From contig JAOAFV010000020.1 of assembly GCA_026416095.1 (NCBI GenBank), positions 1-54,803 on the forward strand: 54,803 nt of DNA. Reading direction: 5' to 3'. Position numbers and translations under genes: made by a program. Below the pieces are notes generated by a model, which was not told the DNA's origin, made no database searches, and saw nothing but the letters and a program-made list of their open reading frames with translations. The stretch is from Bacteroidales bacterium (GTDB lineage: Bacteria; Bacteroidota; Bacteroidia; Bacteroidales; GWA2-32-17). Within the stretch, counting starts at the first letter, position 1. The number at the start of each line of letters is the position of its first letter. This document shows, piece after piece, positions 1 to 54,803 of the stretch.

Positions 1-520
1 ACCTTCTATGGCTAAAAAGAACCTTCAAAATTACAAAATTTGAAAGCAAATCACAACCGAAGAATGTAAAACGCAGTGTGACAATAAGCTAAAAAGAACC
101 TTCAAAATTACAAAATTTGAAAGCAAATCACAACCTAAAAACATTAGTACTAACGATAACTAACAAGCTAAAAAGAACCTTCAAAATTACAAAATTTGAA
201 AGCAAATCACAACAGTCTTTTTTTAACAGCAATAATCCTAAAAGCTAAAAAGAACCTTCAAAATTACAAAATTTGAAAGCAAATCACAACCATCGAGCGC
301 GTTCTTCGACGAGCTCAGAGGCTAAAAAGAACCTTCAAAATTACAAAATTTGAAAGCAAATCACAACGCAGATTACGTTGCAAGCTTAATTGACAGGCTA
401 AAAAGAACCTTCAAAATTACAAAATTTGAAAGCAAATCACAACAAAGAATTTTCGAGCGTTAAACCTTCTATGGCTAAAAAGAACCTTCAAAATTACAAA
501 ATTTGAAAGCAAATCACAAT
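1..520 (-). CRISPR. CRISPR array, type II-C-like 47-bp repeats
   Basis: Seven repeats of 47 bp lie at 11-57, 88-134, 167-213, 244-290, 321-367, 397-443 and 474-520. On the + strand they begin GCTAAAAAGAACC and end AAATCACAAC. Six complete spacers of 29-32 bp separate them, and a partial spacer occupies 1-10. All repeats are identical as read, except that the last base of the 474-520 copy is T instead of C. Read on the minus strand the repeat starts GTTGTGATTTGC, the usual start of type II-C repeats in Bacteroidota, so crRNA is probably transcribed leftwards. The array runs off the left edge. cas9, cas1, cas2 and the tracrRNA are not in the window, and 521-593 shows no anti-repeat. The type assignment rests on repeat length and sequence only. 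Confidence 0.96.
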
Positions 521-593
521 TAAAGCACTAATAAATATACAAAAATATATTAACAAAAATGTAAAAAATATTTTTTTTCATAACAGTATTTAA

Positions 594-601
594 TACCTTT
601 G
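594..601 (+). promoter_or_regulatory. Candidate -7 box (TACCTTTG) for the lipoprotein at 615
   Basis: TACCTTTG matches the Bacteroidota -7 consensus TAnnTTTG and lies 13 bases before the ATG, implying a very short leader. No clear TTTG -33 box is visible, only a T run at 571-578. The rest of 521-614 is AT-rich without other structure. Confidence 0.5.
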
Positions 602-614
602 AAAAAAAATTAGT

Positions 615-2354
615 ATGAAAAATTTACATTTATTTTTAACCATTTTAATTTTATCGGCAATAATTAGTTGTAAAAAAGACCGGAAAGAAGACGAACCAAC
701 TCCCTCAACCCCAACTACAACAATTAGCATACCAGTAATAGGAGGTTTCGTAACCGATGAAAATGGTAATGCTCTGAGCGACGTAATGGTACAATTCGGT
801 AACTATATAACTACAACAAACTGGAATGGCGAATTCATAATAGAAAATCTAACTTCGCAAACATCAAGAGCTGTAATTAAATTCTTTAAAAGTGGCTACT
901 TCGACGCTTATCGAACAGTTATTACAGAAAATGGCAAGCCTATTATAATAAATGTCGCTATGATAAACGAAAATAGCCCCATTGCCTCAACAAAAAATTT
1001 TTATGCAAATACTGCCGACTCAGTAATATTAAACGACGGAAGTATTATTTCTTTCCCACCTAACGCCTTTATTAAATCCGATGGTTCATTATATTCTGGC
1101 TTAGTTACCATAAAAACATGCTATCTCGACCCTACCACCGATAACTATGCCTTATTATCATACGGAGGCCCAGATAACTTAGGCATAAACTCTAACAATA
1201 ACCAAGTTTATCTTACCCCTATAAAAGCCCTAATTATATCTATAAAAGACGAAAACGGTAACCCTTTACAACTCGATACCTTAAATAATAAAAAGGCTAC
1301 CATAAAATTTGCCATACCAAACGACTTGCTTGCCAATGCTCCCAATAGCGCTCCAGTATGGGTATATGCTCCAAATAACGGTGTAAAACTATATAGAGGC
1401 GACGCTAATAAAGAAGGAAATGCTTATGTATGCCAAGTCGGGCATTTCTCGCATTGGAGCTGCGAATTACCATCAAGCACAAAAGCTACCATTACAGGTA
1501 AAGTTTATAAAATAATTTCGGGGGTAGAATACAAAGGCGCTGGAATTCCAGTAAAAGTTGGTAATTCTATTGTATTTACCGATGTTAACGGCACATACAG
1601 AGCTTCTGTTCCAGCTCAACAAAATATAAATGTATCTATTAAATGTCCTGGAATAAATGAAAATTATTCCGTTTTAACCCAACCAAACCAAGTACATACC
1701 ATCAATTTCGATATTTCAAACCTTGCATATGTGTTTTCTGCAACCATCAAAAAAAATACAGGCGAACTCGTCTCAAACGCTCTAATATCATGTAGTATGT
1801 ACGACCAAAATTACAATGGTTATCATATACTAACTTACCCAAATTCACAAGGTGTGTTTTCCTTATTTAAAGCCATTGACCTTCAACTAATTTTCTTGGA
1901 CATTAATATAAAATCAGGAAAATCAAAAAGAGATTTATTCTTTATGGGTAGTAATATGAATAACGATTTAACCGGCGAAATTATTTGGCTTCCTGGCCGA
2001 ACTTATTTCAAAAAACAAAATTCTACCTTATTCGACTCAAATATCGACGATGTTAGCGCATCCTCTTCTAAACAAGGACAATCTATAAGTTTTAATTTTT
2101 CAAACGAAAGTCAAACAAATTCTTACTCTCTTTATTTTACTACAGATACAAATATAACACAAGGTTCATTACTTAGTGGTATTCAAATTTCATTTCACGA
2201 TGGGCAATCACAAAAAACACTCTCAGGCGATTTGAAAATAACAAAATTTATTAATTCTACTTTCGGACTTATTGAAGGATATTTTATTAATTTAAAAGAC
2301 AGTCAAAATATAAATTACGAATTTAATTTTTCGTCGGCTTATGTAATTGAATAA
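615..2354 (+). CDS. Secreted lipoprotein with carboxypeptidase-like regulatory domain
   Basis: 579-aa protein with a lipoprotein signal: a hydrophobic stretch, then a lipobox ending AIISC with Cys19 as the lipidated residue, followed by KKDRKEDE and a Pro/Thr-rich linker. Residues about 42-115 read as a carboxypeptidase regulatory-like (transthyretin-like) fold (GGFVTDENGNALSDVMVQFG). The middle carries the FPPNAF...DG and VGHFSHWSCE patterns of large Bacteroidota surface lipoproteins. A second regulatory-like segment follows at about 290-350. No catalytic motif is visible. It is the first gene of a + strand run and its stop lies 16 bases before the DUF4783 gene. It is probably anchored in the outer membrane; its function is unknown. 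Confidence 0.85.
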   Translation: MKNLHLFLTILILSAIISCKKDRKEDEPTPSTPTTTISIPVIGGFVTDENGNALSDVMVQFGNYITTTNWNGEFIIENLTSQTSRAVIKFFKSGYFDAYRTVITENGKPIIINVAMINENSPIASTKNFYANTADSVILNDGSIISFPPNAFIKSDGSLYSGLVTIKTCYLDPTTDNYALLSYGGPDNLGINSNNNQVYLTPIKALIISIKDENGNPLQLDTLNNKKATIKFAIPNDLLANAPNSAPVWVYAPNNGVKLYRGDANKEGNAYVCQVGHFSHWSCELPSSTKATITGKVYKIISGVEYKGAGIPVKVGNSIVFTDVNGTYRASVPAQQNINVSIKCPGINENYSVLTQPNQVHTINFDISNLAYVFSATIKKNTGELVSNALISCSMYDQNYNGYHILTYPNSQGVFSLFKAIDLQLIFLDINIKSGKSKRDLFFMGSNMNNDLTGEIIWLPGRTYFKKQNSTLFDSNIDDVSASSSKQGQSISFNFSNESQTNSYSLYFTTDTNITQGSLLSGIQISFHDGQSQKTLSGDLKITKFINSTFGLIEGYFINLKDSQNINYEFNFSSAYVIE

Positions 2355-2370
2355 TTAAAAAAAATTACTT

Positions 2371-2763
2371 ATGATTTTAAATTTACTAATAGGCTTAGTT
2401 TTACTTATTATTTCAAACGAAAATGTATTTTGTCAGGCAACTCAAAAAGATTTTACTCAACAAATTTCTTTTTCCTTTTGTAAAAGCAATATTAAAACCC
2501 TAATTCAATATTTTAACAATAACATCGAAATATACTATAATAACTCTTCACAGATCTATAGCAAAACACAAAGCGAAAATTTTTTTAATCGTTTTTTTCA
2601 AAAAAATATTCCTTCAGAATTCATAATTATTGAAGATAACAAGAAAGATTTTTTATTAGGCAATTTATATACGTCTGAAGGAATATTTAAAGTAGAAATT
2701 TATTACCATAAAGAAGGTAAAACTTATAAAATAAATCAAATACGCTTTGTAAAAATGGAGTAA
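2371..2763 (+). CDS. DUF4783 family secreted protein
   Basis: 130-aa protein with an N-terminal signal peptide (hydrophobic residues 2-16, then VFCQ). The pattern of a YFNNNIEIYY strand, a YSKTQSENFFNRFF helix, FIIIEDN, GNLYTSEGIFKVEIYY and a closing QIRF strand matches the DUF4783 family, a small NTF2/SnoaL-like fold found in Bacteroidota, often next to nadC. Its length fits the family. It overlaps the nadC start by one base (TAATG), so translation is probably coupled. The biochemical role is unknown. Confidence 0.85.
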   Translation: MILNLLIGLVLLIISNENVFCQATQKDFTQQISFSFCKSNIKTLIQYFNNNIEIYYNNSSQIYSKTQSENFFNRFFQKNIPSEFIIIEDNKKDFLLGNLYTSEGIFKVEIYYHKEGKTYKINQIRFVKME

Positions 2764-3605
2764 TGTTTAACCTAAAAAAGTTTGTTTATTTAGCACTAAA
2801 AGAAGATACTGGTAAAAAAGATTATACTTCATGGGCAATTATTGAGAAAAACAAATTGTCTGATGCTGTTTTATTAGTTAAAGAAGAATGTATTTTAGCT
2901 GGATTACAAGTTTTTTACGATATTTTTAAAATTTTAGACCCAAATTGTATAATAGAACTTTATTACACCGATGGGCAATATTGCAAAGGCAACAAGCAAA
3001 TAGCAGCAAAAGTTACAACTAATACTCGCATTTTACTCCAAGCCGAACGGTTAGTACTAAACATTTTACAAAGAATGAGTGCAATTGCAACTAAAACCAG
3101 TAAATATGTTGAAGCCGTAAAAGATACAAAAGCAAAAATTCTTGACACACGAAAAACAACCCCTCTATTCAGATACTTCGAAAAACTTGCTGTAACTATA
3201 GGAGGAGGGTATAATCACCGCTATGGATTATACGACATGATTTTAATCAAAGATAACCACATCAGTTGCGCCGGTAGTATTGAAATAGCTATGAAAAAAG
3301 CTCTTGATTATATAAACAGAAAAAAACTAAATATTCCCATTGAAATAGAAGCCAGATCACTAAACGACGTTGAAACAATAATAAAAATTGGGGGAGTAAA
3401 TCGTATAATGCTCGATAATTTTTCAGTTGAAGACACAAAAAAGGCCGTTGATCTTATTAATGGTAAATACGAAGTCGAATCAAGTGGTGGCATTAATCTT
3501 AATAACGTACGCCATTATGCTATGTGCGGCGTTGACTATATAAGCGTAGGCGATCTTACACATACAATAAAAGCTATTGATATTAGTTTAAAGGTTATTA
3601 ATTAA
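2763..3605 (+). CDS. nadC: Nicotinate-nucleotide pyrophosphorylase (carboxylating)
   Basis: 280-aa quinolinate phosphoribosyltransferase, which converts quinolinate and PRPP to nicotinate mononucleotide, CO2 and PPi in de novo NAD synthesis. Family motifs in order: LLQAERLVLNILQRMSAIAT, LDTRKTTPLFR, the signature GGGYNHRYGLYD followed by LIKDNH, IEIEARSL, IMLDNF and ESSGGI. Length is typical. The ATG overlaps the stop of the DUF4783 gene, and the yihY-like gene starts 2 bases after its stop, so the three genes probably share one transcript. nadA and nadB are not in the window. Confidence 0.97.
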   Translation: MFNLKKFVYLALKEDTGKKDYTSWAIIEKNKLSDAVLLVKEECILAGLQVFYDIFKILDPNCIIELYYTDGQYCKGNKQIAAKVTTNTRILLQAERLVLNILQRMSAIATKTSKYVEAVKDTKAKILDTRKTTPLFRYFEKLAVTIGGGYNHRYGLYDMILIKDNHISCAGSIEIAMKKALDYINRKKLNIPIEIEARSLNDVETIIKIGGVNRIMLDNFSVEDTKKAVDLINGKYEVESSGGINLNNVRHYAMCGVDYISVGDLTHTIKAIDISLKVIN

Positions 3606-3607
3606 CA

Positions 3608-4561
3608 ATGCCTAAAATTTTTAGTAAACTCTATAGATTACTTTTTTCTTTTATCAATAAACAATTATCAATTATAAGAAAAATTCTTGAACAAGTTAAA
3701 ATACCTTTTTTCGAAAATAAATCATTATTCGAAATAATTTCGTTTTTTTATTTAAACGTTTCAAAGGGAGCAATAACAATTCGCGCTGCCTCTATATCTT
3801 ACAACTTATTTCTTTCTCTTATTCCAGCTTTAATTTTCCTGTTTACTCTAATAGCATATATTCCGGTCCCTAATTTAGCAAATTATGTAGTCGATCTTTT
3901 AAAAAATATTATGCCCGATTATGCATTTAAAACAATCCAATCTACTGTAGCCGAAATTTTAACAAAAAAATATTCTACACTTCTTTCTATAGGTTTTCTC
4001 ACAACTATTTACTTTGCAAGCAATAGCATGACATCTTTAATTTCTGCATTTAATGCAATTTCGCACCTTCATGATACTCGTCCTTGGTGGCAACAGCGTA
4101 TTGTTGGTATCTTATTATTATTTGTTTTCTTTATCTTATTTTTAATTGGTTTTTTAGTATTAGTTCTTAGTAACATAGTCCTAAACTTTTTACAAACAAA
4201 AGGCATATTAATAAAACAGTTGTATGTATTCTTACTTATTGTAGCAAAATGGTTAATTGTTACACTTTGTTTTTTCCTTGCTATTTACATTTTGTATTAT
4301 TTTTCGCCTAAAAGAAAATTAAAATCACGATATATTGCAGCAGGCGCAATAATGGCTACCCTGTTTTGTATTGCTATATCGTTAGGTTTTTCATACTATG
4401 TAAGTAATTTTGGCAAGTACAATGTAATATATGGTTCGCTTGGAGCTTTGATAGTTCTTTTGCTATGGATATACTTTAATGCTTTATCTTTAATAGTGGG
4501 ATACGAATTCAGCTGGTCACTATCGCTTGCTGGCAAAGCAAAAACAAAAGAAACTACTTAA
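3608..4561 (+). CDS. YihY/BrkB family inner-membrane protein
   Basis: 317-aa integral membrane protein of the YihY/virulence factor BrkB family (once misnamed RNase BN). The family signature GAITIRAASISYNLFLSLIP lies near residues 57-76, with further hydrophobic spans at about 120-150, 160-200, 205-235, 245-275 and 275-305. The C-terminal part YGSLGALIVLLLWIYF is also characteristic. The activity of the family is not established. It follows nadC by 2 bases and its last 8 bases overlap the end of the convergent PGK-like gene. Confidence 0.92.
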   Translation: MPKIFSKLYRLLFSFINKQLSIIRKILEQVKIPFFENKSLFEIISFFYLNVSKGAITIRAASISYNLFLSLIPALIFLFTLIAYIPVPNLANYVVDLLKNIMPDYAFKTIQSTVAEILTKKYSTLLSIGFLTTIYFASNSMTSLISAFNAISHLHDTRPWWQQRIVGILLLFVFFILFLIGFLVLVLSNIVLNFLQTKGILIKQLYVFLLIVAKWLIVTLCFFLAIYILYYFSPKRKLKSRYIAAGAIMATLFCIAISLGFSYYVSNFGKYNVIYGSLGALIVLLLWIYFNALSLIVGYEFSWSLSLAGKAKTKETT

Positions 4562-5837
4562 GTAACGCTCTTACAGGATCTATTCCTAGGTAACTGTTTT
4601 CTTGAATAGCTTTTAGTACAGCTCCACCGCCAGTAAAAATATAATAGCGTGGGCTATCTAATGCTACAATATATAAACCTGGCAAAAGGCGTTTCAATTC
4701 TTGTAAAGTATCGCCACCCCCATATAGCTTCACCGACTCAGGGCTCTCGTCTATAAGTTCATCTAAAGCAATGGTACCTTCATAAAAATGTGGCATTAAT
4801 CCCATTACAGCATTAACAAATATTGTTTTTGATTCATGAAAAATTTTAACAATTTGAGGATCCTTAAAAGACTCTGCAGAAACATCTAGAACGTAATTCA
4901 AATTTTGTCCTTTTTTAAGATCTTTAATATTATGAATTCTGTATTTCCCTTCAATTTTCCCTTCAATAGTATCTGATTCAACAATATAAGGGCATTCTAT
5001 AATTTTATGACTAAAAGGTTTTGCAAATTCAACAAATTTTTTTGCAAATTCTATATCTTCCGGTTCAACTCCTGCAATCTTTATATCGTATTTTGCACAT
5101 AGATATGCATTGTAAATAACTCCTCCCAACATCAAATAATCTGCTTTCTCGATCAATGCAAACAATGGCTCAATTTTTGTGTCAAATTTTGCTCCTGCTA
5201 CTACAGCCAAAAATGGTCTGGTAGGATTAAATATTCTGTTAAGATTAATAAGTTCTTTTTGCATCAGAAAGCCTGCGTAAGAAGGTAGATATTTATTAAC
5301 CCCTACAGTTGAAACATGTGGTTGCCATGAACCAAAAGCATCATTGACAAAAATATCGGCAAGCCCAGCTAATTGTAAAGCAAAACGTTCTGCCTCTTCT
5401 CCTTTGGCCTCTTCACCTCTAAACCAACGTGTATTCGGAAGGTAAATCATATCTATTGTGCCTTCCTTCAATTGTTTTATCATCAAATTAATCGATGTTT
5501 CTATACCAAAGTAACCATAACTGTCTTTTGTAAACTCAGGAACACCAATTTTAATATGAAGTTTATTCTGCAAATACTCTACTATTGGTTTTACCGATGT
5601 ATCGTCAGAGATGTTAATTTCGCCAGTTTTTTTATTACGCGGACGCCCTACATGCGTCATTAAAATTATTTTACCTCCCTTTGCATTAATATAATATAAT
5701 GTCCCTAAAGTGGCATCAATTCTATAAGGGTCGTGTATTACTCCTTTTTTTACAACATTATGGTCAACTCTAACAAGAACTACTTTATCTTTAAGATTAG
5801 CTTCTTGTATTCCTCTTATAGGCAATAAGTTTTCCAT
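4554..5837 (-). CDS. Divergent phosphoglycerate kinase paralogue
   Basis: 427-aa protein homologous to phosphoglycerate kinase along its length but clearly divergent. Kept: the VDHN substrate-site motif (residues 24-27), Arg39, HVGRP (62-66), Arg137 in LPNTRWF, NDAFG (165-169), Lys217 and Lys221 in AGAKFDTK, and GGGDT (373-377). Changed: the HR pair after NDAF becomes WQPH, so a conserved 3-phosphoglycerate-binding Arg is missing; NGPMGVFE of true PGKs becomes NAVMGLMP, removing the nucleotide-contacting Glu. It starts 3 bases after the stop of canonical pgk and is surely in the same operon. It may be an altered-specificity kinase, a regulatory partner or a weak PGK. Family membership is certain, activity is not. 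Confidence 0.85.
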   Translation of the reverse strand: MENLLPIRGIQEANLKDKVVLVRVDHNVVKKGVIHDPYRIDATLGTLYYINAKGGKIILMTHVGRPRNKKTGEINISDDTSVKPIVEYLQNKLHIKIGVPEFTKDSYGYFGIETSINLMIKQLKEGTIDMIYLPNTRWFRGEEAKGEEAERFALQLAGLADIFVNDAFGSWQPHVSTVGVNKYLPSYAGFLMQKELINLNRIFNPTRPFLAVVAGAKFDTKIEPLFALIEKADYLMLGGVIYNAYLCAKYDIKIAGVEPEDIEFAKKFVEFAKPFSHKIIECPYIVESDTIEGKIEGKYRIHNIKDLKKGQNLNYVLDVSAESFKDPQIVKIFHESKTIFVNAVMGLMPHFYEGTIALDELIDESPESVKLYGGGDTLQELKRLLPGLYIVALDSPRYYIFTGGGAVLKAIQENSYLGIDPVRALLK

Positions 5838-5840
5838 AGT

Positions 5841-7058
5841 TTATTTATTTTTTCTAACATCTTCATTATGAGCTTTTCGAATTGCTGCTATACCCGGCAA
5901 TTCCTTGCCTTCTAGATATTCCAACATTGCGCCCCCACCAGTAGACACATAACTCATTTGATCAGCAAGATTATACTGATTGATAGCTGCAACAGAGTCG
6001 CCCCCACCAACAAGCGAAAAAGAACCACTTATTGTAGCAGCAGCTACTGCAATTGCAATTGCTTTGGTTCCTTGGCGAAACTTCTCAAGCTCAAATACTC
6101 CCATTGGCCCATTCCATAATATAGTTTGGCTATTGTTTATTATTTCGGCGAATCTACGCCTAGTTTTTGGCCCTATATCAAGCCCCATCCATTCATCTGG
6201 AATATCATCGGCCGGTACTACTTTTATATCAGCTTCATTTGTAAAACCGTTAGCCACTACCGCATCGGTTGGTAAATACAAATTAACTCCTTTTAACATT
6301 ACTTCTTGTATTATTTGCTTTGCAACATCGAGTTTATCCTCTTCATAAAGCGAATTTCCTACTTTTCCCCCTAAAGCTTTTAAAAAAGTAAATGCCATTC
6401 CTCCTCCAATTATTAAATTATCAACTTTCTGTAACATATTTTTAATAACACCAAATTTTGTACTTACCTTTGCACCTCCAATAATTGCAGTAAATGGGGG
6501 TGTACTATTATATAATATCCTATCTAAGTTTTTAATTTCGTTCTCCATTAATAATCCAAAGTAAGCATTACCATTAAAAAATTTAACAATTGTAGAAACT
6601 GAAGTATGATTACGATGCGAAGTAGCAAAAGCATCGTTTATATATATATCTGCTAGCGATGCTAATTCTTTTGCAAAACCTTCGTCGCCTTTTTCTTCCT
6701 CAGGATAAAATCTAAGATTTTCTAATAAAGCAATTTCGCCTGGCTTCATTTTTCCGCATACTTCAAATGTCTTAGGCCCAAATAAATCGCGTGTAAAAAT
6801 AACATTCCTACCAACATAGGTAGATAAAACCGGCACAATTGGTGTAAGTGAATAATCTGATTCATACCCATTTGGACGACCCAAATGCGTCATTAAAATC
6901 ACCGACCCACCATCATTTAAAACCTTCATTATTGTAGGCAACGACTCTCTAATTCTTGTGTCGTCCATTACTTGACGATTATGATTTAACGGTACATTAA
7001 AATCTACTCTTATTAATACCTTTTTCCCTTTAAAGTTAATATCTTTTATGGATTTCAT
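5841..7058 (-). CDS. pgk: Phosphoglycerate kinase
   Basis: 405-aa canonical PGK (1,3-bisphosphoglycerate + ADP to 3-phosphoglycerate + ATP). Motifs in order: RVDFNVPL, DDTRI, LMTHLGRP, LENLRFYPEEE, NDAFATSHRNH, GGAKVSTK, IIGGGMAF, NGPMGVFE, GGGDS and STGGGAMLEYLEG. All catalytic and binding residues of the family appear present. It heads a two-gene minus-strand operon with the divergent paralogue. A well-formed Bacteroidota promoter lies directly upstream and the leader is about 10 bases, so expression is probably strong. Confidence 0.98.
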   Translation of the reverse strand: MKSIKDINFKGKKVLIRVDFNVPLNHNRQVMDDTRIRESLPTIMKVLNDGGSVILMTHLGRPNGYESDYSLTPIVPVLSTYVGRNVIFTRDLFGPKTFEVCGKMKPGEIALLENLRFYPEEEKGDEGFAKELASLADIYINDAFATSHRNHTSVSTIVKFFNGNAYFGLLMENEIKNLDRILYNSTPPFTAIIGGAKVSTKFGVIKNMLQKVDNLIIGGGMAFTFLKALGGKVGNSLYEEDKLDVAKQIIQEVMLKGVNLYLPTDAVVANGFTNEADIKVVPADDIPDEWMGLDIGPKTRRRFAEIINNSQTILWNGPMGVFELEKFRQGTKAIAIAVAAATISGSFSLVGGGDSVAAINQYNLADQMSYVSTGGGAMLEYLEGKELPGIAAIRKAHNEDVRKNK

Positions 7059-7074
7059 TATGCTAAATTTTTTA

Positions 7075-7104
7075 CAAAGATATAAAATTTTTATGAAAAA
7101 ACAA
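7075..7104 (-). promoter_or_regulatory. Promoter of the pgk operon (TTG-N19-TATCTTTG)
   Basis: On the minus strand a TTG (7104-7102) is followed after 19 bases by TATCTTTG (7082-7075), an exact TAnnTTTG -7 box. The predicted start is near 7068, ten bases before the pgk ATG. Confidence 0.75.
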
Positions 7105-7105
7105 C

Positions 7106-7121
7106 TTAAACATATGTTTAA
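7106..7121. promoter_or_regulatory. 16-bp perfect palindrome between divergent promoters
   Basis: TTAAACATATGTTTAA is a perfect 16-bp palindrome. It abuts the upstream side of the pgk -33 element and lies 33 bases before the -33 element of the divergent sialidase-like gene. The position suits a dimeric regulator, but AT-rich palindromes also arise by chance. Confidence 0.4.
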
Positions 7122-7154
7122 AAAGTTATCATCTTAATATTTAAGAGATAACTC

Positions 7155-7185
7155 TTTGTATTTTCTTTTTTTTACTATATATTTG
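7155..7185 (+). promoter_or_regulatory. Promoter of the sialidase-like gene (TTTG-N19-TATATTTG)
   Basis: TTTG at 7155-7158, 19 bases, then TATATTTG at 7178-7185: a full match to the Bacteroidota -33/-7 consensus. The predicted start is about 8 bases before the ATG at 7199. Confidence 0.75.
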
Positions 7186-7198
7186 TAAAAAATTTTTA

Positions 7199-8581
7199 AT
7201 GCTATTAATTTTTTTTATAGCATTATTTTTTTCATTATCGTTAAAATCACAATATTTAAACCCAGGAGGGTATCCTCTAATCACTATACCTACAGAATCA
7301 TATAAAACCTTAGACCATGCCTCGGAAGGAATTTTAATAACAATAGATACCACTATATTTCATTTCTTTAGATTAGACCCTGGAATAATGGGTAATCATA
7401 CTGGAAATGGTGGAAGACTAGTAATGCGATACTCTTACGATAAAGGAGATACATGGTCGGAACTAAAAACAATATTTAACAGCCCATACGACGATAGAAA
7501 TGTAAATGGTGGCTTAGTTCAAAACAACACAATCTTGCTAAACTTTAGAATCTACGATGCTCCTCCTCAAATTCATAAGGGGTATTATTATATCTATAGC
7601 ACCAATAAAGGCGAAACATGGAGCGATACTATAAAAGTCAATACTTTAGGGAGATCTTCCGATACTCATAAAATAATTGGAAACGACGAAATTGGTTACT
7701 ATAATGCAATATATGCATACGATTATTGCGAAATATGGCACAGTTGGAATGGGGTCGACTGGGATAGCATTGTTTATATTTTTGATTATCGAAATGATCC
7801 ATTAATAAACTTTTCTGAAATTTGTTTTGAGTACTTAGGTAATGGGGTATTTTTAGGATTATTCAGAAACGAAAGTAATATACCTGGTCAGCGCGGTTAT
7901 TATCAGGTAGAATCGTACGACTTCGGAAAAAGTTGGACCCACCCCGAAATAACTAATATTTGCGATGGCTTTTATTGTGTATCGCCTTGTTTATTTTACG
8001 ATAAAATTCATAACGATTTATGGATAATAGCTTGCGACAGACGAGGGTTGAACACTTTCGGCCATTACGACGATGCTATATGGCTATATAAAATGTCGCC
8101 AGATGAAGTACTTCAAAACCCTAAAGGGTATTATCCCTTTTTAGTATTTCAAAGACCCAAACCATCGTTTCTTAGGTTTTATGGATATCCTTCATACACT
8201 AAATTAGATAATGGCGATTATTTAGTAATTTTTACTGAGTGTGAATACAGAAATTCTTCAAAAGGTGAATGGGCTTATCTTTATCAGTTTAAAATTTTAT
8301 ATAGTACTGGTTTTGTTAACGTAAAAAGCGAAAGCCTTTCGTCTAACGAAGTTTTTATTTTCCCTAATCCTGCTTACGATGTAATTAACATAAGTTTAAA
8401 TAATACACATGCTTACCAAATAAAAATTTACAATCAGCTCGGAGACCTATTGCTTTCAAGAAATATCGAAAATCACTTAAATGTTGCTGAAATTAATTTG
8501 AAATCTTTACCTTCTGGCTTTTACTACTGCGAGATAATAACCAATAAAGGATCAATTATAAAGAAATTTATCAAAAAGTAA
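7199..8581 (+). CDS. Secreted sialidase-like (BNR/Asp-box) protein with T9SS signal
   Basis: 460 aa. Residues 1-17 form a signal peptide. The body is a beta-propeller of the sialidase superfamily: Asp boxes (S-x-D/N-x-G-x-T/S-W) occur as SYDKGDTWSE, STNKGETWSD and SYDFGKSWTH. The last about 75 residues are a type A T9SS sorting domain (FIFPNPAYDVINI, LPSGFYYCEI, basic KKFIKK end), so the protein is exported by T9SS and its signal probably cleaved. An Arg (FFRLDPG) lies in the first strand region, but I cannot confirm a complete sialidase active site (Arg triad, Tyr/Glu). It could be a sialidase, another exo-glycosidase or a binding propeller. It stands alone under its own promoter. Confidence 0.85.
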   Translation: MLLIFFIALFFSLSLKSQYLNPGGYPLITIPTESYKTLDHASEGILITIDTTIFHFFRLDPGIMGNHTGNGGRLVMRYSYDKGDTWSELKTIFNSPYDDRNVNGGLVQNNTILLNFRIYDAPPQIHKGYYYIYSTNKGETWSDTIKVNTLGRSSDTHKIIGNDEIGYYNAIYAYDYCEIWHSWNGVDWDSIVYIFDYRNDPLINFSEICFEYLGNGVFLGLFRNESNIPGQRGYYQVESYDFGKSWTHPEITNICDGFYCVSPCLFYDKIHNDLWIIACDRRGLNTFGHYDDAIWLYKMSPDEVLQNPKGYYPFLVFQRPKPSFLRFYGYPSYTKLDNGDYLVIFTECEYRNSSKGEWAYLYQFKILYSTGFVNVKSESLSSNEVFIFPNPAYDVINISLNNTHAYQIKIYNQLGDLLLSRNIENHLNVAEINLKSLPSGFYYCEIITNKGSIIKKFIKK

Positions 8582-8603
8582 TAATTTATCCTTTCTTTAA
8601 TAT

Positions 8604-8637
8604 TTATTAACATTCATTTCAAAATATTTGTTAATAA
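8604..8637. repeat. Inverted repeat, 9-bp arms TTATTAACA/TGTTAATAA
   Basis: Arms at 8604-8612 and 8629-8637 are perfectly complementary with a 16-base loop. TTGTTAATAA recurs as a direct copy at 8628-8637 and 8721-8730, and an inverted TTAACAA lies at 8741-8747. The set sits in the 223-base gap between the sialidase-like gene and the SPOR protein. It could be a weak terminator or operator cluster; in such AT-rich sequence chance is a real alternative. Confidence 0.35.
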
Positions 8638-8767
8638 CTTTATTATTATTCTCTACCATAATTTATTATTTTTCAATCAATTATAGTAAAATTACAATTA
8701 ATTTTTGTTATAATAAACAGTTGTTAATAATTTTTACTGTTAACAATAAGAAAAGCAAAAAATTTCT

Positions 8768-8775
8768 TAAATTTG
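8768..8775 (+). promoter_or_regulatory. Candidate -7 box (TAAATTTG) for the SPOR-protein operon
   Basis: Exact TAnnTTTG, 29 bases before the GTG start at 8805. No convincing TTTG box lies 19-21 bases upstream. Confidence 0.45.
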
Positions 8776-8804
8776 AAGTTAGAAAGAAATTAACTTAACA
8801 ATTA

Positions 8805-10184
8805 GTGACAAAAGTTTTAATATATATACTTAACACAATAATTTTATTTTTCATATCTCTATTTCAGGACACAGTAAAGGTTGAAATTACAGCACCAGAA
8901 CAAGTTACTGCCGGCACAACTTTTGAAGTAACTGTTACCATATATAAAGGAGATATTTCTGGATTTGCAAACTATACACAATATTTACCAATTGGCTATA
9001 CAGCAAATATTAAAGAAATTCAATTAGGCGATTTTACATTCAAAGATCAAAAAATAATAGTAGGATGGATGAGCTTACCACCTCAACCTGTAATAAGATT
9101 TACTTACGAAATACACGTTGACCCAACTGCCGAAGGGCCTTTGCTATTATCAGGAACTTTTAATTATCTTAAAAATAAACAAAAAGAAAGCGTAGAATCA
9201 ACTCCCGTTTCAGTTATAATAAAACCATCCGAATTGGTTAGCACCACCCCCGATACTTCTGTAGAAGAGTTTAATCTTAACAATATTTTTTGCTACCGAC
9301 AAATTGTTAAATCAGAAAATGAATTTATTGTTAATTATCTTATTAATGTTAAAGGACTTCAACGCGATAAATTAGCTAAAATTCAGGAAAAAATACCTGA
9401 AGGATTTAATGCAATACCTGTAGAAACAAACGAAGGAACATTTTCTTTTAAAGATAATAGTGTAAAAATTTTATGGATGGCATTACCTCCACAGCAACAA
9501 TTTACTGTTTCTTATAAATTGATACCACAAACCTATATAACCGATAAACCACAACTGGTAGGAGCTTTTTCGTATATGGAAAACGGAACCACTAAAATGA
9601 AACCCATAATTGAAAAAGAATTCTTAAATAAGCCAATTATGGCTGAGGTTCAAAAACAAAAATCTGCAACATATTACTCTCAACAATTAACAACTCAAAA
9701 TCAACAACAAGTAAGTAACCAACAACAAAATATTATTACACAGCAACAATATTACACTCAACAACAACAAAAACAACAAGCATACACCCAAGAAAAACAA
9801 CAAAAAACATCTACCACCTATAAGCCATATCAACAAAAAGTTACACAAGCTAAGGAACCACCAATATCTCAATTATACAATATACCTGTCCCCGAAACAG
9901 GAGTAATTTTTAGAGTACAAATAGGAGCAGGACGAAAGAAAATTAATTATGTTGCATTTTTCAAATCACTAAACGTCTTCGAAAAAATAAGAATGGAACA
10001 ACACGAAGGATGGTTTAAATATACTGTCGGAAAATTCGATAAATATAAAAACGCCCGCGATAAAAGAAACGAAATTTGGCAAACAACCCCCATTAAAGGA
10101 GCTTTTGTTACAGCATATAATAATGGAGTAAGAATAACAGTGCAAGAAGCTCTAATGATAACAAACCAAAAATGGATTAAATGA
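8805..10184 (+). CDS. SPOR-domain protein with two tandem beta domains and Gln-rich linker
   Basis: 459 aa, GTG start. A hydrophobic N-terminus (about residues 4-20) acts as signal peptide or anchor. Two related beta-sandwich repeats follow, about 23-140 and 160-280; both contain the same core (GWMSLPPQP in the first, LWMALPPQQ in the second), so they arose by duplication. Residues about 285-350 are a Gln-rich low-complexity linker with several QQQ runs. The C-terminal about 85 residues (GVIFRVQIGAG ... WFKYTVGKF ... GAFVTAYNNGVRI) are a SPOR domain, the family that binds denuded septal peptidoglycan. A periplasmic, cell-wall-associated role is likely. The next gene starts 33 bases downstream, probably in the same operon. 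Confidence 0.8.
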   Translation: MTKVLIYILNTIILFFISLFQDTVKVEITAPEQVTAGTTFEVTVTIYKGDISGFANYTQYLPIGYTANIKEIQLGDFTFKDQKIIVGWMSLPPQPVIRFTYEIHVDPTAEGPLLLSGTFNYLKNKQKESVESTPVSVIIKPSELVSTTPDTSVEEFNLNNIFCYRQIVKSENEFIVNYLINVKGLQRDKLAKIQEKIPEGFNAIPVETNEGTFSFKDNSVKILWMALPPQQQFTVSYKLIPQTYITDKPQLVGAFSYMENGTTKMKPIIEKEFLNKPIMAEVQKQKSATYYSQQLTTQNQQQVSNQQQNIITQQQYYTQQQQKQQAYTQEKQQKTSTTYKPYQQKVTQAKEPPISQLYNIPVPETGVIFRVQIGAGRKKINYVAFFKSLNVFEKIRMEQHEGWFKYTVGKFDKYKNARDKRNEIWQTTPIKGAFVTAYNNGVRITVQEALMITNQKWIK

Positions 10185-10217
10185 AACTTTTGTAACTTTA
10201 CAACGTAAAAAATAGCA

Positions 10218-11747
10218 ATGAAATTGAAAAGAAATATTGTAATATTGTTTTTTTACCCTTTAATTGTTTTATCACAAATTGACACAAATATATTTAATGC
10301 TTTACCTGCTAAAAGCGATACATCACAATACAATTATATTCCCTACTCCGACTCATTGCTTCTTAAGAATCCTTTATCTGACGATACAGAATTTAATTTC
10401 AATAAAGTACAACAAACCGATAGTAAAGATAACCCTTATTCATACATGTTGCCCGACACAAGCCAAAAAGAATTAAATATTGTTTATAAACCAATAATAC
10501 ATTTAGGTCATGGTTTTTTTACTTTTTTAGGCGATGTTAAAGATAATTATTATCTACACCCAGCTATTGGACGAACAGGATGGAACTTGGGTATATCAAG
10601 AACAATAAATAATTTTTTCGATATAAAATTTAATGTGGTATTAGGTAAGCTAAGTGGGAATTCATTTACACCAGGAAAATACTTTAATTTCGAAACTAAT
10701 ATTCTTGCAGGTAGTGTTCTTTGCCAATATAACTTTAAGCACCTAACCGATGCTCTAAAGCTAAAACCACTTGTTTTACCTCAAATTTCAATTGGGTTTG
10801 AATCGTTCGATTTCGACTCTAAAGCTGATATGAGAGATGCTAACGGCTATTATTATTACCTATGGAGCGACGGTACCCTAAGAAATGTTCCAGAATCGCA
10901 AGGAAATGAATTAAATAGTATAATATTACACAGAGATTATGTATATGAAACTGATTTACGCGAACTTAATTTAGACGGACTTGGCAAGTATTCACAAATT
11001 GCTATTGCTATACCTATTGATTTGGGCTTTGAATACAAATTTACTCACCGACTAAAGGCAAAAATTGGAATTTCTTATCATTTGGTTTTAAACGATAACA
11101 TAGACAATATTTCATCAAAAGGTAAAGGCTTAAGAAAAGGTAACAAAAGTGGCGATTCTTTTTTATACAGCTATTTTAGTGTTTCATACGATTTATTTAG
11201 CCAGCCAAAACTTACATTTATTGAAGAACATTATAAAGATTTTGATATCAGCACAATCGACAAAACAGACGAAGATAGCGACGGAATAATAGATCTTTGG
11301 GATGAATGCCCAGAAACACCATTAGGTGTTAAAGTAGATAAAAAAGGATGCCCTCTCGATACCGACGAAGATGGAATACCCGATTATATAGATAAAGAAA
11401 TTAATTCCCCTAAAGGAGCAATGGTAAATCTAGAAGGAATAGCTTATAAAGAAGAAGAACTCATTTCTCTCACAGAAAAAATTTCAAACTTTAAATCTGT
11501 TAATAATGAAGATGTTTGTTTATATTATCCCGAAGTGTGCGAAGAGCAAGTTAAGAAAAGAAAAGTTAAACACTTTAAAACATTTTACGACGAAATACCC
11601 CAAAAATTCAAACCTTTTGATTTGAATAACGATAATATTATTTCTATAGAAGAAATAAACATTGCAATAGATAAATTTTTTGAGATGTCTACCCATTTAA
11701 CTGAAGATGATGTGTATGAATTAATAAACTTATTCTTTAATCAATAA
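10218..11747 (+). CDS. Outer-membrane barrel protein with TSP3 repeats and EF-hand
   Basis: 509 aa. Signal peptide at residues 1-19 (ending VLSQ). Residues about 90-340 alternate in the manner of a beta-barrel. Then come Asp-rich calcium-binding thrombospondin type 3 repeats (DEDSDGIIDLWDECPETP, LDTDEDGIPDYID) of the kind that link barrel and OmpA domains in Bacteroidota. The OmpA peptidoglycan-binding domain expected after them is absent; the protein ends with an EF-hand-like loop (DLNNDNIISIEE, about 475-486) and a helix. It follows the SPOR protein, suggesting a cell-envelope pair. Its last 7 bases overlap the convergent smpB. Function unknown. Confidence 0.75.
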   Translation: MKLKRNIVILFFYPLIVLSQIDTNIFNALPAKSDTSQYNYIPYSDSLLLKNPLSDDTEFNFNKVQQTDSKDNPYSYMLPDTSQKELNIVYKPIIHLGHGFFTFLGDVKDNYYLHPAIGRTGWNLGISRTINNFFDIKFNVVLGKLSGNSFTPGKYFNFETNILAGSVLCQYNFKHLTDALKLKPLVLPQISIGFESFDFDSKADMRDANGYYYYLWSDGTLRNVPESQGNELNSIILHRDYVYETDLRELNLDGLGKYSQIAIAIPIDLGFEYKFTHRLKAKIGISYHLVLNDNIDNISSKGKGLRKGNKSGDSFLYSYFSVSYDLFSQPKLTFIEEHYKDFDISTIDKTDEDSDGIIDLWDECPETPLGVKVDKKGCPLDTDEDGIPDYIDKEINSPKGAMVNLEGIAYKEEELISLTEKISNFKSVNNEDVCLYYPEVCEEQVKKRKVKHFKTFYDEIPQKFKPFDLNNDNIISIEEINIAIDKFFEMSTHLTEDDVYELINLFFNQ

Positions 11748-12187
11748 TCATCATTAGTACGTCTTTCAATATCCCGTTTCTTTATTGCTTGTCGTTTATC
11801 GAATAATTTTTTACCTTTAACAACTGCTATTTCAACCTTTGCAAACCCTGTTTCCGAAATAAAACAATTTAATGGTATAATGGTAAAACCTTTCTCATTA
11901 ACACGCCTTTGTAATCGTAAAATTTCACTCTTATTTAACAATAATTTTTTATCTCGATCTGGATCATGTTTCGAATACCCAGCGTGTTTATACGGCGCTA
12001 TATGAAGACCTCTTAAATATAATTCATTATTTTTAAAATAAGCGTATGGATCGTTAAAATTCACATTTCCCTGTCGGATCGACTTAATTTCGCTCCCTGT
12101 CAATACAAGACCCGCTGTATATGTTTCTATTATTTCGTATAAAAAAGTTGCTTTTTTATACCTTGCTATAATTTTTTTTTCTTTCAT
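11741..12187 (-). CDS. smpB: SsrA-binding protein SmpB
   Basis: 148-aa partner of tmRNA in ribosome rescue (trans-translation). Motifs: ARYKKATFLYEIIETYTAGLVLTGSEIKSIR, VNFNDPYAYF, ELYLRGLHIAPY, RDKKLLL and the basic C-terminal tail KGKKLFDKRQAIKKRDIERR. Length is slightly below the usual 150-160 aa but complete. It overlaps the last base of the upstream polyferredoxin gene, so the two are co-transcribed. The tmRNA gene is not in the window. Confidence 0.97.
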   Translation of the reverse strand: MKEKKIIARYKKATFLYEIIETYTAGLVLTGSEIKSIRQGNVNFNDPYAYFKNNELYLRGLHIAPYKHAGYSKHDPDRDKKLLLNKSEILRLQRRVNEKGFTIIPLNCFISETGFAKVEIAVVKGKKLFDKRQAIKKRDIERRTNDDY

Positions 12188-13188
12188 TATAATTTATATT
12201 TTTTCCTGGTATAAACTATTTCACATTTACTACAGGAATTTAAACACTCATTACAACCAATGCAATCTAAATTATTTAAAACAGTTATTTTTTCGTCGCT
12301 TTCAATAGCCGCTAGTTTACATTCCTTTTCACATAATAAACAATTATTGCATCTATCTTGTCTAAAAGTTAAAATAGATGCATATGGTATATACGAAATT
12401 AATGCTAATATCAAACCAACTGGACAAAAACCTCTACAAAAAGGCCTATAAGAAAATACAGAAAAAATAATAAGTAAAACTACTAAAGTAATATTAAGAG
12501 GTTTTAAATAATTGCCAATGTATAGGTTAAACACCGATTTGAAAGGATCTATGCGACACCAAAATAAATCCGATGTAAATATAACTTGCAGAATTAAAAC
12601 AACAAGAAAAAATATTCTTAAAATTCTAAAAATTCGTTGCGATTTATCAGATATAAATAAATTACCATACTTTCGATTATATAAAAACTCCTGCAAAGCA
12701 CCAAGGTGACATACCCATCCGCACCAAGATTTTCCTAATAAATATGTTATTGGGATTAATAATAAAAACCATACAAATAATTCAAATAAAACTTTTTCGC
12801 CCGTAATAAAAATTATTAAATTCTGAAAACTACTTATCATACACGGACAACCCCCATTGTAAAAACCTAAATATGTAAGAGATAATAACAAAAATAATGA
12901 CCTATATTTTATTAATTTCCTATATCGTCCTAATATCGATGCTAAAATAGAAAAAAATACCACATAAGAATTAATAATCCAAATATTCTGAAAATCTATA
13001 GCAGTATCTATGTTTTGTTTCGAAAACTGTTCTTTTTCATCAGTAGTATTTATATCATAAAATTCATCGTAATTTTCATTAATATTGTCTGGTTGTTGTT
13101 TTATAAGTAACGAATCGTTCGAAAATAATAACGATGCAATACACAATATTATAACTATAAAAAAAATGTATTTCACGTACATTTTCAT
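12187..13188 (-). CDS. NapH/NosR-like membrane polyferredoxin (4Fe-4S)
   Basis: 333 aa. An N-terminal membrane helix (residues 5-22) is followed by a polar segment to about 65, then several further spans. Cys motifs: GGCPC at about 113-117, CGWVCHLGALQE (NapH-type CxxxC in a membrane turn), FCRGFCPVG, and two C-terminal ferredoxin clusters (CNNCLLCEKEC and CIGCNECLNSC, plus a trailing CEIV Cys). This is the architecture of NapH/YccM/NosR C-terminal electron-transfer proteins that pass electrons from quinol to periplasmic or membrane partners. No reductase, FMN-binding or cytochrome partner is adjacent, so the acceptor is unknown. It is co-transcribed with smpB. Confidence 0.82.
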   Translation of the reverse strand: MKMYVKYIFFIVIILCIASLLFSNDSLLIKQQPDNINENYDEFYDINTTDEKEQFSKQNIDTAIDFQNIWIINSYVVFFSILASILGRYRKLIKYRSLFLLLSLTYLGFYNGGCPCMISSFQNLIIFITGEKVLFELFVWFLLLIPITYLLGKSWCGWVCHLGALQEFLYNRKYGNLFISDKSQRIFRILRIFFLVVLILQVIFTSDLFWCRIDPFKSVFNLYIGNYLKPLNITLVVLLIIFSVFSYRPFCRGFCPVGLILALISYIPYASILTFRQDRCNNCLLCEKECKLAAIESDEKITVLNNLDCIGCNECLNSCSKCEIVYTRKKYKL

Positions 13189-13495
13189 AAGTTATGCAAA
13201 AGTAATAAAAGTTATTAACTTTTTTTTTCAGCATTTAATAATGCCATTATTCTCAACAAAAGTTCTCTTAAGTAAAAACAACATCTTCAAGAAAACAATT
13301 TATACTGAATACAAAATAACAGTTTTACTAGTAAAACAAGTTAAATTAAATAAACTATCAAAAAATTGTTTTTTAGCAATTTTTCATTAACCCACAAAAA
13401 CATTACTGAAACAACTTTGTCTAATATTAAATATCTTTAGTTTATAATAATAAACGAAGTAATATTTTCGTTTTAATTAATAAAACAACAAGCCT
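13189..13495. other. Intergenic stretch with a 16-bp palindrome
   Basis: About 300 AT-rich bases between the divergent polyferredoxin gene and a small + strand ORF. The one clear structure is GTTTTACTAGTAAAAC at 13322-13337, a perfect 16-bp palindrome that could be an operator. I see no convincing gene or RNA. Confidence 0.4.
13197..13204 (-). promoter_or_regulatory. Candidate -7 box (TACTTTTG) for polyferredoxin-smpB
   Basis: Minus-strand TACTTTTG fits TAnnTTTG and lies 8 bases before the ATG codon at 13188. No clear -33 box. Confidence 0.45.
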
Positions 13496-13657
13496 ATGCT
13501 AGATTTTTATATTTCAGAAAATACCTTCGATTCGGAAGACCAAAGTGAAGAAGAAAAAAACATAGACAATATAATTTCCACCTATTACATATCGCCTCCA
13601 GCAGATTTTATAAAAAAGATTGTGGAAAAAATTTTTGTACATGAAAAAAATTTTTAG
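13496..13657 (+). CDS. Small acidic protein of unknown function (53 aa)
   Basis: ATG at 13496, stop TAG at 13655-13657. The product begins MLDFYISENT, has an acidic run (DSEDQSEEE, residues 12-20), then a segment with YYISPPADFIKKIVEKIF that would form an amphipathic helix. No membrane segment or Cys. It lies 42 bases before DUF4271 on the same strand, and a separate -7 box lies between them. The reading frame is compositionally plausible (acidic then basic), but no family is recognised; it could be chance. Confidence 0.4.
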   Translation: MLDFYISENTFDSEDQSEEEKNIDNIISTYYISPPADFIKKIVEKIFVHEKNF

Positions 13658-13676
13658 TTTAGTAAGGCAATTTAAA

Positions 13677-13684
13677 TAACTTTG
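13677..13684 (+). promoter_or_regulatory. Candidate -7 box (TAACTTTG) for the DUF4271-hemD-rnpA-yidD run
   Basis: Exact TAnnTTTG, 15 bases before the ATG at 13700. The -33 element is not obvious. Confidence 0.5.
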
Positions 13685-13699
13685 TAGTTAATTAATGAA

Positions 13700-14392
13700 A
13701 TGTACAACACAAATCAATTATTTTCTGACGTAGGAATAAATTATAAGGGTCATTTTTCAAATAGTCATCTTATATTACTTTTTTTAGGTATTTATATTTT
13801 CTATGGAATGTTTTTCTATTTTAACAATTCTTACTTTATTGATATAATAAAAGCTTATTATAGAAAAATTTATAATAAAAAAATTAATCAAAAAAAAAGC
13901 ATCATAGTAAATAAGCTTAATACAATTTTACTTATTCCATATTTTCTCACATCGGCTCTTTTTATCATTATTTTTCTTAATAAACTCAATCTTGTTGATT
14001 ATTCTGTAAAAAATTTTACAATCACATTAGCATTTCTTATTATAGTTTTTATTCTTAAAGCTATATTGTACTTATATGTCTCATTTGTTGATAATAACAA
14101 TATTTTTATACAAATAATAAATAATAAAATCATAATGCTTATACACAATGCACTTTTTTTAAGTTTTATGTCTTTCTTGATATGCTACATATCTAAAGAA
14201 ATGCAAATGCCAATTTTAATTATTACTTTATTACTGCTCTTAATTTTCGAAATTATTAATCATATAAGAAATATTTTCCTAATAATGAATTTTAAACTTT
14301 ATTTTTTTAAAAATATTTTATATTTTTGCACTATAGAAATATTACCTCTTTTATACTTTATTAGGCTATACATAAAAGAGGTAATTTATTAA
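13700..14392 (+). CDS. DUF4271 membrane protein
   Basis: 230 aa, mostly membrane: hydrophobic spans at about 22-42, 72-92, 105-130, 143-163, 168-188 and 200-222. Its topology, size and position directly before hemD fit the Bacteroidota-specific DUF4271 family, which is commonly found in this order with hemD. Activity unknown. An AT-rich 11-base gap separates it from hemD, so they are co-transcribed. Confidence 0.75.
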   Translation: MYNTNQLFSDVGINYKGHFSNSHLILLFLGIYIFYGMFFYFNNSYFIDIIKAYYRKIYNKKINQKKSIIVNKLNTILLIPYFLTSALFIIIFLNKLNLVDYSVKNFTITLAFLIIVFILKAILYLYVSFVDNNNIFIQIINNKIIMLIHNALFLSFMSFLICYISKEMQMPILIITLLLLLIFEIINHIRNIFLIMNFKLYFFKNILYFCTIEILPLLYFIRLYIKEVIY

Positions 14393-14403
14393 AAAATTAC
14401 AAA

Positions 14404-15153
14404 TTGAAAATTCAAAAGATATTAATTTCACAACAGCCTGTTGCAGGAGAGTGCAATAGGTATAAAGAAATTGAAGAAAAATATAAAGTTAAAGTAGAAT
14501 TTAAGCCATTTATTCAGATTGAACCAATTACACCTCGCGAATTTAGGCAACAACATATCAATATTAACGATTTTGAAGGAGTTATATTTTGTAGCAAAAA
14601 CAATGTTGATCATTTCTTTAAGATTTGTGATGAACTCAAAATTACTGTTGGCGATAACGTTAAATATTTTTGTATAAATGAAAATATAGCTTATTATTTA
14701 CAAAAATATATTGTATATAGAAAAAGAAAGGTATTTTTCGGGAATAATTCCTTTGAAAGTATTTACGATGCTTTTATAAAATTTAAAGATATTAAATACC
14801 TGCTACCAATTACAGAACCTCATAGCTCGTCTGTTACCGACATCTTATATGAATATAAACTCGACATCACAAAACTCGTGATCTCTAAAACTGTATTTTC
14901 TAATTTAAAAGACATAAATTTAAACGAATATCAAATTTTAATTCTTTTTACGTCGGCAGGAGTGCAATCATTATTTGAAAACTTTCCTGAATTCAAACAG
15001 AATAATATGATTATTGGAACCTCTGGAAATAAAACATATGAAGCTGCAACACGTGCAGGATTAAAGGTTGAAATTAAAGCTCCTACCCAAGAATTTCCCT
15101 CAATATTGTCGGCTCTCGATGCCTTTATGAAAAAATACACAAAAAAGAAGTAG
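14404..15153 (+). CDS. hemD: Uroporphyrinogen-III synthase
   Basis: 249 aa. Cyclises hydroxymethylbilane to uroporphyrinogen III in tetrapyrrole synthesis. It starts with TTG (KIQKILISQQP follows), and I see no better start. HemD features: an N-terminal ILISQQP strand, DFEGVIFCSKNNVDHFF, the second-domain NEYQILILFTSAGVQSLFENFP, and the GTSGNKTYEAATRAGLKVEIKAPTQ segment typical of the Bacteroidota proteins. Other hem genes are not nearby. The neighbours rnpA and yidD follow closely in the same direction. Confidence 0.9.
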   Translation: MKIQKILISQQPVAGECNRYKEIEEKYKVKVEFKPFIQIEPITPREFRQQHININDFEGVIFCSKNNVDHFFKICDELKITVGDNVKYFCINENIAYYLQKYIVYRKRKVFFGNNSFESIYDAFIKFKDIKYLLPITEPHSSSVTDILYEYKLDITKLVISKTVFSNLKDINLNEYQILILFTSAGVQSLFENFPEFKQNNMIIGTSGNKTYEAATRAGLKVEIKAPTQEFPSILSALDAFMKKYTKKK

Positions 15154-15162
15154 AGTTCTTTA

Positions 15163-15567
15163 ATGAAAAAATTTTCGCTCTCTAAAGCCGAAAGAATTTC
15201 ATTAAAAAAAGATTTCGATAAGTTATTCAAAAAAGGTAATTTGTTATCACTATTCCCTTTTAAGGTTTATTATTTATTTACACCTGGATATCCCTTAGTG
15301 AAAATAAGTGTTTCTATTTCAACTAATTTATTTAAAAGAGCTATTCAAAGAAATTATATAAAAAGAATTATAAAAGAAGCATACAGAAAAAATAAACACC
15401 TTTTACTTACCAACGATCTTAAACATAACATATTAATAAATTTTACATATGTGAATAAACATATTATCAGTTACCATGAAATGGAAACTTATATTAAGAA
15501 TATACTTTTGGAAATAAAAAAAGCATACAGTAGCTTAAAAAAGGAAGAAAATGAAATTTATAAATAA
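15163..15567 (+). CDS. rnpA: Ribonuclease P protein component
   Basis: 134 aa. Protein subunit of RNase P, which matures the 5' end of tRNAs. Signatures: [22 protein letters not shown] at the N-terminus and the RNR-type helix [18 protein letters not shown] (about residues 61-78). It starts 9 bases after hemD and its end overlaps yidD by 17 bases. rpmH, the usual partner of rnpA in other phyla, is about 20 kb away here, as is common in Bacteroidota. Confidence 0.95.
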
Positions 15568-15781
15568 ATTTATTGCTAACTGTTTCATTTATATTATTAA
15601 ATTTTACAGGATATTCTTATCTCCTTTAATGCCAAACTCTTGTAGATTTACTCCTACGTGTTCTCAATACAGTATAGAAGCCATTAAAAAATACGGTGTT
15701 ATGAAAGGGTTGTACCTTTCAATAAAAAGAATAATAAGATGTAACCCCTGGGGCGGAAGTGGTTACGATCCTGTACCTTAA
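15551..15781 (+). CDS. yidD: Membrane protein insertion efficiency factor YidD
   Basis: 76 aa. Small inner-membrane-associated protein that assists YidC-dependent insertion. The hallmark [19 protein letters not shown] is followed by [19 protein letters not shown]. Its start lies inside the end of rnpA, so translation is coupled. Confidence 0.96.
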
Positions 15782-15791
15782 TTTACAAAGT

Positions 15792-17450
15792 ATGAGGAAA
15801 AAAGTAAAAAAAATATTTTTGATATTAATACTATGCTTTACACTTATTATTTCCTTTTCTTTTTCACGATTTGGAAACTTCGAACTTGTAAAGAATCTTG
15901 ATATTTTTTATTCGGTGGTTATCGAAATATACAATAAATATGTTGAAGATGTTGATATCTCAAAACTCATAGGAAAAGCTATTGAAAGTATGCTATCAAA
16001 TTTAGATCCATATACTACTTTTATCTCTGAAGCTCAAATGGAGGAATACAAATTACTCACAACTTCTCAGTATGGAGGAATTGGAGCAATTATTCAAAAA
16101 AGAGGCGATAATTTTATTGTTGCAGAGATCTTAAGTAATTCACCTGCACATAAATTCGGCTTAAAAGTAGGCGACGTGATATTATCTGTTAACAATAAAG
16201 CAGTTAAAGACTTAAATATCGAAGAGGTAAGCGAACTTATGAAAGGTGTTCCAAACACAATTGTCAAAGTAAAAATTTTAAGACCTTTTGAAAAAAAAGA
16301 ATACTTGTTCGAAATAAAAAGAGAAACTATTAAAATTCCATGCATTCCTTACTATGGTATTATAGAAGACAGTATTGGTTATATTTCTTTCACAAACTTT
16401 TCAGAAAATTCATCTAATGAATTTCTAAAATGTTTCAAAATACTTAAGTCGAAAAATATTAAGTCATTAATAATTGATTTGAGAAATAATCCTGGTGGCC
16501 TTTTATTGGAAGCTGTAAATATAGGAAGCATATTTTTACCTAAAGGGTCTCTTATTACTTATACAAAAGGAAAAATTAGCGATGCTAATAATAAGTATGT
16601 TACAAACGTAACTCCTATCGACACTACTTTACCTATTGTTATTCTTGTAAACAGAAATTCCGCATCTGCCTCAGAATTATTAAGCGGAGCTTTTCAAGAT
16701 CATGATAGAGCTGTTATCGTCGGAGAAAACACTTTCGGTAAAGGACTTGTACAAACTACCACTCCATTACCTTTCAATTCATTGCTAAAAATAACAACAG
16801 CAAAATATTATACTCCATCTGGTAGATGTATTCAAAATATTGACTATATTCACAAAAACGAAAAAAATGAACCTCAAAAACCAGACGCTACTAACCTTAA
16901 AAGCTACAAAACCAAGAATGGAAGAACTGTTTTCGAAAGCAACGGTATTAATCCCGATATTATAATTAAATCGAAAGACACTTCTGAAATTTCACAAGCA
17001 TTACTTGCTAATTATGTTATATTTGATTTTGCTAATGATTATTATTTTAAACATACTCGCATAGATACTTTAAATTTTACAATAGACAGTATTTTATTTA
17101 ATGAATTTAAGAATTTTTCTCTTAAATACCATCTAAATTATTCAACTAAAACCGAAGAAAAATTCAATAATTTAATTGAAATTTCAAAAAAAGAAGGTTA
17201 TTATGCTTCGCTCAACAAGGAACTTTTATTACTTGAAGAAAAAATAAAAAAAATTAAAGAAAACGACATAGAAACAAAAAAAAGCGAAATAATTTATCTT
17301 TTAACTTGCGAAATTTTATCCAGATATTTATATGAAAAAGGACCTTACATATGTTCAATAAAATCACCTTACGATTTACAATTACAAGAAGCAAAAAAAA
17401 TTCTTAAAGATCTTAAAAAATATAGAGAAATTTTAAAAACTAAACAATAG
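15792..17450 (+). CDS. S41 family C-terminal processing protease (CtpA/Prc type)
   Basis: 552 aa from the ATG at 15792. An in-frame ATG at 15759 exists, but it lies inside yidD and would put 11 odd residues before the signal peptide MRKKVKKIFLILILC. Residues about 95-180 form a PDZ domain (YGGIGAIIQKRGDNFIV, KVGDVILSVNN). The peptidase core follows: LRNNPGGLL, then the nucleophile Ser in NRNSASASELL and the catalytic Lys in FGKGLVQT. The C-terminal 150 residues are charged and helical. A periplasmic processing or quality-control protease. Its stop codon overlaps the 3' end of the convergent tRNA gene. Confidence 0.93.
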   Translation: MRKKVKKIFLILILCFTLIISFSFSRFGNFELVKNLDIFYSVVIEIYNKYVEDVDISKLIGKAIESMLSNLDPYTTFISEAQMEEYKLLTTSQYGGIGAIIQKRGDNFIVAEILSNSPAHKFGLKVGDVILSVNNKAVKDLNIEEVSELMKGVPNTIVKVKILRPFEKKEYLFEIKRETIKIPCIPYYGIIEDSIGYISFTNFSENSSNEFLKCFKILKSKNIKSLIIDLRNNPGGLLLEAVNIGSIFLPKGSLITYTKGKISDANNKYVTNVTPIDTTLPIVILVNRNSASASELLSGAFQDHDRAVIVGENTFGKGLVQTTTPLPFNSLLKITTAKYYTPSGRCIQNIDYIHKNEKNEPQKPDATNLKSYKTKNGRTVFESNGINPDIIIKSKDTSEISQALLANYVIFDFANDYYFKHTRIDTLNFTIDSILFNEFKNFSLKYHLNYSTKTEEKFNNLIEISKKEGYYASLNKELLLLEEKIKKIKENDIETKKSEIIYLLTCEILSRYLYEKGPYICSIKSPYDLQLQEAKKILKDLKKYREILKTKQ

Positions 17451-17521
17451 CTCTGGCGGGACTCGAACCCGCAACCCTCAGAACCGGAATCTGATGTTCT
17501 ATCCAATTAAACTACAGAGCC
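17448..17521 (-). tRNA. tRNA-Arg (anticodon CCG)
   Basis: The minus strand folds as a complete 74-base tRNA. The acceptor stem GGCTCTG pairs with CAGAGCT (first pair G-U), with discriminator A; the D-arm contains TAGTTTAATTGGATAGA; the anticodon stem TCAGA/TCTGA encloses TTCCGGT, anticodon CCG; the T-arm is GCGGG-TTCGAGT-CCCGC. CCA is not encoded. Its 3' end overlaps the stop codon of the protease gene by three bases. Confidence 0.96.
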
Positions 17522-17526
17522 AAATG

Positions 17527-17534
17527 CAAAATTA
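17527..17534 (-). promoter_or_regulatory. Candidate -7 box (TAATTTTG) of tRNA-Arg
   Basis: Minus-strand TAATTTTG ends 5 bases before the first tRNA base, so transcription would begin at or next to the mature 5' end. Confidence 0.45.
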
Positions 17535-17557
17535 ATTTTTTATTTTTAATTTTTTAT

Positions 17558-17565
17558 TATATTTG
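17558..17565 (+). promoter_or_regulatory. Candidate -7 box (TATATTTG) of the CUB-domain gene
   Basis: Exact TAnnTTTG, 19 bases before the ATG at 17585, divergent from the tRNA promoter 23 bases away. The -33 region is only a T-rich tract. Confidence 0.5.
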
Positions 17566-17584
17566 CATAAAAAATAATTTTAAT

Positions 17585-20332
17585 ATGAAATCTAAGATCT
17601 TATTAAGTTTTTCTCTTTTGGTTTTATATAGTTTCTCCCAAAACTATAACATGACTAATGGAACAGTTACTACTTGCAGTGGCTACTTTTACGACAGTGG
17701 TGGCCCTTCTGGTAATTATTCTAACAATGAAAACTTAACATTTACAATACAAAGTAACAACGGAAACAAAATTAGTGTAACATTCCAGCAATTCACCCTT
17801 GAAAATGGGCCAGATTACTTACAAATTTACGATGGCCCTAATACTTCATGTCCTTTAATTGGCACTTTTACAGGTTCTACTTCTCCTGGTACTATAACTT
17901 CTACCGGAACTTCCTTAACTTTTAAATTCTACTCTAATAGCTCCTCTTCTTACGCAGGCTGGAGCGCCTCTATCTCTTGCACATCCCCTGCTCCACCAAC
18001 TTACACCATCAACAACGTAACTTCTACTATCACTACCTGCGACGCCGTACTCTACGACGACGGCGGCCCCTCCGCTAACTACTCCAACCTCCAAAACAAT
18101 ATAGCTAAATTCTGCCCCTCAAACCCCTCTCATTACCTCGTTGTCAACTTCCCTTACCAACTCAACCTCGCTCCAGACGATACCCTATTCATATATAGCG
18201 GCGACATCGCTAATAACAACCTCATTGCTAAATTCACTAAAAACAATAAAGGCGCTTCCATCGCTTCCCCATCCCCAGGTGAATGTATCACCTTTAAATT
18301 CGTCTCTAATAACCTAAACGTAGCCGAAGGGTTCCAAGCTATCATCTCTTGCTCTCCTTCTTACCCAACTCCCCAAATCAATATGGGCGACGGCGCACGA
18401 TATGTCTGTTCAGGATACTTCTACGATAGTGGCGGACCTTCTGCTAATTACAGTAACAACGAAAATAAAATACTCACCCTCGCCTCTAACAACGGCTCAA
18501 AAATTCAAATCTCCTTCCAAAACTTCTCTACCGAAGGCGCTATCGACTACCTCGAAATCTACGACGGCCCCAATACCTCAGCCCCTCTCATAGGTAAATT
18601 CTGGGGATCATATTCCCCCGGCACCATATCTTCTACCGGAACTTCCCTAACTTTTAAATTCTACTCCGATGCCTCCACTTCTTACGCAGGCTGGAGCGCT
18701 TCTATCTCTTGCACATCTCCTGCTCCACCAACTTATAGTATTGGAAATCAACAAACTATACATACATGCAATGCGGTTTTTTACGACGATGGTGGTGGTA
18801 ATAACAATTATTCCAATTTTCAAAATAATACAATCACATTTTGTTCAGACTACAATTCTTTTATAAAGGTTACTTTCAATCAAATGATTCTGGAAAATGA
18901 CGATTCTTTATACATTTATGATGGAAATAGTACCAATTCAAATTTACTTGCAGTATTAACAAGCGTTAATTGCAGTAATTTTTCTCAAAGTTTTGAAATA
19001 ACATCACAAACAAGTTCTTGCTTGACTTTTAAGTTTAAGAGCAACGATATAAATACTAACAAAGGATGGCAAGGAATTATTTCATGTATAGATTCTCCAC
19101 AATCATTGTCAATAAATAATCTAAATGGTGTATTTTACACATGCAATGGTAAGTTTTACGATAGTGGTGGACCTAATTCTAACTACTCAAATTCAGAAAA
19201 TAGAATAACAACAATATGCTCAAATAGTGGTTGTCCTGTTAGCGTTTCGTTTGAAATTTTACAAACAGAAACATACGATAAATTATATGTCTATGATGGG
19301 AATTCGATTAGTTCTCCATTAATTGGTACATATTATGGGACACAAGTACCTCCAACATTTACTTCTACTAATAATTGCTTAACATTCAAATTTACTTCTG
19401 ATGCAAGCACTACTTATCAGGGATGGAGATCAAATATTAATTGTCAAACGGCTCAAATCAGTGCAAATCCATCAAATAATGCTTGTGTAGGTCAGACAGT
19501 TACATTAACATCTACGCCAGGCGTAAGTTACCTATGGAATACTGGGCAAACAACACAAAGTATTCAAGTTACAACGCCAGGAATATATAGCGTGACTGTT
19601 GTAAGTTCTAACAATTGCTATCTTGTTTCAAATCCTATTATTGTTAATTTTTATAGTTATCCACCAAGCACAATTTCCATTGGTGGTGCCACTGAGTTTT
19701 GCGAAGGAGGTTATGTAGTATTGTCTGCTCCTGCGGGGTATTCTTATAATTGGAATAATGGTTTTACATCTCAAAGTATAACAGTTACTAATAGTGGGCA
19801 ATATTGGGTTACTGTTACAAGCCAATATAATTGTCATTCTGTATCTGATACAGTTGCAGTTACTGTGTATCCTACTCCACCCATTCCAACAATTACCCAA
19901 GTTTACGACACTTTATTCACACAAAGTGGTTTTTCAAATTATCAATGGTATTTTAATGACAATTTAGTTTATTCAGGAAGTAATAATTATTATATACCTC
20001 AACAAAATGGGTATTATTATGTAGTTGTTTTTAACGAATACGGGTGTAGTAGCACATCTTCAAAATATTTTTACCAAGGCTCTCAAATTAATGAAGAAAA
20101 TATTTTATTATCAGTAACTCCTAATCCTTTTTCAGAACATATATTTATTAGTATTTATGGTTCTTACAAAAAATATAATTGTACTATAACCGATTTGGTT
20201 GGAACAACAATTTATGAGTTCAAGCTTAGTAACAAAAACACCCATAAAGTTGATTTAAGTTCTTTAAAGAAAGGTATCTATTTACTTAAAATAAAAGAAC
20301 TAAATTACCAACTTCTATTACTAAAAATATAA
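17585..20332 (+). CDS. Secreted five-CUB-domain protein with T9SS signal
   Basis: 915 aa. Signal peptide residues 1-19. Five CUB-like domains follow, at about 28-132, 150-257, 265-378, 390-500 and 512-622. Each opens with a Cys then YDSGGP/YDDGG...NYSN and carries the IYDG(P)N calcium-site strand; domains 1 and 3 close with AGWSASISC. Two or three Ig/PKD-like repeats (SYLWNTGQTTQSI, SYNWNNGFTSQSI) lead to a type A T9SS sorting domain (VTPNPFSEHIFI ... LKKGIYLLKI). It is probably an adhesive cell-surface or released protein. Codons in about 17940-18740 are much richer in C than the rest of the gene. Confidence 0.87.
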   Translation: MKSKILLSFSLLVLYSFSQNYNMTNGTVTTCSGYFYDSGGPSGNYSNNENLTFTIQSNNGNKISVTFQQFTLENGPDYLQIYDGPNTSCPLIGTFTGSTSPGTITSTGTSLTFKFYSNSSSSYAGWSASISCTSPAPPTYTINNVTSTITTCDAVLYDDGGPSANYSNLQNNIAKFCPSNPSHYLVVNFPYQLNLAPDDTLFIYSGDIANNNLIAKFTKNNKGASIASPSPGECITFKFVSNNLNVAEGFQAIISCSPSYPTPQINMGDGARYVCSGYFYDSGGPSANYSNNENKILTLASNNGSKIQISFQNFSTEGAIDYLEIYDGPNTSAPLIGKFWGSYSPGTISSTGTSLTFKFYSDASTSYAGWSASISCTSPAPPTYSIGNQQTIHTCNAVFYDDGGGNNNYSNFQNNTITFCSDYNSFIKVTFNQMILENDDSLYIYDGNSTNSNLLAVLTSVNCSNFSQSFEITSQTSSCLTFKFKSNDINTNKGWQGIISCIDSPQSLSINNLNGVFYTCNGKFYDSGGPNSNYSNSENRITTICSNSGCPVSVSFEILQTETYDKLYVYDGNSISSPLIGTYYGTQVPPTFTSTNNCLTFKFTSDASTTYQGWRSNINCQTAQISANPSNNACVGQTVTLTSTPGVSYLWNTGQTTQSIQVTTPGIYSVTVVSSNNCYLVSNPIIVNFYSYPPSTISIGGATEFCEGGYVVLSAPAGYSYNWNNGFTSQSITVTNSGQYWVTVTSQYNCHSVSDTVAVTVYPTPPIPTITQVYDTLFTQSGFSNYQWYFNDNLVYSGSNNYYIPQQNGYYYVVVFNEYGCSSTSSKYFYQGSQINEENILLSVTPNPFSEHIFISIYGSYKKYNCTITDLVGTTIYEFKLSNKNTHKVDLSSLKKGIYLLKIKELNYQLLLLKI
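17898..18735 (+). repeat. 106-bp direct repeat inside the CUB gene
   Basis: Copies at 17898-18003 and 18630-18735 differ at 8 of 106 positions by my count. Each encodes the end of a CUB domain and the SPAPP linker. The spacing corresponds to one two-domain unit, so CUB domains 1 and 3 are recent paralogues. Confidence 0.85.
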
Positions 20333-20397
20333 CTTACACACAAAAACAGAACGATTTATTTAGAATAGAAGTTATCGTGTATAACTAAAAAAAATAT

Positions 20398-21786
20398 TTA
20401 ATTTTCTTTAACTTCTATTACTACAAAGCTGCATTTTTTAATTTCTTGATTATTACATTTAGCGACAACTCCAAGTTTAACGACATAAGTACCAGCTTTA
20501 TTAAACACACGAGTACATTTTTTGCCTACAAATTTTTGATTATCGCTAAACGACCACACATAATCTTTGATATCACAATCGGGAAAATACGACTCAGAAG
20601 CATCAAATTTTATTTCTTTACCAATTAGTAAAGGTTCGGAATAAGTAATATAAGGTTGAATAGGCTTAGTTAGTTCCATAACATAAGTAGCAACAACTTG
20701 ATTTTCATGACCAATTGTATCGAGCATAGTAAGAGTAACATTATATACACCAAAATCTTTATAACAGTGATCAACTTCCCAACCATAAAGAGTTGTTCCA
20801 TCCCCCATGGACCACATGTATTTTACGGGAAGGGTATCAAGGTATTGAGATGTTTCATCGATGAAATGATAACAGAGTTCGGGTGGAATTAAACTATCGC
20901 ATTCTTGAAATGAAGGTAATGTTGAATAAAATTTGAAAATATCGTCGGAACCTTTACGATTAGATGAAAAAAAACCATATTCATAAGTACTATCACATAT
21001 AAAAGAAAACTCATTATATTTAGCCGTATTTATTGGTTCAGGTAAGCATATAACTTCTTCCCATTTATTATTAATATTTTCAGAATAATAGATATCGAAT
21101 TGCAAGTTATTTCTATTCGAAGCAAAATAAAGTCGGTTGTTCAAAAAATATGGAGTTATTTCATCGAATTCTGAATTTATAGGTTTTCCTAAATTTTTTG
21201 GTAGTCCGAACGATGTATCATTTTTTTCAACAACATATATATCAAAACCCCCAAACCCGCCTGGCATGTTAGACGAAAAAAATAATCTTTCACCATCATT
21301 AGTTATAAACGCATGTCCTACACGATAGTCGTTTCGGTTAAAGTAAAATGAATAAATTCTTAACAATGAATCTTTATTAAATTCGTAAGCAAATAAACCC
21401 ACTGGGGCTTTATAATTTTTCCCAGATCTTACGTCATAATTTTGCGAGACATAGAAAGTATTATTATGTACTGCAACAGGACCATCGTTATAAGGTGTAT
21501 TAATTCTATTTAAAATGTTAGTCAGAATTTTTTCAACAGAAGTATCTTTTGTAAAAGGGAAAAAATATATATCAAAAAAATACTTTTCGTCTTCTTCAGA
21601 TTTTTTCGATGTAATTATATCGGTTTTTTTGTTTGAGACATAAAGAATTCCATTTTTAAAGAAAAAAGGCCCAAACTCGTCGTAATCAGAAGTATTAAAC
21701 GACATTCGCTCTGTCTTAATATATTCTTGCGATGTAATTATTTCAGTATAAGTAACAACGAACAATATTAAACAAATTATACTCAT
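20398..21786 (-). CDS. PD40 (WD40-like) and PKD-domain secreted protein
   Basis: 462 aa, signal peptide residues 1-19 (ending ITSQ). Residues about 30-290 contain PD40/TolB-like propeller strands (RLFFSSNMPGGFGGFDIYVVEK, RLYFASNR...DIYYSE, GFFSSNRKGSDDIF). Two PKD-like domains follow at about 295-375 (KYMWSMGDGTT) and 378-462 (DYVWSFSDNQK). Unlike PorE, there is no TPR or OmpA domain. It is the last gene of the operon, sharing one base with the PorP/SprF gene (TAATG). With PorP/SprF and the type-B cargo it probably forms a surface-attachment unit; this is inferred from context. Confidence 0.8.
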   Translation of the reverse strand: MSIICLILFVVTYTEIITSQEYIKTERMSFNTSDYDEFGPFFFKNGILYVSNKKTDIITSKKSEEDEKYFFDIYFFPFTKDTSVEKILTNILNRINTPYNDGPVAVHNNTFYVSQNYDVRSGKNYKAPVGLFAYEFNKDSLLRIYSFYFNRNDYRVGHAFITNDGERLFFSSNMPGGFGGFDIYVVEKNDTSFGLPKNLGKPINSEFDEITPYFLNNRLYFASNRNNLQFDIYYSENINNKWEEVICLPEPINTAKYNEFSFICDSTYEYGFFSSNRKGSDDIFKFYSTLPSFQECDSLIPPELCYHFIDETSQYLDTLPVKYMWSMGDGTTLYGWEVDHCYKDFGVYNVTLTMLDTIGHENQVVATYVMELTKPIQPYITYSEPLLIGKEIKFDASESYFPDCDIKDYVWSFSDNQKFVGKKCTRVFNKAGTYVVKLGVVAKCNNQEIKKCSFVVIEVKEN

Positions 21787-22700
21787 TAAAAAAACCTTGT
21801 TGAATAAACATTATATGTTTTAATCAAATCGTATCGCAAGTAAATTTCGTTTGTACTTTTTATGATTTTTTCAAAAGGCAAATTTACAAAATCGTGCGAA
21901 AACCCTAAACACCATTGTTTATTTATCTGATATTCAATCGAAAAAATAGTTGATTCATTTCGTCTGTACGATATTCCAAAAATAAGAGTTTTTAATGCAA
22001 TAATTGAAAATTTAGTTATAACCTTTTTTTCATAATTTCCTGCATAAATACATAAAGATGGATGAATTTGAATATCGTTACCAATATTAATAAGCCCTCC
22101 TGAATATAGTAATTTATTAAGTATACTAAACTTTTCAACCTTATATGAAAAGTCTTCCGTAAACTGATGATTAAAAAAAAAGGGTATAGAAAAGCCCAAG
22201 TAAAAATATTTTGAGTAAAAATACAATCCACCGCCTATGTCAATTTTAGTATACTTAACATTTCCGACAGTAAAAACGTTATCGTTTTTATCAACAAGTT
22301 TTAAATTAGAAATACTAGCAAAATGATGAATAATGCCTGTTTTAATTCCAAATGCTAAATTTTTTCTTCCTTCATTAAAGCGTAAGCGGTAAACATAATT
22401 TATGTTTACTCCGCTTTTTTCACTAATACCAATTTTATCGTTGTACATATTCATTCCTATAGCCATATTTAAGTCTTTTAGTGGAGAATGAATACTTAAC
22501 GATGTTGTCTTTGGTGCTCCTTTTAATCCCTTCCACTGGTCGCGATAAAATAATGTAGCCGATAGTACTTCTCTACTTCCACAATAGGCAGGATTTAATA
22601 AAACACTATTAAAATAGTAATCGCTTAGCATAGGTATATATTGCGAAAAACCAACTATGTAAAAAACAATAAAAGCAATATTTATAAAGAAATTTTTCAT
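21786..22700 (-). CDS. PorP/SprF family outer-membrane protein
   Basis: 304 aa. Signal peptide residues 1-18 (ending GFSQ). Strong PorP/SprF signatures: YYFNSVLLNPAYCGSRE near the mature N-terminus, FYRDQWKGLKGAPKT, LSIHSPL, MNMYNDKIGISE, NINYVYRLRF and later barrel strands. The family accompanies T9SS cargos with type-B C-terminal domains and is needed for their attachment or secretion (as SprF is for SprB). It starts within the stop of the 1630-aa cargo gene (ATGA overlap), a direct sign of that partnership. Confidence 0.93.
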   Translation of the reverse strand: MKNFFINIAFIVFYIVGFSQYIPMLSDYYFNSVLLNPAYCGSREVLSATLFYRDQWKGLKGAPKTTSLSIHSPLKDLNMAIGMNMYNDKIGISEKSGVNINYVYRLRFNEGRKNLAFGIKTGIIHHFASISNLKLVDKNDNVFTVGNVKYTKIDIGGGLYFYSKYFYLGFSIPFFFNHQFTEDFSYKVEKFSILNKLLYSGGLINIGNDIQIHPSLCIYAGNYEKKVITKFSIIALKTLIFGISYRRNESTIFSIEYQINKQWCLGFSHDFVNLPFEKIIKSTNEIYLRYDLIKTYNVYSTRFF

Positions 22701-25700
22701 CTTTTAATCACCACAAATCCCGATTTATATGGTTTGTTGTTCTTTTTTAGTAAATAAAAATAAGTATCTTCTGGTAAATCATTATTATCCATATTTTTAC
22801 CATCCCATTTATTATTGTAATTTTCGGAAGTGTAAACAACATTACCCCAACGATTAAAAATAATTATTTTGTACTTGCTGTTTGGGTCAAGTCCTTTTAT
22901 TTCAAAATAATCATTTGTACCATCATTGTTAGGCGAAAAGCCTTCTGGAATAAATATAGGATAATAGTATATTGTAATACTATCTGACTTTTTTGGACAT
23001 GTACCGTTTTCAACAACCACTTTGATAATATTTTTACCTTCACTAAAGTTAGTTATAACTACCGAATTTCCTGTATCTGGAGTAACAACTGCATCGCCCT
23101 CAATCACACTCCAGTATCCATTTCCAACAGGAATTGGTATGGTGATACTGTAAGTTATGTTTTCATCTAAAAACGTATTATCATATACATCGAGCGAGGG
23201 CTGTTCTGGTTCTTGATAAAAATTAATTACCGATATACAAGTATCAATACAAGGCCCATTTAATATTTGCCAGACTACCTGAAACTGCCCATAATTTTGT
23301 GTTGTAACTTCTGTAATGTTACTGAACGGATTAGAGAAAACAAGCGATGAGCTACCTAACCACTGACCTGTACCATATTGTGGCAAATTCCCCTCAACAA
23401 TAGTTTTTAACCCGCATGTATCTTTATGAATACAATAAGCTTCTTCAAACATATATAATTTAATATTATATTTAGAATTTATAAAGTTTGGCAAACATGG
23501 ACTGTTGTCGTAGATTTTAATAAAACTTATTACATTTATTCCCGTATCAAGAATTAAGGTAACAATAGTATCTTCTGTAAATAACAAAGTGTAATTATTG
23601 CTATTAAAAGAAAATTCTAAATTATATGGAGGATTTCCTATTGGTTTTAACAGAAAAGAAGCATAATTTGAATTATTACTACATAAAACAGTATCGGTTT
23701 GCAAAATTATATTAATACTTGGAGAACTATAGTAATAAATGTTTATTTCGTTGCTTATTCTTTGACAATTTTGCTTATAGATAATTCTTCTTATTTTCAT
23801 GTTTTGTGTAGGAGTTAGAGAATAATGTGGGCTGTGACTATTTGGTAAATCGTACCAGGTATTATTTTCGTAGTATTGCCATATATATGACACATTTTCG
23901 TTTTGTGTAGAAACTACTTCGAATAAGTACACAATAGAATCATTATTGCAAAATAGGGTATCATTAGCACTTATAATATTTTCTGGTAAAGTAATAGGTA
24001 TCAATTTAATAATATTACTTGTATCAACACAGGCTCCTGAATATACAATTCTACCTAAAAATAATGTATCAAACAGTCCTAATACTACATAAACCGAATT
24101 GGTACTAATGCCAGGAGCAATATTCCATGTTAAACTATCATAACTTATTATCCATTGGTAATAATAAGTACCTGTTCCTCCCGCCGGATTTATATTAAAG
24201 CTTCCTAATCCAACAGAAGAACCTTCGCATATATAAACAATAGGTCCACTCCCTTGATTAGTAGTAATCATATTTGCAACTATGGGTTGTAAATTTTCTA
24301 TGGTTACCACATTACTTGTATCTTTACATGCATAATAATTTAATATTCTAATAAAATGGTACTTTACAGGACTTTCTGTTATACTAAAATTATGAATATC
24401 GCTGTAATTCATTAAAGAACTCCAATTTACAGAATCGTTGCTGTATAGCCATTCAAAATAATATGGAGAATATGTATTTTCATAATTACCTTCAATTATG
24501 CCATTTGCTATTCCACAATATTGATAAAACGTACTGCCATTTATCGAAATGTTATTTTCAATGTTTTTAGTTTTGTAAAAAGTAATAACATTCGATGTGT
24601 CAGTGCAACCATTAAAGTTAATTATACATCTTACTTTAAAAGTATCTGGATAATTATCGTATATAAAGTAAAAGGAAGTATAATTATCAACATTTTCCCA
24701 CGTATTATTTATATTAACTTGCCATAAATAAGTACATTGTGAATTCTGATACAAATTAAAAATAGTATCAGGTTCGCTGTAACTACATAATACAGTATCC
24801 TGCTGGTAATATATTTGAGAATGCAAATTAATTATGTTTACATATATAACATTACTTGTATCGTAGCAATATTGACCTTGAAATTGTCCTTTCACTATTC
24901 TCCTTATATAAAAAGAATTCGAAGGGTTCGTAAGAATGTAATTTTGATTATAATTTACACCTGGAGCGTCGGTCCAATTGTTACCATAGTTTATTTGCCA
25001 TTTAAAATTAAATGTTCCCGCTCCTGAAGGAATTGTGCCCGTAAAATAGGCTACCTCGTATGCACATAATACTGAATCGGTTGTATTTATAAAATTATTT
25101 GTAATGTTAATAAGAGGATTTATGTACTCAAAAAGTGTATCTGAACAGTTAATGGAATCGGTTACTATAACATTGAAAAAACCAGGACAAATATTGGAAA
25201 TTTGCGACGAACCACTAGTATAATAGAAAGGTGGTATTCCATTTATTACATTTATTTGAATTGTTCCATTGCATGAATAATCGCATGTTGGTTTTTGAAT
25301 TTGTGCATTTGCTTCAATCGACGATACTATAATGTACAAAACATTACTTGTATCGTAACAAGTTATACCTTGATAATAGCCTATTACAATTCTTCTTATG
25401 TAAAATGAATATTGTGGATTATAATAAACATAATTCTGGCCATTATAAATACCCGGAGCGTTCAACCATTCCTCTCCTATTTTTATCTGCCATAAATAAG
25501 AATAATCATTTACGCCTTGAGGTAAAGAACCACTGAAAGAAATTAACTGTGGCTTACAAAAAACAGTATTATTAACACTTATTATATTATTAGTTATATT
25601 CATCAAACTATTAATAAAAACCGTTGTATCACATACACATCCATTAGCATCCGATACAGACACATAAAATTGACCATCACAAACATTATTTACTACTGAC

Positions 25701-27589
25701 GTCCCTGTTGAATATTGATAAGGAGGTAAACCATTAACTGCATTTATATTAATAGTACCATCACAAGAATAATCGCAAGAAGGAGGTATTATTTGCAAAT
25801 TAACTTGCATTTCATTAGAAGAATGTGTTATTTGAGCAAAACCTGTTGCAGTACATCCATCATTGTTTGTAACTGTCACATAGTAAAAACCTGGACATTT
25901 ATGATTTATTGTTTGTGTAATTTCTCCTGACGACCATTGAAAAGAAACAGGTATGCCATTTTGTATTTCAACGGTAGCAATACCAGTACAACTACTACTA
26001 CAATAATTTGGAATGGAAGTAACTGAAATATCAATTTCAGAAACTTTAATTTTTATAACATTACTTACTTCCGATTCGCCACCTAAATACAACACTTTTC
26101 TTCTAAAAAAAGACGTTTGAGCTAATGGCAAAGCACTATAAAAAGGTTGATTATTAACACCTGGGGCTGGTAGCCAAGTTAAAGAATCGTAACTTATTTC
26201 CCACTGATATTCACATATTAAGTTAGATTGAGTTCCAGTAAATGTTGGAGGTGATTGATTTTTACAAACTACTGTTACATTGGAGCTTATGGTATTAGGT
26301 ACTTTTAAACAACCAAGATTTACAAAGAAGTTTTTAATAATTACACCATTTCCACCGTTGGTACCTGAATATCCTGAACAAGCAGAGCCAGCTACACCAC
26401 CTGCCACAATTACATTGGTATCGTAAGGTGAGTTATAGAAAATAATGCCACCTCCACCACCTCCTCCCGATCCAGTACAAGGAACTGTTGATGCATCTCC
26501 TCCCTTCCCTCCTATAGCGTGTAAATATAGAGGAGAAAGTTCACTTTTTCGCCACAAAATTATGCTACCTCCAGCTCCTCCACCTGCAGCATTATTTGTT
26601 AACGTTCCACTTTCTACTAAACTTACACCATTAGATGTAATAATCTTATAGTTACCATAAATTTTATTTGCTAATAATATAACTATGCCACCACCAGCAC
26701 CCCCTGTTTGTGTTGAATAAAAAGCAGAATAAAAAGAAGATTCTCCACCCGAGCCGCCTAAAAAAATCCTTTTAACTGGATTTGTAGTTATATAATTGCT
26801 TAAAGCAATACCACCTATCCCACCATGATTGCCTACATTTACACAAGCAGACGATTCACGACCACCACTTCCACCCATACCTCCATTCCCACCACCACCG
26901 CCTCCTGAACGCTCTCCATTTCCGCCGCCACCTCCATTAGCAATTTTTCCTTTCCCTCTCGCATAAAAATTACTAAATTTAGCTATGCCTTCTCCTTTTA
27001 ACCCAGCACTATCTGTTGCATTAATAGTATACCAATAGTTCTGTGGATTATTATTAGAACAATATCCATTAACATAACTTGTTTCTTGTATCCCTCTAAA
27101 ACCCTTTCCTGTTACATTTATATTAGCATTAAGGTTAAGAGTATTAGTAATTAAAGAAACAAACACTCCACCTTTATTACCATCCCAAGGTAACGATGTT
27201 AATTCATTATTCACATTAAGGTTTGTAAAAGTTTTAACTTTAACTAACTGTACACTTTCAGTATAAATATTAACCAAAGGGCAAGTAAGATAAATATAAT
27301 TATTTGTTATGCTATTTATTTTGTTAAACTCAAAATAACCTGCGCCACCGATATTGGTAATACTTCCAAAGTTAGAATTATTAAGATTATAAAAAGAAGC
27401 TCCTTTCATTTGTATAATTAAAACAGTATCACCAACGTTAAAAATAGTAGGGTCGCTAACTCTTATTAAAGTGCTCGATAATATTTCTATAACTTTTGAA
27501 GAGGGATTAATAATAACTTGTGAATTCGTTTTGATGAATAATATTAATAAAAATATAAAAATTCTATTTTTACTTAACGCTAAGATCAT
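22697..27589 (-). CDS. Giant T9SS type-B cargo with Gly-rich region and SprB repeats
   Basis: 1630 aa. Signal peptide residues 1-23. Residues about 30-430 form a beta-helix-like region with Gly-rich runs (about 215-245, 295-310, 335-345 and 370-385). Then alternate Ig-like units with the EISYDSLTW-type strand and SprB repeats (CSSSCTGIATVEIQNG, CDYSCDGTININAVNG, CDYSCNGTIQINVING). The C-terminal about 85 residues are a gliding-motility-associated type-B CTD (FIPEGFSPNNDGTNDYFEI, FNRWGNVVYTS, WDGKNMDNNDLPEDTYFYLL). It is probably a surface adhesin attached with the help of the adjacent PorP/SprF protein. Its start lies 20 bases inside the end of the Mpl-like gene; no promoter is needed between them. 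Confidence 0.9.
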   Translation of the reverse strand: MILALSKNRIFIFLLILFIKTNSQVIINPSSKVIEILSSTLIRVSDPTIFNVGDTVLIIQMKGASFYNLNNSNFGSITNIGGAGYFEFNKINSITNNYIYLTCPLVNIYTESVQLVKVKTFTNLNVNNELTSLPWDGNKGGVFVSLITNTLNLNANINVTGKGFRGIQETSYVNGYCSNNNPQNYWYTINATDSAGLKGEGIAKFSNFYARGKGKIANGGGGGNGERSGGGGGGNGGMGGSGGRESSACVNVGNHGGIGGIALSNYITTNPVKRIFLGGSGGESSFYSAFYSTQTGGAGGGIVILLANKIYGNYKIITSNGVSLVESGTLTNNAAGGGAGGSIILWRKSELSPLYLHAIGGKGGDASTVPCTGSGGGGGGGIIFYNSPYDTNVIVAGGVAGSACSGYSGTNGGNGVIIKNFFVNLGCLKVPNTISSNVTVVCKNQSPPTFTGTQSNLICEYQWEISYDSLTWLPAPGVNNQPFYSALPLAQTSFFRRKVLYLGGESEVSNVIKIKVSEIDISVTSIPNYCSSSCTGIATVEIQNGIPVSFQWSSGEITQTINHKCPGFYYVTVTNNDGCTATGFAQITHSSNEMQVNLQIIPPSCDYSCDGTININAVNGLPPYQYSTGTSVVNNVCDGQFYVSVSDANGCVCDTTVFINSLMNITNNIISVNNTVFCKPQLISFSGSLPQGVNDYSYLWQIKIGEEWLNAPGIYNGQNYVYYNPQYSFYIRRIVIGYYQGITCYDTSNVLYIIVSSIEANAQIQKPTCDYSCNGTIQINVINGIPPFYYTSGSSQISNICPGFFNVIVTDSINCSDTLFEYINPLINITNNFINTTDSVLCAYEVAYFTGTIPSGAGTFNFKWQINYGNNWTDAPGVNYNQNYILTNPSNSFYIRRIVKGQFQGQYCYDTSNVIYVNIINLHSQIYYQQDTVLCSYSEPDTIFNLYQNSQCTYLWQVNINNTWENVDNYTSFYFIYDNYPDTFKVRCIINFNGCTDTSNVITFYKTKNIENNISINGSTFYQYCGIANGIIEGNYENTYSPYYFEWLYSNDSVNWSSLMNYSDIHNFSITESPVKYHFIRILNYYACKDTSNVVTIENLQPIVANMITTNQGSGPIVYICEGSSVGLGSFNINPAGGTGTYYYQWIISYDSLTWNIAPGISTNSVYVVLGLFDTLFLGRIVYSGACVDTSNIIKLIPITLPENIISANDTLFCNNDSIVYLFEVVSTQNENVSYIWQYYENNTWYDLPNSHSPHYSLTPTQNMKIRRIIYKQNCQRISNEINIYYYSSPSINIILQTDTVLCSNNSNYASFLLKPIGNPPYNLEFSFNSNNYTLLFTEDTIVTLILDTGINVISFIKIYDNSPCLPNFINSKYNIKLYMFEEAYCIHKDTCGLKTIVEGNLPQYGTGQWLGSSSLVFSNPFSNITEVTTQNYGQFQVVWQILNGPCIDTCISVINFYQEPEQPSLDVYDNTFLDENITYSITIPIPVGNGYWSVIEGDAVVTPDTGNSVVITNFSEGKNIIKVVVENGTCPKKSDSITIYYYPIFIPEGFSPNNDGTNDYFEIKGLDPNSKYKIIIFNRWGNVVYTSENYNNKWDGKNMDNNDLPEDTYFYLLKKNNKPYKSGFVVIKR

Positions 27590-28928
27590 TAATCCAACTA
27601 TTAAAATCGAAATTATTAAAATTACCTGAACTCATTAAAAGTATTACACTTTTATTAGTAATAGACGATTCAACATCATAAAATAGTTGCTTTGCTTCAT
27701 AATAAACCTTTACCTTTTCTGAATCAAAAGCTTTATTTATAAAATCGGCTTCTATGATAGGGTAATTTTTTAACTTAAAAACATGGGGGTTTATGTATAT
27801 ATATTTTTTATCGGCCTTGCTCATTGTACCTTTATAATTTATTAAAAAATGCTTTTGCAAACTACTATATGTATGCAATTCAAGACATGCAATAATAGTA
27901 TGATTAGGATAAGTTTTTTTTACCGCTTCTATGGTTGCTTTTACTTTTGCCGGAGAATGGGCAAAATCTAAAAATACAACCAAATCTTCTGAATCATAAA
28001 TTTTTTGAAGCCTTTTATTAGCCCCTTTAAATGTTGCAAGCGACTTAAAAAAAAACTCTTCATCAATTTTGAGTAACCTACATATTTCGTAAGCACCTGC
28101 TATGTTAATTATATTATGCTCCCCAATAAGACTAATAGGGTACGTATTTTTATTTATTTTTACTTTCCATTTACCCTCTTCTATAAGATAATCTAAAATA
28201 TTGTAGCTTATTTTACTGATATTCAACTTTTTTTTTGCTACAATAGTAGCAAGTACTTCATCGTTTTCATTCCATAAAAGAGTACCATTATCAATAATTG
28301 TATCGATAAATTCACTAAATACATTTACATACTTTTCGAAAGTTTCAAATACATTCACATGATCCCATGAAATACCATTTATTAAAGCAATATGAGGTTT
28401 ATAATGATTAATTTTTGGAGTTGGATCAAAAGGGGCGCTTAAATATTCGTCTCCTTCAATAACCATCAGTGGTGCAGCAGAAAAACGAATAGTATTATCG
28501 AAACCATCGACGTAAGAACCTATTACATAATCAAAATCAACATTTGCACATTTTAGAACATGCATTATTACTGCTGTTATTGTTGTTTTCCCATAACTAC
28601 CCGCTATAACAATACGTTGTTTGTTTTTTGACTGTTCATAAATGAATTCTGGATATGAATAACATTTTATGTTTAATTCTTTCGCTTTAATGTATTCTGG
28701 ATTATCAATTTTAGCATGCATTCCAACAATTACCGCATCAATTTCTTTTGTTATTTTTTCGGGGAACCAACCAATTTTTTCGGGCAATAAATTATTTTGC
28801 CTTAGTTTAGACAATGAAGGTTCAAAAATTTCATCGTCGCTTCCGGTTACTATATGACCTTGTTTATGTAATTCAATTGCTAAACCATGCATTGCGCTTC
28901 CGCCTATTGAAATAATATGGTAACGCAT
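27570..28928 (-). CDS. mpl: Mpl-like Mur ligase (UDP-MurNAc:tripeptide ligase)
   Basis: 452 aa. Three-domain Mur ligase: an N-terminal Rossmann-like ISIGGSAMHGLAIELHKQGHIVTGSD, P-loop AGSYGKTTITA (about 110-120; Mpl and MurC usually have H where Tyr stands), VIEGDEYLSAPFD, the central NGISWDHVNVF and the C-terminal FLDFAHSPAKVKATIEA. The closest role is murein recycling: joining recycled L-Ala-D-Glu-meso-A2pm tripeptide to UDP-MurNAc. MurC is the main alternative, but the HGLA and DEYLSAPFD patterns favour Mpl. It is the first gene of an operon whose other members are surface proteins. Confidence 0.82.
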   Translation of the reverse strand: MRYHIISIGGSAMHGLAIELHKQGHIVTGSDDEIFEPSLSKLRQNNLLPEKIGWFPEKITKEIDAVIVGMHAKIDNPEYIKAKELNIKCYSYPEFIYEQSKNKQRIVIAGSYGKTTITAVIMHVLKCANVDFDYVIGSYVDGFDNTIRFSAAPLMVIEGDEYLSAPFDPTPKINHYKPHIALINGISWDHVNVFETFEKYVNVFSEFIDTIIDNGTLLWNENDEVLATIVAKKKLNISKISYNILDYLIEEGKWKVKINKNTYPISLIGEHNIINIAGAYEICRLLKIDEEFFFKSLATFKGANKRLQKIYDSEDLVVFLDFAHSPAKVKATIEAVKKTYPNHTIIACLELHTYSSLQKHFLINYKGTMSKADKKYIYINPHVFKLKNYPIIEADFINKAFDSEKVKVYYEAKQLFYDVESSITNKSVILLMSSGNFNNFDFNSWINDLSVK

Positions 28929-28939
28929 TTATTTTTTTT

Positions 28940-28947
28940 CAAAGATA
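28940..28947 (-). promoter_or_regulatory. Candidate -7 box (TATCTTTG) of the mpl-cargo operon
   Basis: Exact TAnnTTTG on the minus strand, 11 bases before the ATG codon at 28928. The -33 box is poor. Confidence 0.5.
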
Positions 28948-29017
28948 ATTAAAATTATTAATTGTAATTAAGCTATTCCTAACTTATAACAAACTTCTCC
29001 AGAAAAATTTTTTAATC

Positions 29018-30658
29018 TTATTCTTGTATTTTTATAACCTTTTGAATGGTAGTTGTATTTTCTGTTCTAACTTCGATAAGATATATTCCACTTCTAAGAT
29101 TATTCAATTTTAAGGTTGTACAAGTAGAATTTATATCACTAAAGCTCTTAATAACCTTACCATTTTCACTAATTACATTTATACAAAGTAATTTTACATT
29201 ACTTTTCACATTTATTTCATTAACAAATTCAACAGGATATACTACTGTATTAAAAATTGGATTTTCAGATACATTTCCAACAATTTCAATATCGTTTTCC
29301 GAACGTGGTTCTATTCGATATTCTTGATATGCATAATATACCGGTCCCGTTATGTTATAAATTTTATTTAAAACAGGAGTGTAAGAATAAAGTAAATTGT
29401 GTATTTTACAAGAATCATTTGTGTAATCTTTAACAGTCCACATACCATACCCAGCATTTGGATTAATACATTTTGCATTAAGTATTTTGACAAGTACACC
29501 TTCGAACGGCTCTGTTTTAACTGTTGTAGCGTTTACAATATATGGTTGCGGTAAAGCATTGCCTGAGCTATGAATAGTCAAGTTTGCTAAATTAGTTATT
29601 TCAGTAAGTCCGTAATATTCTTTTACTTTCCCAACTATAGTTACACTATCGCCAATACTTAATTGAGAAGAATAAGTTGGAGCATATACATATATACCAT
29701 TCCACATTCCATACCCCGACTGAATAAAGAAGCCCTGTGAATGCACACCAGTCACAATTCCTCCTGTTAGCACTGTATCATCAACTAATGGTGAATTACC
29801 ACTTGGATCTGTCGTGTATTGTATGTTATAAATGCTTGTAAATTGCATATTTAAAACAATATTAAATGTTACGCTTGCTAAAATTGGTGGATTTAATGAA
29901 TTATTATTATTATCAACAAGTTCAAGCACCACAGTATAAGAGCCTTCGTTTAAAGTCAAACTAATTGGAGAAGTTGAATAATGCATTTGAGGATTCAGAT
30001 TGTTAACTGTGTATTTTATATGGCCGTCGATATTTGGGCCCGGTTGTCCAATATTAAAGTTTGTTACATTAAAAACTATTGAAACATTAGATGAATATAA
30101 TGTTGAGTTATTTGCTGGGCTTGTAATAGTAATTGTTGGTGTTTGTGGTGTGCCCGAAAATATTTGAACATCATCGATTTGTATATGATCATTTGCCGAA
30201 TTAGTATATTGAACAGAAAATATAAATTCTGCAGATGTTGTTGTTACTTCGGCTGTAACAGATTGCGTAACATATTGCCACTCTAATGTATTAACATTTA
30301 CATAAGAATTGTAATAATACCCATTTCCACTTGTCCTTCCATCATATATTCCTGTTCTTACATTTCCCTTTCCTCTAACCCAAAAAGATATGGTATAAAC
30401 TGTACCAGAATCTACTGATAATGGTTGTGTTGTGAAGCGTTTATGTGTAGATTCGGTATTAATTAACTGAACAGCAAAAGAACCACCATGCACCGATGTT
30501 GAGTATTTTACCACGCTGTCTACTTCAATGTTTGTTTTAGCCCCCCAAAAACCAGCAGGATGGTGATTATCTGACCATGTTTCAAAATCGCAGTTAAAAA
30601 TTTGGCTTTTTAAATTTTCTAATAAAATTAAACAAAAAAGTAAAAGGAAACTTTTCAT
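29018..30658 (-). CDS. T9SS-exported protein with carbohydrate-binding-like and OB-fold domains
   Basis: 546 aa. Signal peptide residues 1-18. Residues about 20-170 resemble a CBM4/9-type jelly roll (CDFETWSD start, YTISFWVRGKGNVRTGIYDG, IQIDDVQIF end). About 172-265 is an Ig-like domain starting ITSPANNSTLYSS. About 270-455 is a YhcR-type OB-fold (GGIVTGVHSQGFFIQSG, GIYVYAP, GDSVTIVGKVKEYYGLTEI). The C-terminal about 85 residues are a type A T9SS signal (LRSGIYLIEVRTEN). The OB-fold usually precedes an endonuclease or metallophosphatase domain; none is present here, so this is probably a binding protein. Own promoter. Confidence 0.8.
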   Translation of the reverse strand: MKSFLLLFCLILLENLKSQIFNCDFETWSDNHHPAGFWGAKTNIEVDSVVKYSTSVHGGSFAVQLINTESTHKRFTTQPLSVDSGTVYTISFWVRGKGNVRTGIYDGRTSGNGYYYNSYVNVNTLEWQYVTQSVTAEVTTTSAEFIFSVQYTNSANDHIQIDDVQIFSGTPQTPTITITSPANNSTLYSSNVSIVFNVTNFNIGQPGPNIDGHIKYTVNNLNPQMHYSTSPISLTLNEGSYTVVLELVDNNNNSLNPPILASVTFNIVLNMQFTSIYNIQYTTDPSGNSPLVDDTVLTGGIVTGVHSQGFFIQSGYGMWNGIYVYAPTYSSQLSIGDSVTIVGKVKEYYGLTEITNLANLTIHSSGNALPQPYIVNATTVKTEPFEGVLVKILNAKCINPNAGYGMWTVKDYTNDSCKIHNLLYSYTPVLNKIYNITGPVYYAYQEYRIEPRSENDIEIVGNVSENPIFNTVVYPVEFVNEINVKSNVKLLCINVISENGKVIKSFSDINSTCTTLKLNNLRSGIYLIEVRTENTTTIQKVIKIQE

Positions 30659-30672
30659 AACTATTATTTTTG

Positions 30673-30680
30673 CAAAATTA
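30673..30680 (-). promoter_or_regulatory. Candidate -7 box (TAATTTTG) of the OB-fold cargo gene
   Basis: Exact TAnnTTTG on the minus strand, 14 bases before the ATG codon at 30658. No good -33 box. Confidence 0.45.
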
Positions 30681-30797
30681 TATTTTTTTCTAATTGTTAT
30701 AACAGTTTTCTATAAATTTTTTTTTGTTATTAAGTTATCAATGCATAAATTTAGCATTATTAATTAAAAAAGTTGAAATTAAAAGTATTTCTAAAAA

Positions 30798-32264
30798 TTA
30801 AATAAATTTTGTATCTAATAATGTTTTATATTCTTTCTTTCTACACCCAAATATCCAGTTGATTCCCATGCAAAGATTTATGTTTCGAGCCGATTGAGGC
30901 CATATAAATCCTAAAAGATTATCTGAAACAATAAATGTTTGCAAAAATCCTGATTTTATTGCAAATCCAAAACCTAAATTATTGAACGAATTATTCTGGA
31001 TTGTATAAGAAACATTAAAATTCAACCATTTTAAAGGTTTACACAAGCAGCTTAGTGTTATAGAACTGTGTAATCTATTTATAAAAAATTCGTTCCTTGA
31101 AAGTAATGTAGCCGTAAAAAATTTATTAATTTCATATGTTCCACCAATATAAAACCTTGAAATTAACCAATAATTATATGGTTTAGAAACTAATTGTGGA
31201 TTAAACGTTTTTATTACTGAATCTCTAAAATTATCAACATTTTCTTCAATTAAAGAATCATTTTTAGTTAAGCTTGGCTGAATATTCCAACCATCAAAAG
31301 TAAACTCACCGTTAACCTTTATGCCATCAGCATTCTGTCGGTAACGTATAAAGCCAATATCTAATAAGCTTGCATAAACAGATATGTTTTTGTTATACTT
31401 GTATACTATGCCTAAATCTGTAGCCAAACCTAAATTTTTATCATTAAAAAAAACTTTTTTTCTAAAATCCTTAAATTCTGCATTATCAAGATTAAGTGTT
31501 GTATCGGCATCAAACTTTATACTATCGCCAGAGTAGTCGTATTCAAACTGAGTAATATCAATAAATGGCTGACTTTGCATTATTATAGTATTTGTATTAA
31601 GCGTTAAAGCGTAATCTTCCTGGTTAGTGTAAAACGTAGTAAAGTTTTTTTTGGTATAAACATTCATTTTTCCGAATAATAGTTTTAATCTTCCCCCAAT
31701 TTTAATTTTTTCATTGAGATTAGTACCAACTCCTACAAAATATTCTCTATGCCAGTTGGCAGTTATTCCTAAATAGCTAAATAAAGCATCTTTTCCTAAA
31801 AAGGATTGTCCATTGCCTTCCCATATTAAAGTAAGTAAATCTTTCGGAACATTAGTTCTTATATATATTTTCTCATTCATTCCAATGCTAAAATACCATT
31901 GATCTTTCCACATATAACTTAAGTAGAACCATGGAATCTGCAAGTATAGATCGGCATATATGACTTTTCTCGCATTCTTAAAAATTTTTGGAACATCGAT
32001 AATTAAAGAATCTTTTTTCAATCCATCACCTTTATGTATTACTTGTTTATAAGAAAAACTATTATTATTATAATTTATGTTTAAGTAAGGAATAAGTTGA
32101 CCTGTAATTGGTAGAAGCAAACCGCCAAAAGTGATTTTGCAATAAGTATAATTAGCAGGATTTAAAGTTGTAGCAACAGGTGTTTCTAAAAAGTAAAGTG
32201 TATTATTCTGCTGCGATATTGCTTTTAAGTGAAAAAATATTAAAATAAAAATAATTCTTTTCAT
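30798..32264 (-). CDS. DUF5723 outer-membrane protein
   Basis: 488 aa from the ATG at 32264 (MKRIIFILIFFHLKAISQ, a clean signal peptide). An in-frame ATG at 32285 overlaps the upstream gene by 11 bases and adds 7 residues, which is possible. The mature part begins with a LNPANYTY motif and has long alternating strands of a barrel (YADLYLQIPWFYLSYMW, YFSIGMNEKIYIR, LGLATDLGIVYKYNKNISVYASL); it matches the DUF5723 family of Bacteroidota. The function is unknown. It is the last gene of the rpmH-mqnE-lipoprotein run. Confidence 0.8.
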   Translation of the reverse strand: MKRIIFILIFFHLKAISQQNNTLYFLETPVATTLNPANYTYCKITFGGLLLPITGQLIPYLNINYNNNSFSYKQVIHKGDGLKKDSLIIDVPKIFKNARKVIYADLYLQIPWFYLSYMWKDQWYFSIGMNEKIYIRTNVPKDLLTLIWEGNGQSFLGKDALFSYLGITANWHREYFVGVGTNLNEKIKIGGRLKLLFGKMNVYTKKNFTTFYTNQEDYALTLNTNTIIMQSQPFIDITQFEYDYSGDSIKFDADTTLNLDNAEFKDFRKKVFFNDKNLGLATDLGIVYKYNKNISVYASLLDIGFIRYRQNADGIKVNGEFTFDGWNIQPSLTKNDSLIEENVDNFRDSVIKTFNPQLVSKPYNYWLISRFYIGGTYEINKFFTATLLSRNEFFINRLHSSITLSCLCKPLKWLNFNVSYTIQNNSFNNLGFGFAIKSGFLQTFIVSDNLLGFIWPQSARNINLCMGINWIFGCRKKEYKTLLDTKFI

Positions 32265-32274
32265 AGCAAGTTCT

Positions 32275-33909
32275 TTAAAAATCATAGTAAGTATTAAATT
32301 TTGCCTTCACCATAACACCAATTTTTACATCTACATAGTTTGTTGCGTAAAATTTCACTATTCTATTACCATGTTCGGCTGTTATTAGAGTGGCTCTAAT
32401 TAAAGCTTTCTTTACATTTAGTAAACCCTGTAATCTTGGTCCAGTATATGTAGTTTGAGTTTGCTTTGAGGTTGCTTGTATAACTTTTCCATTATGGTCA
32501 AGAACTCCACTATGTAAGATATCACCGTAATTAAATAAGGAATCAATAACATTATATAAAGTATCTGTCAAATAAATCTGCACAATGGCTTCGGCTGGGC
32601 TATTATTAACTGTAAAAACATTAAACTTTACAAATTCTATATTATAAATATGGTTATCAGAATCATTGTAAAGCTTTTCAAAGTCAAAATCGGTTGTATC
32701 CTGTAGTACCCATTTCCCCGATTTTCCCCATAAGGGAAGTTCTACTTCTACATTAAGTGAAATTTTGCTTGTATCTATAATAAAGTTTTGATGCGTTGAA
32801 TTTACTATTTGTGGTTGTGTTTTTACATATATATACTGAGGGTTATTATAAATTATATTTCTAATATCCGGAAAATTTAATGTATCTAAAATTACCTTTG
32901 TAAGAGCAGTGTACGTAGGCATTGTAGGGTACATTATGTCTAAAGGATTATATTGCGATGGAACCTGATAATGATAGTAAGTGTTATCGGTTGTAGAATA
33001 AATTTTAAAACTCTGTATAGTAGATTGCAATGGAACACCAAAAGAATTTTTAAAGATAAATTTTATTTTAGGATTTACAAAATATAAGTGCCCTTGCTTG
33101 GCATTTTTAAATATCTCAAGTTCAACAGTATCTTCGTAAAGATCAATATTCCTGCTTGCAAAAAGGCCGTATATAATTTTATATTGTAAATTATTTAACG
33201 ATACCTCTATACTAGTTTGATCCCCAGGGGTAACAGGGTTCCCGGAATTATAAAGAGTATATTCTATATTGTATTTAATCTGGTTGTTGTAAATATATAT
33301 TGTATAACCTTGTAAATCGTTAAAAGTAGATACGCCCGAATATGAAGATGGTACATTAATGGTTTTAGAATAAGAAAAGCCATTTTTCTTAATCGTAGGA
33401 AAAGTAATTTTAATTTCACCATTATGCAGGAATGTAGAATTTATACTTACACTTAGGGTCCCATTTTTTAAAATAATAGAATCGATTTCGTCCGATGAAT
33501 TAGGCGGTTGAAAAATAATTTCTGTACTTTTAGTTACAGTAACAGGAGAAATTATAGGAAAACCTGATGATATAAATTCATTGCCATTGTAATTTATAGA
33601 GGCACTTTGTGTTGGAATATTAATGTAATTAATGGCAGGATAAGAAAAAACTTCTTTATTATAAATCAAATATAAAAATGCTGTTGAATCTTCTACAAAC
33701 AAATGCTGATAATCGTAATCTTGTATTATATCCCTTAGAGTTAATTTTGAATGAACAGCAGGAACAGCAACTGTTGGATTCCAGGTAATTTCAGTAGAAA
33801 GTTTATCAAAATCAAAATAGTCTTTTACACAAGAACTAAAAAGTATGAAAATTGAAATATAAATAAACAATCTCATTTTATATACATTTGTATATTTCAT
33901 AATAGACAT
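32275..33909 (-). CDS. Lipoprotein of unknown function, partner of DUF5723
   Basis: 544 aa. A lipobox (ILFSSC) follows a hydrophobic stretch; the ATG at 33876 (MRLFIYISIFILFSSC) would give a more typical lipoprotein signal than the one at 33909, which adds 11 residues. The mature part is beta-rich with no recognised domain and only the lipidated Cys. It begins 30 bases after mqnE and its end nearly touches the DUF5723 gene, so lipoprotein and barrel are probably made together. It may sit on the outer membrane. No enzymatic motif is seen. Confidence 0.75.
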   Translation of the reverse strand: MSIMKYTNVYKMRLFIYISIFILFSSCVKDYFDFDKLSTEITWNPTVAVPAVHSKLTLRDIIQDYDYQHLFVEDSTAFLYLIYNKEVFSYPAINYINIPTQSASINYNGNEFISSGFPIISPVTVTKSTEIIFQPPNSSDEIDSIILKNGTLSVSINSTFLHNGEIKITFPTIKKNGFSYSKTINVPSSYSGVSTFNDLQGYTIYIYNNQIKYNIEYTLYNSGNPVTPGDQTSIEVSLNNLQYKIIYGLFASRNIDLYEDTVELEIFKNAKQGHLYFVNPKIKFIFKNSFGVPLQSTIQSFKIYSTTDNTYYHYQVPSQYNPLDIMYPTMPTYTALTKVILDTLNFPDIRNIIYNNPQYIYVKTQPQIVNSTHQNFIIDTSKISLNVEVELPLWGKSGKWVLQDTTDFDFEKLYNDSDNHIYNIEFVKFNVFTVNNSPAEAIVQIYLTDTLYNVIDSLFNYGDILHSGVLDHNGKVIQATSKQTQTTYTGPRLQGLLNVKKALIRATLITAEHGNRIVKFYATNYVDVKIGVMVKAKFNTYYDF

Positions 33910-33939
33910 AATTCTAATTAAAACACTTGCAAGGTATAA

Positions 33940-35010
33940 TTAATTTATTATATTAAAAAGCGAATTTCTTTTTACTGGTACAAAACCTTCGTTTCGTAAA
34001 AGTTCAATTAATTCAGACAGATAAATACAAGGTTTTAAAACTTCGCTACCAGCTTTGCTAAAAATTTTTGTTGTATTGTAGATTGTTCCATCAATATCAT
34101 CGGCACCTGAATGTAAACATAATATTGCTCTTTCAAGCCCAAACATAGGCCAGTAAGCTTTTATATGCTCAACATTATCAAGAAAAATTCGGCTTATTGC
34201 AAAAAGTTTTACATCTTCAATTAAATTTACCTCTTTTTTATCTTGAAGGCAATTGTTTTTATTCCGATATTTTAAAGGAATAAAACATAAAAAACCATGT
34301 GTTTCGTCTTGTATGTTACGTATAGTTTCAAGGTGTTTGATTCTGTGATAATAATTTTCAATATGACCATAAAGCATTGTTGCATTAGATTTAAGCCCAA
34401 TTTTATGAGCTGCCTTATGTGTATTTATCCATATATATTTACTCCCTTTTTCTGGACATAATATATTTCTGATTTCATCGTCAAGAATCTCAGCACCTCC
34501 ACCTGCTATTGTAGTTACTCCAGCTTCTAATAATAATTCCAGAATATATTCTACCGGCTTTTGCTCTATCTCTGAAAGGTAATTTATTTCTATTGCAGTT
34601 AAAGCTTTTATTTGAGCGTGTGGAAATTTATCCTTTATATTTTTGAAAAGTGTTAAATACCATTTTAAGTTTTTCGATGGGTGCATTCCTCCTGTAATAT
34701 GTACTTCTTCAATTGTTTCGGGAATAGAACTAAGAAATGTGATTATTTCGTCGAGCGAAAAATTCCATGCTTCTTCTTCATTTTTAGCTCGAAAAGCACA
34801 AAAACGACAGTTATTAACACATATATTCGTAGGTTCTATGTGTATATTCTCTATAAAGTAAACATTCTTTTTGTGGAATTTTTCACGAATTTTATTTGCT
34901 AAATAAATTAACTCACTAATATTAAAAGTATTGTAGATAAATAAAGCTTCTTCAACGCTTATGCGTTCAAACGCTTCTATTTTTCTAATTAATTCTTTCT
35001 TTTTACTCAC
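33940..35010 (-). CDS. mqnE: Aminodeoxyfutalosine synthase (radical SAM)
   Basis: 356 aa, GTG start. Radical SAM enzyme of the futalosine menaquinone pathway. The cluster motif CVNNCRFC (CxxxCxxC, about residues 64-71) follows IHIEPTN; then EEVHITGGMHP, LTAIEINYLSE, TTIAGGGAEIL, SNATMLYGHIENYYHRI, FIPLKY and the SGADDIDGT C-terminal motif. GGGAEIL and the missing MqnC-type signature favour MqnE over MqnC. It starts 10 bases after rpmH and is read from the same promoter. It indicates menaquinone-based respiration. Confidence 0.92.
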   Translation of the reverse strand: MSKKKELIRKIEAFERISVEEALFIYNTFNISELIYLANKIREKFHKKNVYFIENIHIEPTNICVNNCRFCAFRAKNEEEAWNFSLDEIITFLSSIPETIEEVHITGGMHPSKNLKWYLTLFKNIKDKFPHAQIKALTAIEINYLSEIEQKPVEYILELLLEAGVTTIAGGGAEILDDEIRNILCPEKGSKYIWINTHKAAHKIGLKSNATMLYGHIENYYHRIKHLETIRNIQDETHGFLCFIPLKYRNKNNCLQDKKEVNLIEDVKLFAISRIFLDNVEHIKAYWPMFGLERAILCLHSGADDIDGTIYNTTKIFSKAGSEVLKPCIYLSELIELLRNEGFVPVKRNSLFNIIN

Positions 35011-35020
35011 TCTTTTTTTA

Positions 35021-35176
35021 TTACTTGCCTTTTATTTCGTCGCTTACAGTAAGTTTTTTTCTACCTTTTGCTCTTCTTGCCGATATTATTTTCCTACCAC
35101 TTTTTGTAGACATTCTTTTTCGAAAACCATGCTTACTTCTTCTTCGTCTATTTGAAGGATGAAATGTTGGTTTCAT
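35021..35176 (-). CDS. rpmH: Ribosomal protein bL34
   Basis: 51-aa very basic protein beginning [20 protein letters not shown] and continuing with [20 protein letters not shown], the bL34 signature, plus a short tail VSDEIKGK. The ATG is at 35176-35174 and the stop at 35023-35021. It lies in the gap between mqnE and the SprB-repeat gene and is the first gene of the run that continues into mqnE, under a strong-looking promoter. Confidence 0.97.
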
Positions 35177-35196
35177 TTTTTTACATTTTCAAAGTG

Positions 35197-35228
35197 CAAA
35201 TGTACATCAGATTTTTAGTAAAAACAAA
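35197..35228 (-). promoter_or_regulatory. Promoter of rpmH-mqnE (TTTG-N20-TACATTTG)
   Basis: On the minus strand TTTG (35228-35225), 20 bases, then TACATTTG (35204-35197): a full -33/-7 match. The -33 box touches the stop codon of the upstream gene at 35229. Confidence 0.8.
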
Positions 35229-37805
35229 TTAATCTTTACGAATATAAAATTTTATAATTCTATCATCTTCTTCTTTCTTTAATTTTAACATGTACAAGCC
35301 ATCAGCAAAAGTAGAAGTATTAATTATAACTTCATTTGTTTCGGGATATAAATACTGAGAATATACGCATCTTCCATCTAAGCTAAAAAGAGAAACTTCT
35401 TTATATTCATTGATTTCTGACAACACGAAAATATAGATATAATCTTTAGCGGGATTAGGAAATACTAATATTTCATTATCTTCATCATCAAAAAGCGTAG
35501 ATTTAGAACAATAACTAACAGCATAAGAAGTTGCACTTCTTGTACATCCATAAGAATCAGTAACAGTTACCTTGTATCCAGTTGTTCTGTAACAAAGATT
35601 AACAGCAGTTTGTGTTGTCTGGTTGTTGGCATTCGAATCCCACAAATAAGAGAAAGGAGGATCGCCACCGGATGGATTTGCAGTAGCAGTGCCTGTGCAC
35701 GAATTCCTCTGGGTACAAGTAGTTGTGGGCTGTGGCAATATAATACTTTTTTTCCCAACATTGCCACTACTCGACCTCGTAACATTACAAGCGTCTGTAA
35801 CAGTACAAGTATAGGTACCCTGAGCTAAATTAGTTATTGTTTGAGTTGTTGCTCCAGTATTCCATAAAAATGTATAAGGCGCTTTACCTCCAACAGGAGT
35901 TGCTGTGGCTGTACCATTCGCAATACAAGCACTCTGAGGTGTTGTTGAAATAGTAACAGAAGTAAAAGCTGGTGGGTTTGTAAGTGTAACAGTAATTACG
36001 TAAGTGGTAAGGCATGCATCTCTTATAGTGCAATAATACGTTCCAGCCCCCAAGTTATTAATTGTTTGAGTGGTTGCGCCAGTACTCCATTTATAAGTAT
36101 AAGGAGTTTTGCCATCATAAGGTAATGCTGTTGCAGAACCATTATATCCTCCACAAGGGTCTACTTTTGAATAAGTCGACTGTAAAGGTGGATTCTCGGT
36201 TAAATTGTGCGAACTTGTAAGTGTGCAACCATACTGATCGGTAACTGTAACATAATAAGTACCCGCGTTTTTATTTGTTATTGTTTGTGTTTGTTCCCCT
36301 GTCGACCATAAGTAAGTATAAGTTCCCGAAGGAGAAGGATTTGCAGTAATACTTCCATCACTACCACCTGGACAAGTAACCTTAGAATCAGTGAAAGAAA
36401 TACTTTCTATTCTACACCCGTAAACCGCATAGTAACCATCGCGATTAGTAAAAGCATTTGTCAATGTTGTTGTTTTAAAAGTTACAGACGAAGAATAGAA
36501 TTCGCCTGTAAAGCAAAAATTCTTTCCTGTTGTTGACACAACAGATTCCCAATTTATATCGCCTTGTGCTCCTTTAACTGCTTCTGCGTTTAATATGCTC
36601 CCATTATTTGAATTTCCTATTATAATCATAGCATCTGTAACACCCTGCAATGTTAAATTATAGGCTCCTAATTGAATATTTCCGCCATATGCCCCTGCAG
36701 CACTAAAGTAATTGCTGTTAGCATTAATACCGTATAAAAAGTCATTTCCATTTGAACCATAATTTTTAACCCATTGTAGAACGCCATTTGAATTATATTT
36801 ACAGATAAAAATATCTGAATAACCACTATTAGAATTAGAGGGTCGTAATAAAGATTGCTGCGAAGCAGTAGAATCTAAAGTTAATTGAGAACAGTAAAAG
36901 TACCCAACACAAAACATATTCCCGTCTTGGTCGGTATTATGTCTATAAAGCCACACCTTATTACTTCCCCCTAATATTCTTCGCCCCCATTGAGCATAAC
37001 CACTTGAATTAAGTTTAATTAAAAAACCATCTTGAATATTTGAAGTAGACAGAGTAATATCGTCAATATTAATATATCCTGTGAAATGACCAGAAATATA
37101 AACATTTCCGTTATTATCAGATGAGATAGAACGACTATAAGTTATATTTGAATTACCTTCTAACATTTTAGCCCATACAACATTTCCTTCTTTTGTTACC
37201 TTAGCTATAAAATTTTGTCGCGACACCCCATTAGTTGAAGAAAATTTTTCTTGACCTCCACATATTTCAACATTATCCATAAATATGCCAGTTATTAGAA
37301 TGTGGTTATTTGCGTCAAAACATATATGGCCACCTGCTTGATTTCCACTACCGCCTGCAACAATAAAAGCATTTTCTAATGAACCTGAAATATTGTAAAT
37401 AGCAATAGCAATATCGTTATTTGTTGCAGTTAAGTAAGTACTTTCAATTTGAGTGGTACCATTAAACGTAATACCTACAGCCAAATATTGTAAATTCGGT
37501 GACAATGAAAGACCATAAACAGCTTCAGTCCCCGTACCTCCTATTTGTTTTATCCACTGCAATACACCTGCAGAATTATATTTAACTATAAAAACATCTT
37601 GAAGCCCACGTGATGTTAGCTGTGTGCCATCGTGATTAATAGTTCCATTGAAATTTCCAGCTACATATATGTTTCCTGCATTATCTCTAACTATAAACTG
37701 AGGTTGATTTTGCCCAGAACCAGTAAAATGCTTTACTACTAATTCACCTTGTGCAAATAAATTATATAAACTAAAAACAAAAATTATATGTATAAAATTT
37801 TTCAT
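35229..37805 (-). CDS. T9SS-exported SBBP/SprB-repeat protein
   Basis: 858 aa. Signal peptide residues 1-18 (ending LFAQ). Residues about 20-465 are SBBP-type propeller repeats (GNIYVAGNFNGTI, DVFIVKYNSAGVLQWIKQIGG, GNVYISGHFTG, DIFICKYNSNGVLQWVKNYG). About 475-770 are four SprB-like repeats (CPGGSDGSITANPSPSG, CGGYNGSATALPYDG, CIANGTATATPVGG, CTGTATANPSGG, each followed by a YLWSTG-type strand). The end is a type A T9SS signal (LVFPNPAKDYIYIF, FADGLYMLKLKK). It is probably a surface or secreted protein. It lies 26 bases after the lasso-cyclase-like gene on the same strand with no visible -7 box between, so read-through is possible. Confidence 0.87.
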   Translation of the reverse strand: MKNFIHIIFVFSLYNLFAQGELVVKHFTGSGQNQPQFIVRDNAGNIYVAGNFNGTINHDGTQLTSRGLQDVFIVKYNSAGVLQWIKQIGGTGTEAVYGLSLSPNLQYLAVGITFNGTTQIESTYLTATNNDIAIAIYNISGSLENAFIVAGGSGNQAGGHICFDANNHILITGIFMDNVEICGGQEKFSSTNGVSRQNFIAKVTKEGNVVWAKMLEGNSNITYSRSISSDNNGNVYISGHFTGYINIDDITLSTSNIQDGFLIKLNSSGYAQWGRRILGGSNKVWLYRHNTDQDGNMFCVGYFYCSQLTLDSTASQQSLLRPSNSNSGYSDIFICKYNSNGVLQWVKNYGSNGNDFLYGINANSNYFSAAGAYGGNIQLGAYNLTLQGVTDAMIIIGNSNNGSILNAEAVKGAQGDINWESVVSTTGKNFCFTGEFYSSSVTFKTTTLTNAFTNRDGYYAVYGCRIESISFTDSKVTCPGGSDGSITANPSPSGTYTYLWSTGEQTQTITNKNAGTYYVTVTDQYGCTLTSSHNLTENPPLQSTYSKVDPCGGYNGSATALPYDGKTPYTYKWSTGATTQTINNLGAGTYYCTIRDACLTTYVITVTLTNPPAFTSVTISTTPQSACIANGTATATPVGGKAPYTFLWNTGATTQTITNLAQGTYTCTVTDACNVTRSSSGNVGKKSIILPQPTTTCTQRNSCTGTATANPSGGDPPFSYLWDSNANNQTTQTAVNLCYRTTGYKVTVTDSYGCTRSATSYAVSYCSKSTLFDDEDNEILVFPNPAKDYIYIFVLSEINEYKEVSLFSLDGRCVYSQYLYPETNEVIINTSTFADGLYMLKLKKEEDDRIIKFYIRKD

Positions 37806-37831
37806 AACCGCTTTAATGTTTTACGATAATA

Positions 37832-39595
37832 CTAAAAAAAATGTTTCATTCTTAAGAAAAAAATTACATTTAAAACCCTCATAAACTTTTCATAATTAGT
37901 AATTTTATTCTCAGAAAAATCTAAAATTAATTGTTTAACATTGAATATTTCAGAAACTGTAGGTGAATTAATTGAATCATTTAATATTTCGTAAATTTCA
38001 GTTTTAAAATTCTCTATTCTTAGATGTAAATCTGCTGCTTGTTTACCTTTTTGTTTATTATTAACTATTTCATCAGCAACAATATTATGAGATATAAGTC
38101 TATAAAATATTTTATGTTCTCCATTCTTCAGATATAATTTTTGAGGTAAAGAAAAACAAAATTCAATGACTCTTGGATCCGATGTTGGATCGTAATTTTC
38201 TATATTGAAATAATTAGTTTTTTCTTCAAGATAAGAATATCCAATTTTTTGAAAAAAATTAAAAAAATACAAACGTGTTTTGTTTAAATTAAAACTTATA
38301 TAGTAGGGATTATAGTTTGTTTCTAAAAAATACTTATCTAACTTATATTTTTTTATAAATTCACTATTAAAATAAGAGTTTAGAAGGTAAGGTTGTTTTA
38401 ATAAATTTAAGGAGATAATTTTTTGCTTGATAAATTTTTTTAATGTTTTTTTTGATAGTACAGCGGAATCGAAAGGCCAACTTATAGTGAGATTACCATT
38501 CTGCGCCCAAATAAGATTATTGATATTCAAACTACACAACTTATTGTATATAGATAAAATCCAATACTGATTCGATGAATTTCGTAAAGGATAGCCATGT
38601 ATTTTTAAAGAGATTTTAATACCTTCAAGAGGATTAATATTTTCGGCATTATCGGTTAAATGAATTATGTTCTTATATTTTCGAGATGTATATTTAGCCA
38701 ATTCGTATTCATTTGTTAATCTATTTGACACAACATCGTTGTTGTATAAAGGAATCGAAGTAATTGCATATAATTGTTTTTTATAAAAAACATTTGCAAT
38801 AAAAGAAGTAATAAAAGAAGAATCTAAACCACTACTAAGGGTTGTCGATATATTTTCGTTCAGGGGCAATTGTTCCTTTAAAACCTCGGTAAGTAAATTA
38901 ATAAAATGCTTTCTGTAAGAATCGTAATCTGAATAATCGATTATTGATAAGTCTTTTACATTCCAATAAATGTTTTTTTTTACAAGGTTTTTATTTAATG
39001 TTATTGCAGTTGCAGGTGAAACTTTGTTAATGTTTTTAAAGCAAGTTTCATCTGGATTACCATAATCACCTACACATAACGAAGCAAGGTAATAAAAATT
39101 AATATTTTCGTCGCTGTTATTTATTTTACTTAATAACACAAAGCTATTTGAAAATATAAAGCCTTCATTTAATTTTATGTAATAAACATTTCTCCAACCT
39201 GTGTGATCTCTTGCTATTTGTATTTCATTCAATTTTAAATTGTATACCAAAATTATCCATTTTCCAATAATATCTTTTAAACCGTTTACTCCTTTATGAT
39301 TGAAATATTTAAAAAAAAGAAAAGTATCGCTAATTACTTCGTTCTGGTGAATATTTAGCCGTCTTTTTAAGTCGTTCTTATTATAAATTTTCGAATAAAT
39401 GAAATATATATTGTTATTATACTCTATAATAAAATCTTTAATATTTAAATTTTTATTAGTATCGATTATTCCAACATTAAAAACCCTATTTAAATTACAC
39501 TTGAAAATTAATCTTTGTGGGTATTCTATGCAAGCGTAATTACTTAACCTGTCAAAGTAATTAGTATTATTTTCAATTGTTATGAAATAAATCAT
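37832..39595 (-). CDS. Asparagine synthetase-like lasso peptide cyclase (C protein)
   Basis: 587 aa. The asparagine synthetase fold lacks the catalytic Cys2 of the glutaminase domain (it starts MIYF), as in lasso cyclases such as McjC. The N-terminal Ntn-like half keeps the ARDHTGWRNVYY pattern (about 128-139). The AMP-forming half has the PP-loop LSSGLDSS (253-260) and downstream DPRVIEFCFSLP, LKNGEHKIFYR and KQKGKQAAD. It would adenylate an Asp/Glu side chain and close the macrolactam on the core's N-terminus. Its 5' end overlaps the B2 gene by 4 bases. Ordinary amidotransferases share the fold, so the role rests on the adjacent B1 and B2 genes. Very A+T-rich. Confidence 0.85.
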   Translation of the reverse strand: MIYFITIENNTNYFDRLSNYACIEYPQRLIFKCNLNRVFNVGIIDTNKNLNIKDFIIEYNNNIYFIYSKIYNKNDLKRRLNIHQNEVISDTFLFFKYFNHKGVNGLKDIIGKWIILVYNLKLNEIQIARDHTGWRNVYYIKLNEGFIFSNSFVLLSKINNSDENINFYYLASLCVGDYGNPDETCFKNINKVSPATAITLNKNLVKKNIYWNVKDLSIIDYSDYDSYRKHFINLLTEVLKEQLPLNENISTTLSSGLDSSFITSFIANVFYKKQLYAITSIPLYNNDVVSNRLTNEYELAKYTSRKYKNIIHLTDNAENINPLEGIKISLKIHGYPLRNSSNQYWILSIYNKLCSLNINNLIWAQNGNLTISWPFDSAVLSKKTLKKFIKQKIISLNLLKQPYLLNSYFNSEFIKKYKLDKYFLETNYNPYYISFNLNKTRLYFFNFFQKIGYSYLEEKTNYFNIENYDPTSDPRVIEFCFSLPQKLYLKNGEHKIFYRLISHNIVADEIVNNKQKGKQAADLHLRIENFKTEIYEILNDSINSPTVSEIFNVKQLILDFSENKITNYEKFMRVLNVIFFLRMKHFF

Positions 39596-40026
39596 ATAAT
39601 GGTTTTAAAATTTTTTACAGGCTTTACAAAATAATAACCATTCGAACTAACAAAGGTATGTAGCTTAATTGTACCTTGTTCATTTTGCCACGATAAATGA
39701 AGTTCGTAAGGTATTTTGTTTATCCTTAATAATATACATGCCAATACCGATTTGCTAAAACATTTTAATTTAATTGGAGTATTTTTTTCGAATATCTTAT
39801 AAACTTTATAAAGTGTAAAAAGCTTATTAATGTCAGTTTTTAAATTCTGAGGATTATATTTTCTTATTTTTGCAAAATATACTTTAATAGGAATAATCTT
39901 CAATAATGGTAAGAGAAATGCTATAATAACAATTTGAAAAAAAATTATTTTTTCCTTAATGGTCAAACTACAAAAACTTATAAATTTACTCATAACATTC
40001 AATAAGGTGTTTACTGTATAATTCAT
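39592..40026 (-). CDS. Lasso-type B2 leader peptidase (transglutaminase-like)
   Basis: 144 aa. C-terminal half matches standalone lasso B2 proteins: the likely catalytic Cys89 in the KCFSKSVLACILL helix, a NKIPYELHL strand, and His123 in KLHTFVSSNGYYF. The third (Asp) residue of the Cys-His-Asp triad is not obvious after His123, and the protein ends soon after, so it is either divergent or slightly truncated. A hydrophobic helix at 28-46 may associate it with the membrane. B2 cleaves the leader from the precursor together with the RRE protein. It overlaps the RRE gene by 41 bases and the cyclase gene by 4. Confidence 0.82.
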   Translation of the reverse strand: MNYTVNTLLNVMSKFISFCSLTIKEKIIFFQIVIIAFLLPLLKIIPIKVYFAKIRKYNPQNLKTDINKLFTLYKVYKIFEKNTPIKLKCFSKSVLACILLRINKIPYELHLSWQNEQGTIKLHTFVSSNGYYFVKPVKNFKTII

Positions 40027-40270
40027 AAATAAAATTGCTTACTTCGTTATAGCAAGTACTATATTCCACATGATATAATTCCATCATCTGCGACACTATA
40101 TCATTAATAGTAACTTTATTTTTAATAAGTTCAAATATTTTCTTTCCAGTTTTATTAAATGAATAAATCTTACCGTCAATATGATTGAAAACTAAAATAT
40201 CATCATCAATGTGCGATATAGATAAATGTTCCTTTAGCTTAAAAGGAGTGTTTTCACAAAATTTCATCAT
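39986..40270 (-). CDS. PqqD-family RiPP recognition element (lasso B1)
   Basis: 94-aa winged-helix RRE. Family pattern: short N-terminal beta hairpin (ISHIDDDILVFNHIDGKIYSFN), helix TGKKIFELIKN, then TINDIVSQMMELY and a C-terminal helix VSNFIYELYSKHLIE. Such proteins bind the leader of a RiPP precursor and present it to B2. It begins 17 bases inside the end of the sulfotransferase gene and overlaps B2 by 41 bases, so the three are translated together. Confidence 0.88.
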   Translation of the reverse strand: MMKFCENTPFKLKEHLSISHIDDDILVFNHIDGKIYSFNKTGKKIFELIKNKVTINDIVSQMMELYHVEYSTCYNEVSNFIYELYSKHLIECYE

Positions 40271-41099
40271 AATTAAAAAGCTTTATTACACTATAATTTT
40301 TTTTCAATATTTTTTTAATTTGGTGCAAAGTTAATACATTTCTAAAATAATATAACTTGCCTACATTGAAAAACATTTTACTGTAAACAGATTTTTCTGA
40401 AAATCCGTATTGTTTTTCTAGTCTTTGAAGATTATTGAAATTGGCAAATTCAATAGCGTCGTTAATTTTATCATTAGAAATATTAAGATTTATAAATTTT
40501 ATAATTTTATTTAATTCTTTATAAGTATTCATAAATAAATCTTCGTACCTTATGATAAGAGTTTTAATTTTTTTTTGAGTTATCCAACTTAAGATATTAT
40601 AAGACCACGAGCTAATTTTCTGAGGTAACTGTATTTGATATTTCATAATGTTTCGTGCAAGTTCATATTTACTATTCGACATTATTTCTATTGTTTCATC
40701 TATTGTTTTACCAATATGATTTGAAAAAGAAATACATAAATCAAAAGGGTTTCTAACTATATAAATTGCCCCATAAGTATGTGTCAATGGCAAAAAGGGT
40801 AAATTATGATATCTTATTCGAAAAGCATCGTGAATTTTTACCGGATAAATTTTAGTGCTTTGTTCGGCTTTTTCTTTAAATACTTCTAATCTTATTTTAT
40901 GTAGTTCACTAATAGTATATTCGCTAATATCATATTCAACAAATTCTTCCAAAATGTACTTTGAGCTATATATAGGTATATTTAATCTATTAATATCGGA
41001 AGTGTTATATAAAATACGCGATAGTAATATTCTAATCCAAGTATTACCAGATTTCGGATAAGATGCAATCCATAGTATTTTTTTATTATTAAATAACAT
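40254..41099 (-). CDS. Sulfotransferase in the RiPP cluster
   Basis: 281 aa. PAPS-dependent sulfotransferase: the 5'-phosphosulfate loop SYPKSGNTW (residues 13-21) and the 3'-phosphate-binding motif IYIVRNPFDLCISFSNH (112-128) with Arg116 and Ser124 in the expected eight-residue spacing; a likely catalytic His lies at 90 (KIHDAF). It is cytosolic and has no signal peptide. It overlaps the kinase-like gene by 11 bases and the RRE gene by 17. The context suggests that it sulfates the peptide or a group added to it; a role on a lipid or sugar cannot be excluded. Confidence 0.88.
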   Translation of the reverse strand: MLFNNKKILWIASYPKSGNTWIRILLSRILYNTSDINRLNIPIYSSKYILEEFVEYDISEYTISELHKIRLEVFKEKAEQSTKIYPVKIHDAFRIRYHNLPFLPLTHTYGAIYIVRNPFDLCISFSNHIGKTIDETIEIMSNSKYELARNIMKYQIQLPQKISSWSYNILSWITQKKIKTLIIRYEDLFMNTYKELNKIIKFINLNISNDKINDAIEFANFNNLQRLEKQYGFSEKSVYSKMFFNVGKLYYFRNVLTLHQIKKILKKNYSVIKLFNYDEIL

Positions 41100-41979
41100 T
41101 ATTATTAATCAAGTTTTTTAATTTTTTTAAAAAAACTTCTTGACTTACATTGACTGGCCTATAAACTTTATATGTAATTATTTTGTTGGCAATTTCAGTT
41201 ACAATGTTAAACTCCAAATTAGAATGTAATTTACCTAAAATGGCTGGTTTATATATATTATTGTAAATAGAAATAAATTTATCCTTACCATTTATTTCTT
41301 CAAATTTAATTTTATCATTGTAAGAAACTTCAATAATTAAAATTAATTCTAACTTATTTAATGAATATAAAAATTTTTCACTAACATTTAAATAATACTT
41401 TTTTAAGTCTTTAACAACAGGAATAACATTCTCTTTATTTGTTTTAATATCTGCTTCCCACAATTTTAAAAAAGGAAAAGAACTATAAAAATAAGTAGGA
41501 TAATCAACAAAAACAGGTACTATGTCGTCGCAATAAAATATTATATTTTCATCGCATAAAAAGTTATAAACAATTGTCGATTTGCCACTACCTACTTTAC
41601 CTGCACATAAAATATTTTTATTATTATAATTAAAAGCACTTGCGTGCAATAAAATAAAATTATAATAATAACCTAATAATTTAAAAAGTAGCCCTGTTAT
41701 AAACAGATAAAAAATGTGTTTATCATTATAATTATAATAAAGTATTTTTTCATCATGAAGATATAAAAACTCACATTTGGTATTCCAATAATAAAAACAT
41801 TTATTAGCTATAAATAAATTTTTACGTTTTAATAATACTTCAACATTATTTGGAATAATATTTTTTATTTTTTTTTGATAGACAAATTTTATTACCGTAT
41901 TTCCTTTTTCAAGACAAGAAAAATAAGGTAATTCCGTATTACACTCAAAATTTAAGCCACAAGCCGAATATTTTTTCAA
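41089..41979 (-). CDS. HPr kinase-like peptide kinase (PadeK/ThcoK type)
   Basis: 296 aa. The start is TTG at 41979: an in-frame stop lies two codons upstream, and no ATG precedes the first domain (KKYSACGLNFECN). The C-terminal part is an HPr kinase/phosphorylase-like domain: LLHASAF (His112), Walker A AGKVGSGKST (126-135), FYCDDIVP (Asp151, Asp152) and a LWEADIKTNKEN segment. Homologues beside lasso genes (paeninodin-type clusters) phosphorylate the precursor's C-terminal Ser. True HPrK has a different N-terminal domain. It is the first gene of a five-gene overlapping operon and follows a -7 box. Confidence 0.85.
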   Translation of the reverse strand: MKKYSACGLNFECNTELPYFSCLEKGNTVIKFVYQKKIKNIIPNNVEVLLKRKNLFIANKCFYYWNTKCEFLYLHDEKILYYNYNDKHIFYLFITGLLFKLLGYYYNFILLHASAFNYNNKNILCAGKVGSGKSTIVYNFLCDENIIFYCDDIVPVFVDYPTYFYSSFPFLKLWEADIKTNKENVIPVVKDLKKYYLNVSEKFLYSLNKLELILIIEVSYNDKIKFEEINGKDKFISIYNNIYKPAILGKLHSNLEFNIVTEIANKIITYKVYRPVNVSQEVFLKKLKNLINNNVI

Positions 41980-41988
41980 TTTTTTCTA

Positions 41989-41996
41989 CAAATTTA
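41989..41996 (-). promoter_or_regulatory. Candidate -7 box (TAAATTTG) of the RiPP operon
   Basis: Exact TAnnTTTG on the minus strand, 9 bases before the TTG start of the kinase gene; no -33 match at the usual distance. The rest of 41980-42151 holds no ORF longer than about ten codons on either strand, hence no precursor gene there. Confidence 0.5.
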
Positions 41997-42151
41997 ACTT
42001 AAATTAAAAACTTGTTAATTAAATACCATTAAAATTTAACTTCAAAATTAATTTTAAGAGCGTTTTTTATTTCATGTATTTATTTTTTCACTAACTTAAT
42101 AAACAACCCCTCTTATTCTTTAAAACTTTAATTAATATTTCTCTATAGTAT

Positions 42152-43621
42152 TTAAAACCTAAAACCTATTGTAGCAATAATACCATAATTTTCATAAGTA
42201 ATATCAACAGGATTAACTTGAATTACATTGGGATCATAAAGATAGTACTTTTTATTACAAAGAGAGTAAAAAAATGCAATATCAAAATAAGAGCTTTTGC
42301 CCTTAATACCAATTCCACCTGAATAAATATTTGTGTTAGCATTTTTATTTGGTTGAGCAGAATTATACGGACTTAAATATATACCATACCCCCCTCTAAA
42401 TATTATTTCATCGAATATTACCTCAATACCCCCTCTAAAGTTTGCTGTTTGTCTGTAAAAATTTCTTATATTTTCATTTTCATCTTTAAAAAAATAATCG
42501 ATTGCTCTCAATCTCGCCATTTTATAGTTTACTATTTCTGCGTCAATTCCAATATTTATAAAAGGCTTTTCATTTTTGGGGATCACTAATCCAAAACTTC
42601 CTATTGTTTTAAAAGGAGTTGTAACTTCAAAATTATACTCTCCTCTCAGCGATTTTATATTCTTTGATCTATAAGACATAGTATCTGAAAATAGTGTTTT
42701 CATAGAAAATTGATAGTTATTAGAGAGATTAAAAAAAGTAGGTGTATGAAAAGCAACACCTATTCTTATAATACTAATTGGCGCATATATCATTCCGAAT
42801 TTAAAATTAAATCCACTCCCAACAGTTTTCAAATCTTTAGTATACACAAAGTTTTCAAAACATGGTATTTTATCAGCATCTTTTGGATCTTTTTCTTCAT
42901 ATTCACTATATTCTTTATATCTTACACTCTGTATACCAAAACTCATACCTAACCATAATGTATTTGCATAATTTGTTCCTATACTGAAACTATATTCACC
43001 CATACCTCCTCTATAATTAATACTTTTTTGCTGTATAACACCTTTCCCCAGCAGAGCACTATGGTATAAAAGATTTGAATCGACATCGATCAAATAAGCT
43101 TCATAAGCTAAACCTTCTACAAATTTATTTAATTGCTCTGGCTTTTTACCATTAGCCATTAAAACAAAATAATCTACCATCGAAGAAGTTTCATTAAACC
43201 CTTCAACATTTACATAAGTACTAAAATCGTTTATTCTATTGTACGAAAAACCAAAAACTACATTTCTCCATTTAGTATCTTCAGAATTTTTATGAGTTAG
43301 AACACATCCCAGATTTCCTGTTTGAAAACGGAATTTCATATCGTTTGCTGTTGCATTATTATATAAAGCATCTGTGGTATTTATAGACATAAAAGGCGAA
43401 TAAGTAATTTCATGGCCAAAATATTTACCAATAGAGGCAGGATTAATCACAATTGAACTTTGATCGGCTAATATTGAACTCAAACCATTACCTGTACTAA
43501 TACCCCTTGATGTTCCAAAATAATAATGTTGAGAATACCTTAAAGCATCTTCTTCATTTTGAGAAAAAGATTTGTTGTAAATATTACATAACAATGCAAC
43601 AATAAAAACTAAGTTTCTCAT
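42152..43621 (-). CDS. OmpP1/FadL-like outer-membrane protein
   Basis: 489 aa. Signal peptide residues 1-20 (ending SFSQ). The mature N-terminus EEDALRYSQHYYFGTSRGISTGN and SSIVINPASIGKY match Bacteroidota proteins of the OmpP1/FadL (TodX) transporter family. The rest is a series of barrel strands, ending on a Phe (GIIATIGFRF). It may import hydrophobic compounds; the substrate is unknown. The aromatic-rich lipoprotein gene lies 33 bases upstream and the two probably form an operon. Confidence 0.82.
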   Translation of the reverse strand: MRNLVFIVALLCNIYNKSFSQNEEDALRYSQHYYFGTSRGISTGNGLSSILADQSSIVINPASIGKYFGHEITYSPFMSINTTDALYNNATANDMKFRFQTGNLGCVLTHKNSEDTKWRNVVFGFSYNRINDFSTYVNVEGFNETSSMVDYFVLMANGKKPEQLNKFVEGLAYEAYLIDVDSNLLYHSALLGKGVIQQKSINYRGGMGEYSFSIGTNYANTLWLGMSFGIQSVRYKEYSEYEEKDPKDADKIPCFENFVYTKDLKTVGSGFNFKFGMIYAPISIIRIGVAFHTPTFFNLSNNYQFSMKTLFSDTMSYRSKNIKSLRGEYNFEVTTPFKTIGSFGLVIPKNEKPFINIGIDAEIVNYKMARLRAIDYFFKDENENIRNFYRQTANFRGGIEVIFDEIIFRGGYGIYLSPYNSAQPNKNANTNIYSGGIGIKGKSSYFDIAFFYSLCNKKYYLYDPNVIQVNPVDITYENYGIIATIGFRF

Positions 43622-43654
43622 AATTATTTCTTTTACTTTTTTCTGATTTTTATT

Positions 43655-45067
43655 TTATTTTCTTCGTCTCTCAATAGAAGAATTATCACCACTACTTCTA
43701 TTATTATCTGAAGGTTGAGAAAAAATTAAATTCGAAGGTCTATTATTAAAGTTATTTGAAGGCTGCGGCTGTTCTATAGTTCTATTATAGTTATTATGAG
43801 ACGGTTTACGATACTCAATTTCGTTATCATTAATTCTTAATGGTCTATTAGTATAATTTTCGCGAATAATGGGTTTATCGTAATAATTAGGTCTATCAGG
43901 CTCGTTTATAATTGGCCCCCTTTGATAATTGTTAGGATTATAAGTTGGTGGATTAAAAAATGGTCTATCTTGGCTAATTGTTGGTTTATTCTGACCAAAA
44001 CTTGGTTTCTCATTGTTGGTTGTAGGTTTATTTTGATTTACAACAGTAATATTATTAGGTTTATCTTGAGAAACTCCAGTTTGACTAACTCCGCCTACAA
44101 TAGGATTTCTTTCATATGGCTTATCGCTATTATTTACATTAAACAGAGGCTGCCGCTGAGTAGAAGAATTTACTTCTTTAGAATTTACATCAGAGTTGCC
44201 AGCTATAGATTGTGGTTTGGGCTTAATAGAATTGTCTAATATCACTGGCAGATTGTTTTTCAAGGGTTTATCTACGCTCTGAGAATTGACATTAATAGTT
44301 GGTTTATTTACCACTTCGTTATGATAAGTATTAACAAATGAATAATAATTACCACCACTTTCTCTATGTGAACCACTTGTAGGAATATCGCTAAGAGGAC
44401 CATAGTGGGTTCCGTCGAAAGAATTATAATAATAATTATATGCTAAAGCATCGTAATAACCATTCCAGTACCCATGCCAATAACCATGAAAATATCCATG
44501 CCAGTAGCTATAAAAAGGGCTATGCCATGCACATGGCCAGAAAAATGGATCATAATAATAATAGTAATAAGGATGCCAGTAATAATAATACCAAGGATAA
44601 TAAAAGCCTACATAAAATAAAGCAGGATAATAATAATATGCATAATAAGGCCACCAACGATATCCAAAATATATGCTTATACCCCAATCCCACGGATCGT
44701 AGGTATACCAATATAAATTAGTATAAAACCCATCGAAATATCCAAAACCCAAATATGGGCCATGGAATCTACGTATTCTTGCGGCATACGAAAAATCATA
44801 ATAATCATCTGGATCAAAATTATAATAATTATTAGTCACATAAGTATCGCCATTATTACTACTCTCTATTGTTTGTTCATATTTTTTAGAAGTTTGAGTA
44901 TTCTGAGGAATATTATTAGCTTCAGAGTTATAATAACTTGAAAAATTACTATTTTCATCTTGCTTTATTGTTGAACTATAAATATCATCGTTTATTGTTG
45001 TTTTAGTTATGCTACAGCTAAAAAGAATTGCTAAAAGACCACTTAATATTATTATTTTAGTTTTCAT
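43655..45067 (-). CDS. Aromatic-rich (Tyr/Trp) lipoprotein
   Basis: 470 aa. Lipobox LAILFSC with Cys18. After a polar segment, residues about 85-220 are extraordinarily rich in Tyr, Trp, Phe, His and Gly (for example YYYYWHPYYYYYYDPFFWP, WHGYFHGYWHGYWNGYYD). From about 270 to the end the protein is Asn/Pro/Gln/Ser-rich low complexity with repeated NKPT/NRP-like units and a final ERRRK. Similar aromatic-rich proteins occur next to proS in other Bacteroidota. Probably a surface-exposed structural or adhesive lipoprotein; no enzyme motif. It has an unusually good Shine-Dalgarno sequence. Confidence 0.8.
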   Translation of the reverse strand: MKTKIIILSGLLAILFSCSITKTTINDDIYSSTIKQDENSNFSSYYNSEANNIPQNTQTSKKYEQTIESSNNGDTYVTNNYYNFDPDDYYDFSYAARIRRFHGPYLGFGYFDGFYTNLYWYTYDPWDWGISIYFGYRWWPYYAYYYYPALFYVGFYYPWYYYYWHPYYYYYYDPFFWPCAWHSPFYSYWHGYFHGYWHGYWNGYYDALAYNYYYNSFDGTHYGPLSDIPTSGSHRESGGNYYSFVNTYHNEVVNKPTINVNSQSVDKPLKNNLPVILDNSIKPKPQSIAGNSDVNSKEVNSSTQRQPLFNVNNSDKPYERNPIVGGVSQTGVSQDKPNNITVVNQNKPTTNNEKPSFGQNKPTISQDRPFFNPPTYNPNNYQRGPIINEPDRPNYYDKPIIRENYTNRPLRINDNEIEYRKPSHNNYNRTIEQPQPSNNFNNRPSNLIFSQPSDNNRSSGDNSSIERRRK

Positions 45068-45075
45068 AGTTATGT

Positions 45076-45081
45076 CCTCCC
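45076..45081 (-). promoter_or_regulatory. Shine-Dalgarno GGGAGG before the aromatic-rich lipoprotein
   Basis: On the minus strand GGGAGG stands 8 bases before the ATG codon at 45067. Such a strong site is rare in this window, where most genes have A-rich leaders without GGAGG. It confirms the start. Confidence 0.7.
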
Positions 45082-45100
45082 TTTTTTATTTAAAAATAAT

Positions 45101-45108
45101 TACTTTTG
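45101..45108 (+). promoter_or_regulatory. Candidate -7 box (TACTTTTG) of proS
   Basis: Exact TAnnTTTG, 46 bases before the proS ATG, giving a leader of about 40 bases that contains the palindrome at 45123-45137. No good -33 box. Confidence 0.45.
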
Positions 45109-45122
45109 CTTTCAAAAATTAA

Positions 45123-45137
45123 GTACAAAAATTGTAC
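45123..45137 (+). promoter_or_regulatory. Inverted repeat GTACAA-AAA-TTGTAC in the proS leader
   Basis: Perfect 6-bp arms around three A's, between the -7 box and the proS ATG. It could be an operator or a small RNA hairpin; too short to be a T-box. Confidence 0.4.
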
Positions 45138-45153
45138 CAAATTTACTAAAATT

Positions 45154-46626
45154 ATGGCAAAAGTATTAACAAAAAAAGAAGAAGATTTTTCTCAATGGTA
45201 CCAAGATTTAGTTATTAATGCAGATTTGGCTGAATATTCTCCAATAAAAGGATGTATGATAATCAAACCTTATGGGTACTCTTTATGGGAAAAAATTCAA
45301 CAAACACTTGATAAAATGTTTAAGGAAACTGGCCACTCTAATGCTTATTTTCCACTATTCATACCTAAATCTTTTTTTGAAAAAGAAGCCAAGCACGTAG
45401 AAGGCTTTGCTAAAGAATGTGCCATTGTAACTCACTACCGATTAAAAACCGATGAAATCAATAAAAAACTATTAATCGATAACGATGCAAAATTAGAAGA
45501 AGAACTTATAATTAGGCCTACTTCCGAAACTATTATATGGAACACTTATCGAAATTGGATTAAATCGTATAGAGACTTACCTATACTCATAAATCAATGG
45601 GCAAATGTTGTACGTTGGGAAATGAGAACAAGATTATTTTTAAGAACTACAGAATTTTTATGGCAAGAAGGGCATACTGCACATGCAACACGCGAAGAAG
45701 CATTAGAAGAAGCAATAAAAATGTTGAATATATACGCTGAATTTGCGGAAAAGTATCTTGCTATACCTGTTGTAAAAGGAGTAAAAACCCCCAGCGAAAG
45801 GTTTGCAGGAGCAGACGAAACTTTTACAATCGAAGCTCTTATGCAAGACGGCAAAGCTCTTCAAGCTGGAACTTCGCATTTTTTAGGTCAAAACTTTGCT
45901 AAGGCTTTCGATGTAAAATTCTTAAATAAAAAAGGAGAACTTGAATATGTATGGGCCACATCGTGGGGAGTTTCTACTCGACTTATTGGAGCTCTCATAC
46001 TAACTCATAGCGACAACAATGGTTTAGTTTTACCTCCTGCAATTGCTCCTATTAACATTGTGATAATTCCTATATACAAATCTGACGACCAAAAAACAAA
46101 AGTTTTAGAAAAATGCAACGAAATATACCTTGAACTAAAAAATTTAGGCTATTCTATAAAATTCGATGATAGAGATAACTATACGCCAGGTTGGAAATTT
46201 AATCAATACGAATTACAAGGAATACCAATTCGCTTAGCTTTTGGACCAACCGATTTGGTAAATAATACAATTGAAGTAACAAGACGCGACACACTTCAAA
46301 AAGAAACAATTAGTTTATCAGAATTATTACCTAAAATAAAAATTTTGTTACAAGATATTCAGAATAATATATTTAACAAAGCAAAAAAATTTAAAGAAGA
46401 AAACACATTTATTGTTAATGATTTTGAAGAGTTTAAAAAGAAGATAGAAAACGGTGGCTTTTTCCTTGCTCATTGGGATGGAACACCTGAAACCGAAGAA
46501 ATATTAAAAAACGAAACTAAAGCCACAATACGTTGTATTCCCTTAGAAACCAAAGAAGAAGAAGGTTTTTGTATGATTTCCAAAAAAAAGTCAAAAAAAA
46601 GAGTGTTAATTGCTCGTGCTTATTAA
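45154..46626 (+). CDS. proS: Prolyl-tRNA synthetase, archaeal/eukaryotic type
   Basis: 490 aa from the ATG at 45154 ([20 protein letters not shown]). An in-frame TTG at 45106 overlaps the -7 box and is unlikely. Class II motifs: [20 protein letters not shown], motif 2 [10 protein letters not shown] / [25 protein letters not shown], motif 3 [17 protein letters not shown]; then the anticodon-binding domain ([35 protein letters not shown]) and the short C-terminal domain ending in Tyr (RVLIARAY). No editing INS domain, as expected for this type, which is normal in Bacteroidota. Confidence 0.97.
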
Positions 46627-46635
46627 AAAAATTCT

Positions 46636-46643
46636 TACCTTTG
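46636..46643 (+). promoter_or_regulatory. Candidate -7 box (TACCTTTG) of the gene at 46666
   Basis: Exact TAnnTTTG, 22 bases before the TTG start. It suggests transcription separate from proS. Confidence 0.5.
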
Positions 46644-46665
46644 TAAAAAAAATTTTTTTTAAACT

Positions 46666-47361
46666 TTGAATAAGAAAAGTCAAAATAGTGTAAATAATTT
46701 GATTATTAATAGTCTTAAAGCTAAATCAGAAACTGAAAAAAAAATCCATGAAAATCTAAAAAACTTTTACAATCTTCTAAAAAGTGTTCTTAATTCTGTT
46801 GTCGTTAATTACAATAATGAACTACAGCAATACTTAAGCAAAAATTTTTTTGAAGTAAGACAAGGAACATCGCATTTTGAGCTTTTCTTTGGTGAAGACG
46901 TAGCAATATTTGTGTTCAAAGATTATATCTTTAAAATAGATGAAAGCCAATCTATATGGACTCATTCTTATTTACAAAACAATCCATTAAATGCCTACGT
47001 GGGAATTGTTGATATTTACAACTTCTTAAAGTATTCTTATAACGAAGACAGATCAGACGACTTAGGTTACCTTGTTGGTAGAATCTTAATAAATCGTGAA
47101 AATCATTTTTATGTTGAAGGGAAAAGACAACTTGCCTTCTTATATAGCGATTTATCAAATCAAATTGTAGAAGAACAAATTATTACAAAAGTAGTCGAAT
47201 CTGTTATTTTATACTGTTTATCTTTCGAAATGCTGGTGCCTAATTATGAGGATATTAGCATTATTAATGTTGAACAAATTAAGATGATATTAACAAAATC
47301 TAAATATTTAAGTGCTAAAAGATTAGGATTTCAATTTTATAAGAATGATACGAATGTTTAA
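46666..47361 (+). CDS. Protein of unknown function (231 aa)
   Basis: Starts with TTG (NKKSQNSVNN follows). Residues about 5-55 look like a coiled-coil or helical region (SLKAKSETEKKIHENLKNF). The rest is a mixed alpha/beta domain with FEVRQGTSHFELFFGEDVAIFVFKDYIFKID, a DDLGYLVGRILINRENHFYVEGKRQL strand-helix segment and a helical C-terminus. There is no signal peptide, Cys cluster or catalytic motif. It is soluble and probably cytoplasmic. The M49-like lipoprotein gene begins 10 bases downstream, so they may be co-transcribed. Confidence 0.65.
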   Translation: MNKKSQNSVNNLIINSLKAKSETEKKIHENLKNFYNLLKSVLNSVVVNYNNELQQYLSKNFFEVRQGTSHFELFFGEDVAIFVFKDYIFKIDESQSIWTHSYLQNNPLNAYVGIVDIYNFLKYSYNEDRSDDLGYLVGRILINRENHFYVEGKRQLAFLYSDLSNQIVEEQIITKVVESVILYCLSFEMLVPNYEDISIINVEQIKMILTKSKYLSAKRLGFQFYKNDTNV

Positions 47362-47371
47362 GCTTAACGTT

Positions 47372-49030
47372 ATGAAGAAATTATTTTTACTAATGTTTTT
47401 AATTTGTTATATTTTCTTTTCTTGTTCAAACAAAAAACAAGAAAGAGCGTTGAATAACGAAGATACTACTCAAATAAAAAAACTAACTATTAAAGATAGA
47501 ATTAACGAATATGTAACAATAACTTTAAAACCCGATATTTCAAACTTAAGCGCAAACGAAAAGAAAATGTTGTCGTATTTGATAGACGCAGCTAACGTTA
47601 TTGATGAAATTTTTTGGCTACAATCTTACGGGAACAAGGATACTTTATTTAATAAATTAAAAACTGAGGAGGAAAAATTATTATGCGAAATTAATTATGG
47701 CCCTTGGGATAGATTAAATAATAACGAACCATTCATTGAAGGAGTAGGGAAAAAACCAATTGGAGCTGGTTTTTTCCCACCTGATATAAAATACTTTCCT
47801 TTTTTAAGCATGAAATTTGAAGATAAAATTAGCATGTATACAGTGATTAAAAAAGATGAAGAAGGTAACCTATACACAGAGCCATACCATAAAGCATATG
47901 CAAATTACCTAACTAAAGCATCGAATTACTTATTGATGGCTGCTGATTTATGTCCTGATAAAGATTTTAGAAATTTTTTACGAAAAAGGGCTGAAAGTTT
48001 ACTCAACGACGATTATTATAGTAGCGACTTATTATGGATGGACTTAAAAAACAACAAAATAGACATTGTTATTGGCCCTGTTAATTGCGAAGAAGACCAA
48101 TTCATTCATACTAAAACTACTTACGAAGCTTATATATTGCTAACAGATATTGAATTAACAAAAAAGTATGAGAGGTTAAACGATTACCTCGAAAAAATAA
48201 AAAATTCAATACCCCTACCCGAAAACTATTTAAAACAAATAATATTTAGCAAACCTAATGTGGTAATTTACGATGGAGTATATTTTGCTGGCTGGCCAAA
48301 TGCAGGAGCTAAACAAATTTCAATCAACTATCCAAAAGATGGAAGAATATTAATAGAAAAAGGTTGTAAAAAACTACAATTTAAAAATGTTCAACGTGCA
48401 AAGTTCGATAATATCTTGTTGCCTCTTGCTAAAATATTAATAGCACCCGAATACCATAAGAATATTACGTTCGAAGCTTTTTTTATTAATAACATTGCTT
48501 ATGAAATTTCAGATGCTGTGGTTGTAAAAGGAACTGTTACTAATAAAGGACCTGCTAAAGAAGCTCTAAAAGACTACTATCCTACAATAAACTCTTTAAA
48601 AGCCGATTTATTATACATTTACATAATAACTCAATTAAACGAATTAGGCGCCTTAAAAGAAACTACCTTAGAAAATCATTATTATTCATATTTAGCAAAC
48701 CTATTAAGGTCAATAAGATTTGGAAGTGTTATTGCTCAGGGATCATCAAGTTTAATAGCTCTTAACATGCTATTGAAGCTCAAAGCATTCGAAAAAACTA
48801 AAGAAGGTTTTTACATCGTGAACATGGAAAAAATGAAAGAAGTAATTACAAAACTTACTAAGGATGTACTTAAAGTTTTAGCCGAAGGTGATATACCTAC
48901 TGCAAAGAGCTGGATCGACATTTATGGTAACATCTCACCAGAAATGAGCGAAGATATTAAAAAAATAAAAAAAGCAGGTATACCTGTCGATATAAGATAT
49001 ATTCAAGGAAAAAGTGTATTAAACTTATAA
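47372..49030 (+). CDS. M49-like lipoprotein lacking zinc ligands (pseudopeptidase)
   Basis: 552 aa from the ATG at 47372 (MKKLFLLMFLICYIFFSC, a clear lipobox). An in-frame ATG at 47345 overlaps the previous gene and spoils the signal. It aligns along its length with the protein encoded at 49044-50951 (shared DAANVIDEIFWLQ/DVANIMDELYWLQ, INYGPW/INYGPY, WMDLKNNKIDIVIGP/WMDVTNNNIDFIAGP, RSIRFG). Where the neighbour has the zinc motif FHEIAH and IIEEAKAD, this one has AYEISD and TINSLKAD, so both His ligands and the Glu ligand are lost. It is therefore expected to be inactive as a metallopeptidase and may act as a binding or regulatory partner. Confidence 0.85.
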   Translation: MKKLFLLMFLICYIFFSCSNKKQERALNNEDTTQIKKLTIKDRINEYVTITLKPDISNLSANEKKMLSYLIDAANVIDEIFWLQSYGNKDTLFNKLKTEEEKLLCEINYGPWDRLNNNEPFIEGVGKKPIGAGFFPPDIKYFPFLSMKFEDKISMYTVIKKDEEGNLYTEPYHKAYANYLTKASNYLLMAADLCPDKDFRNFLRKRAESLLNDDYYSSDLLWMDLKNNKIDIVIGPVNCEEDQFIHTKTTYEAYILLTDIELTKKYERLNDYLEKIKNSIPLPENYLKQIIFSKPNVVIYDGVYFAGWPNAGAKQISINYPKDGRILIEKGCKKLQFKNVQRAKFDNILLPLAKILIAPEYHKNITFEAFFINNIAYEISDAVVVKGTVTNKGPAKEALKDYYPTINSLKADLLYIYIITQLNELGALKETTLENHYYSYLANLLRSIRFGSVIAQGSSSLIALNMLLKLKAFEKTKEGFYIVNMEKMKEVITKLTKDVLKVLAEGDIPTAKSWIDIYGNISPEMSEDIKKIKKAGIPVDIRYIQGKSVLNL

Positions 49031-49043
49031 AAACTAATATACT

Positions 49044-50951
49044 ATGAAAATTCTTTTTTACCTATCGTTTGTAATGTTTGCTTTATTTATGTCTTGTAAA
49101 AAGACGAAAACACCAGAAGCTATGTTCGATACATTTTATGGTTACGTGTATAAAGTTTCAGAAGACAACAAAGTAAAAGAACTATCATTAAAAGCAATAG
49201 TCTCTACCGACTCATTGAAAATATATGAGGAGGAAAACTTAATACTAAATTCAAGCTACAAAGTAATATCACAAAACGATAATAACATATTCATAAAAGC
49301 AAACAATAATACTTTTAGCTTCAATGTTAAAGAAAATAAATTATGCATTATTGATTTATACGACGAAAATATTACTCTTCTTAAGTATAACGATTTTTTG
49401 AAAAACAAAGTTAATGAGTATGCAATCGTTGATCTAAAATGCGATATTAGTTGGCTAAGCGAAAATGAAAAAGAAATGTTAAAAATTTTATTCGATGTAG
49501 CTAACATTATGGACGAATTATACTGGTTGCAAGTTTGCCCATATAAAGATTCTTTACTCGCAACAATAGAAAACGAAAATTTAAAAAAATTATTTTTAAT
49601 AAATTATGGTCCTTACGAAAAGCTAAGAAATAATAAACCATTTATAGATAATGTACCTCCTTACAACGAGAAACAAACATTCTATCCTATCGATATAACT
49701 AAAGAAGAATTTGAAAAATGGAACAATCCAGAAAAGTACAGTTGGTATACAATAATACGCAGAGATAGTTCGGGCAACCTAATTTCTATTCCTTACAGCG
49801 AATTTTATAAAGAAAAACTAACAAAAGCAGCAGAATTACTTTACAAAGCATCTCAGTTTTCCGAAAATCAATCGTTTAAAAAGTATCTTCAGGAAAGAGC
49901 AAAATCTTTTGTTACTAATAATTACTTTACAAGCGATATGGCTTGGATGGACGTAACAAACAATAACATTGATTTTATAGCCGGACCCATCGAAAGTTAT
50001 GATGATGAATTCATGGGCCTTAAAACATCGTTCGAATCGTTTATATTAATTAAAGATAAAGAATGGACAAACAGATTAAATTTTATTCTTAAACTTTTGC
50101 CAGAGCTACAAGCTAATCTTCCTGTAGAGAAAGAATATAAAAACGAAAAACCTGGTGAAAAAAACGATATTGGAGTTTACGATGCAATTTATTATGCTGG
50201 CGACTGTAACGCCGGAAGTAAAACAATAGCAATAAATCTCCCAAACGACAAAAAAGTAAATGAACTCAAAGGTAGTCGAAAACTACAATTAAAAAATGCT
50301 ATACAAGCTAAATTCGATAAAATACTACGCCCAATTTCTCAAATTTCACTTGCAAATGAACACAATAAAAATGTTTCTTTTAATGCATTTTTTGAAAATA
50401 TTATGTTTCACGAAATTGCTCATGGGCTAGGAATAAGTAAAACAGTTAAAGATAAAAAATTAGTTTCAGAGGCTCTAAAAGAAACACACACAATAATCGA
50501 AGAAGCCAAAGCCGATATGCTTGGTCTTTATTTGTTAACTTACCTATATGAAAATAAAAAAATGACTAACTTAAACCTTGAAAATAATTACATCACCTTT
50601 GTGGCAGGTATATTTAGGTCAATTCGCTTTGGTCTTGGAAGTTCTCATGGTAAAGCAAACATGATAGAATTCAATTATCTATTTAAACACAATGCTATTT
50701 CTTTCAATAAAAATAAATCTAAATTTACAGTAAATATTCCTATAATGAAACAAGCAATAAAAGAATTTGTATCTCTAATGTTAACAATACAAGGCAATGG
50801 CGATTATGAAAAAGCTAAATCTCTTATATCTGAATATGCAAACCTCACTCCCGAAATAAAAACTATTTTAATTAAAATTAATGAGGCCAATATTCCAAAG
50901 GATATAATTTTCAACCAAGGTAAACATTTATTTCCTGAATTGATTAATTGA
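49044..50951 (+). CDS. M49-like (DPP III-like) zinc peptidase lipoprotein
   Basis: 635 aa. Lipobox LFMSC with Cys18. Residues about 25-115 form an extra N-terminal domain that the upstream paralogue lacks. The remainder resembles the M49/dipeptidyl-peptidase III group: the zinc site HEIAH (456-460, with GLG following) and the downstream Glu of IEEAKADMLGLYL (486-487). Eukaryotic DPP III has HEXXGH; the HEXXH form here is the shorter version seen in Bacteroidota relatives. It is probably a surface or periplasmic peptidase or hydrolase. It follows the inactive paralogue by 13 bases. The substrate is unknown. Confidence 0.82.
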   Translation: MKILFYLSFVMFALFMSCKKTKTPEAMFDTFYGYVYKVSEDNKVKELSLKAIVSTDSLKIYEEENLILNSSYKVISQNDNNIFIKANNNTFSFNVKENKLCIIDLYDENITLLKYNDFLKNKVNEYAIVDLKCDISWLSENEKEMLKILFDVANIMDELYWLQVCPYKDSLLATIENENLKKLFLINYGPYEKLRNNKPFIDNVPPYNEKQTFYPIDITKEEFEKWNNPEKYSWYTIIRRDSSGNLISIPYSEFYKEKLTKAAELLYKASQFSENQSFKKYLQERAKSFVTNNYFTSDMAWMDVTNNNIDFIAGPIESYDDEFMGLKTSFESFILIKDKEWTNRLNFILKLLPELQANLPVEKEYKNEKPGEKNDIGVYDAIYYAGDCNAGSKTIAINLPNDKKVNELKGSRKLQLKNAIQAKFDKILRPISQISLANEHNKNVSFNAFFENIMFHEIAHGLGISKTVKDKKLVSEALKETHTIIEEAKADMLGLYLLTYLYENKKMTNLNLENNYITFVAGIFRSIRFGLGSSHGKANMIEFNYLFKHNAISFNKNKSKFTVNIPIMKQAIKEFVSLMLTIQGNGDYEKAKSLISEYANLTPEIKTILIKINEANIPKDIIFNQGKHLFPELIN

Positions 50952-50972
50952 AAAACTTTTAATTATTATAAA

Positions 50973-50998
50973 TACTTACCACAATTTTTTGTTAAGTA
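50973..50998 (+). terminator. Stem-loop after the M49-like pair
   Basis: TACTTA (50973-50978) pairs with TAAGTA (50993-50998) and ACAA (50981-50984) with TTGT (50989-50992), with a CC bulge and a TTTT loop. There is no U tract after it, so a terminator or 3'-end-protecting role is only a suggestion. The rest of 50952-51099 shows no exact TAnnTTTG. Confidence 0.35.
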
Positions 50999-51099
50999 GA
51001 ACGGAAATTTATTCATAAAAAAATGTTTAAATATAAGAGATCAAACCACTTCATAAAAATTACAATATTTTGTTTTATATATCGTTTTTTCTTACGTAA

Positions 51100-53517
51100 A
51101 TGAATTTTCTTTATTTAATAGCAGCGTTACTTTTTCTTTGGTTTCAAAATATATGCCATTCTCAAGAAGAGATTAGAGGGTATGTATATAATTTAAATAA
51201 AGAGCCTATTAGTAATGTAAATATTTATTTAAAAGAAAATCCCAAAACTGGTACAACTTCAAATGCTAGAGGTTTTTTTAAATTAAAAGTTAATGAAAAA
51301 AAGGATTATTTTATTATTCTTTCACATATTGAATACGGCGACACTATTGTTGCTTGCTTTCCTGGTAAGACCTTTGAGTTTATTCTATCAAAAAAAACAC
51401 ATCAATTACCTATCATTACTATAACTGAAAAAATAATTGAAAAAGAAAATATTGAAAAAATAAATCCACTTATTATTCAACAATTACCTAGCATTAAAGA
51501 AAACATAGAAAGCTCGTTAAAAACTCTTCCCGGTGTTATGAAAAGTAACGAGCTTTCTAATCAGTACTCAGTAAGGGGTGGTAGCTTCGAAGAAAATCTC
51601 ATATATGTTAATGGCATAGAAATTATAAGACCTACACTCATCAGGAGTGGTCAACAAGAAGGCCTTAGTTTTATAAACCCCGATATGATAAGTAATATTT
51701 ATTTCTCAGCTGGAGGGTTTGATGCCAGCTATGGCGATAAGATGTCTTCAGTGCTTGATATACAATATAAAAAACCAACAAAAAATAGCATCACAGCAAA
51801 TTTTAGTTTGTTAGGGTCGGGATTAACACTCGAACACTCATCAAAAGACTACAGGCTTTCTGCAATATCTTCGGTTAGATATAAAACTACAACCTATTTA
51901 TTGAAATCGTTAGATGTTAAAGGACAATACCAGCCAAAATTTTACGATATTCAAACTTACCTTACTTACGAATTATCGGAAAAAACTGAAATTTCTTTTT
52001 TAGGTAATTTTTCGAATAACTCTTATATTTTTATACCACAATCTCGTGAAGCCTCTTTTGGAACAATCAACAATGCTCTAAAACTTAAAATATACTTTGA
52101 AGGTAACGAAAAAGATATTTATTCTTCAAAAACAGCTGCATTATGTTTCACTTTAAAACCAACTAAAAAAACCAAATCGCAACACATAATTAGCTTCTAT
52201 AACCTAACAGAAAAAGAAAATTTCGATATTTTAGGACAATATTTTCTAAATGAAGTTGATAAACAACTAGGATCAAGTACTGTGGGTGATAGCATTGAAA
52301 ACATAGGGATTGGCTCTTTCTTGAATCATGCAAGAAATAAACTAAATACACATATTTATTCTTATCAAAATATAAACACAACTAAAATCGACGAAAACAA
52401 AAAAATTTATACTGGCCTTAATTGTTCCTTCGAAAGAGTTGATGGAAAAATCCACGAATGGACTTTAATAGATTCTGCTGGATATTCATTACCCTATTGC
52501 GATACAATGGTAAATGTGTACTATCTTTTTTCTGGAAAAAATAAATTTATTCAAAACAAATTTAGTGGCTTTTCAAATATAAGTGGTAAAATATTAGTAG
52601 ATTCGAGTAGCCTCACGTATAATGTAGGAGCAAGAATTTCTTTTGTTACTTTTTCAAAGGAGCTACTTATTTCTCCAAGAATTCAGTTATCTTATAGGCC
52701 ACATAACCAAAAGAATAAAATATTCAGATTTGCAACTGGTTATTATTATCAACCTCTTACATATAAAGAAGCATTAAACCGCGAAGGCAAAATTAATATT
52801 AATTTAAAATCACAAAAATCAGTTCATTTTATATTGGGCTATGAAAATAATTTTATAAAATGGAATCGGCCTTTTAAATTTATTGCAGAAATATATTATA
52901 AAAAATATTCAAATCTTATACCCTATAATGTTGAAAATATAAGAGCAATATATTTAGGAACAAACGAAGCAAACGGATTTGCAACAGGAATAGATTTTAA
53001 ACTTCACGGTGAATTTATCGAAAATACTGAATCATGGTTTAGTTTATCAGTGATGAAAACAATGGAAAATTTATACAACGACTATAATATAAAGGATAAT
53101 ACCGAACCATCATATATACCTCGTCCTAACGACCAAGTTGTTAACTTTGCAATATTTTTTCAAGACTATCTTCCACTTGATCCTAGTTATACTTTTAATT
53201 TAAATCTATTATTTGGTACAGGTTTGCCATTTGGAGCACCTAAGGCCGAACGTTACGAATGCACATTTAGAATGCCTCCCTATAGAAGAGTAGATGTAGG
53301 ACTATCAAAAATAGTAATCGACTCTCATAAAAAATCTAAACATATTTATTTAAAATATTTTACAAAGCTATGGATTGGTATCGAAATATTTAATTTACTC
53401 GACATTAATAATACTGTCTCTTATCAGTGGGTTGGCGATATTTATGGCAATTATTACGCAGTTCCAAATTATTTAACTTCAAGACGAATTAACTTGAAAA
53501 TAATAATGTCGTTATAA
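51100..53517 (+). CDS. TonB-dependent receptor with carboxypeptidase-like N-terminal domain
   Basis: 805 aa. Signal peptide residues 1-21 (ending CHSQ). About 23-100 is a carboxypeptidase D regulatory-like domain (EIRGYVYNLNKEPISNVNIYL, TSNARGFFKL). The plug follows at about 120-225 (LKTLPGVMKSNELSNQYSVRGGSFEENLIYVNG, FSAGGFDASYGDKMSSVLDI), then a barrel ending NLKIIMSL. It is SusC/FecA-like in layout, but no SusD partner is adjacent, so it may serve a metal complex or peptide rather than a polysaccharide. thiL starts 1 base after its stop, which could link it to a cofactor, but this is only positional. Confidence 0.9.
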   Translation: MNFLYLIAALLFLWFQNICHSQEEIRGYVYNLNKEPISNVNIYLKENPKTGTTSNARGFFKLKVNEKKDYFIILSHIEYGDTIVACFPGKTFEFILSKKTHQLPIITITEKIIEKENIEKINPLIIQQLPSIKENIESSLKTLPGVMKSNELSNQYSVRGGSFEENLIYVNGIEIIRPTLIRSGQQEGLSFINPDMISNIYFSAGGFDASYGDKMSSVLDIQYKKPTKNSITANFSLLGSGLTLEHSSKDYRLSAISSVRYKTTTYLLKSLDVKGQYQPKFYDIQTYLTYELSEKTEISFLGNFSNNSYIFIPQSREASFGTINNALKLKIYFEGNEKDIYSSKTAALCFTLKPTKKTKSQHIISFYNLTEKENFDILGQYFLNEVDKQLGSSTVGDSIENIGIGSFLNHARNKLNTHIYSYQNINTTKIDENKKIYTGLNCSFERVDGKIHEWTLIDSAGYSLPYCDTMVNVYYLFSGKNKFIQNKFSGFSNISGKILVDSSSLTYNVGARISFVTFSKELLISPRIQLSYRPHNQKNKIFRFATGYYYQPLTYKEALNREGKININLKSQKSVHFILGYENNFIKWNRPFKFIAEIYYKKYSNLIPYNVENIRAIYLGTNEANGFATGIDFKLHGEFIENTESWFSLSVMKTMENLYNDYNIKDNTEPSYIPRPNDQVVNFAIFFQDYLPLDPSYTFNLNLLFGTGLPFGAPKAERYECTFRMPPYRRVDVGLSKIVIDSHKKSKHIYLKYFTKLWIGIEIFNLLDINNTVSYQWVGDIYGNYYAVPNYLTSRRINLKIIMSL

Positions 53518-53518
53518 A

Positions 53519-54556
53519 ATGGCTACAAAAATTTCTGAAATAGGAGAATTTAAACTAATAGAAAGAATAACATCAAATGTTAAAATTTATAATAATTCAA
53601 CAATTAAAGGTGTTGGCGACGATGCTGCTGTTGTAGAACGCGATAATGAATATTATACCCTTATAACTACCGATTTACTTGTAGAAGGCATCCATTTTAA
53701 CTTAGTTTATACACCATTAAAACATTTAGGATATAAAGTAGTTACTGTTAATTTGTCGGACATAGCAGCAATGAACGGAATTCCCGAACAAATAACTGTA
53801 TCATTAGCAATATCATCTAAATTTTCAGTAGAAGCAATTGAAGAATTGTACGAAGGCATAAAGCTTGCATGTCAAAGATATAATGTTGATTTAGTAGGTG
53901 GCGATACCACAAGTAGCATAACAGGAATGATGATTTCAGTAACTGCAATTGGTAAAGTGAAAAAAGAAGATGTAGTATACAGAAACGGGGCTAAAGTAAA
54001 CGACTTAATATGTGTTTCTGGAAATTTAGGAGCAGCCTATATGGGATTAAAAATTCTTGAACGCGAATATCTGCTGTTCCAAGAATTAACCAAAGAAAAT
54101 AGCACAACACCTTTTACACCCGACTTCATGGGCAAAGATTATTTATTAAAGCGACAACTAAAACCCGAAGCACGATTAGATATAATAAGAGCTCTTAAAG
54201 AACATAATATTAAACCAACTGCTATGATAGATATATCAGATGGACTTAGCTCTGAGCTGCATCATATATGTAAACAATCTGGCACTGGATGCAAAATTTA
54301 TCAGCATAAAATACCAATAGTAGACGAGGTATATACAACAGCTGAAGAATTTAATATTGCTCCCGAAACAGCTGCATTAAATGGCGGAGAAGATTATGAG
54401 TTGCTTTTTACTATTAATAATACCGATCTTGATAAAGTATTAAATATAGACGATATATTTGTGATTGGTATTATAACAGAAAAAGAAGAAGGTCTTAATT
54501 TAATTGCAAACAATACTAAAATTGAATTAAAGGCTCAAGGATGGATAGCTTTTTAA
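53519..54556 (+). CDS. thiL: Thiamine-monophosphate kinase
   Basis: 345 aa. Phosphorylates thiamine monophosphate to thiamine diphosphate with ATP. PurM-like family motifs: GEFKLIERIT, IKGVGDDAAVVE, TTDLLVEGIHFNL, VNLSDIAAMNG, DLVGGDTTSS, VSGNLGAAYMGL, KRQLKPEARLD, MIDISDGLSSELHHI and NGGEDYELLFT. The length is usual. It is coupled to the TonB-dependent receptor upstream (1-base gap), and its last 4 bases overlap an open frame on the opposite strand. Confidence 0.96.
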   Translation: MATKISEIGEFKLIERITSNVKIYNNSTIKGVGDDAAVVERDNEYYTLITTDLLVEGIHFNLVYTPLKHLGYKVVTVNLSDIAAMNGIPEQITVSLAISSKFSVEAIEELYEGIKLACQRYNVDLVGGDTTSSITGMMISVTAIGKVKKEDVVYRNGAKVNDLICVSGNLGAAYMGLKILEREYLLFQELTKENSTTPFTPDFMGKDYLLKRQLKPEARLDIIRALKEHNIKPTAMIDISDGLSSELHHICKQSGTGCKIYQHKIPIVDEVYTTAEEFNIAPETAALNGGEDYELLFTINNTDLDKVLNIDDIFVIGIITEKEEGLNLIANNTKIELKAQGWIAF

Positions 54557-54766
54557 TATACTTCTGGAAATTCTTGTTTTAGCGATATTATTAAATCATA
54601 ACTCCGCAAGAAGTTAAGTAGCACAAAGTAAAAGTTTTTATTAAAATTTTTTCAGAAAATTAATGGTTTCGTTTGTAGCTTCGGCATTGTAGTATACTCC
54701 AGGGGCCTTTGCAAAATTATTCTCAATAGTTTTTATTAACTTAAATGATAATTTCTTATAAATATT
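54553..54766 (-). pseudogene. Possible decayed gene remnant on the minus strand
   Basis: Two protein-like C-terminal frames lie one after the other. The first (54766-54641) reads ...KTIENNFAKAPGVYYNAEA then TNETINFLKKF and stops; it has no start codon, and a stop lies directly upstream at 54769-54767. The second, in another frame, ends NFLRSYDLIISLKQEFPEVY with its stop at 54555-54553, overlapping the thiL stop as other convergent genes here do. Both look like real coding sequence, so a frameshifted or truncated gene is likely. No family is recognised. The rest of the window to 54803 shows nothing else. Confidence 0.35.
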
Positions 54767-54803
54767 TTAATAGAAGTTATACATTAAAACAAGATATGCA
54801 AAT

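Follow-up and report, generated by a model that had tools for sequence, protein, structure and literature searches.

Probable lasso peptide maturation genes of a Bacteroidales bacterium and a candidate precursor encoded elsewhere in the genome, beside a gene for a T9SS-type surface protein

The window, that is, the whole analysed stretch of 54,803 nucleotides from a Bacteroidales bacterium, is likely to hold the maturation half of a split lasso peptide system, paeninodin-like in its working; this reading comprises the first three steps described below and the linkage of precursor genes to genes for SBBP beta-propeller proteins. The five-gene operon at 37832–41979 very probably makes a lasso peptide. 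The preliminary description presented it as a compact lasso-type operon; the cluster is not self-contained, since the operon has neither a precursor nor an exporter gene.

The coordinates and the minus strand of the five genes, with overlaps of 11, 17, 41 and 4 bases, are confirmed. They encode an HprK-like kinase (41089–41979, 296 aa, TTG start), a PAPS-type sulfotransferase (40254–41099, 281 aa), a PqqD-type, lasso B1-like RRE (39986–40270, 94 aa), a B2-type transglutaminase-like leader peptidase (39592–40026, 144 aa as the longest ORF) and an AsnB-like lasso cyclase, C (37832–39595, 587 aa, no N-terminal Cys). The 41-base overlap of the B2 gene stems from the longest-ORF call. As several relatives start at the residue aligned with Met12, the start is probably at 39993, and the overlap is then 8 bases. 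The five genes are thus present as reported, but a sixth one had been overlooked. It lies 26 bases behind the cyclase gene on the same strand (35229–37805) and encodes a protein of 858 aa with a signal peptide, an SBBP beta-propeller, SprB repeats and a T9SS type A tail (SprB, E 3e-18; Por_Secre_tail, 7e-13; SBBP, 3e-8). Such a gene directly follows the cyclase gene in each of the four genomes read from this genus. No precursor was found in scans beside the SBBP gene of the window or of the three other genomes of the genus, and a precursor encoded anywhere in the window was rejected, as six-frame HMM and regex scans were empty.

The sole precursor found in the genome of the window, using a profile built from relatives, is on another contig, at G000:C49:10213-10323 (MEKEKWETPQIEEISIKSAEEGGSTNADGSFAPSLS). 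It scored E 0.007 with a model made before its discovery; three further rows of the same scan (E 0.55–0.83, inside frames of 301–534 codons) were set aside as chance matches. Its stop codon is 7 bases ahead of the start codon of a second SBBP/T9SS gene, which is in turn followed by a PorP/SprF gene. The protein encoded by this second gene has a type B sorting tail. The SBBP gene of the window is a paralogue; it accompanies the maturation genes and lacks a precursor. The C49 precursor ends in Ser and has Asp 22 residues past the leader Trp, which is core position 7, 8 or 9 according to the register chosen. Thr at position −2 is common in lasso leaders, with exceptions; here Thr is absent, the residue being Ala in the register aligned with the relatives and Ser in another, and under the standard rule the core would begin with Glu. 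A precursor/SBBP pair away from the operon is present in three of the four members of the genus (G000, G002 and G003), while a scan of the whole G001 genome yielded no precursor match.

In the order as a whole, at the threshold of E 0.01, precursors were found in 30 of 393 genomes, at 35 places. The core statistics use 33 of the 35 rows, two rows in a wrong frame (G360:C8 and G155:C6) having been left out. Asp or Glu occupies core position 8 or 9 in 29 of 33 cores (the mean over shuffled cores is 8.7, and none of 20,000 shuffles was as high) and one of positions 7–9 in 30; Ser is the last residue in 26 (shuffle mean 4.9). Leader position −2 is Thr in 29 and Ser in three of the 33 rows, as assigned by a script that accepted 12–14 residues after the Trp. 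The first six precursors were chosen by eye, which biases the model towards W, P, T and D, and the 22 rows outside the seed set provide the fair test: they retain the acid in 18 cases, the terminal Ser in 18, a Gly as the first core residue in 13 and an SBBP gene in 12. At 27 of the 35 places, the precursor frame, with its leader motif, ring acid and terminal Ser, is near at least one maturation gene (cyclase, B2, RRE, kinase or sulfotransferase) in the stretch read, and every one of the 35 has either an SBBP gene or maturation genes. In a phylum-wide sample, read at E 0.001, precursors of this type were seen in four of 395 genomes, three of them from the same order, and the genome of the window is the only one among these to pair the precursor with SBBP. 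Hence, as far as sampled, the precursor–SBBP linkage is a Bacteroidales matter.

By homology, the system may be expected to work as follows. First, the RRE would bind the W-x-x-P leader of the precursor encoded on C49. Second, the kinase would phosphorylate the C-terminal Ser of the precursor, and the sulfotransferase may sulfate the same peptide. Third, B2 would cut off the leader, and the cyclase would close a ring between the freed N-terminus and the Asp at 22 residues past the leader Trp; the ring would have nine, eight or seven residues if the core begins with the first of the two Glu, with the second or with the Gly behind them, respectively. Fourth, judging from the gene linkage, the finished peptide may work with the SBBP surface protein, as a bound ligand or as displayed cargo.

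The fourth step has a competitor that leaves the other three intact, namely an ordinary secreted lasso peptide, an antimicrobial or a signal, with SBBP as a mere neighbour and the exporter encoded elsewhere. Published lasso peptides are mostly free, exported molecules. SBBP is absent from the stretch read at 11 of the 35 precursor places (one of them, G165:C544, has a partial SBBP match at the contig end that was not scored in the count). An ABC exporter is seen at six of these 11 places and at one of the 24 with SBBP, the exporters being exporter-sized genes found by motif rather than by a family model, in flanks of varying length. Besides, 19 of 48 SBBP domains are more than 1 kb away from any precursor; the complementary figure of 29 should not be read as an unbiased rate, as the loci were partly chosen by their precursors and locus copies were merged. 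On the other hand, SBBP is encoded in the stretch read at 24 of the 35 precursor places, at a distance of at most 1 kb in 23, and the open frames of precursor and SBBP are within 115 bases of each other in 22 of the 24 pairs. In the reverse direction, a hand count gave a precursor at most 1 kb from the gene in 13 of 32 SBBP places, the density of the latter in these genomes being about 0.6 per Mb (32 in 53 Mb). Finally, around eight precursor/SBBP pairs, two of them on contigs of 5–7 kb, the stretch read contains none of the maturation genes, and thus proximity to a biosynthetic cluster does not account for them. A mere neighbour seems possible rather than probable.

A wider proposal can be made only tentatively, and we would not call it probable either. 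Some lasso peptides of the Bacteroidales may form a surface-bound class, in which a phosphorylated (and sulfated) peptide would be made specifically for one beta-propeller/SprB adhesin exported by T9SS, with one precursor per adhesin and one shared enzyme set acting in trans. The peptide would serve as a ligand, plug or displayed tip of the propeller instead of being a free antibiotic, with the SBBP/T9SS protein taking the place of the ABC exporter of other lasso clusters. If so, lasso peptides of the Bacteroidales acquire a role in adhesion or surface recognition that can be tested, and the pairing could account for clusters without an exporter gene. Pairing of a precursor with a T9SS propeller protein was not found in the literature searched and, if functional, would to our knowledge connect a RiPP with the type IX secretion surface for the first time. 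Mining for lasso peptides looks for the precursor within the cluster; systems of this kind may be called precursor-less or be missed, because the precursor sits elsewhere, beside a gene for a cell-surface protein.

The kinase is predicted to have an HprK-like fold. Its AlphaFold (AF2) model has pLDDT 91.1, and in Foldseek HPr kinase/phosphatase structures rank first (E 2e-6; TM about 0.35 when normalised by query length). The best NCBIfam model is TIGR04352 (E 2e-4, far under its cut-off). The Walker A motif spans G127–T135 with Lys133, and His112, Lys133, Asp151 and Asp152 are invariant in all 11 aligned rows. The residues named earlier for this protein, the sulfotransferase, B2 and the cyclase were all found in place. 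The His-Lys-Asp-Asp motif and the C-terminal Ser site are those described for paeninodin-type kinases (PMC9266682). Phosphorylation of the lasso product, proposed in the preliminary description from the kinase, is now well supported, if indirectly, by this motif together with the C-terminal Ser of the precursor.

The lasso assignment itself was tested by profile search. The RRE matches PqqD (E 3e-12), and its best NCBIfam model is lasso_PqqD_Bac (5e-15, under the cut-off). B2 matches Transglut_core3 at the cut-off (9.5e-6) and lasso_biosyn_B2 weakly (0.0016, under the cut-off), and a sequence search with it against solved structures gave nothing meaningful. The lasso_biosyn_B2 model is matched by all 12 B2 members, the best at 6.5e-28, and Cys89 and His123 are invariant in the 12 rows. 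The cyclase matches Asn_synthase (E 3e-9), has Ile as residue 2 instead of the glutaminase Cys, and retains the conserved PP-loop S-x-G-x-D-S from residue 253. Among the NCBIfam models it scores best with lass_lactam_cya, that of the lasso cyclase (5e-32, far under the cut-off), ahead of asparagine synthase (8.5e-28) and the XrtA/EPS amidotransferase (5e-16), and this lasso model is matched by all 11 aligned members, including that of the window, the best at 1.6e-106. The kinase, RRE, B2 and cyclase of the window thus all fall below the curated NCBIfam cut-offs, which we count against the lasso reading. The preliminary description had allowed that the assignment would fail if the cyclase grouped with exopolysaccharide or aminosugar amidotransferases and B2 had no significant match. 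That identity for the cyclase was rejected, as these models score lower than the one for lasso cyclases; all B2 members match lasso_biosyn_B2, and a matching precursor is present in the genome. Lasso maturation is therefore supported. The genome has three further AsnB-like matches, which were rejected as true lasso cyclases (24–30% identical), and beside them only marginal kinase or sulfotransferase matches are seen (E 3.8e-4 to 0.005). A scan of viral contigs found no relative of the cyclase.

Weak model scores and the absence of a precursor from the operon would also be expected of a decayed cluster that has lost the precursor it once matured and whose enzymes are disappearing, and the GC content of 0.225–0.241 across 38001–42000 is the minimum of the window. 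We consider decay unlikely: the five frames are open with their motif residues retained, the gene order of the operon is identical in the four members of the genus, and three of these carry the precursor/SBBP pair elsewhere. Even less likely is a non-lasso role, in which the AsnB-like and B2-like proteins would work for a polysaccharide or produce an amidated sugar, with the kinase and sulfotransferase acting on the glycan, for although the lasso cut-offs are missed, EPS amidotransferase models match the cyclase in all 11 members and two loci of a wider set (L095 and L111) have SBBP near glycosyltransferase-like genes, as judged by eye, the lasso model is the best for the cyclase of the window, precursors lie near maturation genes at 27 of 35 places, and by family search none of the five operon genes encodes a glycosyltransferase.

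The sulfotransferase matches Sulfotransfer_1 (E 1e-19), its profile matches solved sulfotransferases, including Teg12, StaL and SULT1, and no NCBIfam match was obtained at E up to 1. The PAPS loops (SYPKSGNTW from residue 13 and the 3′-loop from residue 112) and K88-x-H90-D91 are conserved in 11 rows. An APS kinase, which could supply PAPS, is encoded at G000:C22. Sulfation of the product, also suggested earlier, is graded as possible, given the PAPS motifs and the APS kinase. Tyr as a fixed sulfation site was rejected, as the core of the C49 precursor has no Tyr.

The presence of both modifying enzymes in a lasso cluster has precedents: HPr kinase and sulfotransferase genes have been published for some lasso clusters of Gram-positive anaerobes and Firmicutes (PMC4289311; PMC8498205, citing Zhu 2016). 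There the same two extra enzymes are near lasso genes, and the passages concerned mention them briefly and give no role; in contrast, the Bacteroidales set goes with SBBP/T9SS proteins. What the present analysis brings out is a pair of fixed order in many phyla: the two genes are found side by side across many phyla, as judged by record titles, and of the 67 named loci that include a lasso gene, 65 have the kinase gene immediately ahead of the sulfotransferase gene. No description of a joint chemistry of the pair was found in the literature searched.

The closest known systems are of the paeninodin type (PadeK, ThcoK, SyanK), which share the cyclase, RRE, B2, HprK-like kinase with the His-Lys-Asp-Asp motif and a precursor with C-terminal Ser. 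Unlike them, the system described here has its precursor outside the cluster, no exporter in it, an additional sulfotransferase and a T9SS propeller partner. With an E limit of 1, the paeninodin family model NF033524 matches two of the 14 precursors (best E 0.0011) and does not match the C49 precursor; the system would thus work like the type, and its precursor is not assigned to the family. The leaders here have Trp where other lasso leaders generally have Tyr.

SprB and other T9SS adhesins with PorP/SprF anchors resemble the surface proteins in the SprB repeats, the type A or B tails and the PorP/SprF gene after the C49 protein, and differ in lacking the N-terminal SBBP propeller and the RiPP precursor encoded upstream. 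In the AF2 model of residues 1–458 of the sixth-gene protein (pLDDT 91.3), the best fold match is CylK (TM 0.73), which indicates the fold of the SBBP domain and not its function. In the tree of 48 SBBP domains the fork at the root is weakly supported (46).

Another related system is pseudomycoidin, with a kinase and a nucleotidyltransferase, PsmN, which we take to belong to the Pfam family NTP_transf_5. The window operon, in contrast, has no NTP_transf_5 gene, and the only match in the genome lies on contig C42, where the 20 kb read include no lasso gene. In five related Bacteroidales loci an NTP_transf_5 gene adjoins that of the cyclase (in L179 it is one gene away), and the family was confirmed in all five proteins scanned from these loci.

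The five minus-strand genes at 37832–41979, encoding an HprK-like kinase, a sulfotransferase, a PqqD-type RRE, a B2 peptidase and an AsnB-like cyclase, are borne out by the ORF check, as are their overlaps of 11, 17, 41 and 4 bases. The Pfam and NCBIfam families are Asn_synthase/GATase_7, Transglut_core3, PqqD, Sulfotransfer_1 and, weakly, HprK-related kinase. When aligned with relatives, His112, Lys133, Asp151 and Asp152 of the kinase are invariant in 11 of 11 rows, Cys89 and His123 of B2 in 12 rows, and the PAPS loop S13–W21, K88, H90 and D91 of the sulfotransferase in 11 rows, with Ile22 and other positions varying. The cyclase PP-loop S-x-G-x-D-S is conserved across 11 aligned rows, none of which has a Cys at residue 2. 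The best fold matches of the AlphaFold2 kinase model (pLDDT 91.1) are HPr kinases (E 2e-6, TM by query length about 0.35), followed by PEP carboxykinases at similar E; the kinase-family profile matches HPr kinase sequences at 6e-6. Several relatives of B2 start at the residue aligned with Met12, which makes 39993 a more probable start than 40026. The GC content at 38001–42000, covering the operon, is the window minimum (0.225–0.241, elsewhere 0.243–0.374).

Among the NCBIfam models, the lasso one fits the window cyclase best (5e-32; asparagine synthase 8.5e-28, EPS amidotransferase 5e-16), at a score far below its cut-off of 525 bits. The lasso cyclase model matches all 11 aligned members (best 1.6e-106), as does the EPS model (best 1.3e-41), and the lasso B2 model matches 12 of 12 (best 6.5e-28). 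The window copies of the cyclase and B2 are, as judged by these profiles, divergent lasso-family members.

The preliminary description of a compact lasso operon stands for the five genes, but it overlooked the absence of a precursor and the gene behind the cyclase. No precursor was found in or near the operon by six-frame HMM and regex scans of the window, and the three genus mates have the same five genes in unchanged order, likewise without one. In all four genomes of the genus, the cyclase gene is directly followed by a sixth gene (35229–37805, minus strand, in the window), encoding an SBBP beta-propeller, SprB repeats and a T9SS tail (domains scanned in the window copy). Part (25487–26029) of a 1630-aa ORF at 22697–27589 is related to the SprB-repeat region of this protein. 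Beyond the operon, 43655–45067 encodes a 470-aa protein with a Tyr/Trp/His-rich middle and no Pfam match at E 0.01. In a second genus of the family, four of five genomes (G004, G006–G008) have the set split, with kinase–sulfotransferase–RRE–B2 on one contig and the cyclase on a different one; G009, the fifth, has both on a 5.5 kb contig.

Six genomes have, beside or near the cyclase gene, a short ORF that encodes W-x-x-P, a Thr and a Gly-rich tail containing Asp (loci L052–L056, L058). The model A1, built from these ORFs and run over 15 genomes, yielded further precursors, including one in the window genome on another contig (G000:C49:10213–10323, E 0.007). Three more rows (E 0.55–0.83), lying within long frames, were set aside. 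An SBBP-domain gene adjoins the precursor at all seven non-seed places with a readable precursor ORF (G002:C13, G004:C158, G007:C121, G005:C274, G000:C49, G006:C106, G042:C174), in G042 on the opposite strand. In C49, 7 bases separate the precursor stop from the SBBP start codon. The SBBP protein, of 1776 aa, carries a type B T9SS tail, and the gene behind it encodes PorP/SprF, the proposed anchor of such cargo (PMC9143113). At E 1e-10 the 2.46 Mb window genome has only three SBBP-propeller regions.

The 14-row model A3, applied to 393 genomes of the order Bacteroidales, gave 35 precursor places in 30 genomes. In the stretch read, SBBP is present at 24 of them (at 23 within 1 kb) and maturation genes at 27; each of the 35 has at least one of the two, and eight have SBBP alone. 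Of the 22 rows that were not seeds, 12 have SBBP. Exporter-sized ABC genes, identified by motif, are commoner at places without SBBP (6/11 versus 1/24, Fisher p 0.0017). Conversely, of 32 SBBP places, 13 have a precursor no further than 1 kb from the gene, and in two others (G016) it lies no more than about 5 kb from the domain; for 17, none is known on the same contig. A phylum sample of 395 genomes has this precursor type in four (E 0.001).

Core statistics are based on 33 of the 35 rows, two being dropped. Position −2 is Thr in 29 and Ser in three. Asp or Glu at core position 8 or 9 is seen in 29 (shuffled mean 8.7, none of 20000 shuffles as high), and 26 cores end in Ser (shuffled mean 4.9). 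In the 22 non-seed rows, 18 have the acid and 18 the terminal Ser, with Gly at position 1 in 13. By the Thr rule, cores of the window's family mostly have Asp8 and start with Ser, Asn, Asp, Glu, Leu or Gly; Asn has a precedent in metanodin (PMC12670498). If the ring starts one residue further on, which is also possible, most of these cores begin with Gly and have Asp7.

In the midpoint-rooted tree of 48 SBBP domains, precursor-linked members occur on both sides of the weakly supported root fork, and linkage changes 9 times versus 15.1 in shuffles. The window propeller and the C54-type propeller form a well supported group without precursor linkage, nested in a branch that also has linked members. 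The tree would be most simply explained by SBBP duplication, the precursor being retained beside another copy. The genome's third SBBP/T9SS protein, G000:C54:27900–30710, has no precursor. In three genus mates, the corresponding genes (L113, L114, L122) are near one resembling, by eye, peptide deformylase. The SBBP domain model (pLDDT 91.3) is nearest to CylK (TM 0.73, 22% identity), a likeness that bears on fold and not on function.

Gene content, motifs, precursor features and linkage are direct observations. By analogy with characterised homologues (reviewed in PMC9266682 and PMC8498205), the RRE would bind the leader, a Ser of the linear precursor would be phosphorylated, and leader removal would precede macrolactam closure. 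The same peptide may also be sulfated and may work together with the T9SS propeller; neither proposal has a precedent. HPr kinase and sulfotransferase genes are already in print for lasso clusters (PMC4289311, PMC8498205). The open-licence papers searched include none combining "lasso peptide" with "type IX secretion", and nothing relevant for SBBP, beta-propeller and lasso among the 20 listed of 89 matches. A term search of a Bacteroidales RiPP survey (PMC10352776) meets lasso nowhere but in a cited title and the glossary, and finds neither T9SS nor SprB. The window maturation operon is a divergent case of an already known lasso type; the split layout with a T9SS propeller partner is a new form of it.

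A scan of named genomes, based on the alignment of the sulfotransferase, found at least 582 loci, of which the best 80 were kept. Among these 80, 67 have at least one of the cyclase, B2 and RRE genes in the stretch examined, 40 have all three, and the kinase immediately precedes the sulfotransferase in 65 of the 67. By record title, the 67 span Bacteroidales and other Bacteroidetes, Chloroflexi, Acidobacteria, Opitutaceae, Limisphaerales, Actinomycetes and several proteobacterial groups. Seven of the best 80, all titled Bacteroidales, have SBBP (L157, L168, L172, L179, L183, L198, L215). In six of the seven, read whole, kinase, sulfotransferase, RRE, B2, precursor and SBBP are co-directional, with one extra ORF within the run in L198, and the cyclase is on the opposite strand. 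An NTP_transf_5 gene, confirmed in all five SBBP loci scanned, adjoins the cyclase in L168 (5946–7106), L172 (5976–7139), L198 (5953–7113) and L183 (5614–6765) and is one gene away in L179 (5087–6181); hence a single peptide might carry a phosphate, a sulfate and a further group. The kinase–sulfotransferase lasso loci L189:13638–14922 (Chloroflexi) and L209:11099–11738 (Saprospiraceae) have similar precursor-like ORFs in series, four in the former and three in the latter. The alphaproteobacterial L227 and L232, with no lasso gene in the stretch examined, contain at least three related sulfotransferase genes in series.
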